Shown here piece by piece: positions 1 to 41,311 of a stretch of 41,311 bases of DNA. The notes under the pieces were generated by a model. The model saw only the letters and a program-made list of their open reading frames with translations, made no database searches and had not been told where the DNA came from. The DNA comes from Sphingobacteriales bacterium. Lineage in GTDB: Bacteria; Bacteroidota; Bacteroidia; CAILMK01; JAAYUY01. Each line of letters opens with the position of its first letter. The stretch's first letter is position 1. The DNA lies in NCBI GenBank assembly GCA_012517435.1, contig JAAYUY010000011.1:1-41311 (forward strand), written 5' to 3'. The translations under genes were made by a program, and so were the position numbers.

Positions 1-1050
1 ACCACTTGATAAAATTATTTTATTCTCTGAAAATGAATAAGATGCAACAGCTTCTATGGAAGGATTCCTGCAAAATGCAGGAAAATAATTTGCCGATAAT
101 TTCGTATTCATTCTGTCGTTGATCTGCCATGCGTATTGAAAGTTCAGCGAATAAGAAGACAATGTCCAATGGTCTTCGGCAGGTTTTACAGTATTGATGA
201 AACTATCAGCCAATCCTGAAGGAAAATATTGTTCGAATAATTGCCCGCCAAATACATCCATTCCTTTTAATGTTAATAAGGTATCAACGGAAGTTTTCTG
301 AACTTTTTCATGCACAACACCAAGATTTTCAATATTTAATGAAATTTTATGCTTTTCAGAAGCATGCCAGACAACGCCAGCATTAAAAGACAGTCCACTT
401 CCGGAAGTTTTACCAAAAACAGCATTGGTGCGAATTGCCTTTTGATATGCAGCATCTATGCTGAGTTCAACAGAATCGCCTTCGTCTGAGGTGTAAAAAT
501 AGGAATCATTTAAAGTCAATTGCTGATCAAACCTCTGATTAAGGTAATTGAGAGTAATTTCCGATGAAAATTTATCCGACTTTTGTTGAACTCCTATCCC
601 AAAAATCTGATAACCAGAAACAGAATAATCCGACCCTGACAAGTTAACCGACATCCCTGCCAGTTCATAATTCCCGTCTCTGATAAGTCTGTATCCCGTT
701 GCAGGTAAATTCAGGTTTTGCCAGTATTTCCATGAATACAGAACAAGCAGTCTGTAATTGTTGACATTTTTCAGCCTGAAATCAGCTTTGATATCATATC
801 CCGACACTTCGCCAAAATGCATCATTCCCTGACGGTCAAGAATTTTATCCATCCGGGCTTTAATTTTACTGTCAGTTTGCTGAAGAATAAAAAAATAGCC
901 GAGTTGAAGCGGATTGATGTCGTGCGAGGAAAGAAGAGAAAATCCGGCTGACAGATGACAGCGGGAGGTATCTTTAATGGTAATATTTGAACGGGCTTTT
1001 AAAGTAAGGGTAAGGGTTAGAAAAATAACAAGGTAGAGAAATTTATTCAT
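1..1050 (-). CDS. Outer-membrane protein, DUF5723-like (partial, C-terminus outside window)
   Basis: I read 350 codons with no stop from an ATG at 1050 down to base 1, so the gene continues beyond the left edge. The N-terminus (MNKFLYLVIFLTLTLTLKA) is a clear Sec signal peptide. The rest is rich in alternating polar/aromatic strands and Gly/Asn/Tyr turns, as in a beta-barrel, and the arrangement resembles the DUF5723 family of Bacteroidota outer-membrane proteins; that assignment is by resemblance only. The start lies two bases after the stop of the upstream lipoprotein gene, which in turn overlaps the Ste24 gene, so all three should be cotranscribed. Function unknown; a structural or transport role in the outer membrane is inference. 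Confidence 0.6.
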   Translation of the reverse strand, partial: MNKFLYLVIFLTLTLTLKARSNITIKDTSRCHLSAGFSLLSSHDINPLQLGYFFILQQTDSKIKARMDKILDRQGMMHFGEVSGYDIKADFRLKNVNNYRLLVLYSWKYWQNLNLPATGYRLIRDGNYELAGMSVNLSGSDYSVSGYQIFGIGVQQKSDKFSSEITLNYLNQRFDQQLTLNDSYFYTSDEGDSVELSIDAAYQKAIRTNAVFGKTSGSGLSFNAGVVWHASEKHKISLNIENLGVVHEKVQKTSVDTLLTLKGMDVFGGQLFEQYFPSGLADSFINTVKPAEDHWTLSSYSLNFQYAWQINDRMNTKLSANYFPAFCRNPSIEAVASYSFSENKIILSSG

Positions 1051-1052
1051 GC

Positions 1053-3098
1053 TTACAATTTTGGTTTTAGGATAAAATCACCATTGATACGTACAGAAAT
1101 TTTATAGTCGCTGAAAATTTTCTTCCGCGTGTCCCCGGGACCGGTATCAAGTGTCGCCAGAACAATTACTTTTCTGATATTCTCAAAATTCCTGATGAAG
1201 TGATTTTCAAGAGGAATTTCAAATTTTGTTTCAGCCGGAACATAGTTCTTATTGCCGGTATATTCCGGATAAGCTATTTCAACAGGTATTTTGAAAAGCG
1301 AATCAATAACCTGTAGATTTTCATCCAGAAATACAAGCTGAATCCTCGATTTGACCGGAAATTTGTTTAATATGAGGACTTTCAGCCTGGCCGAGGAAAT
1401 CATTTCCGTTTCCGGTACATTATCAGGGACAAAGTCAACCGTATCAATGATTGACAGGCCTTTTGATGAAAAATGCAGGGGAAGTTCCGCCTGAATCCCT
1501 GCTTTCACCTTCGACTGACGATAAATAAAGTCATTGTAAGACACTTGTCCGTCCGGATTGATGAACACCTTTACCTGATAGTTTGCCTGATCAGGCAATA
1601 ACTCCACAAATTGTTCAGCATTGGAATTCTGAATGGGTTTTGACGTCCTGACGCTGTAAAACGGATTATCGTTAGCAGACTGTATATCAATAGGTTCAGC
1701 CAGATTTGTACCTGTCAGGATTATGCTTTCACCTTTTTGACTATTGATGGCTTCAACTTTATCTATGGTAATTCTTGCCTTTGCTCCTACTCCATTCTCA
1801 ATGAAAAATCCGATGTCAAGTTTTTCGAGATCGATGCTGCCTCCCTTGATATTTTTGAAAAAACCCAGATCACTGACATTGCCTGAAAAAACAAAAGAAT
1901 CGTTACCCAGATAACCGGAAAGATATTCCGGAATTACATCATACAGTGTGTAAAGCAAATAAATACTGTCATTCAGCGAAAGATCCATCATTTTTCCGGT
2001 GGAATCAATCCGCATCAGCAGGTGGTGATAAAAAGAATTGTATTTATCCCCGTCTTTACCCGTAAGGTCAAACCAGTAATCATCTACAGGGTAGGAACGA
2101 TCGATAAATACCGTGTCGCCTTTTGGAGCAGGAGGCAACACCACATTGACGACCAGTGAATCTTCCCCCTTGTATCGTGCTGATGGAATTGAGTAGGTGA
2201 TAAATCCGGAATCCTGAAGAGTGGAAGCAACTACCACCCTGAAAATTCCCGATTTAATTTTCATAAAATTCAGTTTGATCCCTTCCAGAACATACTCAAC
2301 ATCTTCGCGTGTATCCACCAGATTCTGAGCAGGGAATATTGCAGTAGCCGAATTGACTTTATCAATCTTAACCTTTAAGTTAATGTTGATGGCATCATTG
2401 GTATCAATTAAGACCGGAGTGGTTCCTGTTCCGGGACTGCTGATATTCAGAATTTCGCTCTCGAGAAGGCCTTCAAATTTTTTCCCGTTCAATGGATACA
2501 CTTTCACAAAATTTGTCTTTGGCATTACACTGACAACTGTATCCTGGAGCAGAATTTCACCCGAATTTTTATTTCTTAATAAAAATATAACATCCTGTAA
2601 TTCAATAGGTAAGCCATTAAAAATATTAGCCTCCAACTGGCCTTCCTGAACCTCTACACTCTGAAACAGCGAAGAAGCATCGATAAGCTCCTTGCCTCCA
2701 TTGCTACCGGGAATTGGAGGAACAGGCAGATAACTTCCATGAGCATTCAGGATGAGCTGCCCCATCAGTCCGTTTTTGCGGGCAACCTCTCCCAGTGTAA
2801 CTTTTGATTCGATTATCCTTGTTCCTATTTTTATGGTTTTCAGCGTTACCTTTTTGATTAAAGTAGTATCAGGAATTTTCATCAGGTCGGTGAAACTGAA
2901 TTCACCCAAACTGAAATCACTTACCAGAAAAAGTGAGCTATCGGGGTAAAGTTTTAACGTGGAATCACTTATAAGCTTGTCGAGGCCTATTTCAGAATTA
3001 ACCAAAGGCAGGAGAATGCGAGGGCTCCAGTCGGGCTGTTCTTTCTTGCAGGAAATAAAAAGAGATATAACAATGAAGAAGATGAATAATTTTCTCAT
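1053..3098 (-). CDS. Large lipoprotein of unknown function
   Basis: 681 aa. It begins with a short hydrophobic signal ending in the lipobox LFISC (Cys17), followed by KKEQPDW, so it should be a lipidated envelope protein. The mature part is predicted to be almost all beta-structure, with repeated strand-turn patterns and many Asp/Ser/Gly, and no enzymatic motif that I recognise. The ATG overlaps the upstream Ste24 stop by four bases (ATGA), and the partial outer-membrane protein starts two bases after its stop, suggesting translational coupling and perhaps a surface complex of lipoprotein plus barrel. I do not recognise a named family; a cell-surface or barrel-associated role is inference from context. 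Confidence 0.75.
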   Translation of the reverse strand: MRKLFIFFIVISLFISCKKEQPDWSPRILLPLVNSEIGLDKLISDSTLKLYPDSSLFLVSDFSLGEFSFTDLMKIPDTTLIKKVTLKTIKIGTRIIESKVTLGEVARKNGLMGQLILNAHGSYLPVPPIPGSNGGKELIDASSLFQSVEVQEGQLEANIFNGLPIELQDVIFLLRNKNSGEILLQDTVVSVMPKTNFVKVYPLNGKKFEGLLESEILNISSPGTGTTPVLIDTNDAININLKVKIDKVNSATAIFPAQNLVDTREDVEYVLEGIKLNFMKIKSGIFRVVVASTLQDSGFITYSIPSARYKGEDSLVVNVVLPPAPKGDTVFIDRSYPVDDYWFDLTGKDGDKYNSFYHHLLMRIDSTGKMMDLSLNDSIYLLYTLYDVIPEYLSGYLGNDSFVFSGNVSDLGFFKNIKGGSIDLEKLDIGFFIENGVGAKARITIDKVEAINSQKGESIILTGTNLAEPIDIQSANDNPFYSVRTSKPIQNSNAEQFVELLPDQANYQVKVFINPDGQVSYNDFIYRQSKVKAGIQAELPLHFSSKGLSIIDTVDFVPDNVPETEMISSARLKVLILNKFPVKSRIQLVFLDENLQVIDSLFKIPVEIAYPEYTGNKNYVPAETKFEIPLENHFIRNFENIRKVIVLATLDTGPGDTRKKIFSDYKISVRINGDFILKPKL

Positions 3099-4345
3099 GA
3101 TGGGTTGAGTTTAATGTTCTCAATAGCCTGAAGGCGTTTGAGCAAAGGTGGATGTGAGTAATAGAAAAACACATAAGCCGGATGAGGCTTCAGATTCGAC
3201 AGATGAGCCACTGAAAGCTTTTTCAGGGCATTTTTAAGCTCATAACTCCCCGTATGAATAACTGAGAACTTATCTGCCTGATATTCATGTTTTCTGGAAA
3301 AAATGTTACCAGCAAGTCCAATGATCAGATTCACCGGTTCAAACAATATCGTCAGTGCTATCAGATTGATATGCAGGACATAATCAGTACATCCGAAAGC
3401 TTTTGAAAGCTCAGGCAGAAAAAGAAGCTTTGAAACAATGAAGAGCATGACAAAAGTCTGAGCAATGCCGGCAATAAGACCTTTAACGATATGCTTTTTT
3501 TTGTAATGTCCTACTTCGTGTGCCAATACTGCAACCAACTCAGGTACAGTATGTTTGGCAATCAGTGTATCGTACAACACAATCTTTTTCTTTTTCCAGA
3601 GGCCTGTAAAAAATGCATTAGCTTTACTGCTGCGTTTCGAACCGTCAATGACATAGATGTTATCAAGCGGAAAACTGACTTTTCCGGCAAAGTCAAAAAT
3701 GGCTGTCCTCAGTTCACCATCTTCAAGTGGTGTAAGCTTGTTGAAAAGCGGTATGATCAGTGAACTGTAGAAAACTGTAAAAAACAGGGAAAATGCCGTC
3801 ATTACCAGAAAGGCATAAATCCAGAAATCTTCCTTTAGCTGAATAATGAGCCAGATAAGGATAAAGCCGAGAATGCCTCCGATGATTAACAACAGGGCAT
3901 AAGATTTCAGTTTGTCTAAAATGAAGGTTTTCGGAGTGGTTTTATTGAAGCCAAACTTTTCTTCAATGACGAAAGTCCTGTAACTACTGAAAGGAATGCT
4001 CAGTAAATCAGACACAAAAAATAAAACAGCAAAATAGATAAGTGTCAGAAAAACAGGATGATGGATATGGGGCGAAATCAGGTGGTTGAGCCAGGCAAAG
4101 CCTCCTGTCATAAAAAATCCCAGCGTAATGAAAAAACTCAGCGACTCACGTAAAATTCCGAATTTCCATAAGGTATTGTTGTAATTACGTGCTTTTTCAT
4201 ACTTCTCTTCATCATAAAATTCTTTCAGGTCGTCAGGTAGTTTTTTTTCCCATGTCCGATGGTTTAAAAAAGACAGGATGCGGTCGAGAACAAATCCAAA
4301 CAAAAGAATCAAAACTATCAACCAATAAATACTCTTTGCCTCCAT
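3095..4345 (-). CDS. Ste24/HtpX-type M48 membrane metallopeptidase
   Basis: 416 aa integral-membrane zinc protease. The zinc motif HEVGH is at residues 276-280 (LAHEVGHYKKKH), and the downstream glutamate ligand is in RKHEYQADKF (Glu354). About six to seven hydrophobic segments surround it, and the N-terminal region (DELY-like 'KYEKARNYNN' then 'FVIEEKFGFNKTT') matches the CAAX prenyl protease 1 (Ste24) branch of M48 and not the shorter HtpX. Bacteria have no prenylated CAAX proteins, so a quality-control or envelope-processing role is likely, but the substrate is unknown. It is first in the operon with the lipoprotein and partial outer-membrane protein; the region upstream is shared with the divergent gene at 4610. 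Confidence 0.9.
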   Translation of the reverse strand: MEAKSIYWLIVLILLFGFVLDRILSFLNHRTWEKKLPDDLKEFYDEEKYEKARNYNNTLWKFGILRESLSFFITLGFFMTGGFAWLNHLISPHIHHPVFLTLIYFAVLFFVSDLLSIPFSSYRTFVIEEKFGFNKTTPKTFILDKLKSYALLLIIGGILGFILIWLIIQLKEDFWIYAFLVMTAFSLFFTVFYSSLIIPLFNKLTPLEDGELRTAIFDFAGKVSFPLDNIYVIDGSKRSSKANAFFTGLWKKKKIVLYDTLIAKHTVPELVAVLAHEVGHYKKKHIVKGLIAGIAQTFVMLFIVSKLLFLPELSKAFGCTDYVLHINLIALTILFEPVNLIIGLAGNIFSRKHEYQADKFSVIHTGSYELKNALKKLSVAHLSNLKPHPAYVFFYYSHPPLLKRLQAIENIKLNPS

Positions 4346-4497
4346 TATTTCTTTTTATTAGATTTAAAAATCAGTGCAAATTTCGTAAAAGCATTAATAA
4401 CATTAATGATTATTTTTAGCTCCCCCATTGATTAATATTAATAAAAAAAAGTATTTATTTCAGATAAATTAATTAATTCTTCTTCATTCCTGAATGC

Positions 4498-4528
4498 TTA
4501 TCCACAGTGATACCCTATTTGTGGATAA
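4498..4528. promoter_or_regulatory. Two perfect inverted DnaA boxes
   Basis: TTATCCACA (4498-4506) and its exact reverse complement TGTGGATAA (4520-4528) are separated by 13 bases. TTATCCACA is the consensus high-affinity DnaA box. The pair sits in a 264-base A/T-rich intergenic region with runs such as AATTAATTAATT and two copies of AGCATTAATAA (about 4390 and 4550), between divergently transcribed genes. It could be DnaA-mediated promoter control, a DnaA-titration site or part of an origin. No dnaA, dnaN or other origin marker lies in the window. As RNA the arms could also pair into a 9-bp stem. Confidence 0.55.
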
Positions 4529-4557
4529 TGCTAAAACTAATGTCTGACAAGCATTAA

Positions 4558-4565
4558 TAATTTTG
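4558..4565 (+). promoter_or_regulatory. Candidate -7 element for the PD40 gene
   Basis: TAATTTTG matches the Bacteroidota -7 consensus TAnnTTTG and lies about 45 bases before the ATG at 4610. I see no good -33 TTG at the usual 19-21 base spacing. The inverted DnaA boxes lie 30-60 bases upstream of it, where a bound protein could affect transcription. Confidence 0.3.
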
Positions 4566-4609
4566 TTACTCATTAAGTAATTAATCTTAAATCTTAAAAA
4601 AAGAGAAAG

Positions 4610-6502
4610 ATGACCATAATCAGGAAAATAATTAATGTAAATACATTAGTTCTAATATTAATTACAAGTCAATTGACCGTGCAGGGGCAAACATACTCAA
4701 AAGAAATCAAGAGTGGAGAAAAAGCCTTTGCAGAGGGCAGATATAAGGATGCAATGGATTTCTATGACAATGCAGCCAAAATGGTAGAAAAACCGGGAAA
4801 AGAACATCTGCAACTCTACTACATGCTTGGTTATTGTGCCATGCGCTCCGGTGATTATCGCAAGGCCATGACCAATTATGCTCGTTACCTGAATCTGAGC
4901 AAGCGTTTTAAGGTCAACCTGAAAGAGCTTGCTCAGGTAAAGGAATGGAACGACTGGTGTGCTATAGAGCTTACTGAAATTTCTGAAAGAGATAAGCCGG
5001 CTATAGTCGATAAAAACCTTGTCATTACCAATCTTTCTGCCGGAAATTCAGCTCACAGTGATGTTGGCGCCTTGCTGATTGAAAACAATTCCAGACTTAT
5101 TCTCAGTTCCGACAGATTAATGCCTGAAAATAAAAATCTGGCTGACGTCAACTTTAATATTTTTGTCAGCCAGTACAAAAAGGGAAGTACAAGTGAGCCC
5201 CTGAAAATCAAAGCCGGGTTTAACACTCGCAGCAACGAGGTTTCTTCTGCATTTCATGAATCATCCAAAACACTTTACTATACCGTTTCTGACGAAAACA
5301 ATGAAAATGCTGACATTTATCTTTGCAGAAAAATCAATGACCATTGGGCTGACCCCGAAAAACTTCCTGCCACGGTCAATTCCAAATACTGGGATGGCTA
5401 TCCTTCCATCAGCAGCGATGGAAAAGTTCTTTATTTTGTCAGCAACCGGCCAGGAGGACAGGGAGGAAAAGATATTTACTTCTCTGTTTTAAAGGATGAC
5501 GGAACATGGGGAGAAGCTAAAAACATAGGTTTTATGGTAAATACCCGGTATGATGAAATAACACCCCACATTGACAGCACCGGTAAAAAGCTGTATTTCA
5601 GTTCAAACGGACAATTAGGCATGGGTGGTTTCGACATTTTCTATTCTTTATTCGATGCTTCCAATCTTTGGGGTGAACCCGTATCGCTGCCAGCTCCCGT
5701 TAACAGCAATAATGACGACATTTTTTATGTAACCACAAGTATTCCCGGCACTGCTCTTTTTTCATCAAACAGAAAATCCGGTAAAGGGATCTATGACATA
5801 TACCTTGTCGAACCAGTATCAAAACCGGATGTCAGAAAAGATGTTCCGATAGCCTCTGAGACAAAGCCACCTGTCGATGAAAAAATCAAACCCACTGAAA
5901 CACCGGTAAAGGAGAAAGATGAGAAGGCAACGCCACCTCCGGTTGCAGAAAAAACGACACCAACAGAGCCCAAGAAGACCGAACCCCCTAAAGAAACAGT
6001 AAAACCTGCCGAAGAAAAAACTGCAAAACAAGAGACTCCGAAAACTACAACTGAAGAGAAAAAGGTGGTGTCAACAGAAAAGCCACCGGCAGAAAAGCCA
6101 AAAACAAGCCAGCCGCCTGCTCAGGAAACCCCTTCCAAAACGGCACAACAGCCTCAGCCAGCAATTGCAGACAAAAACCTGTACAATGCCGAAATTAACG
6201 GATTGTATTTTAAGGTACAGTTAGGTGCATTCCGCAATCACATCACTGTGAACCATCCTTACTTTACCAGCAAGCTTGATCCGGGTAAAATCAGGGAAGA
6301 GCAATGGCCTCCCGACCCGCTGTACAAATACACCATCGGAGAATACAAGACCATTGCCTCAGCAACAGAATACAAAATGGAAATCAGGAATAAAGGGTAT
6401 TCTGATGCCTTCCTCACCTGCTACTACAATGAAAAGAGAATCAGCATGGATGAGGCCAAGGAACTCATCAGAAAATATTATCAGACAGTCAGTTTCAGAT
6501 AA
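4610..6502 (+). CDS. TPR - PD40 repeat - Pro/Lys linker - SPOR-like periplasmic protein
   Basis: 630 aa with an N-terminal signal sequence ending near VQGQTYS. Domains in order: a TPR-like helical region (about 30-125; AFAEGRYKDAMDFYDNAA and YYMLGYCAMRSGDYRKAMTNY); a WD40-like PD40 propeller (about 135-400) with repeated blades such as GYPSISSDGKVLYFVSNRPGG and ITPHIDSTGKKLYFSSNG; a long linker of Pro, Lys, Thr and Glu (about 405-525); and a C-terminal SPOR-like domain (about 533-615; FKVQLGAF...). Bacteroidota TPR-PD40 proteins such as PorE carry an OmpA peptidoglycan-binding domain at the C-terminus; here the position is taken by a SPOR-like domain, which in other proteins binds denuded glycan strands. 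A cell-wall-anchored periplasmic scaffold is likely; the precise role is unknown. Confidence 0.8.
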   Translation: MTIIRKIINVNTLVLILITSQLTVQGQTYSKEIKSGEKAFAEGRYKDAMDFYDNAAKMVEKPGKEHLQLYYMLGYCAMRSGDYRKAMTNYARYLNLSKRFKVNLKELAQVKEWNDWCAIELTEISERDKPAIVDKNLVITNLSAGNSAHSDVGALLIENNSRLILSSDRLMPENKNLADVNFNIFVSQYKKGSTSEPLKIKAGFNTRSNEVSSAFHESSKTLYYTVSDENNENADIYLCRKINDHWADPEKLPATVNSKYWDGYPSISSDGKVLYFVSNRPGGQGGKDIYFSVLKDDGTWGEAKNIGFMVNTRYDEITPHIDSTGKKLYFSSNGQLGMGGFDIFYSLFDASNLWGEPVSLPAPVNSNNDDIFYVTTSIPGTALFSSNRKSGKGIYDIYLVEPVSKPDVRKDVPIASETKPPVDEKIKPTETPVKEKDEKATPPPVAEKTTPTEPKKTEPPKETVKPAEEKTAKQETPKTTTEEKKVVSTEKPPAEKPKTSQPPAQETPSKTAQQPQPAIADKNLYNAEINGLYFKVQLGAFRNHITVNHPYFTSKLDPGKIREEQWPPDPLYKYTIGEYKTIASATEYKMEIRNKGYSDAFLTCYYNEKRISMDEAKELIRKYYQTVSFR

Positions 6503-6514
6503 AAAATATCCGGG

Positions 6515-6612
6515 TTTTGTATTGATGAGACAAAAACAATTATTTTTGCAGCCGCATTGCAGGCAGTCTAAATGCAAGAAATTGATTTTATTGCCTCAGA
6601 AGTATAGTATTG
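6515..6612 (+). promoter_or_regulatory. Candidate promoters for tRNA-Leu
   Basis: Two candidates. The stronger match is TTTG (6516-6519), a 21-base spacer, then TATTTTTG (6541-6548), fitting TTTG-N19-21-TAnnTTTG but leaving about 80 bases of leader. The nearer one is TTG (6582-6584), N20, then TAGTATTG (6605-6612), one mismatch from consensus, placing initiation about 17 bases before the tRNA. Either or both may be used. Confidence 0.4.
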
Positions 6613-6635
6613 TTCTTGACATAAACGACACACTT

Positions 6636-6717
6636 GCCCGGATGGCGGAACAGGTAGACGCGCTGGTCTCAAAAACCAGTGGGATTTCCCGTGCCGGTTC
6701 GATCCCGGCTCCGGGTA
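6636..6717 (+). tRNA. tRNA-Leu (CAA anticodon)
   Basis: An 82-base class II tRNA with a long variable arm. The acceptor stem GCCCGGA (6636-6642) pairs with TCCGGGT (6710-6716), with a G-U first pair and A73 as discriminator. The anticodon stem CTGGT/ACCAG (6663-6667/6675-6679) closes the 7-base loop CTCAAAA, giving anticodon CAA (6670-6672), which reads UUG. The variable arm folds as GGGA-TT-TCCC, and the T arm is GCCGG-TTCGATC-CCGGC (6693-6709). CCA is not encoded (CTA follows). It lies between the PD40 gene and recQ in the same direction. Confidence 0.95.
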
Positions 6718-6852
6718 CTATCTCTCTCTTTTTCAGTGGTATTGATAAAAAATTTTTTTTACATGCTGGCATAAAATTTTCTTATCACTTTCCGCTTTTT
6801 TTAAAATGTATTAATTTTATAAGCCCAAAAAAACAGTTAAAATTGATGTGAA

Positions 6853-9054
6853 GTGAATTCTTTAGAACAACAAATTCAACATACTTTAAAGGAATTTTTT
6901 GGCTTTGATTCCTTTAAAGGCCAGCAAAAAGAAATAATTCTGAGCATTCTCGAAGGGAATAACACTTTTGTAACCATGCCCACAGGGGGTGGCAAAAGCC
7001 TTTGCTACCAGCTTCCGGCTATCGTTTCAGAAGGTACTGCCATCATCATCAGCCCTTTGATTGCCCTGATGAAAAATCAGGTTGACCTGATCAGAACCTT
7101 CGGAGCTAAAAAGGGTTTTGCCCATTTTCTCAATTCAAGCCTGACCAAAAAAGAAATCGAAACTGTCAAAAATGATGTGCTGAGCGGTAATACCAAAATG
7201 CTTTACATCGCCCCTGAAACCTTCAACAGAGACAAAACCATTGAATTTCTTAACAAAACGAAGCTTTCTTTTATCGCTGTCGATGAAGCACACTGTATTT
7301 CAGAATGGGGACATGATTTCAGGCCTGAATACCGTAAAATAAGAGAGGTAGTTGATGAACTCGGAAAACTTCCCATCATAGCCCTGACGGCCTCTGCCAC
7401 ACCTAAAGTCAGGGAAGACATTTTAATTAATCTTGAAATTGAGGATGCAAGGGTTTTTATGTCATCATTCGACAGGCCTAACCTCTATTATGAAGTCAGG
7501 CCCAAATTCTCTCAGAAACAAGCTATCCGGGAAATCGTAACTTATATTAAAAAAAATCCGGGAAAATCCGGAATCATATACTGCCTCACACGAAAAAAAG
7601 TTGAGGAGGTAGCTGAAACCCTCAGGCTTAACGGCATCAAAGCCATTGATTATCATGCAGGAATGGATAGTGCTGTCCGCAACAAACATCAGGACATGTT
7701 TCTGATGGAAGAGGTTGAAGTTATTGTAGCTACGATTGCTTTCGGAATGGGAATTGACAAACCCGATGTCAGATATGTGATTCACTATGATGTACCGAAA
7801 AGCATTGAAAGTTATTATCAGGAAACCGGCAGGGCCGGACGTGACGGCATTGCTTCCGACTGTATTCTGTTTTACAACTTCAACGACTTGCTGAAACTCG
7901 AAAAACTTTATCGCGACAAACAATATTATGAGCGGGAAAAAGCCAACCAGTTACTAAAACACATGGCTGCATTTGCAGAATCATCTTCCTGCCGCAGGAT
8001 TGATTTACTTCATTATTTTGGTGAAAAATATGATAAGCCTGACTGCGAAGAAAAGAAAATGTGCAGCAACTGCCGTTATCCAAAAGAAAAATTTGACGGG
8101 AAAGATGATGTTGTCCGTATCCTGAAACTGGTCAAATCGCTCAGCACTGAATTCAACCTTGAACATCTGGTCAATATCATGACAGGAGAAGTGAATCAGG
8201 CCATTTTAGCATATCAGCACAACAAACTGAAGGAATTCGGAAGTGGAAAAGACAAATCATTTTACCATTGGAAAGCCATTATCAGAAAAGCCGATGTTGA
8301 AGGACTGATCGAACAGAATATCGAAACGATGGGAACCATCTCCATTACCGAAAAAGGGATGGAATACCTGAAAAATCCATATTCTGTAATGGTTTCTGTT
8401 GACGACAGTTACGAAAACATTAAAGAAGAAGATGACGAAATAAAAATTGCTGGCGGAGGATATGACGAAACGCTTTTCAATATGCTGAAAGAAATCAGGA
8501 AATCCATCGCCAAAAAACTGAACGTACCGCCATATATCGTCTTTCAGGATCCCTCCCTCGAAGAAATGGCTATCAAATATCCCATCACCGAAGAAGAGCT
8601 GACCAACATCACAGGCGTTTCAGCCACCAAGGCTCAACGGTATGGAAAAGAATTCATTAAGCTCATTGCCAAATATGTCGAAGAAAACGAAATCGAAAGG
8701 CCGGACGATCTGGTGGTCAAGTCAATGCCTGCCAAATCAAAAAACAAGTTGTTCATCATTCAGAATGTCGATAAAAAAGTTCCTTTGGATGAAATAGCAT
8801 TGGCTAAAGGACTTGATTTCCATGAATTGCTGGACGAAATGGAAAGTATTATTTATTCCGGTCATCGCCTTAATATTGACTACTTTATCAACGAAAATAT
8901 CGATATCGATACCCAACAGGAAATTTACGACTACTTCAGAAATGCAGAATCAGACTCAATAGAAGAGGCTCTGAAACATCTGGGTTCTCAATATATTGAT
9001 ACTGAAGAACTGCGGCTAATGCGTATCAAATTTATCTCTGAAATGGGTAATTAA
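6853..9054 (+). CDS. recQ: ATP-dependent DNA helicase RecQ
   Basis: 733 aa, the usual length for Bacteroidota RecQ. It unwinds forked and recombination-intermediate DNA 3' to 5'. Visible motifs: Walker A PTGGGKS (43-49), DEAH (144-147) followed by CISEWGHDFRPEY, SATP (181-184), and motif VI QETGRAGRDG (323-332). The zinc cysteines are 380, 398, 404 and 407. An RQC winged-helix region follows, then an HRDC-like domain (about 570-620; LTNITGVSATKAQRYGKEF) and a Bacteroidota-type C-terminal extension. The start is GTG: an in-frame TGA ends at 6846 and the next ATG is at residue 42, inside the Walker A region, so no ATG start is possible. The following gene begins one base after its stop. Confidence 0.95.
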   Translation: MNSLEQQIQHTLKEFFGFDSFKGQQKEIILSILEGNNTFVTMPTGGGKSLCYQLPAIVSEGTAIIISPLIALMKNQVDLIRTFGAKKGFAHFLNSSLTKKEIETVKNDVLSGNTKMLYIAPETFNRDKTIEFLNKTKLSFIAVDEAHCISEWGHDFRPEYRKIREVVDELGKLPIIALTASATPKVREDILINLEIEDARVFMSSFDRPNLYYEVRPKFSQKQAIREIVTYIKKNPGKSGIIYCLTRKKVEEVAETLRLNGIKAIDYHAGMDSAVRNKHQDMFLMEEVEVIVATIAFGMGIDKPDVRYVIHYDVPKSIESYYQETGRAGRDGIASDCILFYNFNDLLKLEKLYRDKQYYEREKANQLLKHMAAFAESSSCRRIDLLHYFGEKYDKPDCEEKKMCSNCRYPKEKFDGKDDVVRILKLVKSLSTEFNLEHLVNIMTGEVNQAILAYQHNKLKEFGSGKDKSFYHWKAIIRKADVEGLIEQNIETMGTISITEKGMEYLKNPYSVMVSVDDSYENIKEEDDEIKIAGGGYDETLFNMLKEIRKSIAKKLNVPPYIVFQDPSLEEMAIKYPITEEELTNITGVSATKAQRYGKEFIKLIAKYVEENEIERPDDLVVKSMPAKSKNKLFIIQNVDKKVPLDEIALAKGLDFHELLDEMESIIYSGHRLNIDYFINENIDIDTQQEIYDYFRNAESDSIEEALKHLGSQYIDTEELRLMRIKFISEMGN

Positions 9055-9055
9055 A

Positions 9056-9688
9056 ATGACTTTTAACCGAAAATATTGCCGGATTTTTTTGTTAACAGCA
9101 ATGTTTTTTGTTACTAATCACCATCCTGCCCTGAGCGATGACGACCCGAAATCTGTTCGTAAAACCTATAAGGAGATCACCAAAACCGATATTACCCGTT
9201 ATGAAGATATTACCGCAACGGAAATTCTCATATTTGGTATCAGTTTCAACATGAGTATCAACGAAGCTCTTGAGGTAATAAAACTGAACGATAAGGTTTT
9301 CTTTGAGGTTGATCCCTTCAATTCCAACCGTTACTATCTTTATGATTATGAAATCGTTAAAGAAAGATATCTCCCGCTTGCTTATTTTATCTGGGATGAA
9401 AGCGGGCAAAAACTTCTGGAAATCATTATTTACACTGGTTTTACAAAATATCTTGTCGGGAACACCAAAAAGTTGCTTACGCTTGACGTCATTAATAAAA
9501 ACTCATTGATTGTCAAGACTTTTATGGGCTATCCCGTTAAAAAAGAAGTTACGCTGGATTTGCCAAGCATTGGCCTGAAAACCTTTTGCTATTATTATCC
9601 CAATCATAATTTTAAGATTTTCAGAAACATTACAGATGAAAGCACTTCTATCTCCCTGGGCATTTGCAGGGAACTAATTTTTTATTAA
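9056..9688 (+). CDS. Exported protein of unknown function
   Basis: 210 aa with an N-terminal signal peptide (RKYCRIFLLTAMFFVTNHHPALS, cleavage probably before DDDPK). The mature protein is mixed alpha/beta, with a segment SINEALEVIKLNDKVFFEVD and several Tyr-rich strands; there are no catalytic motifs or repeats that I recognise. The ATG is one base after the recQ stop and the OmpH-like gene starts eleven bases after its stop, so it is probably cotranscribed with recQ. The pairing with recQ is not obviously functional. Function unknown. Confidence 0.65.
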   Translation: MTFNRKYCRIFLLTAMFFVTNHHPALSDDDPKSVRKTYKEITKTDITRYEDITATEILIFGISFNMSINEALEVIKLNDKVFFEVDPFNSNRYYLYDYEIVKERYLPLAYFIWDESGQKLLEIIIYTGFTKYLVGNTKKLLTLDVINKNSLIVKTFMGYPVKKEVTLDLPSIGLKTFCYYYPNHNFKIFRNITDESTSISLGICRELIFY

Positions 9689-9709
9689 AAAATAATCTTA
9701 TGAAAAAGA
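9688..9709 (+). repeat. 22-base direct repeat around a start codon, copy 1
   Basis: These 22 bases are identical to 10391-10412. Both copies cover the last bases before a start codon and the first three codons (...AATAATCTTATGAAAAAGA) of two unrelated genes: the OmpH-like protein here and the T9SS-sorted protein at 10403. They are 703 bases apart. Confidence 0.7.
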
Positions 9710-10335
9710 CCTTTATCATTGTCAGCTCTATCTATGGCTTAGCTATTATTGCCCTTTTTATATTATTTTTTCTTGGTAAAAAAGGCCATTCCGGAGAAGT
9801 AAAAAACCCTGATTTACCCGTAAATATACCTGACTCCCTGATGGCAAAACCCGAAAAACCATTGACCATTGCATATGTTAATACCGATACCATTCTGGCT
9901 AATTATAAATATTACAAATCGCAGATTGCCTCTCTTGAAAGCTCACAGGCAATAGCTGAACGCCAGCTCGAAGAGCGGTACAAAAAACTGGAGGAAGACT
10001 ACAAAAACTACCTGACAAAAATCAAACTCGGTCTTATAAAACAGGAAGATGCTGAAAATCAGTTTGCTGAAAAACAGGCCGAACTTCAGGATTATCAGGA
10101 TAAATTGCGTAACAACCTGCTTGAAAAAGAACAGAAAGTTGCCGATCAACTCTACGACAGTATTCTGAATCATATTGCCATCTTCAATAAGCAGGCAGGT
10201 TATACTTACATCATAGCCCACGCAAAAGGGAGCAACATCCTGTATTCCGATCCCTCACTCGACCTTACACAGATCATCCTTCAAAGCCTGAATGCCAGCT
10301 ATGATGCCTGGTCGAAAAAGAAAGGAAAAAAATAA
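9700..10335 (+). CDS. OmpH/Skp-family periplasmic chaperone-like protein
   Basis: 211 aa from the ATG at 9700. An in-frame ATG at 9664 would overlap the preceding gene and place residues before the hydrophobic anchor, so I reject it. An N-terminal membrane segment (FIIVSSIYGLAIIALFILFFLG) is followed by a short linker, then the family-typical IAYVNTDTIL (compare Skp 'IAxVNxxxIF'), a long Lys/Glu/Gln coiled coil (about 75-150) and a closing alpha/beta segment with YTYIIAHAKGSNILYSDPSLDLT, typical of OmpH-like proteins. Skp family members hold unfolded outer-membrane proteins in the periplasm; this version appears membrane-anchored, not soluble. Confidence 0.85.
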   Translation: MKKTFIIVSSIYGLAIIALFILFFLGKKGHSGEVKNPDLPVNIPDSLMAKPEKPLTIAYVNTDTILANYKYYKSQIASLESSQAIAERQLEERYKKLEEDYKNYLTKIKLGLIKQEDAENQFAEKQAELQDYQDKLRNNLLEKEQKVADQLYDSILNHIAIFNKQAGYTYIIAHAKGSNILYSDPSLDLTQIILQSLNASYDAWSKKKGKK

Positions 10336-10390
10336 TCAGATTCCCCCAATTTTTTCTCTAACTTTTTAAGCAATTAGGGTACTTAACACC

Positions 10391-10412
10391 AAAAATAATC
10401 TTATGAAAAAGA
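10391..10412 (+). repeat. 22-base direct repeat around a start codon, copy 2
   Basis: Identical to 9688-9709; covers the start of the T9SS-sorted gene at 10403. Confidence 0.7.
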
Positions 10413-11986
10413 TCTGCTTCGTTATTACCCTATTATTAACAGCTTTAAACTCTTACACACAGATTTCACCAGTTAACTGGCAAACATTGATTAGTAGCGA
10501 TTGTGAAAATGTTTCGGTTGATATTTCCTTTATCCAAAATGGAATAATATTTCTGGCCGGAAATTTCATATCTGAAAATGTGGCAATTGGAGATTTTATT
10601 CTTAAAAACAATAGTCCAGCTGATGCTCCTTTCAAAAATGATTTTTTTATTGCCAGCATCAACGAAAAAGGTAAAATTATCAATGTGTTCAAATATCCCG
10701 GAGAAAGGTTTGGAACCATCAAAGATATGATTGTCACGGATTATTTTATTTATGCAATTGCCTTCTTATATGATTCAAAAGGAAATTATGGATTTTTTCT
10801 TCTGAAATTCAACATGAAAGGTGAACTTCTGAATGAGGTGTATTTTGATACTTATCTGAAAGACTTTACGTTTCACCTATCATGTCTTACTGTTGACAGC
10901 GATGAAAACATATATGTTTCCGGAATTTCCAAATCTGACAGTATTAATATTGGACACTTTAAAAACCAAATTTCTAAAGAGCAGAAATATTATAGCTTTA
11001 TTATCAAGTTTTCTCCCAATCTTTCCCTGAAATGGGTAAAAGCTATTAATTTTTTCGAAGTTTATCCATTTTATGAAGAAATCAGGGATATTAAAGTGGA
11101 CGAATCACAAAATCTGTATTTTCTCAAAACCAGATCCCTTATTATTCTTGACAAAGATGGAAATCACATAAAAAATATTGAATTTGGTGCCCGCTATGGT
11201 TCATTTGTCAATGTTACTCCCCTTAATTCCGGAGAATTCTATCTTATTGGAAATTTCTGCTCCCCTGATTATGAATATAAGAATATAAAGCTCATAAAAG
11301 AAAGACCGGGACAAAATGCAGTATTTCTTATCAAATTCAGCACCGGATTCCATCCTGTTTGGGGTAAACTTATAGAAGGTGATCAATACTTGGGTATTGA
11401 TATTGCCAACAATTACACTATAAATCGGGCAACCTGTATTGTTAAAGATAGGTTATTCATTCATCTTTCACTGATGGGTACTTATATTTTGTCAAATCAT
11501 AAAAAAATCAGCATTAACAATATAAACAACCCAATTACAAATGTTCTTGTTGTTTTGGATAATAATGCTAATATCGGAAATATTTTCCCTGTTTTTCCCG
11601 GAAATATCTTTACCGGAATGATTGATGAAAAAAATTATGTAGCCGTTTACAAGGAATTTCAGGATCATTATCATTTTGACTCATTAAATCCATACTTCTC
11701 GATGAAAGGTTGGGTGGTTAGAAAAAGAGCACTGGTTACTTTTTCACAAATGAATGAAGATCAAAAAATTAAAGAGTTTTCTGTATATCCCAATCCATCT
11801 TTGAACGGAAAATTTACTATCACTTCTTCATCTTCTATTCAAGGCAAAAATTACGTTTACGACTTAAACGGGAATCTGATTCTTGAAACAGAAAGCACTT
11901 CCATAGACCTCAGTAATTTTCCTAAAGCTTCCTACTTGCTGAAGTCAGAACAATTCCCAAATGCTGTATGGCTACTCACCCAATAG
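10403..11986 (+). CDS. T9SS-sorted secreted protein, beta-propeller-like
   Basis: 527 aa. The signal peptide is MKKICFVITLLLTALNSYTQ. The body (about 30-435) consists of repeated beta-units such as DSDENIYVSGISKSDS and KVDESQNLYFLKTRS, which resemble seven-bladed propeller repeats of the SBBP/NHL type. The end (about 450-527; FSVYPNPSLNGKFTI ... YDLNGNLI) is a type A T9SS C-terminal sorting domain, so the protein should be exported by type IX secretion and attached to the surface or released. The gene is visibly richer in A and T than recQ, and its start region duplicates that of the OmpH-like gene. Substrate or partner unknown. Confidence 0.75.
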   Translation: MKKICFVITLLLTALNSYTQISPVNWQTLISSDCENVSVDISFIQNGIIFLAGNFISENVAIGDFILKNNSPADAPFKNDFFIASINEKGKIINVFKYPGERFGTIKDMIVTDYFIYAIAFLYDSKGNYGFFLLKFNMKGELLNEVYFDTYLKDFTFHLSCLTVDSDENIYVSGISKSDSINIGHFKNQISKEQKYYSFIIKFSPNLSLKWVKAINFFEVYPFYEEIRDIKVDESQNLYFLKTRSLIILDKDGNHIKNIEFGARYGSFVNVTPLNSGEFYLIGNFCSPDYEYKNIKLIKERPGQNAVFLIKFSTGFHPVWGKLIEGDQYLGIDIANNYTINRATCIVKDRLFIHLSLMGTYILSNHKKISINNINNPITNVLVVLDNNANIGNIFPVFPGNIFTGMIDEKNYVAVYKEFQDHYHFDSLNPYFSMKGWVVRKRALVTFSQMNEDQKIKEFSVYPNPSLNGKFTITSSSSIQGKNYVYDLNGNLILETESTSIDLSNFPKASYLLKSEQFPNAVWLLTQ

Positions 11987-12017
11987 CAATAGCCCAATGA
12001 TTTTCAGAACACACTTC

Positions 12018-14393
12018 TTAAAAATACACCCTGTAATAAAATCCGGGAATAATTCCCAACTGATATTGGGTCACAATTTCATCTTTTGAAACATTATATT
12101 CCTGGCGAAACACATTTTTATGGTCCGTGAAATTGTCAACTGTAACTGAAATCTCATGACTGAAACGTTTTTGTTCAAAACGTGCTCCAGCTTTGAAATC
12201 AAATTTATAATATGGTTCAAACTGCATGGAATAAGCCAAAGATGAAATCCTGACCGTGTTTTTATATTTTCTTGAAAGCTCCAGATCAATGGGGGTATAT
12301 CTTTTGCCACCGCTGAAAACAGCTTTGATACTGATAAACAATGCTGTATTTTCATTGATACTGAACTCTTTGCCACCAAGCAGGTTAATAATGTAGTTAC
12401 TGTTAAATTCCGTATTTCTTTCCACTTTGTCGGAAGCCGTGTATTTGCTGTCGAACACCGAAAGGGTAAACAAATAATAAAATTTGCTGCTGAAATATTT
12501 TTCAAGACTGACTTCGATCCCGTAATTATACCCTTTTCCGTCATTGACCAGGCTGTCGGCAGTCAGGTCGCTGAACCCCGAGCCCAGATTACTGATATTC
12601 AATAAACTAAAAGACGAAGGATGGGATTCTACCGGAATATTGAAAAGATATTGAAAATAAGTCTCGGTTTTCAACCTTACATTGTCGGTCAGCATTCGGC
12701 TGAAACCCAGCACCGCATGATGTGTTTTACTGAAATCCAAAGTTGTATTTGTTGTAATGTATGTATTGTCAACGGTTTTTGTTTTTGCATAAAGCGAAGC
12801 AAGTGGTGGAGTTTTACTGTGTAAACCATAAGCAAAATAGACAGTTGTGAGGGAATTGACATTGTAATTCAGACCAATACGTGGTTCAATAGTCAATTTT
12901 TCCGAAAGGCTGAAATAGTTCAGATTCAGTCCTGTTTTTAAACTAAATCTTTCAGAAAACCTGAACAGAAACTGGGAAAAAGCTCCGTAAAGTACAGGCC
13001 CTTCTGCCAGATTTACTTTATCTTTAATTATCATTTCAAGCGTGGAAGAGTGGCTGTTGAAACGGGCTGCATCAAGGCTGAAAAATAACTTCTGAGCCGA
13101 AATCCCTGATTTTACACTGATATTTGATTTGATTTTTTTGCTGATAGTATATTTTACGGTCAGACGATTATCATTGGAACGGTCGTAATAAACTTCAAAA
13201 GGTTCATCGAAATCATTCAGCGTATCGAGACTGGTAAGCATCTTCTGATAATATAAAGAAACCAGCAATTTCTGATTTAGCTTCTTTTTATTCAACCAAT
13301 TGTATGAAATGCCTGAGGCAGCCAGCTCACTACCCAGATAAAAGTTTTCCCTACGTGGGTCAGCCGTGAAATCATTGGAATCTTCTTCGCTATCCAGCAA
13401 TGCCATTTTTCCTTTTCCAGCAATGCTGAAAAATGACAGATTTCCTTTGCCTGTGTGAAATTGAGTTTTTATCGTAATATCCTGATAACGTGGAACTCCC
13501 GCAATTTTCAGGTCAATAAACTTTCCGATAATATCCATGGTGGAATAGCGGTAATTGACAAGATAGGAAGAATTATGTTTTTTAGTAAAAGGACCTTCCA
13601 GTGTCGCTTCAAGGCCGAGAATTCCTGCCTGTATTGTGTATTCATGCTGTTCGTTGTTGCCTGACCTGAGTTTCAGATCGAATACGCCTGATAAGGCCTG
13701 ATGATATTCTGCCGGAAAAGCCGCAGTAAAAAAATCACTGTTTGCCAGAACATTGTTACTCAGCATACTGATAGGCCCTCCTGTAGTCCCTTGTGCAGCA
13801 AAATGGTTGGGATTGGGTATTTCCACATCGTCAAGCAGCCAGAGCAGGCCTGCCGGAGAGTTTCCTCTGATAACAATCTCGTTCGACATTTCACTGGCAG
13901 AAGTAACTCCTGCATAGTTCATGGCCATACGGGCAGGGTCAGCCATACTGCCGGCATATCGAAATGCTTCTTCCGTATTGTATTTCATAACACTGGCAGT
14001 TGCCATTTTATTATTGTTCTCAAATTTATCCCTGTTGGCCGTAACCTGAATCTCCAAAGTCGTTAAAACCGATTCTTCCAGTTCAATGCTCAGAACAAGC
14101 TCTTTGGCAGAATGCACCAGTATCGGAATCACCACTTCTTTATAACCCATAAAACTGACCTTCAGCTGATGTTTCCCTGTCTTAATATTTTCCAGCCTGA
14201 AACTTCCGTTGACATCACATGAAACCCCTTTGTATTCGCCAGAATCAAGTAAAATGACATTTGCACCGGGCAATGGTATGCCATTATCCTTGTCTTTTAC
14301 CACCCCACGCACGACCTGCCTGAAATCATTCTGCGAAAAGCAAAAAAAATGTATAAATAATAAGGTAAAGGAGAAAAAGTACTTTAATAACAT
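12018..14393 (-). CDS. TonB-dependent receptor with carboxypeptidase-regulatory-like N-terminus
   Basis: 791 aa outer-membrane receptor. After the signal peptide comes a CarboxypepD_reg-like domain (about 28-115; GIPLPGANVILLDSG ... DVNGSFRLENIKTG), then a plug domain (about 130-245; EIVIRGNSPAGLLWLLDDVEIPNP) and a 22-strand-type barrel to the terminal aromatic residue (YYRVYF). Energised by TonB-ExbBD, it would import a large or scarce substrate. No SusD-like lipoprotein follows, so it is not a SusCD glycan pair; an iron-chelate, cobalamin or peptide ligand is possible but not shown. It converges with the gene at 10403 (31-base gap) and diverges from the TetR gene across 363 bases. Confidence 0.9.
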   Translation of the reverse strand: MLLKYFFSFTLLFIHFFCFSQNDFRQVVRGVVKDKDNGIPLPGANVILLDSGEYKGVSCDVNGSFRLENIKTGKHQLKVSFMGYKEVVIPILVHSAKELVLSIELEESVLTTLEIQVTANRDKFENNNKMATASVMKYNTEEAFRYAGSMADPARMAMNYAGVTSASEMSNEIVIRGNSPAGLLWLLDDVEIPNPNHFAAQGTTGGPISMLSNNVLANSDFFTAAFPAEYHQALSGVFDLKLRSGNNEQHEYTIQAGILGLEATLEGPFTKKHNSSYLVNYRYSTMDIIGKFIDLKIAGVPRYQDITIKTQFHTGKGNLSFFSIAGKGKMALLDSEEDSNDFTADPRRENFYLGSELAASGISYNWLNKKKLNQKLLVSLYYQKMLTSLDTLNDFDEPFEVYYDRSNDNRLTVKYTISKKIKSNISVKSGISAQKLFFSLDAARFNSHSSTLEMIIKDKVNLAEGPVLYGAFSQFLFRFSERFSLKTGLNLNYFSLSEKLTIEPRIGLNYNVNSLTTVYFAYGLHSKTPPLASLYAKTKTVDNTYITTNTTLDFSKTHHAVLGFSRMLTDNVRLKTETYFQYLFNIPVESHPSSFSLLNISNLGSGFSDLTADSLVNDGKGYNYGIEVSLEKYFSSKFYYLFTLSVFDSKYTASDKVERNTEFNSNYIINLLGGKEFSINENTALFISIKAVFSGGKRYTPIDLELSRKYKNTVRISSLAYSMQFEPYYKFDFKAGARFEQKRFSHEISVTVDNFTDHKNVFRQEYNVSKDEIVTQYQLGIIPGFYYRVYF

Positions 14394-14510
14394 CAGAAAA
14401 GATTAAGAAGGAGAATTTGGCAAAAATTAAGCCTTTTTACTGGCCTGTCATAATACCATATTTTAAAATCAGTTGAGACTGATATTCCTTTGAAAAACAT
14501 TTTTTTCTTT

Positions 14511-14601
14511 AAACCTAAATTAAGATTAGCTTCGATAATCTGAATCATTGATTAATTGCCTTATTTCTCTCAAAATCACTATTCTCGTTTAATTTAGGTT
14601 T
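14511..14601. promoter_or_regulatory. 13-bp inverted repeat between divergent TonB and TetR genes
   Basis: AAACCTAAATTAA (14511-14523) and its exact reverse complement TTAATTTAGGTTT (14589-14601) are separated by 65 bases in the middle of the 363-base divergent intergenic region 14394-14756. It could be a pair of regulator half-sites acting on both genes. Apart from this and the TetR promoter and operator elements, I see nothing else in the region. Confidence 0.4.
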
Positions 14602-14675
14602 TGATAAAAATTGCAAAAAGCATGACTTTACTCTTGTAATTTTAAACTTTCGTTTTTCAACCCCCAAAAAAAAAT

Positions 14676-14706
14676 TTTGCTGATTTAAAAATCCTTCATA
14701 CATTTG
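14676..14706 (+). promoter_or_regulatory. Promoter of the TetR/efflux operon
   Basis: TTTG (14676-14679), a 19-base spacer, then TACATTTG (14699-14706), a full match to the Bacteroidota promoter pattern. Initiation would fall near 14713, giving a leader of about 45 bases before the ATG at 14757. Confidence 0.6.
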
Positions 14707-14712
14707 ACCGAT

Positions 14713-14741
14713 TAGTTAAACTATCTATTTAAACCAAATAG
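14713..14741. promoter_or_regulatory. Candidate TetR operators
   Basis: Two adjacent small palindromes lie just downstream of the promoter: TAGTT-A-AACTA (14713-14723, extendable to GATTAGTTAAACTATC) and CTATTT-AAACC-AAATAG (14725-14741). Their position over the expected start site is right for autorepression by the TetR encoded immediately downstream. Confidence 0.5.
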
Positions 14742-14756
14742 TAAATATTTATTGCG

Positions 14757-15380
14757 ATGACAGATAAACTTGATACAGAGCAAAGAATTCTTGATGCGGC
14801 CAAGAAAATATTTATGACTAAAGGGATGGATGGGGCGAGAATGCAGGAAATTGCCGATGAAGCGGGTATCAACAAAGCATTACTGCATTATTATTTCCGT
14901 ACTAAAGAAAAGCTTTTCGGTGCAGTTTTCAGGGAGGCCATTGATGATTTTTTCCCGAAAGTCAGCGGTATCATGATGGCAGATGTCCATCTGTTTGATA
15001 AAATCAGATTCTTTGTACAAGAATACAACAAACTGCTGATGAGCAAACCATATATCCCGGGATTTATCATTATGGAAGTCAACAGAAACCCTGAAAACAT
15101 CCTGTCAGTTTTCCTGGATTATGCAGAAAAAATTTCCAGTCAGAATCTGCCTGCCCTTGCCCAACAAATTCAGCAAATGGCAGAGCAAAACGAAATCAGG
15201 CCGGTTGACCCGCGTCATCTCATCATGAATATGCTTTCGCTGGTGGTTTTTCCCATTATCAGCAGGCCTATCGTTAAAACCATTCTGTTTCAGAACAATG
15301 ATGAATATTATCAGCAATTCTTATTACAAAGAGCTGAAATTGTTTCAGATACAATAATTAATTCAATCAGGATAAAATGA
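14757..15380 (+). CDS. TetR-family transcriptional regulator of the efflux operon
   Basis: 207 aa. The N-terminal TetR DNA-binding domain (about 8-55) contains the helix-turn-helix MQEIADEAGINKALLHYYFRTKEKLF; the C-terminal ligand-binding helices are divergent, as usual. It is first in a seven-gene efflux operon and its last four bases overlap the TolC-like gene (ATGA). The operon matches the enterobacterial CecR(YbiH)-YbhGFSR arrangement, in which the TetR protein represses the transporter genes until a drug-like ligand binds. Autorepression through the palindromes at 14713-14741 is inferred from their position. Confidence 0.9.
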   Translation: MTDKLDTEQRILDAAKKIFMTKGMDGARMQEIADEAGINKALLHYYFRTKEKLFGAVFREAIDDFFPKVSGIMMADVHLFDKIRFFVQEYNKLLMSKPYIPGFIIMEVNRNPENILSVFLDYAEKISSQNLPALAQQIQQMAEQNEIRPVDPRHLIMNMLSLVVFPIISRPIVKTILFQNNDEYYQQFLLQRAEIVSDTIINSIRIK

Positions 15381-16645
15381 AAAAACTTATCATCACTTTT
15401 TTAATCATGAGCCTGACTTTTGGATTAAAACTAAAAGCACAGGATACGCTCAGTCTGGAAAAATGCAGGGATGCCGCCTTGTCGAATTTCCCGCTGACAA
15501 AGGCTATTGAATTGTATCAGCAGTCAGGGAAATTCATGATAGATAAAAATTCAGCTTCGTATTTTCCAAGACTCAATCTGAATTCGCAGGCCACCTGGCA
15601 ATCTCAGGTTACTTCCATCGACCTGAGCGGACTTCCTTTTCCGGTTAACATTACCCCTCCGCCAAATGACCAATACAAGGCTGTTGTTGAAATCAATCAG
15701 TTAATTTATGATGGGGGTCTGACCAGAAAACTGAATGCCATTCAAATCAATGAAACAGAAATAAACATTGCAGGTGTCAAGGTAGAGCAGTATAAAATCA
15801 TCGATCAGATTAATCAGTTGTATATCAGTATTTTACTGTTAAACAAACAGCTTGAGCTAACAGAACTGACGAAAGAACTTATTGAGCAAAAATTAAAAAA
15901 AGCAGAAGCAGGAATCAGAAATGGGATATTTCTGCAAAGCCATGCCGATATATTAAAAGCCGAAATGCTGAAAATTGAACAGCAATTTAAAAATCTGTAT
16001 TACAGAAAAAAAAGCCTGTTGGAATCTCTTTCAAAACTTACAGGTTTGGCAATTTCAGAAAACACCGTTTTCAGCGAAATTAAGGAGGAATATATTCAGG
16101 TTAAAAATTCCCGTCCTGAAGAAGCCTTGTTTGATTTTCAGAAAAAACTGATTGACAAAAGAATAGAATTGCTTTCTGTATCCCGTTTACCCAAATTATA
16201 TGCCTTTGGACAGATGGGCTTTGGCAGGCCGGGACTTAACTTTCTGAGTAATGAATTTAAACCTTATGCCATCGCTGGCGCCAGCCTGAACTGGAATATC
16301 TGGGACTGGCATCAAAGCAAAAATGAAAAAAACAGCCTCGAAATCCAGAAGGAAATTATAGAAACCAAACGACAAACATTCGAACAATCTCTTGATATTC
16401 TTTCAGTTACTGAGAAAAACAACATTGACAAATACAATGAAGCTATCCTCAGAGACGCTGAGATCATTGCTTTAAGGGAGAAAATCACAAAAGTAGCTTC
16501 GAGCCAGCTTGACAACGGATCTATTACCGCCACAGAATATCTGGCAGAACTGAATGCTGAAATGCAGGCCAGACTCAACCTTGAAGTTAACAAGCTGTTG
16601 TTGCTTCAGGCAAAAATGAACTTAAATTTTATTAAAGGATACTAA
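15377..16645 (+). CDS. TolC-like outer-membrane efflux protein
   Basis: 422 aa with a signal peptide (MKKLIITFLIMSLTFGLKLKAQ) followed by the opening typical of the outer-membrane efflux family (DTLSLEKCRDAALSNFPLTKAIEL). Long helices make up two tandem OEP repeats (about 25-210 and 235-420), with the beta segments FPRLNLNSQATWQSQ and LPKLYAFGQMGFGRPG. As a trimer it would form the outer-membrane exit duct for the ABC transporter encoded downstream. It overlaps the TetR gene by four bases, and the HlyD-like gene starts eleven bases after its stop. Confidence 0.9.
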   Translation: MKKLIITFLIMSLTFGLKLKAQDTLSLEKCRDAALSNFPLTKAIELYQQSGKFMIDKNSASYFPRLNLNSQATWQSQVTSIDLSGLPFPVNITPPPNDQYKAVVEINQLIYDGGLTRKLNAIQINETEINIAGVKVEQYKIIDQINQLYISILLLNKQLELTELTKELIEQKLKKAEAGIRNGIFLQSHADILKAEMLKIEQQFKNLYYRKKSLLESLSKLTGLAISENTVFSEIKEEYIQVKNSRPEEALFDFQKKLIDKRIELLSVSRLPKLYAFGQMGFGRPGLNFLSNEFKPYAIAGASLNWNIWDWHQSKNEKNSLEIQKEIIETKRQTFEQSLDILSVTEKNNIDKYNEAILRDAEIIALREKITKVASSQLDNGSITATEYLAELNAEMQARLNLEVNKLLLLQAKMNLNFIKGY

Positions 16646-16656
16646 ATGACAGACAG

Positions 16657-17535
16657 ATGAAAATAATCAATGCACTCGTAATTATTCTGATTCTTTTTTC
16701 CTCATGCAAAAGAGAATATGTTTCCGATGCTTACGGAAATTTTGAAACCCGGGAAATCATAGTATCTGCCATGGCAGGCGGGCCTATTGTTTCGCTTAAA
16801 ATTGAGGAAGGCCAAACACTTGATTCAGGGCAGATTGCCGGAATAATTGATACTACCTCTCTGGTTATTCAGAAAGAGCAACTTTTAGCCAAAAAGGAGG
16901 CTATACTGGTAAAATCAGGGAATATAGAAGCTCAGGCAAAAGCCATCAGGGAGCAACTGTCCAGTTTACAGATTGAAAAAGAAAGATTGGAAAAACTCTT
17001 TAAGGAGGGAGCCGCCACTTCTCAGCAAATGGATGATATTAACGGAAAGATAAAAGTACTGAATGCACAAATTGAGAGCGTTCAAAGCCAGCAACCATCT
17101 ATCTCAAAAGAAGCAGTATCTATTGACAAGCAAATAGATTTAATTGATTATCAGCTAAATAATTGCAAAATAGTCAATCCCCTAAAAGGAACTGTTCTTA
17201 CCAAATATGCAGAACAAAGTGAAGTGGTAAGCATGGGAAAACCTATTTACAAAATTGCTGATTTGAGAAATATGTATCTGAGGGCTTACATCTCCGGTGG
17301 TCAATTGTCATCAGTTAAAATTGGGCAGAAAGTTAAGGTTTTAATTGATGACAAAAACAAGAAAATGAAAGAGTTAACAGGCATTGTCAGCTGGATAAGC
17401 AGCAATGCGGAATTTACTCCAAAAATCATACAGACCAAAGAAACAAGGGTCAATCTGGTTTATGCTATGAAAGTAAAAGTAAGCAATGACGGTAGTTTGA
17501 AGATTGGGATGCCCGGGGAGGTCAGGTTTGAATAG
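16657..17535 (+). CDS. HlyD/YbhG-like membrane fusion lipoprotein
   Basis: 292 aa. The signal with lipobox LFSSC (Cys17) suggests inner-membrane lipid anchoring. A biotinyl-lipoyl-like half motif (about 37-72; AMAGGPIVSLKIEEGQTLDSGQ) is followed by a coiled-coil hairpin (about 75-155), the second lipoyl half (NCKIVNPLKGTVLTKYAEQSEVVSMGKP), and a beta-barrel domain ending in GMPGEVRF. It is the periplasmic adaptor joining the ABC permeases to the TolC-like duct, equivalent to E. coli YbhG. The first ATPase gene begins 42 bases downstream. Confidence 0.9.
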   Translation: MKIINALVIILILFSSCKREYVSDAYGNFETREIIVSAMAGGPIVSLKIEEGQTLDSGQIAGIIDTTSLVIQKEQLLAKKEAILVKSGNIEAQAKAIREQLSSLQIEKERLEKLFKEGAATSQQMDDINGKIKVLNAQIESVQSQQPSISKEAVSIDKQIDLIDYQLNNCKIVNPLKGTVLTKYAEQSEVVSMGKPIYKIADLRNMYLRAYISGGQLSSVKIGQKVKVLIDDKNKKMKELTGIVSWISSNAEFTPKIIQTKETRVNLVYAMKVKVSNDGSLKIGMPGEVRFE

Positions 17536-17577
17536 TAAACTAAAATATGGTAATCTCATTACAAAACAGCAACATTG

Positions 17578-18540
17578 ATGAAAATCAGAATAAACAATAT
17601 TTCCAGGCATTACGGAGAGGTTGAAGCCCTGAAAAATATCAGTCTCGAAATTCAGAAAGGGGAACTTTTTGGGTTCATCGGGCCTGATGGTGCGGGTAAA
17701 ACCACCTTGTTCAGGATTATTGTTACACTGCTCAAACCTGATAGTGGCAATGTGAAAATCAATGGATTGGATACAATTAAAGACTATAAGGAAATCAGGA
17801 AGATAGTAGGGTATATGCCGGGTCGTTTTTCCTTATATCAGGACCTGACTGTGGAAGAAAACCTGAATTTTTATGCAGGTATTTTCGGGACAACAGTACA
17901 GGAGAACTATCACTTAATCATGGATATATATTCCCATATTGAACCCTATAAAAAGAGACTGGCAGGTAAACTTTCGGGCGGAATGAAACAAAAACTGGCT
18001 TTATCCTGTGCCATGATTCACAGACCTGAAATTCTTGTCCTCGATGAACCGACTACCGGGGTGGATGCCGTTAGCCGGAAAGAGTTCTGGGAAATGTTGA
18101 AAAATCTTAAAGAATCAGGGATTACAATTATTGTTTCCACACCCTACATGGATGAAGCAGCAAAATGTGACAGGGTTGCCCTGATTCAGCAGGGAAAGAT
18201 AATGGCAATTGATCAACCTGATAATATTGTCAAAGAATTTAAGTCGGAACTCTTATCCATCTCTGCAGGCAACAACTATCAGTTATTGAATATCTTACGG
18301 CAATTTCCGAGAACGGAAAGCGTATTCCCTTTCGGCCAAAGCGTTCATTACACCGAAAAAGGAGGACAAATCCAATCAGTGGAAGAAATCATCAGTTATC
18401 TGGAAAAAAATGGCATCAGCAATTTAAAAATTGAGAAAATTAATGCAGGGATTGAGGATTGTTTTATGAAATTGATGAATGAAGAAAATAATTATTTTGG
18501 AGGGGGAATGAATTCCCCCTCTATTAACGGAACATTATGA
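17578..18540 (+). CDS. ABC transporter ATPase (YbhF N-half type) with palindrome-derived C-terminal tail
   Basis: 320 aa from the ATG at 17578; the TTG directly before it is less likely. Walker A is GPDGAGKTT (35-43), a variant typical of YbhF N-terminal domains; the signature is LSGGMKQK and Walker B LVLDEPTTGVD. A C-terminal extension of about 90 residues follows the ATPase core. The last codons (GGGMNSPSINGTL) are encoded by palindrome A1 (18501-18520) and the element sequence after it, and the TGA stop also lies in the element. The native end was probably near FMKLMNEENN. It would work with the second ATPase (19452) and the two permeases in drug or metabolite export. The next operon gene is more than 900 bases away because of the inserted element. 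Confidence 0.9.
   Translation: MKIRINNISRHYGEVEALKNISLEIQKGELFGFIGPDGAGKTTLFRIIVTLLKPDSGNVKINGLDTIKDYKEIRKIVGYMPGRFSLYQDLTVEENLNFYAGIFGTTVQENYHLIMDIYSHIEPYKKRLAGKLSGGMKQKLALSCAMIHRPEILVLDEPTTGVDAVSRKEFWEMLKNLKESGITIIVSTPYMDEAAKCDRVALIQQGKIMAIDQPDNIVKEFKSELLSISAGNNYQLLNILRQFPRTESVFPFGQSVHYTEKGGQIQSVEEIISYLEKNGISNLKIEKINAGIEDCFMKLMNEENNYFGGGMNSPSINGTL
18501..18520. repeat. Palindrome A1
   Basis: AGGGGGAAT-GA-ATTCCCCCT: perfect 9-bp arms with a two-base centre. It lies in frame inside the 3' end of the first ATPase gene and encodes GGMNSPS. Confidence 0.85.
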
Positions 18541-18571
18541 AAAATATCCATGAGAAAGAGATTTTTTTTAA

Positions 18572-18597
18572 TAGCCGGGGATTTAAATCCCCGGCTA
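18572..18597. repeat. Palindrome B1
   Basis: A perfect 26-base palindrome, half-site TAGCCGGGGATTT. It differs from B3 and B5 by compensating changes on both arms (CCGG for CAGG, CCGG for CCTG), so pairing is preserved while the sequence drifts. Confidence 0.85.
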
Positions 18598-18635
18598 AAA
18601 GGATTTTATTTATTCTCGAGATTTTTTTTTCAAAT

Positions 18636-18657
18636 GCAGGGGATTTAAATCCCCTGC
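18636..18657. repeat. Palindrome B2
   Basis: A perfect 22-base palindrome, half-site GCAGGGGATTT. It starts the left copy of the long direct repeat. Confidence 0.85.
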
Positions 18658-18680
18658 TAAAGGAATTTTATTTCTATCTC

Positions 18681-18700
18681 GAGGGAATGAATTCCCCCTC
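18681..18700. repeat. Palindrome A2
   Basis: GAGGGAATGAATTCCCCCTC: core GGGAAT-GA-ATTCCC; the left arm is two G shorter than in A1. Confidence 0.8.
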
Positions 18701-18752
18701 AATTAAAAGAACATTATGAAAATTGATTTTAGAAATGAGCAATATTCATCAA

Positions 18753-18778
18753 TAGCAGGGGATTTAAATCCCCTGCTA
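18753..18778. repeat. Palindrome B3
   Basis: A perfect 26-base palindrome, half-site TAGCAGGGGATTT; identical to B5. It lies 32 bases before the transposase start. Confidence 0.85.
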
Positions 18779-18809
18779 ATAAAAATCAAGAAATCATAAA
18801 AATAAGATT

Positions 18810-19229
18810 ATGTCATTTTCACAAATATGGATACACTCAGTCTGGGCTACAAAAAATCGTTACCCTTTTTTAACAAAAGTTATCAGGATTAAGCTTTTTG
18901 AAAAATTCAGAGAAATTGCGAAAGATAAATCGTATTTTTTAGATACAACAGGAGGAATTGACGATCATGTTCACATAATTTTCAGTATGAGGCCTAACCA
19001 GATTATTTCTAATATTATAAAAGATTTTAAAGGCATTTCATCAAAATGGATTAATGACAACAATATTACTGAAGAATATTTTGAATGGCAGGAAGGCTTC
19101 AGTGCATTTTCAATCTCTCCATGGAATGTTGAGTTAATAAGAAATTACATTAAAAATCAGGAACAGCATCACAAGAATCAAGGATTTGATGATGAGTTAA
19201 AAAGATTAAACAAAAGTGAAATTATATAA
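18810..19229 (+). CDS. HUH (Y1) transposase, REP-associated (RAYT-like)
   Basis: 139 aa single-domain Y1/IS200-type transposase. The HUH metal motif is HVH at residues 53-55 (IDDHVHIIFSM) and the catalytic tyrosine is probably Tyr113 in RNYIKNQEQHH. The N-terminus (QIWIHSVWATKNRYPFL) is characteristic of IS200/RAYT proteins. These enzymes nick and join single-stranded DNA through a 5'-phosphotyrosine link and recognise hairpins. All motifs are intact, so it may be active. It is flanked by palindromes in place of IS200 ends, which fits a RAYT, usually single-copy and tied to dispersed REP hairpins. It is in the same direction as the surrounding efflux operon, which could transcribe it. Confidence 0.85.
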   Translation: MSFSQIWIHSVWATKNRYPFLTKVIRIKLFEKFREIAKDKSYFLDTTGGIDDHVHIIFSMRPNQIISNIIKDFKGISSKWINDNNITEEYFEWQEGFSAFSISPWNVELIRNYIKNQEQHHKNQGFDDELKRLNKSEII

Positions 19230-19258
19230 AATGAGAAAAGTTAAAATAGATTATTTGA

Positions 19259-19284
19259 TAGCCAAGGATTTAAATCCCCTGCTA
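19259..19284. repeat. Palindrome B4 (degenerate)
   Basis: The left arm is altered (TAGCCAAGGATTT) while the right arm keeps AAATCCCCTGCTA. It begins the right copy of the long direct repeat. Confidence 0.7.
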
Positions 19285-19305
19285 AAGGAATTTTATTTCT
19301 ATTTC

Positions 19306-19325
19306 GAGGGAATGAATTCCCCCTC
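19306..19325. repeat. Palindrome A3
   Basis: Identical to A2. Confidence 0.8.
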
Positions 19326-19377
19326 TATTAAAAAAACATTATGAAAATTGATTATAGAAATGAGAAATATTCATCAA

Positions 19378-19403
19378 TAGCAGGGGATTTAAATCCCCTG
19401 CTA
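19378..19403. repeat. Palindrome B5
   Basis: A perfect 26-base palindrome identical to B3, 48 bases before the second ATPase start codon. As RNA hairpins in the operon transcript, B3 and B5 could affect stability or readthrough. Confidence 0.85.
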
Positions 19404-19451
19404 TTAAAAATTAAGGATTTGAACCCATGACTAAAAATTAATAACATTTAC

Positions 19452-20180
19452 ATGCAATCTGAATCTATCATTGATGTTAAAAACCTGGTAAAAAAGTTCG
19501 GTTCGTTTGTGGCAAACGATAATCTGACTTTTGAAGTTAAGAAAGGTGAAATTTTCGGCTTTCTTGGGGCTAATGGAGCCGGTAAAACCACCGCTATCCG
19601 TATTTTATGCGGCCTTTCCTATCCGACTTCAGGTGAAGTAAATATTGCAGGTTATGATATTTATAAAGACAGGGAAAAGATAAAAAAAAGTATCGGATAC
19701 ATGAGCCAGAAATTCAGCCTGTACGAAGATCTGACGGTGTATGAGAATATCCGCTTCTATGCAGGAATTTACGGTATTGACAAAAAATCCATCAAATCAA
19801 GAACTGATGAATTGCTGGAAAAGCTTAATATGATTGACATCAGAAACAAGCTGATAAAGGATTTGCCGCTGGGATGGAGGCAGAAAATTGCTTTTTCAGT
19901 GGCTATTTTTCATCATCCTGCGATTGTTTTTCTTGATGAGCCAACAGGCGGGGTTGACCCCATCACAAGACGTCAGTTCTGGGAGTTGATTTATCAGGCT
20001 GCTCATGATGGAATTACTGTCTTTGTTACCACTCACTACATGGATGAGGCTGAATATTGTCAGAGGGTAGCCATCATGACGGAAGGGAAAATTGCGGTGA
20101 CAGATGCTCCGCTTAATCTGATAAAAAAATATGCTGTTAATAATATGGACGAAGTATTTTTAAAAATTGCAAGAGCTTAA
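19452..20180 (+). CDS. ABC transporter ATPase (YbhF C-half type)
   Basis: 242 aa. Walker A is GANGAGKTT and Walker B VFLDEPTGGVDP. The signature is the unusual LPLGWRQK in place of LSGGQ, a known trait of the C-terminal ATPase domain of YbhF-type proteins. With the ATPase at 17578 it makes the two nucleotide-binding sites of the transporter. E. coli YbhF carries both halves in one chain; here they are two genes with the RAYT element between them. The following permease gene begins three bases after its stop, so the distal half of the operon is still compact. Confidence 0.92.
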   Translation: MQSESIIDVKNLVKKFGSFVANDNLTFEVKKGEIFGFLGANGAGKTTAIRILCGLSYPTSGEVNIAGYDIYKDREKIKKSIGYMSQKFSLYEDLTVYENIRFYAGIYGIDKKSIKSRTDELLEKLNMIDIRNKLIKDLPLGWRQKIAFSVAIFHHPAIVFLDEPTGGVDPITRRQFWELIYQAAHDGITVFVTTHYMDEAEYCQRVAIMTEGKIAVTDAPLNLIKKYAVNNMDEVFLKIARA

Positions 20181-20183
20181 AAG

Positions 20184-21293
20184 ATGAAAAGGTTTATCGG
20201 GTTTGTCAGAAAAGAGTTTTACCATATCATCAGAGACTGGCGGACACTCATTATCCTGTTCGGGATGCCTGTCATTCAGCTGATTCTTTTCGGATATGTC
20301 ATTACCAATGAGATAAAGGATGTAAAAATTGCTGTCTTTGACCAGTCAAAAGATGAGACCACACTGCGGCTCATTAATAAAATAACTGCTTCAGGCTATT
20401 TCAAGCTGACAGAAAATATTAACAGCTATGATGAAATCGAGCAGATATTTAAAAAAGGCTTTGTCAAACAAGTCGTTGTGTTTGAACCTGATTTTGCGAA
20501 GAAACTAAAAAAAGAAGGTAAAGCCAGTATCCAGTTGCTGACAGATGCTTCAGAACCAAACACTGCCAACTTGGTAGTCAATTACACTTCGGGCATTATC
20601 AGTGGGTTTATGGCTGAAGAAAACAAACCGGCAGATATTCCGGTGAAAATAATCCCCGAAGTCAGGATGCTTTACAATCCTGAGCTAAAAGGTGTTTTTA
20701 TGTTTGTTCCGGGAATCATGGCCATGCTGCTGATGCTGGTGTCGGCTATTATGACCTCTATCTCCATCACCCGTGAAAAAGAGCTTGGTACGATGGAAGT
20801 TTTGCTGGTCAGCCCGCTGAAACCTGTACAGATTATTTTCGGCAAGGTTGCACCTTATGTCCTGCTTGCTTTTATTGATGCCATCATTATCATTGCCATC
20901 GGGCACTTTGTTTTCAAAATGCCGGTGCTGGGGAGCGTCTCACTATTGATGCTGGAAGCATTGATTTTCATCACTGTAGCCCTTTCGTTAGGCATTCTGA
21001 TTTCTACTGTTACCAACAGTCAGCAGGTCGCCATGATGTTGTCAATGGTAGCCCTGATGTTGCCGACTATCCTATTATCAGGTTTTATCTTTCCGATTGA
21101 AAATATGCCCTGGCTTTTACAGGCCTTATGCCAGATTATGCCGCCAAAATATTTTATCATCATTATCAAAAGCATTATGCTGAAAGGAAATGGATTTTTG
21201 TATGTCTGGAAAGAAACCCTGATATTACTGGCAATGGCAGCCTTTTTCATATTACTGAGTGTTAAAAAATTTAAAGTCCGGCTGGAGGCTTAA
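20184..21293 (+). CDS. ABC-2 type permease (YbhS-like)
   Basis: 369 aa. One N-terminal membrane helix (TLIILFGMPVIQLILFGYVI) is followed by a large extracytoplasmic domain (about 45-170), then five membrane helices (about 175-365) including the conserved ITREKELGTMEVLLVSPL segment of ABC2_membrane_3 permeases. It pairs with the next permease to form the export channel energised by the two ATPases. Three bases separate its start and its stop from its neighbours. Confidence 0.92.
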   Translation: MKRFIGFVRKEFYHIIRDWRTLIILFGMPVIQLILFGYVITNEIKDVKIAVFDQSKDETTLRLINKITASGYFKLTENINSYDEIEQIFKKGFVKQVVVFEPDFAKKLKKEGKASIQLLTDASEPNTANLVVNYTSGIISGFMAEENKPADIPVKIIPEVRMLYNPELKGVFMFVPGIMAMLLMLVSAIMTSISITREKELGTMEVLLVSPLKPVQIIFGKVAPYVLLAFIDAIIIIAIGHFVFKMPVLGSVSLLMLEALIFITVALSLGILISTVTNSQQVAMMLSMVALMLPTILLSGFIFPIENMPWLLQALCQIMPPKYFIIIIKSIMLKGNGFLYVWKETLILLAMAAFFILLSVKKFKVRLEA

Positions 21294-21296
21294 CCC

Positions 21297-22418
21297 ATGA
21301 AAACAATATTTTATATCATACAAAAAGAGTTTATTCAGGTTTCCAGAAACAGGATGATGCTACCCATCATTTTTGTGGTGCCGATTGTTCAGTTACTGAT
21401 ACTGGTGCATGCAGCCACTTTTGAGATGAAGCAGATTAAAATGTGTGTGGTGGACAACGACTTTTCAGCCACTTCACGTAAGCTGATTTCAAAATTCTCA
21501 GGTTCCCCATTTTTCAGGATAAAATATTCTTCATTTTCTTATTCCGAAGCAGAAAAATTTCTCCAAAAAGGTAAGGCAGATGTGATTCTTCAGATTCCTC
21601 CTCATTTTGAAAAAAACCTGAATACAAATAATCCCGGGAAAGTCATGCTAAGCATAAATGCAATAAACGGGGTGGCTGCAGGATTGATTTATGCCTATTC
21701 AGGTCAGATTATCAATGATTTTAACAAAGATATGAGCTCCGGAAAAATCCAGATAGCAGAAAATCATACGAGGCCTGAAACCATTAATATCACCTATACC
21801 CATTGGTACAACCCGCAGTTGAACTATAAAACCTTTATGGTTCCGGGCATTCTGGTATTGCTGGTAACTTTAATCGGGCTGTTTCTGGCAGGAATGAACA
21901 TTGTCAGAGAAAAAGAAATCGGTACGATAGAACAGATAAATGTAACTCCCATCAAAAAATATCAGTTTATTGCAGGCAAACTCGTCCCGTTCTGGATCAT
22001 TGCATTGTTTGATCTTGCCTTTGGACTGAGCCTTGGCAAATTGCTCTTCAATATCCCTATGCTGGGCAGTCTTTGGTTGGTTTTTCTTGCTGCTGCCATT
22101 TATCTGATAGCTGTTCTGGGAATGGGACTTTTTATTTCCACCCTTGCCAACACCCAGCAACAGGCCATGTTTCTTTCCTTCTTTTTTATGATAGTCTTTC
22201 TGCTTATGAGCGGTTTGTTTACTTCGGTGGAAAGTATGCCCCAATGGGCACAGTATTTCAACAAAATCAATCCCATAGCCTATTTTATCCGTATCATGCG
22301 GATGGTTTTGCTGAAAGGATCAGGTTTTTCAGATATTCGCATTGAATTGCTATCGCTGGCAGCCATCGGATCGGCTGTGCTGGCAATGGCAGTCAGGAGA
22401 TACCGGAAGGTAGCGTGA
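21297..22418 (+). CDS. ABC-2 type permease (YbhR-like)
   Basis: 373 aa, with the same topology as the preceding permease and homologous to it: an N-terminal helix (MMLPIIFVVPIVQLLILVHA), an extracytoplasmic domain, then a five-helix bundle with IVREKEIGTIEQINVTPI. It is the last gene of the efflux operon and converges on the PNGase F-like gene with a 19-base gap. No hairpin terminator is visible between them. Confidence 0.92.
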   Translation: MKTIFYIIQKEFIQVSRNRMMLPIIFVVPIVQLLILVHAATFEMKQIKMCVVDNDFSATSRKLISKFSGSPFFRIKYSSFSYSEAEKFLQKGKADVILQIPPHFEKNLNTNNPGKVMLSINAINGVAAGLIYAYSGQIINDFNKDMSSGKIQIAENHTRPETINITYTHWYNPQLNYKTFMVPGILVLLVTLIGLFLAGMNIVREKEIGTIEQINVTPIKKYQFIAGKLVPFWIIALFDLAFGLSLGKLLFNIPMLGSLWLVFLAAAIYLIAVLGMGLFISTLANTQQQAMFLSFFFMIVFLLMSGLFTSVESMPQWAQYFNKINPIAYFIRIMRMVLLKGSGFSDIRIELLSLAAIGSAVLAMAVRRYRKVA

Positions 22419-22437
22419 AACTAATATTTTGGCAATG

Positions 22438-25400
22438 CTATTTACCTATGATAAACTTCTGTGTAAGAATGTTTTCTTTTGTAAAAAGGCTGAAAAAATA
22501 CAATCCATCCGGCTGATTTTCAAGGTTTAATTCGATAATATCACCAGTCGTTGCTTTAATAGAACGCCTCCAGATCACTTGTCCGTTCATTTCGCTTAGC
22601 TGAAGGCTGACATCCTGCCTTTCTTTGAGATCAAACTCTATAAAAACTTTTCCCGATGATGGATTTGGATTGATTTTTAATGAATTTTCAGTTATCAGTT
22701 TTTCTCCCCTGATGTCTAATGCCCAACCGGTGGTAAAATCATGAACAATCTCATTGCCAAAATCAGGATTAAACATTTTCAGATAAGGACCATCCAGGCT
22801 TCTCAAACGAAGATATCCATTCCCGTCATTATTGTTCCAGAACGAGAGCCCGTCACCATCTGTATCCAGCATTTTCAGGGTATAACAGCCGTAAGTGTTC
22901 GGCAATGTTAACGTATCCATGTAAAGTTTGTTGGCCTGAAGATTTTCTCTTTTGTAAACAATATTCCCGGCAGCATCACTTATCTGGCACCTTGATTCCT
23001 GGGGAAAACTGTTTGTCCTCAGATACACGACAAAACGGTTAGGATATACCGGTGGAATTTCAAACTCTTTAATGACAGTGTTATTAAATGAATAATCATC
23101 CGTTGCATTGTTAACTTTAGAAACAGAAACCCTGAACCTGTTATCTCTGATCCAGCCTCCCCAGTAAAAAGGAAGTTCAATTTCTGTTTTATCAAGAGGC
23201 TCTAACTGTCCGCTCCACCTGAAATTTGAGCTGTAAGTGCCATCTGTTTTACCATAATTAAATTCAATCGAGGTGATTTTCTGTTTCCCTGTATTTTGAA
23301 CCAAAACCCTCGGATTTGCACAATGCGGATTCTCTCTAAGGTATTCCTGATGCTTGTTCGGAACGATAATATCAACCACAGCAGCGTCAAGAGAGAAATT
23401 AAAGTCGCTATATGAAATTAATTGGGATTCAAGCACGAAATTACCCCCTGCATCACTTTCAGCATTGTAGTCAATTTTAACTGAGTCTTTTTGTTTATCA
23501 ATAAAACTACTTACCTCCCAGTCGTAAGTATAAACCGGAGCACCAGGACACCATCCGGCACGGTCATAAATCCATGTTCCTCCTTGCGGATATAGCGGAT
23601 TTGAAGCACACTCCGTCCAGAGCAGCCAACGGTAACGCATAGTATCGTTCAACCATAACTCATGGTATTTCGGACAAAATTCAGCACAATTGTTCGGGGC
23701 CGCCATCCCGTGTCCCGTTGTCCTTGTTTTCACCCTGAAATATTCAGCTTTTTTATTCAACGTAAGCCATTTCGGTTGCACCAGACTGGCAAAGTTAGGG
23801 AGTCCGAAACTTCCGCTGTATAAGGTTTGTACACTCAGCACATCCCTTGGAGGTGTTCCTTCTATCATTACAAAGTCGAGTTGATGGAGTTCCTGCCAGT
23901 TGCCTGAACTGATTTTGACTGAATCATGCAACAGAGGTGCATAGTCGCTGACATCATATATCCAGGTAAATCCATCGCCCAGATCGAGGTTAATGCCATA
24001 GGGAGTAATAAAGCGTCCTATTTCGTAACGGTCAAGTATTCTGTATTTTTCATCGTATTTTGCCTCCGTCATTATTTTATAAATGACTGAATCCGGTTTA
24101 ATCTTAATAAACTGAACAGGCTTTCCGTTGGAGTCAAAAAGCACACGCTGATAAGGAGGATAGACATATAAGGTATCGGTGGGAATATCCGGTTTTGAAA
24201 AATTGCTGAATAATACCAGCATATTTGATTGATTCTCAATAGAATCAGTTAATATATTTCTGGTTACTTTCTGTTGATAATTGCTTTGGTCAAATATGAT
24301 TTCAGGAAGAAAATTCCCGTTTCTCATATTTTTAAAAAGGCTGACAGGAGAATGTGGTTTCCAGCCGGGCCCTGTATTCATTTTTCCCTGCCATTTGTTC
24401 GGACTGATATCTTTCACTGTTTTGCCTTGTCCTTCGTCAAATGGAAACCAAGCCACAAGATTATTGTATATTGCATCTGAAGGTTTGGGCGGGTTATACA
24501 TGATTTTCTGAATATCAGCCTGACCGAGTGCCTTGTTCCACACACTGAATTCATCGAGCATTCCGTCATAAAAATTTCCTGTACCGGCTTCATTTGAGCC
24601 AATTCTGAATGTTTTCACATTTTTAATACTCTTGCTTTTTGATGTACCACTCTGAAACAATACCCCGTTAAGGTAAATTTTCATTTCTCCGGTGGAGGTG
24701 TTTTTAGTAAATGCCCAGAAATTCCATTTACCTTTAAATGAAGAGGTATCGGCCAGCTTTTCAATACGGTCGTAGCCGCTGCCATCGTTTCCGGCATCCC
24801 AGTAAACATGTCCGTCTCCCCAAGGCAGATGAACATTGAATATTCGTCTGTTGGCAGAGTCAACACCTTCAAAAACAGTATTGTTCTGAGGCTGATACTT
24901 CGGATTGCCGTATTGCCAGAAAGCAAAGGTTACTTCATTTGTAAGCGATGAAAAAAGATTTTGAGGTAAAACGATATAATCGAGGTTTTCAAAAAAGAGT
25001 GTATAATCAGAAGATGCTGATTGTGAAGAACTTAAATAATTAACAGGATGGGCAAGCATTTTAACAGGCTCTGAGGGAGCAAACAAAATCATTTCGACCA
25101 AAATATTGGAAAATGAATCCCATTGAAATGAATTGAAGAAAGGGAAATAGTTGACTCCTTTTGCTGAAAGCTGAACTTTTCCATCAAAAACCACCTCAAA
25201 AATGTCATTTCCAGGCTGATTGACCGAATCTTTTTTTGTAAGTGCCATTCTGATCATCACTCTTCCCAGATTAACAGCTGCATCAGCCACATACAGGGCT
25301 ATTCCGGTAATATTTTTTTTCATCAGACCTGCTCCTGCCAACTCATCTGCTTTCCATAAAAAAACGGTTTTCTGAAAATCAAGTTTTGAAATAAATTCTT

Positions 25401-25854
25401 TTTCAATGCTGTTCGAAGTATCCCCAACCATCGTTTGTTGAAAATCCAGCGTATCTGAATTTATGGTTTCATACTCAAAATGACTGGAATAAAGCCATGA
25501 TGGGGTTTTCATATAGCTGAAACTGTCTTTTTCGGCTCCATCCACCTTGAAATTAGGAAATTTTTTGTATTCATTTGTCTTTTTTGAGGCATAAGTATAG
25601 GTAAGATAATCCCACTCTCCGCAACGATACGGACTGTTCTGAGGGTCACATTTCAGGGTATAATACATTAAAATCCTTTGGAATTTATGTGAAGTATCCG
25701 GAAATACCACCCAGTTTTCCTTTACGTCTCCCCTTTGGCTGAAATTGATTGCCTGAATTCTGATGGTATCGCCAGGTCCTGAAAAGACCTTTGATGACGT
25801 CATCAGAAAGAGAAAAAAAGATAAGAATCTGATATTCAGTTTTTTAACACTCAT
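22438..25854 (-). CDS. Secreted PNGase F-like protein with LamG domain and T9SS tail
   Basis: 1138 aa. The signal peptide ends near KVFSGPGD. The N-terminal region carries CGEWDYLTY (Cys78), and the region around residues 700-780 has TGHGMAAPNNCAEFC and a Cys/Trp-rich stretch; both are hallmarks of peptide-N-glycosidase F-related proteins, which remove N-glycans from asparagine. Between them is a LamG/concanavalin-like insertion (about 300-485; EVTFAFWQYG ... LVAWFPFDEGQG). The C-terminal ~80 residues (INPNPSSGKVFIEF ... GLYFFSLFT) are a T9SS sorting domain. The protein would act outside the cell. It is more than three times the length of Elizabethkingia PNGase F, and I cannot confirm catalytic residues, so activity is uncertain. 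Confidence 0.82.
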   Translation of the reverse strand: MSVKKLNIRFLSFFLFLMTSSKVFSGPGDTIRIQAINFSQRGDVKENWVVFPDTSHKFQRILMYYTLKCDPQNSPYRCGEWDYLTYTYASKKTNEYKKFPNFKVDGAEKDSFSYMKTPSWLYSSHFEYETINSDTLDFQQTMVGDTSNSIEKEFISKLDFQKTVFLWKADELAGAGLMKKNITGIALYVADAAVNLGRVMIRMALTKKDSVNQPGNDIFEVVFDGKVQLSAKGVNYFPFFNSFQWDSFSNILVEMILFAPSEPVKMLAHPVNYLSSSQSASSDYTLFFENLDYIVLPQNLFSSLTNEVTFAFWQYGNPKYQPQNNTVFEGVDSANRRIFNVHLPWGDGHVYWDAGNDGSGYDRIEKLADTSSFKGKWNFWAFTKNTSTGEMKIYLNGVLFQSGTSKSKSIKNVKTFRIGSNEAGTGNFYDGMLDEFSVWNKALGQADIQKIMYNPPKPSDAIYNNLVAWFPFDEGQGKTVKDISPNKWQGKMNTGPGWKPHSPVSLFKNMRNGNFLPEIIFDQSNYQQKVTRNILTDSIENQSNMLVLFSNFSKPDIPTDTLYVYPPYQRVLFDSNGKPVQFIKIKPDSVIYKIMTEAKYDEKYRILDRYEIGRFITPYGINLDLGDGFTWIYDVSDYAPLLHDSVKISSGNWQELHQLDFVMIEGTPPRDVLSVQTLYSGSFGLPNFASLVQPKWLTLNKKAEYFRVKTRTTGHGMAAPNNCAEFCPKYHELWLNDTMRYRWLLWTECASNPLYPQGGTWIYDRAGWCPGAPVYTYDWEVSSFIDKQKDSVKIDYNAESDAGGNFVLESQLISYSDFNFSLDAAVVDIIVPNKHQEYLRENPHCANPRVLVQNTGKQKITSIEFNYGKTDGTYSSNFRWSGQLEPLDKTEIELPFYWGGWIRDNRFRVSVSKVNNATDDYSFNNTVIKEFEIPPVYPNRFVVYLRTNSFPQESRCQISDAAGNIVYKRENLQANKLYMDTLTLPNTYGCYTLKMLDTDGDGLSFWNNNDGNGYLRLRSLDGPYLKMFNPDFGNEIVHDFTTGWALDIRGEKLITENSLKINPNPSSGKVFIEFDLKERQDVSLQLSEMNGQVIWRRSIKATTGDIIELNLENQPDGLYFFSLFTKENILTQKFIIGK

Positions 25855-25883
25855 AACAATGGATTTGAATCAATTTTCAGTTG

Positions 25884-25916
25884 CAAAGGTAAAGATTGTC
25901 TTTTATACTGTACCAA
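25884..25916 (-). promoter_or_regulatory. Candidate promoter of the PNGase F-like gene
   Basis: On the minus strand, TTG (25916-25914), a 22-base spacer, then TACCTTTG (25891-25884), a full -7 match, about 35 bases before the ATG at 25854. Confidence 0.45.
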
Positions 25917-26019
25917 TATAATTAATGAATGCATTCCATTTAGTCCAATACCCAACATGAAAACAGCTTGCTGACAGGAAAAATATGCTGATTATCAAGA
26001 GAAAAGCTCTTACAGGCAT
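25903..26019 (-). CDS. Possible 38-aa small lipoprotein or membrane peptide
   Basis: An ATG at 26019 opens 38 codons: a hydrophobic stretch (RAFLLIISIFFLSASC) that resembles a lipobox, then a short tail with Trp and Tyr. It starts 43 bases after the hydF stop and could be a last small gene of that operon. There is no homology evidence, and its 3' end overlaps the candidate promoter of the next gene. Confidence 0.2.
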   Translation of the reverse strand: MPVRAFLLIISIFFLSASCFHVGYWTKWNAFINYIGTV

Positions 26020-26062
26020 TCGGAACCAATAAAATAATAAATCGATAATATTAAATCCGTTT

Positions 26063-27349
26063 CTATTTCCTGAACAAGGCAGTAACCCTGTCAAAAATTC
26101 CGTTCATCCATGCGATAGCCATCCCATAGTTGGTAACAGGAATACCGTTGTCAATAAAAGGTTTAATACGTGCCGAAAGCTGTCTGGGAGTTACCATACA
26201 TCCCCCACACTGAATGACCAGTGAATACTGATGTATATCGTGCGGAATCGAAGCAAGTCCGGCAATTATTTCGAAGCTCAGTGATTTGCCGGAATATTTT
26301 TTTATCCATTCGGGCAACTTATGTCTTCCGATGTCATCACAATTGACCTGATGCGTACAACTTTCCAGAATCAGTACTTTATCACCATCTTTTAGCTGAT
26401 CTATTTTGGGCGTATCTTTCAGATATTCATCAAATTCCCCTTTCAGGCGGGCAAAAATGATGGAGAAGCTCGTCAATGGAATATTTTCAGGAACTATTTT
26501 ACTCACTTTTTCAAAAACCTGACTATCGGTTACCACCAACGCAGGCTGTATTGATGTATTTTGAAAAAACTGCTTTAGTTCACTTTCCTGCAACACAATA
26601 CAGATGGCATGCTGATCCAGAACATCGCGTATTGCCATTTGCTGAGGCAATATCATTCTTCCTTCAGGGGCTTCTTTGTCAATGGGAGTAACCAGTACCA
26701 CAAATTCACCGGGATTAATTAAATCTGCCATTAATCGCTTCTGTTTATAGGCATTTTCAGGGATAATGTTTTTCAGCTTACTGATAAGAACTTCCAGATT
26801 GTCAGGTGCATAAGTGGTAAATTCGATGATGTCGCCATTGTAATATTGTCTGATTTTCTTTTCAGTATCAGCATTCAACCTTTTCAGATCTGATTTGTTA
26901 TGAACCAATAAAAAAGGCACTGCAGCTTCCCTGAGCTTATTAATCCATTCAATTTCAATTTCATCAAAGACATTTGATGCTATGATTAAAATGGCACAAT
27001 CAATCAGGTTAATCACATTCATGGTTTTCTGAACACGTTTCAGTCCCAGCTCGCCTGTATCGTCAATTCCTGCTGTATCAATGACTATGGCAGGCCCGAT
27101 ACCGAAAATTTCTATGGACTTCTTTACCGGATCGGTGGTGGTTCCGGCATGGTCTGAGACAATTGCCACGTCCTGACCTGTCAATGTATTAATAAAGGAA
27201 CTCTTGCCATTGTTTCTTCTACCGAAAATGCCAATATGCGGCTTGCCAATGATTGATGATTTTGACATTTGATTTGAATAACCGAGCTTTTTGTTATCAT
27301 TGTTTATTTCTTCTATTTTCATCGTATCTGTTTTTAAATTTTCGTTCAT
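26063..27349 (-). CDS. hydF: [FeFe]-hydrogenase maturation GTPase HydF
   Basis: 428 aa scaffold protein on which the two-iron H-cluster subsite is assembled before transfer to HydA. The GTPase domain has GRRNNGKS (43-50), a TTTD switch region (70-73), DTAG (91-94) and NKSD (151-154). The C-terminal cluster-binding motif is Cys331-x-His333 and Cys381-x2-Cys384. In many HydF proteins a histidine precedes the CxxC pair; here it is Gln380. The native start may be Met28 (27268), since HydF usually begins shortly before the GKPHIGIFGRRN segment; the longer start is kept because no evidence excludes it. It is last in the receiver-kinase/hydG/hydF operon, 94 bases after hydG. Confidence 0.93.
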   Translation of the reverse strand: MNENLKTDTMKIEEINNDNKKLGYSNQMSKSSIIGKPHIGIFGRRNNGKSSFINTLTGQDVAIVSDHAGTTTDPVKKSIEIFGIGPAIVIDTAGIDDTGELGLKRVQKTMNVINLIDCAILIIASNVFDEIEIEWINKLREAAVPFLLVHNKSDLKRLNADTEKKIRQYYNGDIIEFTTYAPDNLEVLISKLKNIIPENAYKQKRLMADLINPGEFVVLVTPIDKEAPEGRMILPQQMAIRDVLDQHAICIVLQESELKQFFQNTSIQPALVVTDSQVFEKVSKIVPENIPLTSFSIIFARLKGEFDEYLKDTPKIDQLKDGDKVLILESCTHQVNCDDIGRHKLPEWIKKYSGKSLSFEIIAGLASIPHDIHQYSLVIQCGGCMVTPRQLSARIKPFIDNGIPVTNYGMAIAWMNGIFDRVTALFRK

Positions 27350-27443
27350 CTTAAGCTTGTATCATCTCATTCTCCTGATAATAAACTGTTTATTTATCAT
27401 TGATTATAAATATTTTATGCTAAAAAGTGTCAAGGTCATATTC

Positions 27444-28871
27444 TTAAAAATATAAGTCTCTTTCCCCATTTTTTATTCTTTCAATTCTGTCAGTAATTTC
27501 CTTTTTATTTCTTGAGAAATTATTTTTACTTAATTCATTTTCAATAAGTTTCCATCCTTTTTCAGCTGTATCAGGAGGTGCATAATCCACCAGATATTCG
27601 GAAAAGGTCAGGATAGCATTGGCTGTACAGAATCTTTTGATAAAACCCGGAACACTAAACTCCATGAAATGTTCTCCTGTTCTGCCCTTTCTGTAGCAGG
27701 CAGTACAAAAGGACGGCAACATCTGCTGTTCCATCAGTTCCTCAATGATTTCATTCAGCGAGCGGTTATCATTGATGCGAAACTGTCCCCTGTTCAGATC
27801 CTGCATTTCATTGATATTTGAGGAATAACTTCCGAGTTCAAGCCTGGTACCCCCATCAATTTGTGAAACACCATATTGTAAAAGCTCATTGCGGAGTTCA
27901 AGGGGTTCGCGGGCGGTCAGTATCAATCCGGTATAGGGTACTGCAAGGCGGATAATGGCCACCATGCGAGAAAAATCTGCATCATTCATGAAATACTTTT
28001 TACCCATTTGCAGCATGGAAGCATCTTTAATTCTCGGAAACGAAATGGTATGCGGACCAACATTAAAACAGGCTTCCAGGTGGTTGACATGGCGAAGCAG
28101 TCCCATAACTTCAAATTTCCAGTCGTAAAGTCCGAATAATGCTCCTATACCTACATCATCAATACCGGCTTCCATAGCCCTGTCAAGAGCGGTCAGGCGG
28201 TAATGATAATCAGCTTTTTTGCCCCGAAGGTGGTAGGTATGGTACGCCTCAGGGTGATAGGTTTCCTGAAAAATCTGATAAGTCCCGATTCCGGCCTCCC
28301 TGACAGTTTTAAAACCTTCTGTTTCCAAAGGAGCTGCATTGATATTCACTCTTCTGATTTCTCCTCTTCCCTTTTTAACAGAATAAGCCAGCCTGACGGT
28401 ATGCGCAATAAACTCAGGATTGTACTGTGCATGCTCTCCGTAAACCAGAATCAGTCGCTTTTGTCCGTTGTCTTCCAGTGCTTCTATCTCTCTGACAATT
28501 TCTTCATCTGACAGGGTCTTTCTTACTGCCTGCGTATTTGAGGCCCTGAAACCGCAATAAGTACAATTATTTGAACATTTGTTGCCGATATATAAAGGAG
28601 CAAAAAGCACGATACGGTTGCCATAAACTAGCTGCTTCAGCTTTTTGGCCCCTTCCCTGATTTCATTTACCATTTCAGGGTCGTCAACATTCAGCAAAAC
28701 AGCCGTTTCTTTCAGGCTCAGTCTTTTTTTATCAAGCGATTTTGAAATAATTTCTCTGACTTTGGCCGGATCAGGTTTTGCATTTTTCAGTATCTCTTCA
28801 ATTTCACCTGCATCTATAAAAGATTGATGAGCTCTGTCTTCAATTCTATATTTTTCCGGTATAAATTTCAT
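27444..28871 (-). CDS. hydG: [FeFe]-hydrogenase maturase HydG (radical SAM tyrosine lyase)
   Basis: 475 aa. It cleaves tyrosine by radical SAM chemistry to yield CO and cyanide ligands for the H-cluster. The SAM cluster motif is Cys99-x3-Cys103-x2-Cys106 (CSNNCTYCGF), and the second cluster motif, diagnostic for HydG against ThiH and HydE, is Cys389-x2-Cys392-x22-Cys415 (CTACYRKGRTGEHFME). Length and sequence are typical. It starts four bases after the upstream receiver-kinase stop, so the two are cotranscribed. The third maturase, hydE, is not present in the window. Confidence 0.96.
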   Translation of the reverse strand: MKFIPEKYRIEDRAHQSFIDAGEIEEILKNAKPDPAKVREIISKSLDKKRLSLKETAVLLNVDDPEMVNEIREGAKKLKQLVYGNRIVLFAPLYIGNKCSNNCTYCGFRASNTQAVRKTLSDEEIVREIEALEDNGQKRLILVYGEHAQYNPEFIAHTVRLAYSVKKGRGEIRRVNINAAPLETEGFKTVREAGIGTYQIFQETYHPEAYHTYHLRGKKADYHYRLTALDRAMEAGIDDVGIGALFGLYDWKFEVMGLLRHVNHLEACFNVGPHTISFPRIKDASMLQMGKKYFMNDADFSRMVAIIRLAVPYTGLILTAREPLELRNELLQYGVSQIDGGTRLELGSYSSNINEMQDLNRGQFRINDNRSLNEIIEELMEQQMLPSFCTACYRKGRTGEHFMEFSVPGFIKRFCTANAILTFSEYLVDYAPPDTAEKGWKLIENELSKNNFSRNKKEITDRIERIKNGERDLYF

Positions 28872-28875
28872 ATTA

Positions 28876-30006
28876 TTAAGATTTTACAGGTAATTCCACG
28901 GTAAAAATACTTCCCTTGTCCGGTTCACTTTTTACCTTGATATTTCCATGGTATTCCTCAACAATTTTTCTGACGATGGATAAACCTAAGCCACTCCCAC
29001 TGATGCCTTTGGTCTTTTCCGATTTTATTCTGACAAATTCGTTGAAAAGTTTTGAAACATCTTCTTCACTCATCCCGATCCCGGTGTCCTCTACCGTGAT
29101 AATAATTTTATCCCCTTCCTTTCTGAGATCAAGATTTACCATTCCTCCATCAGGCTTGTTATATTTAACTGCATTCGATAACAGGTTGTTGAAAATGGAG
29201 TCCATTTCATTCGAATCGGCAATGAAATAAAGCGACTCAGGAAGATTTACATTTAACCTGACTTTCCTCTGCATGGCATAGGCTTCAACGGAGTAAACCG
29301 CTTTCCGGGCAGTATCGGCAAGGTCAATATTCCTGAGTTCCCTGATGTTTTTGCCTGATTCAATTTTTGTCAGGTCAAGCAAATCCATGATCAGGTTACG
29401 CATTCCGTTCAGGCGTTCCATACAACGATCGATCATCGGCATGTAATCATCGATATTTTCTCCTAACTGCCTGTCTTTCATCATCTTTAAATAACCATCA
29501 ATGGCATTTACGGGAGATTTAAGTTCATGAGAAAGCACTGAAATAAATCTGTTTCTGGCCTGTTTCCCCTGTCCGTTACTCATTTGTCTGGTCATGCGTC
29601 TGAGATACAGGTGTTTGGTGATATTTTCCATGGCCGACTTGAGTTCCTGCGGGGTAAAAGGCTTCGGAACAAAATTATATGCCCCGTTTTGAGTAGCTTT
29701 TACAGCCAGATCAAGTGAGGCATAACTGGTAATCATCATCACAAGGCTTTCAATTTGTTTTTCATTGATGTATTCCAGCACCTCTATGCCATCAATACCA
29801 GGAAGTTTGTTGTCGAGCAACACAATATCCGGAACCTGCCGGTTGATCCATTCGATGGCTTCCTCTCCTGAACCGGCTTCAATCATTTCGAAGTCAAAGT
29901 CTTCTTCCATGAAAGGAAAGCCTACGGTAAAATTTTTCAATATTCTGTTGATTCCGGAACGTATTCCCGGCTCATCATCTACTATAAGTACCTTTAATGT
30001 TGCCAT
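28876..30006 (-). CDS. Receiver-histidine kinase hybrid of the hydrogenase maturation operon
   Basis: 376 aa soluble signalling protein. The N-terminal receiver (1-125) has the acidic pair at 10-11, phospho-acceptor Asp65 (DIVLLDNKLPG) and Lys115 (FVPKPFTP). The kinase part begins with HisKA SVLSHELKSP (His160) and ends with HATPase_c (NNLLSNAVKYNK, DTGIGM, GSGLGLSIV). There is no membrane segment and no DNA-binding domain, so it probably receives phosphoryl groups on the receiver and passes or tunes them through its kinase. It is the first gene of the hydG-hydF operon, which suggests that it senses or adjusts hydrogenase maturation; the partner is unknown, with the H-cluster-like sensor kinase next door the obvious candidate. 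Confidence 0.9.
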   Translation of the reverse strand: MATLKVLIVDDEPGIRSGINRILKNFTVGFPFMEEDFDFEMIEAGSGEEAIEWINRQVPDIVLLDNKLPGIDGIEVLEYINEKQIESLVMMITSYASLDLAVKATQNGAYNFVPKPFTPQELKSAMENITKHLYLRRMTRQMSNGQGKQARNRFISVLSHELKSPVNAIDGYLKMMKDRQLGENIDDYMPMIDRCMERLNGMRNLIMDLLDLTKIESGKNIRELRNIDLADTARKAVYSVEAYAMQRKVRLNVNLPESLYFIADSNEMDSIFNNLLSNAVKYNKPDGGMVNLDLRKEGDKIIITVEDTGIGMSEEDVSKLFNEFVRIKSEKTKGISGSGLGLSIVRKIVEEYHGNIKVKSEPDKGSIFTVELPVKS

Positions 30007-30029
30007 CTCATTTTCTTTTAAAATCAGGA

Positions 30030-30064
30030 CAAAATTATCCTAAACCCGCTGGGACATAAAAGAG
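30030..30064 (-). promoter_or_regulatory. Promoter P1 (receiver-kinase/hydG/hydF operon)
   Basis: On the minus strand: CTCTTTT (30064-30058), exactly 20 bases, then TAATTTTG (30037-30030). The -7 element matches TAnnTTTG. The ATG is at 30006, so the leader is short. The same heptamer and spacing occur at P2 (37744-37710). Confidence 0.6.
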
Positions 30065-30090
30065 CGGAAAACTCATCCTGAAAGTCAGTA

Positions 30091-30104
30091 AAAACACTTG
30101 TTTC
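30091..30104. promoter_or_regulatory. Proximal regulator site of P1
   Basis: AAAACA-CT-TGTTTC, a near-perfect palindrome centred exactly 64 bases upstream of the centre of the P1 -7 element. On the minus strand it contains CAAGTGTTTT. It matches the site at 37771-37784, which has the identical offset from P2. Confidence 0.55.
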
Positions 30105-30238
30105 TCATTTAACTAATTAAATTTCAACCTCTTACAATCAATTTCAATATTATCCTCACACTGATAATTATTTTACAAATAAATGATAAACAATAACTTA
30201 AAGAAAAAACTTTTCAATAGCGATGAAAACATGAATTT

Positions 30239-30256
30239 TTAAAACAGGTGTTTTAA
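30239..30256. promoter_or_regulatory. Distal regulator site of P1
   Basis: TTAAAACA-GG-TGTTTTAA, a perfect palindrome with 8-bp arms, 214 bases upstream of the P1 -7 element. It shares nearly all its bases and left flank with the site at 37909-37926. The surrounding gap 30007-30458 holds P1 and these two sites; I see no gene there. Near the right end CTCTGAAT (30388-30395) and ATTCAGAG (30434-30441) could form a weak stem after the upstream operon. Confidence 0.6.
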
Positions 30257-30458
30257 CGGGGTGACACTTTTTGAAGTTTTACGGGAAGTAAACTGAGAGG
30301 TTTAATAAGTGAAAAATCTGGTTGAGCCTCTTAATGAAAAATAAATCAGCAGATGAGAAGAAACACTCAGCAGTATTCAGCATTTATCTCTGAATGTACA
30401 TAATTGTAGGTAAAACAAAATACTAATAAATCTATTCAGAGTGGAGAAAAAGAAAGAG

Positions 30459-30866
30459 TTAAATTTTCATTACTTTTTTAATTTCACGATGCAACTGATC
30501 GCCACGAATGCCTTTATCGAGATATAGGTCGGCTTTGATCCACTGCCTGTCCTGACTGGTTTCAAGGCTGAAAGTATATCCGGTTTCTGCAGTTACAGCT
30601 GTTGCAATAATGACGGGCACATCGGGATATTTTTTCTTTAATTTGTAACTGAGAATAAATCCGCTGTCTTCCTGTTCCATCATGAGGTCGAGGACAGCCA
30701 GATCAGGACGGTGAGATTCGATATAAGCTTCTCCATCTTTCTGACTTTCAGCAGTATCCACACTAAAGCCCAGCTTTTCAAACTGAGTTTTCAACTGATA
30801 CAGGCAATCTGTATCATCATCAACAATGAGTACTTTCATTTTATTATTTTTTTCTGAATTATTCAT
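30459..30866 (-). CDS. Stand-alone receiver protein paired with the H-cluster-like sensor kinase
   Basis: 135 aa from the ATG at 30866; two codons upstream there is only a TTG. Met10 is another possible start, directly before the receiver core KVLIVDDD. Acidic residues at 16-18, phospho-acceptor Asp60 (DLAVLDLMM) and conserved Lys118 are present, so it should be phosphorylatable. It has no output domain. The segment between Thr89 and Lys118 is a little longer than usual. It starts eleven bases after the sensor kinase stop and is last in the hydCBA operon, so it is the likely phosphotransfer partner of that kinase; what it contacts is unknown. Confidence 0.88.
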   Translation of the reverse strand: MNNSEKNNKMKVLIVDDDTDCLYQLKTQFEKLGFSVDTAESQKDGEAYIESHRPDLAVLDLMMEQEDSGFILSYKLKKKYPDVPVIIATAVTAETGYTFSLETSQDRQWIKADLYLDKGIRGDQLHREIKKVMKI

Positions 30867-30876
30867 AATCAATCAT

Positions 30877-32883
30877 TTAAACTTTTATCGTCTCTGTTGA
30901 ATTTTTTCTTGGCAAAGTGATGATAAAGGCTGTTCCGACAGGACCTTTCTGTGCATCCTGGTTTGAAACTACCTGTATTTTTCCTCTATGCATTTTTATA
31001 ATACCATAAATCAGAGGGAGTCCGAGCCCGGTTCCTTTTCCCGGTTTTTTAGTTGTAAAGAAGGGCGTAAAAATCTTATCCATATTTTCGGGAGAAATAC
31101 CCACACCGGTATCTCTGACTTCTATTCTGATTTCATCGTCATTTCCGCTCAGCCTGAGGAAAATGTTCCCGCCATTTGGCATAGCCTCCACTGCATTTTT
31201 CAGCAGATTGGTCAACACCTGCATCATCTGGTCGGTATCGATCATAATCGAGTGGTTTTCCAGTGATGATTGTATGTCAACGCTGATATTTCCGGGAATA
31301 ATCACCGATTCGGTACTGTGTTTTACAAAATCTAACAAATCGGTTTCCGAGTACCTGACCTGATTTTTTCTGGCAAAGTTCAGCAAGCCGCTGACAATGT
31401 TTTTACATCTGTTGGCCTGCTCTGCAATCAGCTCAAGATCATGTTTGATAGGGTCGTCCGGTTTTGCTTCTTCTTTCAGGATATTACTATACATAGTAAT
31501 GATTCCCAATGGGTTGTTAAGCTCATGGGCAATGCCGGCTGAAAGCTGTCCCATGCTTGCCAGTTTTTCGCTTTGCCGGAGTGCCTGACGGGTGGAGACA
31601 AGTTCCTGATAGGTTTCGTTCAGCTGACGGATGGAGGCATGTAGTTTATCTATCGAATAAGGCAGACACATTTCGTTTTCGGCAAGTCCTTCGATGATGG
31701 CAATGGCATGCTCCACGCAGGTATCATAGCCGCAGGCTCCGCAATTCAAATGGTCTTCCGCCCTGGTTTTCCCCATTTTTTCCAAAACCTGTCTGATTTC
31801 TTCATCCGTTGGCTTGGGAATTCTTCTGTCGAGTGGTTCAAATTCCTGAGAAAGATCAATGTTTTCAAATTCTTTCACTTCATTCTCCCATTCCTGAATA
31901 TTAAGCTTCTCCATTTTTTTCTGTACATAGCAGGTAATCATGTTTCTCCGGGCATAACGTTTTCCACCTCTGCTCATACCTGGCCCCATGATGCATCCCT
32001 CGCAGGCAAGCACTTCCAGATGTTTTATCCCTACAAGCTCATTGGAAAATTCTTCAATGGCATCCCTGAAATTCACCCTTCCTTCTGCTGTCAGTACTTT
32101 TCCCCTGCTGATATCATCTACAATTTCCATATTCTGAAGCAGGCCACGGGCAACAGGAAAAATAGCTCCTTTACCTGCGAGAGGCGGATCAAATTCTGAC
32201 GGACTGACCTGCTCCTTTGAAATTCCCTTTTCCCTGAACATTTCCCTGAGTTCCTGGAAGGTGCATACATAATCCAGTTCATCGCTTTCAGCCTTTTTGG
32301 CAATACATGGTCCGAAAAATACCAGTTTATATTCATTGCCATACTTTTCTTTCAGTACCCTGGCAGTTGCCACCATTGGCGAAACAACAGGTGCAAGATT
32401 TTTGGTCAGTTCAGGATAATAATGTTTGATATAATAAGCCACTGCAGGGCAGTCGGAGGTAATGACGGGCTTTGAATCATTTTTTTCAAGGAGTTTTGAA
32501 TATTCTTTGGCGACCAGATCGGCTCCGAAGGCTATCTCACAAACCTTATCAAACCCAAGGCTACGCAACATGCCTACCAATAAACGGTAATCTCCTGTTT
32601 CATTAAATTCAGCAGCAAAACTTGGTGCCAGACAAGCTATCGTTTTCTGACCCGATTCCAGCAGGCGGATAACCTCCTCTGTAAATTTAAGATAAATTTT
32701 TGCTTCCTGACTGCATACCTTCACACAATTTCCGCAGCCAATACAACGCTCAGGCATTACTTCAGCCTGTCCGTTTATGATGCGTATGGCTTTTACCGGG
32801 CATTCCCTGACGCAGGTATAGCATACCCTGCACCGGTCTTTCACCGTGTAAACCAACTGCCTGTATTTACTGCTTCCCATCAT
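30877..32883 (-). CDS. Ferredoxin - degenerate H-cluster - FeS - histidine kinase sensor
   Basis: 668 aa, no membrane segment. Domains: two [4Fe-4S] sites (Cys18/21/24/28 and 47/50/53/57); an [FeFe]-hydrogenase large-subunit-like domain (about 80-330); a FeS domain (CGACGYDTC, Cys381/384/389/406); HisKA with IAHELNNP (His453); and HATPase_c (NAVEAM, DTGVGI, GTGLGLPL). H-cluster motifs are kept but altered: TSDCPA (Cys145; Asp144 replaces the proton-transfer Cys of TSCCPG), GPCIAKKAE (Cys193), and ACEGC (Cys294, Cys297), one residue shorter than the usual CxxxC. This fits sensory [FeFe]-hydrogenase-like proteins that detect H2 or redox state and signal through the kinase. Whether it binds an H-cluster is open. 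It lies directly downstream of hydA. Confidence 0.88.
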   Translation of the reverse strand: MMGSSKYRQLVYTVKDRCRVCYTCVRECPVKAIRIINGQAEVMPERCIGCGNCVKVCSQEAKIYLKFTEEVIRLLESGQKTIACLAPSFAAEFNETGDYRLLVGMLRSLGFDKVCEIAFGADLVAKEYSKLLEKNDSKPVITSDCPAVAYYIKHYYPELTKNLAPVVSPMVATARVLKEKYGNEYKLVFFGPCIAKKAESDELDYVCTFQELREMFREKGISKEQVSPSEFDPPLAGKGAIFPVARGLLQNMEIVDDISRGKVLTAEGRVNFRDAIEEFSNELVGIKHLEVLACEGCIMGPGMSRGGKRYARRNMITCYVQKKMEKLNIQEWENEVKEFENIDLSQEFEPLDRRIPKPTDEEIRQVLEKMGKTRAEDHLNCGACGYDTCVEHAIAIIEGLAENEMCLPYSIDKLHASIRQLNETYQELVSTRQALRQSEKLASMGQLSAGIAHELNNPLGIITMYSNILKEEAKPDDPIKHDLELIAEQANRCKNIVSGLLNFARKNQVRYSETDLLDFVKHSTESVIIPGNISVDIQSSLENHSIMIDTDQMMQVLTNLLKNAVEAMPNGGNIFLRLSGNDDEIRIEVRDTGVGISPENMDKIFTPFFTTKKPGKGTGLGLPLIYGIIKMHRGKIQVVSNQDAQKGPVGTAFIITLPRKNSTETIKV

Positions 32884-32890
32884 GGCTGCT

Positions 32891-34660
32891 TTATTTTAAA
32901 ACTTCTCTTTCCATATAAGAAGTATGAAGTATTTTATGGCTCAGGTGCCCGTTGGGTTTACCAAGATGTTTGGCATAAAGTTCTTTAATATAAGGATTCA
33001 GGTGTGAGGCTTTTATACTGTCAGTATCGTCAATGGCATAAAGGCTTTTCATTCGCTCCATGACTGAAGCTGAATCACTGCCGATAGGTTGCCCCCCTCC
33101 ATTGACACATCCCCCCGGACAAGCCATCACTTCAATAAAGTGAATATCGTCTCTGCCGTTTTTAATATCTTCAAGAAGTTTGCGGGCATTCGCCAGTCCG
33201 CTGACTACGGCAACGCCAAGTTTTAACTCATCGATTTCCAGATGAGCTGTTTTAATACCTGCTGTTCCCCTGAGTTGCGGGATACGGTAAGCTGTCAGCT
33301 CCTTGCCGGTCAGAAAGAAGTGAGCCGTGCGTAAAGCGGCTTCCATGACACCACCTGATGCACCAAATATTTTACCGGCAGAACTCCTCATACCTAAAGG
33401 AGAATCGGCCAATTCAGGGTTTAAACGGGTAAGATCAAGATGATGCAACCTGATGAGTTTTGCCAGCTCTCTGGTGGTCAGCACCGCATCCACATCATTA
33501 ATCCCTTCGAAAATCATCTCATCTCTCTGCTGTTCAAATTTCTTAGCCGTACAAGGCATGACAGATACCACGTATATGTTTTCCTTTTTCAATCCGCTTT
33601 CTTTTGCATAGATATTTTTAATGACGGCACCCATCATTTGTTGCGGTGATTTACAGGTAGATAAGTTGGGTATCATCTCAGGGTAAAATTCTTCGGTAAA
33701 TTTGACCCAACCCGGACAACAACTGGTGAACATGGGCAAAGTGCCCCCGTTTCTGATTCGTCCGATAAGCTCAGTCGCTTCTTCAATGATGGTGAGATCG
33801 GCACTGAAAGATGTGTCAAAAACAGCATTAAAGCCGATTTTACGCAATGCTGCATTCAGTTGTCCGATAAGTTCCTTTCCCGATTCAAGTCCAAATTCTT
33901 CAGCCAGAGAAACAGTAATAGATGGGGCATACTGAACGATAAGTGTTTTTTCCTTTTTTGAAAGCATGTCTAATACTTCAGGAAGATGGGATTTTTCAGT
34001 AAGTGCTCCAGTTGGGCAGGCCATGATACACTGACCACAGTTGATACAACTCGACACATTAAGTCCGCGGTTGTAAACCGTGTTAATCACTGTTTTGCTG
34101 CCTCTTCCGACAAAGTCAATGGCAGCCACCCCTTCAATTTCTTCACATACCCTGACACAACGCCCGCAAAGAATACACTTGGCAGAATCACGTATGATGG
34201 AAGGACTGGAAACGTCCATCTGATAGCGTTTTTTGACACTGTTCAGGCGTCTGTCTGTAATATTCAGTTCTCCGGACAACTGCTGAAGTTCACATTTCCC
34301 CGATCTGACACAATAAAGGCAATCATCCGGATGATTGTTGAGTAAAAGTTCAACAATAACTTTCCGGGAGGTTATAACCCTCTGAGAATGAGTTTGAATT
34401 TTCATCCCTTCAGCCACAGGCTCTGAGCAAGCCGTTACCAGATTTCGTCTTCCCTCGACCTCTACCACGCACATTCTGCAGGCTCCGCTGGGGAACATGT
34501 CTTTGATATGGCAAAGTGTCGGGACATTTATGTTATTTCTTTTCAATACTTCAAGGATGGTTTCCCCTTTTCTGGCACCTATCTCCTGATTGTTTACCGT
34601 GATGTTAAAATCGTAATTTGCCGTATTTATTTCGTTACGCATAATTTTGGTTTTATTCAT
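32891..34660 (-). CDS. hydA: Trimeric [FeFe]-hydrogenase catalytic subunit HydA
   Basis: 589 aa catalytic subunit of the NADH/ferredoxin-linked HydABC enzyme. The N-terminal [2Fe-2S] domain has Cys50/61/64/78; the His-ligated [4Fe-4S] cluster His110-Cys114-Cys117-Cys123; two [4Fe-4S] sites Cys162/165/168/172 and Cys205/208/211/215. The H-cluster domain has all three signatures intact: TSCCPGW (Cys314 proton transfer, Cys315 ligand), MPCTAKKFE (Cys370, Lys373, Glu376) and MACPGGC (Cys514, Cys518). The C-terminus (after 540) is the small-subunit-like tail. The start overlaps hydB by eight bases; Met7 is an alternative start. The enzyme should be active when HydE, HydF and HydG are all available. 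Confidence 0.95.
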   Translation of the reverse strand: MNKTKIMRNEINTANYDFNITVNNQEIGARKGETILEVLKRNNINVPTLCHIKDMFPSGACRMCVVEVEGRRNLVTACSEPVAEGMKIQTHSQRVITSRKVIVELLLNNHPDDCLYCVRSGKCELQQLSGELNITDRRLNSVKKRYQMDVSSPSIIRDSAKCILCGRCVRVCEEIEGVAAIDFVGRGSKTVINTVYNRGLNVSSCINCGQCIMACPTGALTEKSHLPEVLDMLSKKEKTLIVQYAPSITVSLAEEFGLESGKELIGQLNAALRKIGFNAVFDTSFSADLTIIEEATELIGRIRNGGTLPMFTSCCPGWVKFTEEFYPEMIPNLSTCKSPQQMMGAVIKNIYAKESGLKKENIYVVSVMPCTAKKFEQQRDEMIFEGINDVDAVLTTRELAKLIRLHHLDLTRLNPELADSPLGMRSSAGKIFGASGGVMEAALRTAHFFLTGKELTAYRIPQLRGTAGIKTAHLEIDELKLGVAVVSGLANARKLLEDIKNGRDDIHFIEVMACPGGCVNGGGQPIGSDSASVMERMKSLYAIDDTDSIKASHLNPYIKELYAKHLGKPNGHLSHKILHTSYMEREVLK

Positions 34661-36608
34661 TTAACGACAATTCCACCTGTACCTGTTTTTTCTCTCCTTC
34701 AATATATATTGCTCCGAAGTTACAGGCAGCCTGACAACTGCCGCAACCGGTACATTTCTCTGCAATGATGTAATGCGGGTTTTTTCTCGACCCGACAATG
34801 GCATTTACGGGGCATTTTTTGGTACAAGCCGTACATCCCGTACAAAGGGCATCATCGATCACATAGGTTCTTAATCCCTGACAAACGCCTGCCCTGCAAT
34901 GCCTTTCATAAATATGTTCTTCATATTCATCTCTGAACCATCGCAAGGTACTCAGCACAGGATTTGGTGCCGATTGTCCAAGCCCGCAAAGAGAAGTGTC
35001 TTTTATGACCATGGCCAGATTTTCAAGCTGAACAATCTTTTTAAAACGGGACAAGGCATTCCCGTCAAAAGGTTTTTTTGTTATTTCCTCCAGGGTTTCG
35101 AGCATGACTTTGGTACCTTCGCGGCATGGAATACATTTTCCGCAACTTTCACGCTGGATAAAATCCATGAAAAACTTTGCCACATCGACCATACAGGTAT
35201 CTTCATCCATGACTACCATACCACCTGATCCCATCATTGCACCAACAGACAGCAAGGATTCATAATCGATAGGAATATCAAGGTTCACCTCTGTAACACA
35301 ACCTCCTGAAGGACCGCCCATCTGAACAGCCTTGAATTTTCTTTCATTTTTAATTCCTCCGCCAATGTTAAAAATTATTTCCCTGATGGTCGTTCCCATC
35401 GGAATTTCGACCAGGCCTGTTCTTTTTATCTTTCCTGAGAGGGCAAAAACCTTTGTTCCCTTGCTGGTTTTTGTTCCCATGGAAGCAAAATAATCAGCCC
35501 CTTTATTGAAAATAGAAGGGACATTGGCAAGTGTCTCTACATTATTTATAACTGTCGGTTTACCAAAAAGCCCCTGAGTAGTTGGATAAGGAGGCCTTGG
35601 GCGGGGCATTCCTCTTTTTCCTTCAATGCTATGAATCAATGCGGTTTCTTCTCCGCAGACGAAAGCACCTGCCCCTTTTTTGATGATAATTTCCAGATCC
35701 TGTCCTGTTCCGAAAATATTTTTCCCAATCAGTCCGTATTCTTTGGCGTCAGCAATTGCCTTAATCAGCCTTTCAATGGCAAGGGGGTATTCAGCACGTA
35801 TGTAAACATAAGCTTTGGTGGCCCCGATGGCGTAAGCTGCAATGCACATTCCTTCAAGAAGCTTGTGCGGATCGCCTTCGATGACTGCCCTGTCCATAAA
35901 AGCACCGGGATCACCTTCATCTGCATTGCAAATCAGGTATTTCTGATCAGCTGGGCTGGCAAGTCCAAGTTTCCACTTCGTTCCGGTACTGAAGCCTCCC
36001 CCTCCTCTTCCCCTGAGTCCGCTTTTCAATACTTCATCACATACATCTTCCCTCGATTTACCTTTAATAACCTGAAGATAAGCCTGATAGCCTCCTCTTG
36101 CGATGTATTCTTCAATACTCACAGGGTCAGATATTCCGCAATTTTCAAGAACCAGCCTTTTTTGCAACCTGAAAAAAGGATGTTCGCTGATGAAAGGAAC
36201 ATTTTCCCATGCTTCCCCTTCATCGTCAAACTGTCCGATAATCTTCAGCACAGGGAGTCTGCCATTCATAACGGCCTGAAGAAGTTCAGTTACTTTATCC
36301 TGAGTAACCTGCTCAAAACTTATCCGCTTTTTGCCCGGTAGCTTCACATCGACAATAGGTTCACTGGAACACAGACCTATGCATCCCACTCTGACTACAT
36401 CAGCTTTTATCTCATTGGATTTCAAATAGTTTTCAATCGCCTCCATAGTCTTTCCTGCACCAGCACCCAGGCCACAGGTACCGGCTCCGACAAAAATGAC
36501 CGGACGGTCCACCAGTTCTTTCCGCAGATATGCACAAATTTTATCAGGCGAACTGTCCGGCTCTTTGTACTTATTCTTAGCTAATACTTTTTCTTTCAGG
36601 ATTTCCAT
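34653..36608 (-). CDS. hydB: HydB, NuoF-like FMN/NAD(H) subunit of the trimeric hydrogenase
   Basis: 651 aa. The N-terminal thioredoxin-like [2Fe-2S] domain carries Cys45, Cys76 and Cys80. The NuoF core has the NADH/FMN glycine motif GRGGGGFSTG (200-209), the segment NADEGDPGAFMDR, and the N3-type [4Fe-4S] cluster Cys489/492/495/541. The C-terminal ferredoxin domain has Cys589/592/595/599 and Cys619/622/625/629, plus an additional Cys571/Cys576 pair seen in bifurcating HydB/NfnB-type subunits. It takes electrons to or from NAD(H) and is the proposed bifurcation subunit together with HydA and HydC. It starts nine bases after hydC stops. Confidence 0.95.
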   Translation of the reverse strand: MEILKEKVLAKNKYKEPDSSPDKICAYLRKELVDRPVIFVGAGTCGLGAGAGKTMEAIENYLKSNEIKADVVRVGCIGLCSSEPIVDVKLPGKKRISFEQVTQDKVTELLQAVMNGRLPVLKIIGQFDDEGEAWENVPFISEHPFFRLQKRLVLENCGISDPVSIEEYIARGGYQAYLQVIKGKSREDVCDEVLKSGLRGRGGGGFSTGTKWKLGLASPADQKYLICNADEGDPGAFMDRAVIEGDPHKLLEGMCIAAYAIGATKAYVYIRAEYPLAIERLIKAIADAKEYGLIGKNIFGTGQDLEIIIKKGAGAFVCGEETALIHSIEGKRGMPRPRPPYPTTQGLFGKPTVINNVETLANVPSIFNKGADYFASMGTKTSKGTKVFALSGKIKRTGLVEIPMGTTIREIIFNIGGGIKNERKFKAVQMGGPSGGCVTEVNLDIPIDYESLLSVGAMMGSGGMVVMDEDTCMVDVAKFFMDFIQRESCGKCIPCREGTKVMLETLEEITKKPFDGNALSRFKKIVQLENLAMVIKDTSLCGLGQSAPNPVLSTLRWFRDEYEEHIYERHCRAGVCQGLRTYVIDDALCTGCTACTKKCPVNAIVGSRKNPHYIIAEKCTGCGSCQAACNFGAIYIEGEKKQVQVELSLNE

Positions 36609-36617
36609 AACTTTTCA

Positions 36618-37115
36618 TTAAACATTTTCAACCAAAGCTCCCTGTTCTTTCAATTCTCTTGATTTATAATCATCGATAATCTGTTTTAAACCGGAGGCAG
36701 TCACTTTTGCGTAAAATTCTCCGTTAATGGTGATGACCGGAGCCAATCCGCAGGCACCTATACACGCTACCACCTCAATACTAAACAAACCATCCGAAGT
36801 CGTTCGCCCGGCTTTAGTCTTCAACAGTTTTTCAAGCTCTTCCAGGACGGTTGCAGAGCCCAGTACGTGACAAGCCGTTCCGCGGCATACCTGAATATGG
36901 TATTTACCGGGTTTTTCAAATCTGAACTGGTTGTAAAAAGTAGCAACACCAAATATTTTACTTGTGGGGAGGTTTAAAACCTTTCCGACCTCAGTAATGG
37001 CGCTTTCAGAAATATATCCTTCCGATTCCTGAATGTCCTGAAGAAGAGGTATCAGGCTATCGCGTCCCTTCCCTTTGTATTTGTTCAGTATTTCTGCTAA
37101 ATCTGACTTCTTCAT
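36618..37115 (-). CDS. hydC: HydC, NuoE-like [2Fe-2S] subunit of the trimeric hydrogenase
   Basis: 165 aa, the usual length for NuoE/HydC. An N-terminal helical bundle (LIPLLQDIQESEGYISESAI) is followed by a thioredoxin fold with the [2Fe-2S] ligands Cys77, Cys82, Cys118 and Cys122 (CRGTACHVLGS and CIGACGLAP). It works beside HydB in electron transfer. It lies 33 bases after the receiver gene at 37149. Confidence 0.95.
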   Translation of the reverse strand: MKKSDLAEILNKYKGKGRDSLIPLLQDIQESEGYISESAITEVGKVLNLPTSKIFGVATFYNQFRFEKPGKYHIQVCRGTACHVLGSATVLEELEKLLKTKAGRTTSDGLFSIEVVACIGACGLAPVITINGEFYAKVTASGLKQIIDDYKSRELKEQGALVENV

Positions 37116-37148
37116 GATGTTGTTGGTTAATGTTTCATGATTATTTTA

Positions 37149-37691
37149 CTAAGCTTTTTCGGCTAAGGTTTCGTTCAGCAGCCTTTTCACTTCAGGGAGT
37201 ATTCTCTTTGAATCAACAGGCTTTGCTAAAAATCCGTCAACCGGCAGCCAGACAGATTTTCCATCTTCCGATTTGTAATCAATACCGGCTTTTCCACTTA
37301 CCACATCTTTAATCAGGAGCACATCCATTTCCTTGAAATCGGGATCTTTTCTGAATTCACGGGCTATGGCCTGAACATCCGGCTTGGTAGTAACCAAAAC
37401 TTCAATGGAAGTCAGCATGATAACAGGCATATTCCTGAACTCAGGGCTGCTTTTAAGTTTTTTAGCCATTTCAAAGCCTTCATACTGGGTCGTCATCATC
37501 ACATCGAGAATAGCCAGATCAGGTTTAATCTGTAAAGCTTTTTCATAACCGTCTTTTTGGTTGGAAGCATAACTGACCGAATAACCTTCATGAGTCAGAA
37601 TGGTTTCAAGTACGTTAATGACATCAATGTCGTCATCAACCAGAAGAATTTTCTTTGTTTCCATTTTTTTAAATTTTAAATTGTCCGACAT
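37149..37691 (-). CDS. Stand-alone receiver protein with enlarged beta4-alpha4 region, first gene of the hydCBA operon
   Basis: 180 aa; Met10 (37664) is an equally plausible start because the receiver core begins with KKILLVDDD. Acidic residues 19-21, phospho-acceptor Asp63 (DLAILDVMM) and Lys157 (GFLAKPVD) are present. Between Thr94 and Lys157 there are 63 residues, against about 20 in an ordinary receiver, forming a charged insertion (about 98-148). There is no output domain. It is the first gene after promoter P2, directly before hydC, and is related in style to the receiver at the other end of the same operon, suggesting that both take part in phosphotransfer with the sensor kinase at 30877-32883. 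Confidence 0.85.
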   Translation of the reverse strand: MSDNLKFKKMETKKILLVDDDIDVINVLETILTHEGYSVSYASNQKDGYEKALQIKPDLAILDVMMTTQYEGFEMAKKLKSSPEFRNMPVIMLTSIEVLVTTKPDVQAIAREFRKDPDFKEMDVLLIKDVVSGKAGIDYKSEDGKSVWLPVDGFLAKPVDSKRILPEVKRLLNETLAEKA

Positions 37692-37709
37692 TTTTTTTCA
37701 ATTACGGTA

Positions 37710-37744
37710 CAAAGATGATGATATCGCTTACGCTCCCAAAAGAG
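37710..37744 (-). promoter_or_regulatory. Promoter P2 (receiver/hydCBA/sensor kinase operon)
   Basis: On the minus strand: CTCTTTT (37744-37738), exactly 20 bases, then CATCTTTG (37717-37710), one mismatch from TAnnTTTG. The same heptamer and spacing occur at P1; sequence between the elements is not conserved, so this is not a recent duplication. Confidence 0.6.
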
Positions 37745-37770
37745 ATAAAAGCACCTTGCAGACATACGTG

Positions 37771-37784
37771 AAAACACCTGAAAA
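37771..37784. promoter_or_regulatory. Proximal regulator site of P2
   Basis: AAAACACCTGAAAA; on the minus strand it contains CAGGTGTTTT. Its centre is 64 bases upstream of the P2 -7 centre, exactly as the site at 30091-30104 is to P1. Confidence 0.55.
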
Positions 37785-37908
37785 CAGTATTAACACACTG
37801 ATAATGTTGCACTTAGATCAGAAAGGAATACAAGAGAACTTAATCTTAAAAAGCTGAATTTCAGGCAGATAAAATTCAATTCATTTTTTCATCAGCCTTG
37901 TAAAATTT

Positions 37909-37926
37909 TTAAAACGGGTGTTTTTA
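37909..37926. promoter_or_regulatory. Distal regulator site of P2
   Basis: TTAAAACG-GG-TGTTTTTA, a near-palindrome 204 bases upstream of the P2 -7 element. With its left flank (AATTTTTAAAAC) it repeats the P1 distal site. The distance differs from P1 by exactly 10 bases, about one helical turn. Confidence 0.55.
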
Positions 37927-37982
37927 CTGAAGAGAAAATCAAGTAGCAGCCGGAATTAAGGTAAATTTCAGGCTAAGAATTT

Positions 37983-39287
37983 TTATATTTTAATCTTGCT
38001 TTTCCATACCGGTATGCCCATTTTCAGCCTTAATTGTTCCATATCGGAATCAGGTGAATAAGGTATTATGCAATTTGTCAAACTGTCAAGTGTCGCGGCA
38101 ATTTCATACAGGTATTCCTGATATTGGTCATTTGAAACGAGGTCGTCAAAATAAAGGTCAGCGTAAAAACCGGCCAGATCGAGGAGGTAAGGAATGGCAC
38201 GGGGATCATTCAGACGGGCAAGTGACTGCAGAGCCTTGATTCTCAGATTGATATTCCGGTGAAGGTTCAGCAGGCAGAGCGAAAAGACCAGTTTATTTCT
38301 TTCAAGACTATCGGCATATTCCTCGGTGAATTTTTCCACAACCCTGCCATTGTTAAAAAAGTACCTGTCCCCTTCCTGAATTTCCCACAACCTGATATAT
38401 TCCAGATCGGGCTGACAGACAGGAATAGCAGAGGGGAAACTCACCGTATCATAATTGGCTTCCCAGATTATTCCCGACCGTATAGCAGCAAGCTTTTGCA
38501 GTTCATAGTCTTTACCATCTCCGAAACTTTTTAGGTCAACCCATTCAGCATCCTCAAAATGAAGGAAACAAAAGAGATAATAAATATAGCCGAACTGATA
38601 AGTCAGGTATTTTACCTGCTCACCGCTTTGTGTCAAAAAACAAACATACATCGTTCCCCATGTTGGCAGGCTTAAATTTATCTCACCTATCGGTAAAACG
38701 TATCTGACATTACGGTGATTTTCCGGATGAAAGCTGGGGTTTTGGTCGTTGGCATCCAGAATCCTCTTGACTCTATTCCATTTTTCACGGTAAACCAACC
38801 TGCAAAAACGGCAATTTTTATCACAATCCACTGTTTTTCTGTAAAAATCTATTTTAATTTTTTCATCATCAGCCAATTGAAGAGCCTTCAGGTGGTTTTC
38901 AGGAGTTAACGGAACATACCAATCAAGGCTGAGTTCTCCCTGATAAGCCTGAGTCAGTTCCGTATTCAGCATAAAAATTTTTTCCCCGCTGCTGATGCCG
39001 GACAAAAAGCTTTCAATTTCATTCTCTTTAAATAAAAGTTCATTGAAGGTCAGATAAAAAATCTGGTCGGGCAGGGACAAAAATGTATTTTGTTTATAGA
39101 TAGTATCTATCTTTACCGAAACTGCATACATCAAAGTCCCCAAATCATCATAGAAACCACCTGAAACACCTGTAATTTTACCTGCAAAAACATTGTCTGT
39201 TTTGTGAAAAACTGAATCATTAATGGGTTTTGCGTGTATGAAATATGGCAGGAATACCATAAATAACTGTATAAAACTCTTCATCAT
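37983..39287 (-). CDS. Secreted protein of unknown function with HEAT-like C-terminal repeat
   Basis: 434 aa from the ATG at 39287, where a good signal peptide begins (MMKSFIQLFMVFLPYFIHAKP). The frame is open 45 codons further upstream, but that would bury the signal, so I reject it. The middle contains a short cysteine cluster CDKNCRFC. Near the C-terminus LRIKALQSLARLNDPRAIPYLLDLAG looks like one or two HEAT/PBS-lyase-type helical repeats. There is no catalytic motif that I recognise. It lies upstream of, and in the same direction as, the hydCBA operon but is separated from it by 291 bases containing P2, so it is probably a separate unit. Confidence 0.65.
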   Translation of the reverse strand: MMKSFIQLFMVFLPYFIHAKPINDSVFHKTDNVFAGKITGVSGGFYDDLGTLMYAVSVKIDTIYKQNTFLSLPDQIFYLTFNELLFKENEIESFLSGISSGEKIFMLNTELTQAYQGELSLDWYVPLTPENHLKALQLADDEKIKIDFYRKTVDCDKNCRFCRLVYREKWNRVKRILDANDQNPSFHPENHRNVRYVLPIGEINLSLPTWGTMYVCFLTQSGEQVKYLTYQFGYIYYLFCFLHFEDAEWVDLKSFGDGKDYELQKLAAIRSGIIWEANYDTVSFPSAIPVCQPDLEYIRLWEIQEGDRYFFNNGRVVEKFTEEYADSLERNKLVFSLCLLNLHRNINLRIKALQSLARLNDPRAIPYLLDLAGFYADLYFDDLVSNDQYQEYLYEIAATLDSLTNCIIPYSPDSDMEQLRLKMGIPVWKSKIKI

Positions 39288-39452
39288 TATTGATTTATCG
39301 GTTAAAAACCCTTGCAAACCTAAGCTTTTGACTAAGATGAGCATGGAAAGTTTTTCCATAAAATATAGACGTACTTTCCTTCCAGCAGCATCTGTACGAT
39401 TTTTACTTACCTTGTTATGCAATGAGGAATTAATTTCGTTCTCTGCAAGGAC

Positions 39453-39489
39453 CGGGCGAATTTTTTCCTGATGCTCATGAATTTGCCCG
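39453..39489. other. 10-bp imperfect inverted repeat downstream of the AbiE-like pair
   Basis: CGGGCGAATT (39453-39462) and AATTTGCCCG (39480-39489) pair with one mismatch around a 17-base loop. It lies between the end of the toxin gene and the start of the next minus-strand gene and may act as a transcription end for the toxin-antitoxin unit, although no clear U-run follows on the minus strand. A second small hairpin, ATGGAAA-GTT-TTTCCAT, is at 39343-39359. Confidence 0.3.
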
Positions 39490-39553
39490 TAGGTTTATCT
39501 GGAAAATTTGATTTCTTTATTAAAAGCACACCAGATTAATCGGGGGCAAGCTA

Positions 39554-40501
39554 TTAACCATTAATTCTGCATAGCAGGTGCTCAAAACTTTTGGCAACTT
39601 CTTTTTCATCAGGTATAGGTCTGTATGCCAATAATGAAAGTTCCATTTGATATTTTGCTTTGACTTGTTCCCATAATTTTGAAAAATCTTTAACCAAGGG
39701 TGATTCAGTAATCATTTTACTTTGCCAACCTGCCGGCTCTTCAAAGATTTCCCTATCGTGGTTCAATATGGTATTAAATTGATTTATAAAAGCATCGGAT
39801 TCAACAAACTCAATACATTCAACATTTTTCATCAAATAATGCAGGTCATAAAAGTGCCTTATTTTTTCTGAGATACTTTCAACAGTGTTTTCCTTAAATG
39901 AAAATCGAATTAAAGATACGACCTTTTCCAATAGTGTTCTTTCCTTACTCAACACATTTACTTCAAATGGATGAAGATTATATTGCTCTATGTATTTTTC
40001 ATTCCCTGTTTGTGTTAAAAAGTCAGACACCAAACTTTTAATGGTCAGCTTATTAAAGGGAAAAGGATTTGAAAAGGAGTTTATTTCAACAATAAGTTTA
40101 TTATTTGTATTGTTCTTTTCGGTTGTAACATATTCAAAAACAGATTTTCTGAACCGTGAACCTTTACTCGTTACTCCATCCATTTTCAGTTCTTTCAAAT
40201 CAGAAGTGATTTCTTTTTCAACTGTGCGTATTAATGTTTTAATCTCATTACCTGATTTCCCCTTATTGTTTATAATAGCAATATCTACATCCTCGGAAAA
40301 ACGCTCTATCAGATTGTATCCTTTTGAAAGTGAAGTCCCACCTTTAAAAACGGCTTCATTCACATATTTACTTTTTGCCAAACGGTTCAATATCAAAGTT
40401 ATCCAGTAATCTTTTTCCACAAATTCCAACTTTATTTCCATGTGCTGTGATACAGCCCTTAATGTGTCGGAAAACAATTTCAGATTGTGATGCAAATTCA
40501 T
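39554..40501 (-). CDS. AbiEii/AbiGii-family nucleotidyltransferase toxin
   Basis: 315 aa from the ATG at 40501, chosen because it gives a four-base ATGA overlap with the antitoxin stop; an ATG at 40513 is also in frame. Nucleotidyltransferase motifs are present: KGGTSLSKGY (53-62), with the GG-T/S pocket, and the metal-binding DVD (71-73) in RFSEDVDIAI. The later segment KIRHFYDLHYL is also typical of AbiEii proteins. Related toxins transfer nucleotides, in some cases to tRNA acceptor ends, and cause growth arrest or abortive infection. With the upstream gene it forms a type IV toxin-antitoxin pair. Confidence 0.9.
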   Translation of the reverse strand: MNLHHNLKLFSDTLRAVSQHMEIKLEFVEKDYWITLILNRLAKSKYVNEAVFKGGTSLSKGYNLIERFSEDVDIAIINNKGKSGNEIKTLIRTVEKEITSDLKELKMDGVTSKGSRFRKSVFEYVTTEKNNTNNKLIVEINSFSNPFPFNKLTIKSLVSDFLTQTGNEKYIEQYNLHPFEVNVLSKERTLLEKVVSLIRFSFKENTVESISEKIRHFYDLHYLMKNVECIEFVESDAFINQFNTILNHDREIFEEPAGWQSKMITESPLVKDFSKLWEQVKAKYQMELSLLAYRPIPDEKEVAKSFEHLLCRING

Positions 40502-41223
40502 ACAATATTCCATTTTCCGGTGTTTGTCAGTACCTGTGCTGCACCGGCCAGTTTATACTTTGTAATCGGGTTCAGGGATTTAAATAGTAATTCTGCTGCT
40601 TTGTCCTTTTGTATTTGTTCCAAAATAGCCCCCAGTAAAGCTCTTGTAGCAGGAGGATATTTTAACGCCAGACGAACCAGCGTATTGATTTCTCTATCCG
40701 TAAACTTCCTGATGATAGCAATCAGCCTTTTTATAGATGCTTCAATACTTGCATCCGGTATTTTTTTGATGTAGCGAATGGCATCCAATATCTGGAAGAA
40801 AGGTATGTTTTTTTTGGAAATGATGTTTTTTTGTTTGATAAAAGAAATGGTGTAATGTTCCCTTTTAAATGCAGGTCGAATCTGATTTTTACCTATTTGT
40901 ATCGTATTGCTCACTTGTGTTGTTAAGCCTAAGCGGTTATAAATGCTATAGCCAGTGAGATAGCCGGTTATTTTCCCGTTTTCATCCAATAAATCTTTAA
41001 CTATTTGTTCCTGAGGAGGTTGAAGGGCACCAAAAGGTGTATTTTCGGGTTTGTAATATTTTCCTTTGGATAGTTTGGCAATTTTACCCGCAGCTACCAT
41101 GCGGTTTAAAGCTTTTATCACCGCTTCTTTCTGATTCACATCCGTAACAAAATCGGCATAGGTAAACACATATCCCCTGGGCAGTCGATCTATAGTAAAT
41201 GATATATATTCAGCTATTTTCAT
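40498..41223 (-). CDS. AbiEi/DUF6088-type antitoxin with winged-helix N-terminus
   Basis: 241 aa from the ATG at 41223. The frame extends upstream to a TTG at 41271, but that would run through the promoter and operator. The N-terminus (AEYISFTIDRLPRGYVFTYADF ... IKALNRMVAAGKIAKLSKGKYY) is the winged-helix-like domain found in AbiEi and DUF6088 proteins, followed by an alpha/beta domain (TGYSIYNRLGLTTQVSNTIQIG). Known AbiEi proteins neutralise the toxin without binding it stably and repress their own promoter at inverted repeats. An inverted repeat over the promoter here (41254-41283) fits this. Confidence 0.85.
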   Translation of the reverse strand: MKIAEYISFTIDRLPRGYVFTYADFVTDVNQKEAVIKALNRMVAAGKIAKLSKGKYYKPENTPFGALQPPQEQIVKDLLDENGKITGYLTGYSIYNRLGLTTQVSNTIQIGKNQIRPAFKREHYTISFIKQKNIISKKNIPFFQILDAIRYIKKIPDASIEASIKRLIAIIRKFTDREINTLVRLALKYPPATRALLGAILEQIQKDKAAELLFKSLNPITKYKLAGAAQVLTNTGKWNIV

Positions 41224-41239
41224 TCTGTATATTTTTGTG

Positions 41240-41272
41240 CAAAAATAATTAATTGTCCAGTATATTAGCAAA
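41240..41272 (-). promoter_or_regulatory. Promoter of the AbiE-like pair
   Basis: On the minus strand: TTTG (41272-41269), a 21-base spacer, then TATTTTTG (41247-41240), a full match to the Bacteroidota consensus, with a leader of about 13 bases before the ATG at 41223. Confidence 0.6.
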
Positions 41273-41283
41273 AAAACTGGACA
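41254..41283. promoter_or_regulatory. Candidate operator of the AbiE-like pair
   Basis: TGTCCAGT (41254-41261) and ACTGGACA (41276-41283) are perfect 8-bp inverted arms around 14 bases. One arm lies between the -33 and -7 elements and the other just upstream of -33, so bound protein would cover the promoter, as expected for antitoxin autorepression. Confidence 0.55.
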
Positions 41284-41311
41284 TTTTCATAATCATGGAT
41301 AAATGGTTAAG

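Follow-up and report, generated by a model that had tools for sequence, protein, structure and literature searches.

A gene in the window, the 41,311-nucleotide stretch of DNA that forms contig 11 of a 3.19-Mb Sphingobacteriales genome, very likely encodes a histidine kinase to which a sensory [FeFe]-hydrogenase domain of a Group C-like type is joined (Table 1). By its nearest relatives, the genome is Bacteroidales-related. We consider it likely that this protein is loaded with an H-cluster and senses H2. The account that we find probable as a whole is that of a Group C sensory H-domain joined to a cytoplasmic histidine kinase and co-expressed with HydABC, working by the mechanism proposed below.

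Table 1. The sensor kinase, its domains and the neighbouring genes in the window
Feature	Position	Strand	Basis and remarks
Sensor kinase ORF	30877..32883	minus	668 aa; ORF list, Pfam, alignment, AF2 model
F-domain of sensor kinase	C18,21,24,28 / C47,50,53,57	minus	2x[4Fe-4S] ferredoxin type
H-domain (PF02906), CxxC third motif	31969..32646, residues 80-305	minus	Pfam; motif table; genome-scale match G000:C11:31981-32646
C-terminal FeS domain	31660..31749, residues 379-408	minus	PF04060; Cx2Cx4Cx16C
hydA	32891..34660	minus	NCBIfam NF040763, 813 bits vs cut-off 765; catalytic [FeFe]-hydrogenase, group A6
hydB	34653..36608	minus	Pfam/NCBIfam; NuoF-like, FMN
hydC	36618..37115	minus	PF01257; thioredoxin-like [2Fe-2S]
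Stand-alone response-regulator receiver upstream of hydC	37149..37691	minus	PF00072 only; without output domain
Stand-alone response-regulator receiver downstream of sensor, 4 nt	30459..30872	minus	Pfam; without output domain
REC-HisKA-HATPase hybrid kinase	28876..30006	minus	Pfam; conserved order; after 452-nt gap
hydG, CO/CN-synthesising H-cluster maturase	27444..28871	minus	TIGR03955, 497.7 bits over cut-off
hydF, maturation GTPase	26063..27349	minus	TIGR03918, 491 bits

Domain architecture and H-cluster site

A sequence-only reading had recognised a ferredoxin, a hydrogenase-like domain, a second FeS domain and a histidine kinase in this protein. The Pfam scan agreed (Fer4_10 at residues 12-57, Fe_hyd_lg_C at 80-301, PF04060 at 379-408, HisKA at 444-507 and HATPase_c at 549-660). 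The gene coordinates given in that reading were exact; the strand, which it left unstated, was minus by ORF analysis. Fe_hyd_lg_C matched with E 9e-51 (173 bits vs a cut-off of 22), HisKA with E 2.5e-14 and HATPase_c with E 3e-26. The candidate phospho-His is H453, in the HisKA/DHp helix. The C-terminal FeS ligands, C381x2C384x4C389x16C406, form a motif identical to the Cx2Cx4Cx16C published for groups C/D, M2e/M2f (PMC8163306).

Alignment to the HydA encoded in the window placed C145, C193, C294 and C297 at C300, C355, C499 and C503 (CpI numbering), which bears out the four H-cluster cysteines named earlier. D144 aligned with C299, G191 with M353, F242 with F417, L292 with M497 and K196 with K358. 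The replacement of the proton-relay cysteine by Asp (TSDCPA) and the CxxC form of the last pair, both read before from the sequence, were likewise found: the pair is C294-E-G-C297, with a one-residue gap relative to CxxxC. Hence, as in group C (M2f), the sensor kinase has the four H-cluster cysteines, an N-terminal 2x[4Fe-4S] domain and the C-terminal Cx2Cx4Cx16C motif, C299 is not conserved and M353 is replaced by a small residue. The Pfam scan found in it no PAS domain, which follows the FeS domain in that group, and it does not have the CxxxC spacing of the group.

The four H-domain cysteines as well as C381, C384, C389 and C406 were invariant in the 49 aligned sequences, which include several output types from two phyla, and K196 was kept in at least 90% of them. 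The earlier description of the domain as degenerate is therefore misleading. The proton-path positions E279, E282 and S319 carry other residues in the sensor kinase, and this, together with the shortened third motif, could point to a decayed hydrogenase domain that is a mere structural scaffold for the kinase. Such decay was already disfavoured and we regard it as hardly credible, given cluster ligands that do not vary across both phyla and all these output types and pocket residues that are under constraint.

From the Asp it had also been argued that the cluster is bound without turnover. This argument is weak, because CpI C299D and HydA1 C169D keep 30-80% of their H2-release activity (PMC6226526), and TmHydS and TamHydS turn over despite the loss of C299 (TamHydS, PMC8163306; TmHydS, PMC10055695), TmHydS being active with Ala at this position (PMC10055695). 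The Asp is thus no argument for a dead site. Catalytic hydA genes that adjoin the sensor gene in three other loci (L003:2324-4048, L004:6223-7947 and L010:6246-7970) also encode Asp at C299 (SGDCPAW/SSDCPAW), and these HydA proteins are altered at E279 and F417 as well. In view of the published C299D activity and these adjacent HydA proteins, we rejected Asp as a mark of inactivity. The activity retained with Asp, the catalysis by TmHydS and TamHydS and the N-terminal F-domain would fit a hydrogenase with slow turnover that has signalling as a second role or exchanges electrons with the HydABC complex, the kinase being secondary. We consider this quite improbable, as the proton-path positions are substituted in the sensor and the fused kinase and the conserved REC partners argue for signalling.

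CxxC, not Asp, is the real departure from the known H-cluster site. All 36 HK-type sequences have CxxC, and the four cysteines and GPCxxKK are common to all of them; CxxC is also found in the 619-aa and sigma54 types. The PAS-, MCP-, D- and B-types retain CxxxC, with one exception, a PAS-sized protein with CxxC (L119). Local decay as the origin of CxxC was rejected, since the motif is conserved throughout the HK type and common to the sigma54 types. CxxC is a subfamily signature, newly reported here and common to sigma-54-activator fusions in Firmicutes.

Phylogeny of the H-domain

We compared the H-domain with sensory [FeFe]-hydrogenase groups, as had been suggested, in a tree of 87 H-domains. 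As these did not include the named TmHydS, TamHydS and Nar1 sequences, we assigned group names from domain architecture and from residue patterns in publications. The sensor clustered with Group C types fused to PAS, MCP, HK and sigma54 modules, and these types were separated from A, B1 and D by a branch with 90/86 support. The D, A and B1 clades each had 100/100 support. The D clade excludes the sensor, which has Gly rather than Ser/Thr at the M353 position, so that it does not belong to Group D (M2e). The tree thus assigns the H-domain of the sensor and its HK-type relatives to the sensory clade of Group C and separates it from A, B and D. The domain did not fall among non-H-cluster proteins in this tree, from which Nar1-type sequences were absent; such a placement had been named as the finding that would overturn the earlier reading. 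The Bacteroidales HK type and the 619-aa type formed one clade (100/100), and the two Bacteroidota HK-type clades were joined with only 82/10 support. Monophyly of the CxxC types taken together was not rejected (p-AU 0.237). The residue spacing of TmHydS (131/177/223/267) was matched by no sampled group.

Relatives and other output types

PF02906 was present in 55 of the 395 genomes of the phylum that we scanned, and the genome of the window holds only two such proteins, HydA and the sensor. The genome-contig scan yielded 11 Bacteroidales-type relatives of 55-61% identity and one Firmicutes protein at 27%. The sensor types read from the loci were HK (∼660 aa), PAS (∼590 aa), 619-aa, MCP, D-like (∼440-460 aa) and group B (TIGR04105), together with one hybrid kinase of 1348 aa. 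Asp occupies the C299 position in all HK-type proteins of the Bacteroidales clade (12/12), and Pro, Ala or Ser is found there in the other class. The 619-aa type adjoins the HK type in three loci. This second, divergent sensor of 619-624 aa (L004:1332-3191, L005:1155-3029 and L010:1251-3113, minus strand) keeps the four cysteines and CxxC, has lost the K358 equivalent and the kinase, and resembles the "second bfuT" of Bacteroidota in the available part of the BfuT account (PMC11406978).

In Firmicutes, the fusion partners of the same CxxC H-domain and FeS domain are either PAS-HisKA-HATPase or sigma-54 AAA+ activators, the majority of which have a Fis-type HTH, and at least eight CxxC-type genes lie no more than ∼3 kb from a group A HydA. 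The joining of the H-FeS unit to different signalling outputs argues for a sensor role. The sigma-54 fusions (for example L091:1483-3732, L096:499-2700, L132:1995-4196 and L111:97-2754), often within 3 kb of hydA, would link an H-cluster-type sensor to a promoter in one protein; we found no description of sigma54-fused H-domains in the literature searched. One protein (L084:2878-6924) carries PAS-HisKA-HATPase, receiver domains and Hpt on the same chain as its H-domain. Its genome (G160) has no other PF02906 match, yet HydE, HydF and HydG are present, and this sensor may be the only protein that they mature.

Operon and conserved gene module

The sensor gene had been placed inside the hydCBA operon. 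It is indeed co-operonic with hydCBA, but starts 7 nt after hydA, directly downstream of it and not between the hyd genes, and a receiver gene follows after 4 nt. The HydA of the window scores as an NADH-dependent group A6 enzyme (NCBIfam) and has canonical motifs (TSCCPGW / MPCTAKK / MACPGGC).

The SENSOR-REC-REC/HK gene module, newly reported here, is conserved and mostly lies beside hydCBA. Most loci of both Bacteroidota classes have the order HydC-HydB-HydA-SENSOR-REC-REC/HK, and those of the second class often continue after the module with another REC and a second HydC-HydB-HydA set. Four loci (L055, L064, L066 and L068) have SENSOR-REC-REC/HK without upstream hydCBA, and L012 is a lone sensor. 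The receiver downstream of the HK-type sensor is conserved in nearly all relatives, and that upstream of hydC in L007, L009, L011 and L013. Both stand-alone receivers of the window have unusual C-terminal stretches.

Pfam recognised no DNA-binding domain in any REC protein of the window. As both the REC protein and the REC-HK hybrid are without one, the pathway may in the end act on a protein and not on a promoter, and it is conceivable that the stand-alone receivers directly regulate the hydrogenase complex. The proposal of an H2 or redox sensor for the island therefore holds in part: a sensor kinase of the hydrogenase system agrees with the Group C clade, the retained cysteines and Lys358, the hydCBA operon and the encoded HydEFG, but a visible transcriptional output is absent from the window.

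Maturases

HydE, HydF and HydG are all encoded in the genome of the window (hydE on another contig, G000:C239:14403-15428) and in 10 of the 11 Bacteroidales relatives; the exception, G399, is a 2.6-Mb genome in which the sensor gene runs off the contig. In the second Bacteroidota class, HydG was present in 14 of the 25 genomes with an HK-type sensor and undetectable in the other 11 (G124, G132, G294, G216, G184, G267, G031, G051, G263, G156 and G373; completeness ∼99-100%), single-contig genomes included. HydE alone is found in G124 and G267 and HydF alone in G132 and G294, where the regions around the leftover genes contain no N; G216 and G184 lack HydE and HydF as well. These 11 genomes suggest that the sensor can persist without canonical maturation. 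Most of them encode a HydA with a full active site (TSCCPGW, glutamates and Met positions), so the lack of HydG fails to distinguish the sensor from the enzyme and does not simply mean that the sensor has lost its H-cluster. HydEFG co-occurrence agreed with H-cluster loading in Bacteroidales, but was set aside as an overall test because the other class has full-site HydA without HydG. Four further genomes (G039, G078, G014 and G093; loci L036, L037, L042 and L043) encode a HydA-like protein with TSCSPGW, in which the cubane ligand C300 is replaced by Ser, and HydG and HydF were not detectable in them.

The sensor could alternatively be a plain redox sensor, in which the H-domain holds a [4Fe-4S] cubane only, with no [2Fe], and the kinase reports the reduced-ferredoxin/NADH poise at HydABC. 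The CxxC of every HK-type member, the persistence of the sensor where HydG is undetectable, in two genomes together with HydE and HydF, and the adjacent 619-aa paralogue with its cysteines and no K358 equivalent are consistent with this possibility. We nevertheless think it rather unlikely, because the HK type keeps Lys358, Pro and Ser in the pocket, full HydEFG accompanies the sensor in its own genome and nearly all close relatives, and HydA keeps a complete active site in the HydG-less genomes too.

Predicted structure and proposed mechanism

The AF2 model (49 sequences; mean pLDDT 88, pTM 0.66) has a single helix, residues 407-455, that begins right behind C406, the last FeS ligand, and leads into the DHp helix that carries H453; confidence drops to ∼60-75 around residues 440-470. 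The best Foldseek matches of the model were [FeFe]-hydrogenases (CbA5H, E 7.5e-21), with CpI C299D also listed. The linker from Cys406 to His453 has 47 residues in all 12 proteins of the Bacteroidales type and 40 in all 24 others. This difference, newly reported here, is exactly one heptad; between just two clades, this could arise by chance at about one in seven. We nevertheless favour a register-dependent coiled coil, since the length does not vary within either clade and a heptad pattern is seen.

The analysis established anatomy, conservation, gene order, clade membership and predicted fold. For the H-cluster sensor that we prefer, we infer cluster loading, signal, phosphotransfer and output as follows. 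HydEFG would deliver the [2Fe] subcluster onto the cubane held by C145/C193/C294/C297, and H2, or else a redox poise that depends on H2 and ferredoxin, would change the state of the H-cluster. This may alter either the H-domain or the C-terminal FeS domain, which leads with its last ligand directly into the helix, and a shift of the coiled-coil helix could set the autophosphorylation of H453. The phosphate would then reach two partners, the neighbouring stand-alone REC and the REC-HK hybrid, which may act on a protein target, possibly the hydrogenase itself. Against an H-cluster sensor speak the CxxC third motif, which is not known to hold an H-cluster, the 11 sensor genomes with undetectable HydG, and the lack of a DNA-binding response regulator in the module. 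More speculatively, and in our view rather improbably, the HK-, PAS-HK- and sigma54-fused CxxC proteins may form a large subfamily with an H-cluster/cubane site re-built for sensing, in some lineages without HydG-made ligands; in Bacteroidota the coiled coil would feed a REC/REC-HK relay whose single-domain RECs act on the hydrogenase complex.

Sensory [FeFe]-hydrogenases are still called putative throughout the literature covered, and how an H-cluster signals is an open question of the field. Here, sensor and kinase form one chain, predicted to be soluble, with a helix of fixed length between the last FeS ligand and the phospho-His. A single purified protein could therefore show whether H2 affects a kinase, and via which cluster. 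The CxxC clade also poses the question of how far an H-cluster tolerates a changed third motif.

Comparison with known systems

In the regulatory [NiFe]-hydrogenase HoxBC with its kinase HoxJ, a hydrogenase-type sensor is also coupled to a histidine kinase that controls a hydrogenase. HoxBC/HoxJ are separate subunits, and the enzyme family and metal site are unrelated to those of the sensor described here. TmHydS of Thermotoga maritima (Group C/M2f) likewise has a 2x[4Fe-4S] F-domain, has lost C299, has Gly in place of M353 and a C-terminal [4Fe-4S] cluster, and is co-operonic with a group A hydrogenase; it differs in having a PAS domain, Ala at C299 and Ser at M497, where our protein has Asp, Leu, no PAS domain and a fused kinase (PMC10055695). 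TamHydS of Thermoanaerobacter mathranii (Group D/M2e) shares the F-H-FeS core, Cx2Cx4Cx16C, the absence of PAS and the loss of C299 (PMC8163306, PMC13104023), but it has the Ser/Thr of group D at M353 vs Gly here, belongs to the separate D clade and has no fused kinase (PMC8163306). Its C-terminal cluster does not respond to H2, which makes a redox relay through this cluster doubtful (PMC13104023).

In HydDB, groups C1 to C3 are entered as putative regulators. The closest likeness is to BfuT, a HydDB group C3 protein with a histidine kinase domain from the sub-type V BfuTABC clusters of Hydrogenedentota, Calditrichota and Bacteroidota, described in a survey of Hydrogenedentota (PMC11406978). 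The available part of that account mentions neither a CxxC motif nor REC/REC-HK partners and contains no analysis of the linker. As in sub-type V, the kinase of our protein is on the same chain and its gene lies beside the HydA of HydABC. According to the same part, BfuT has a Group C-like H-domain fused to a histidine kinase, its gene adjoins those of bifurcating-type HydABC/BfuABC, and in Bacteroidota examples it is downstream of bfuA. Since an HK-fused group C3 protein beside BfuABC has thus been published, the kind of protein found here is already known.
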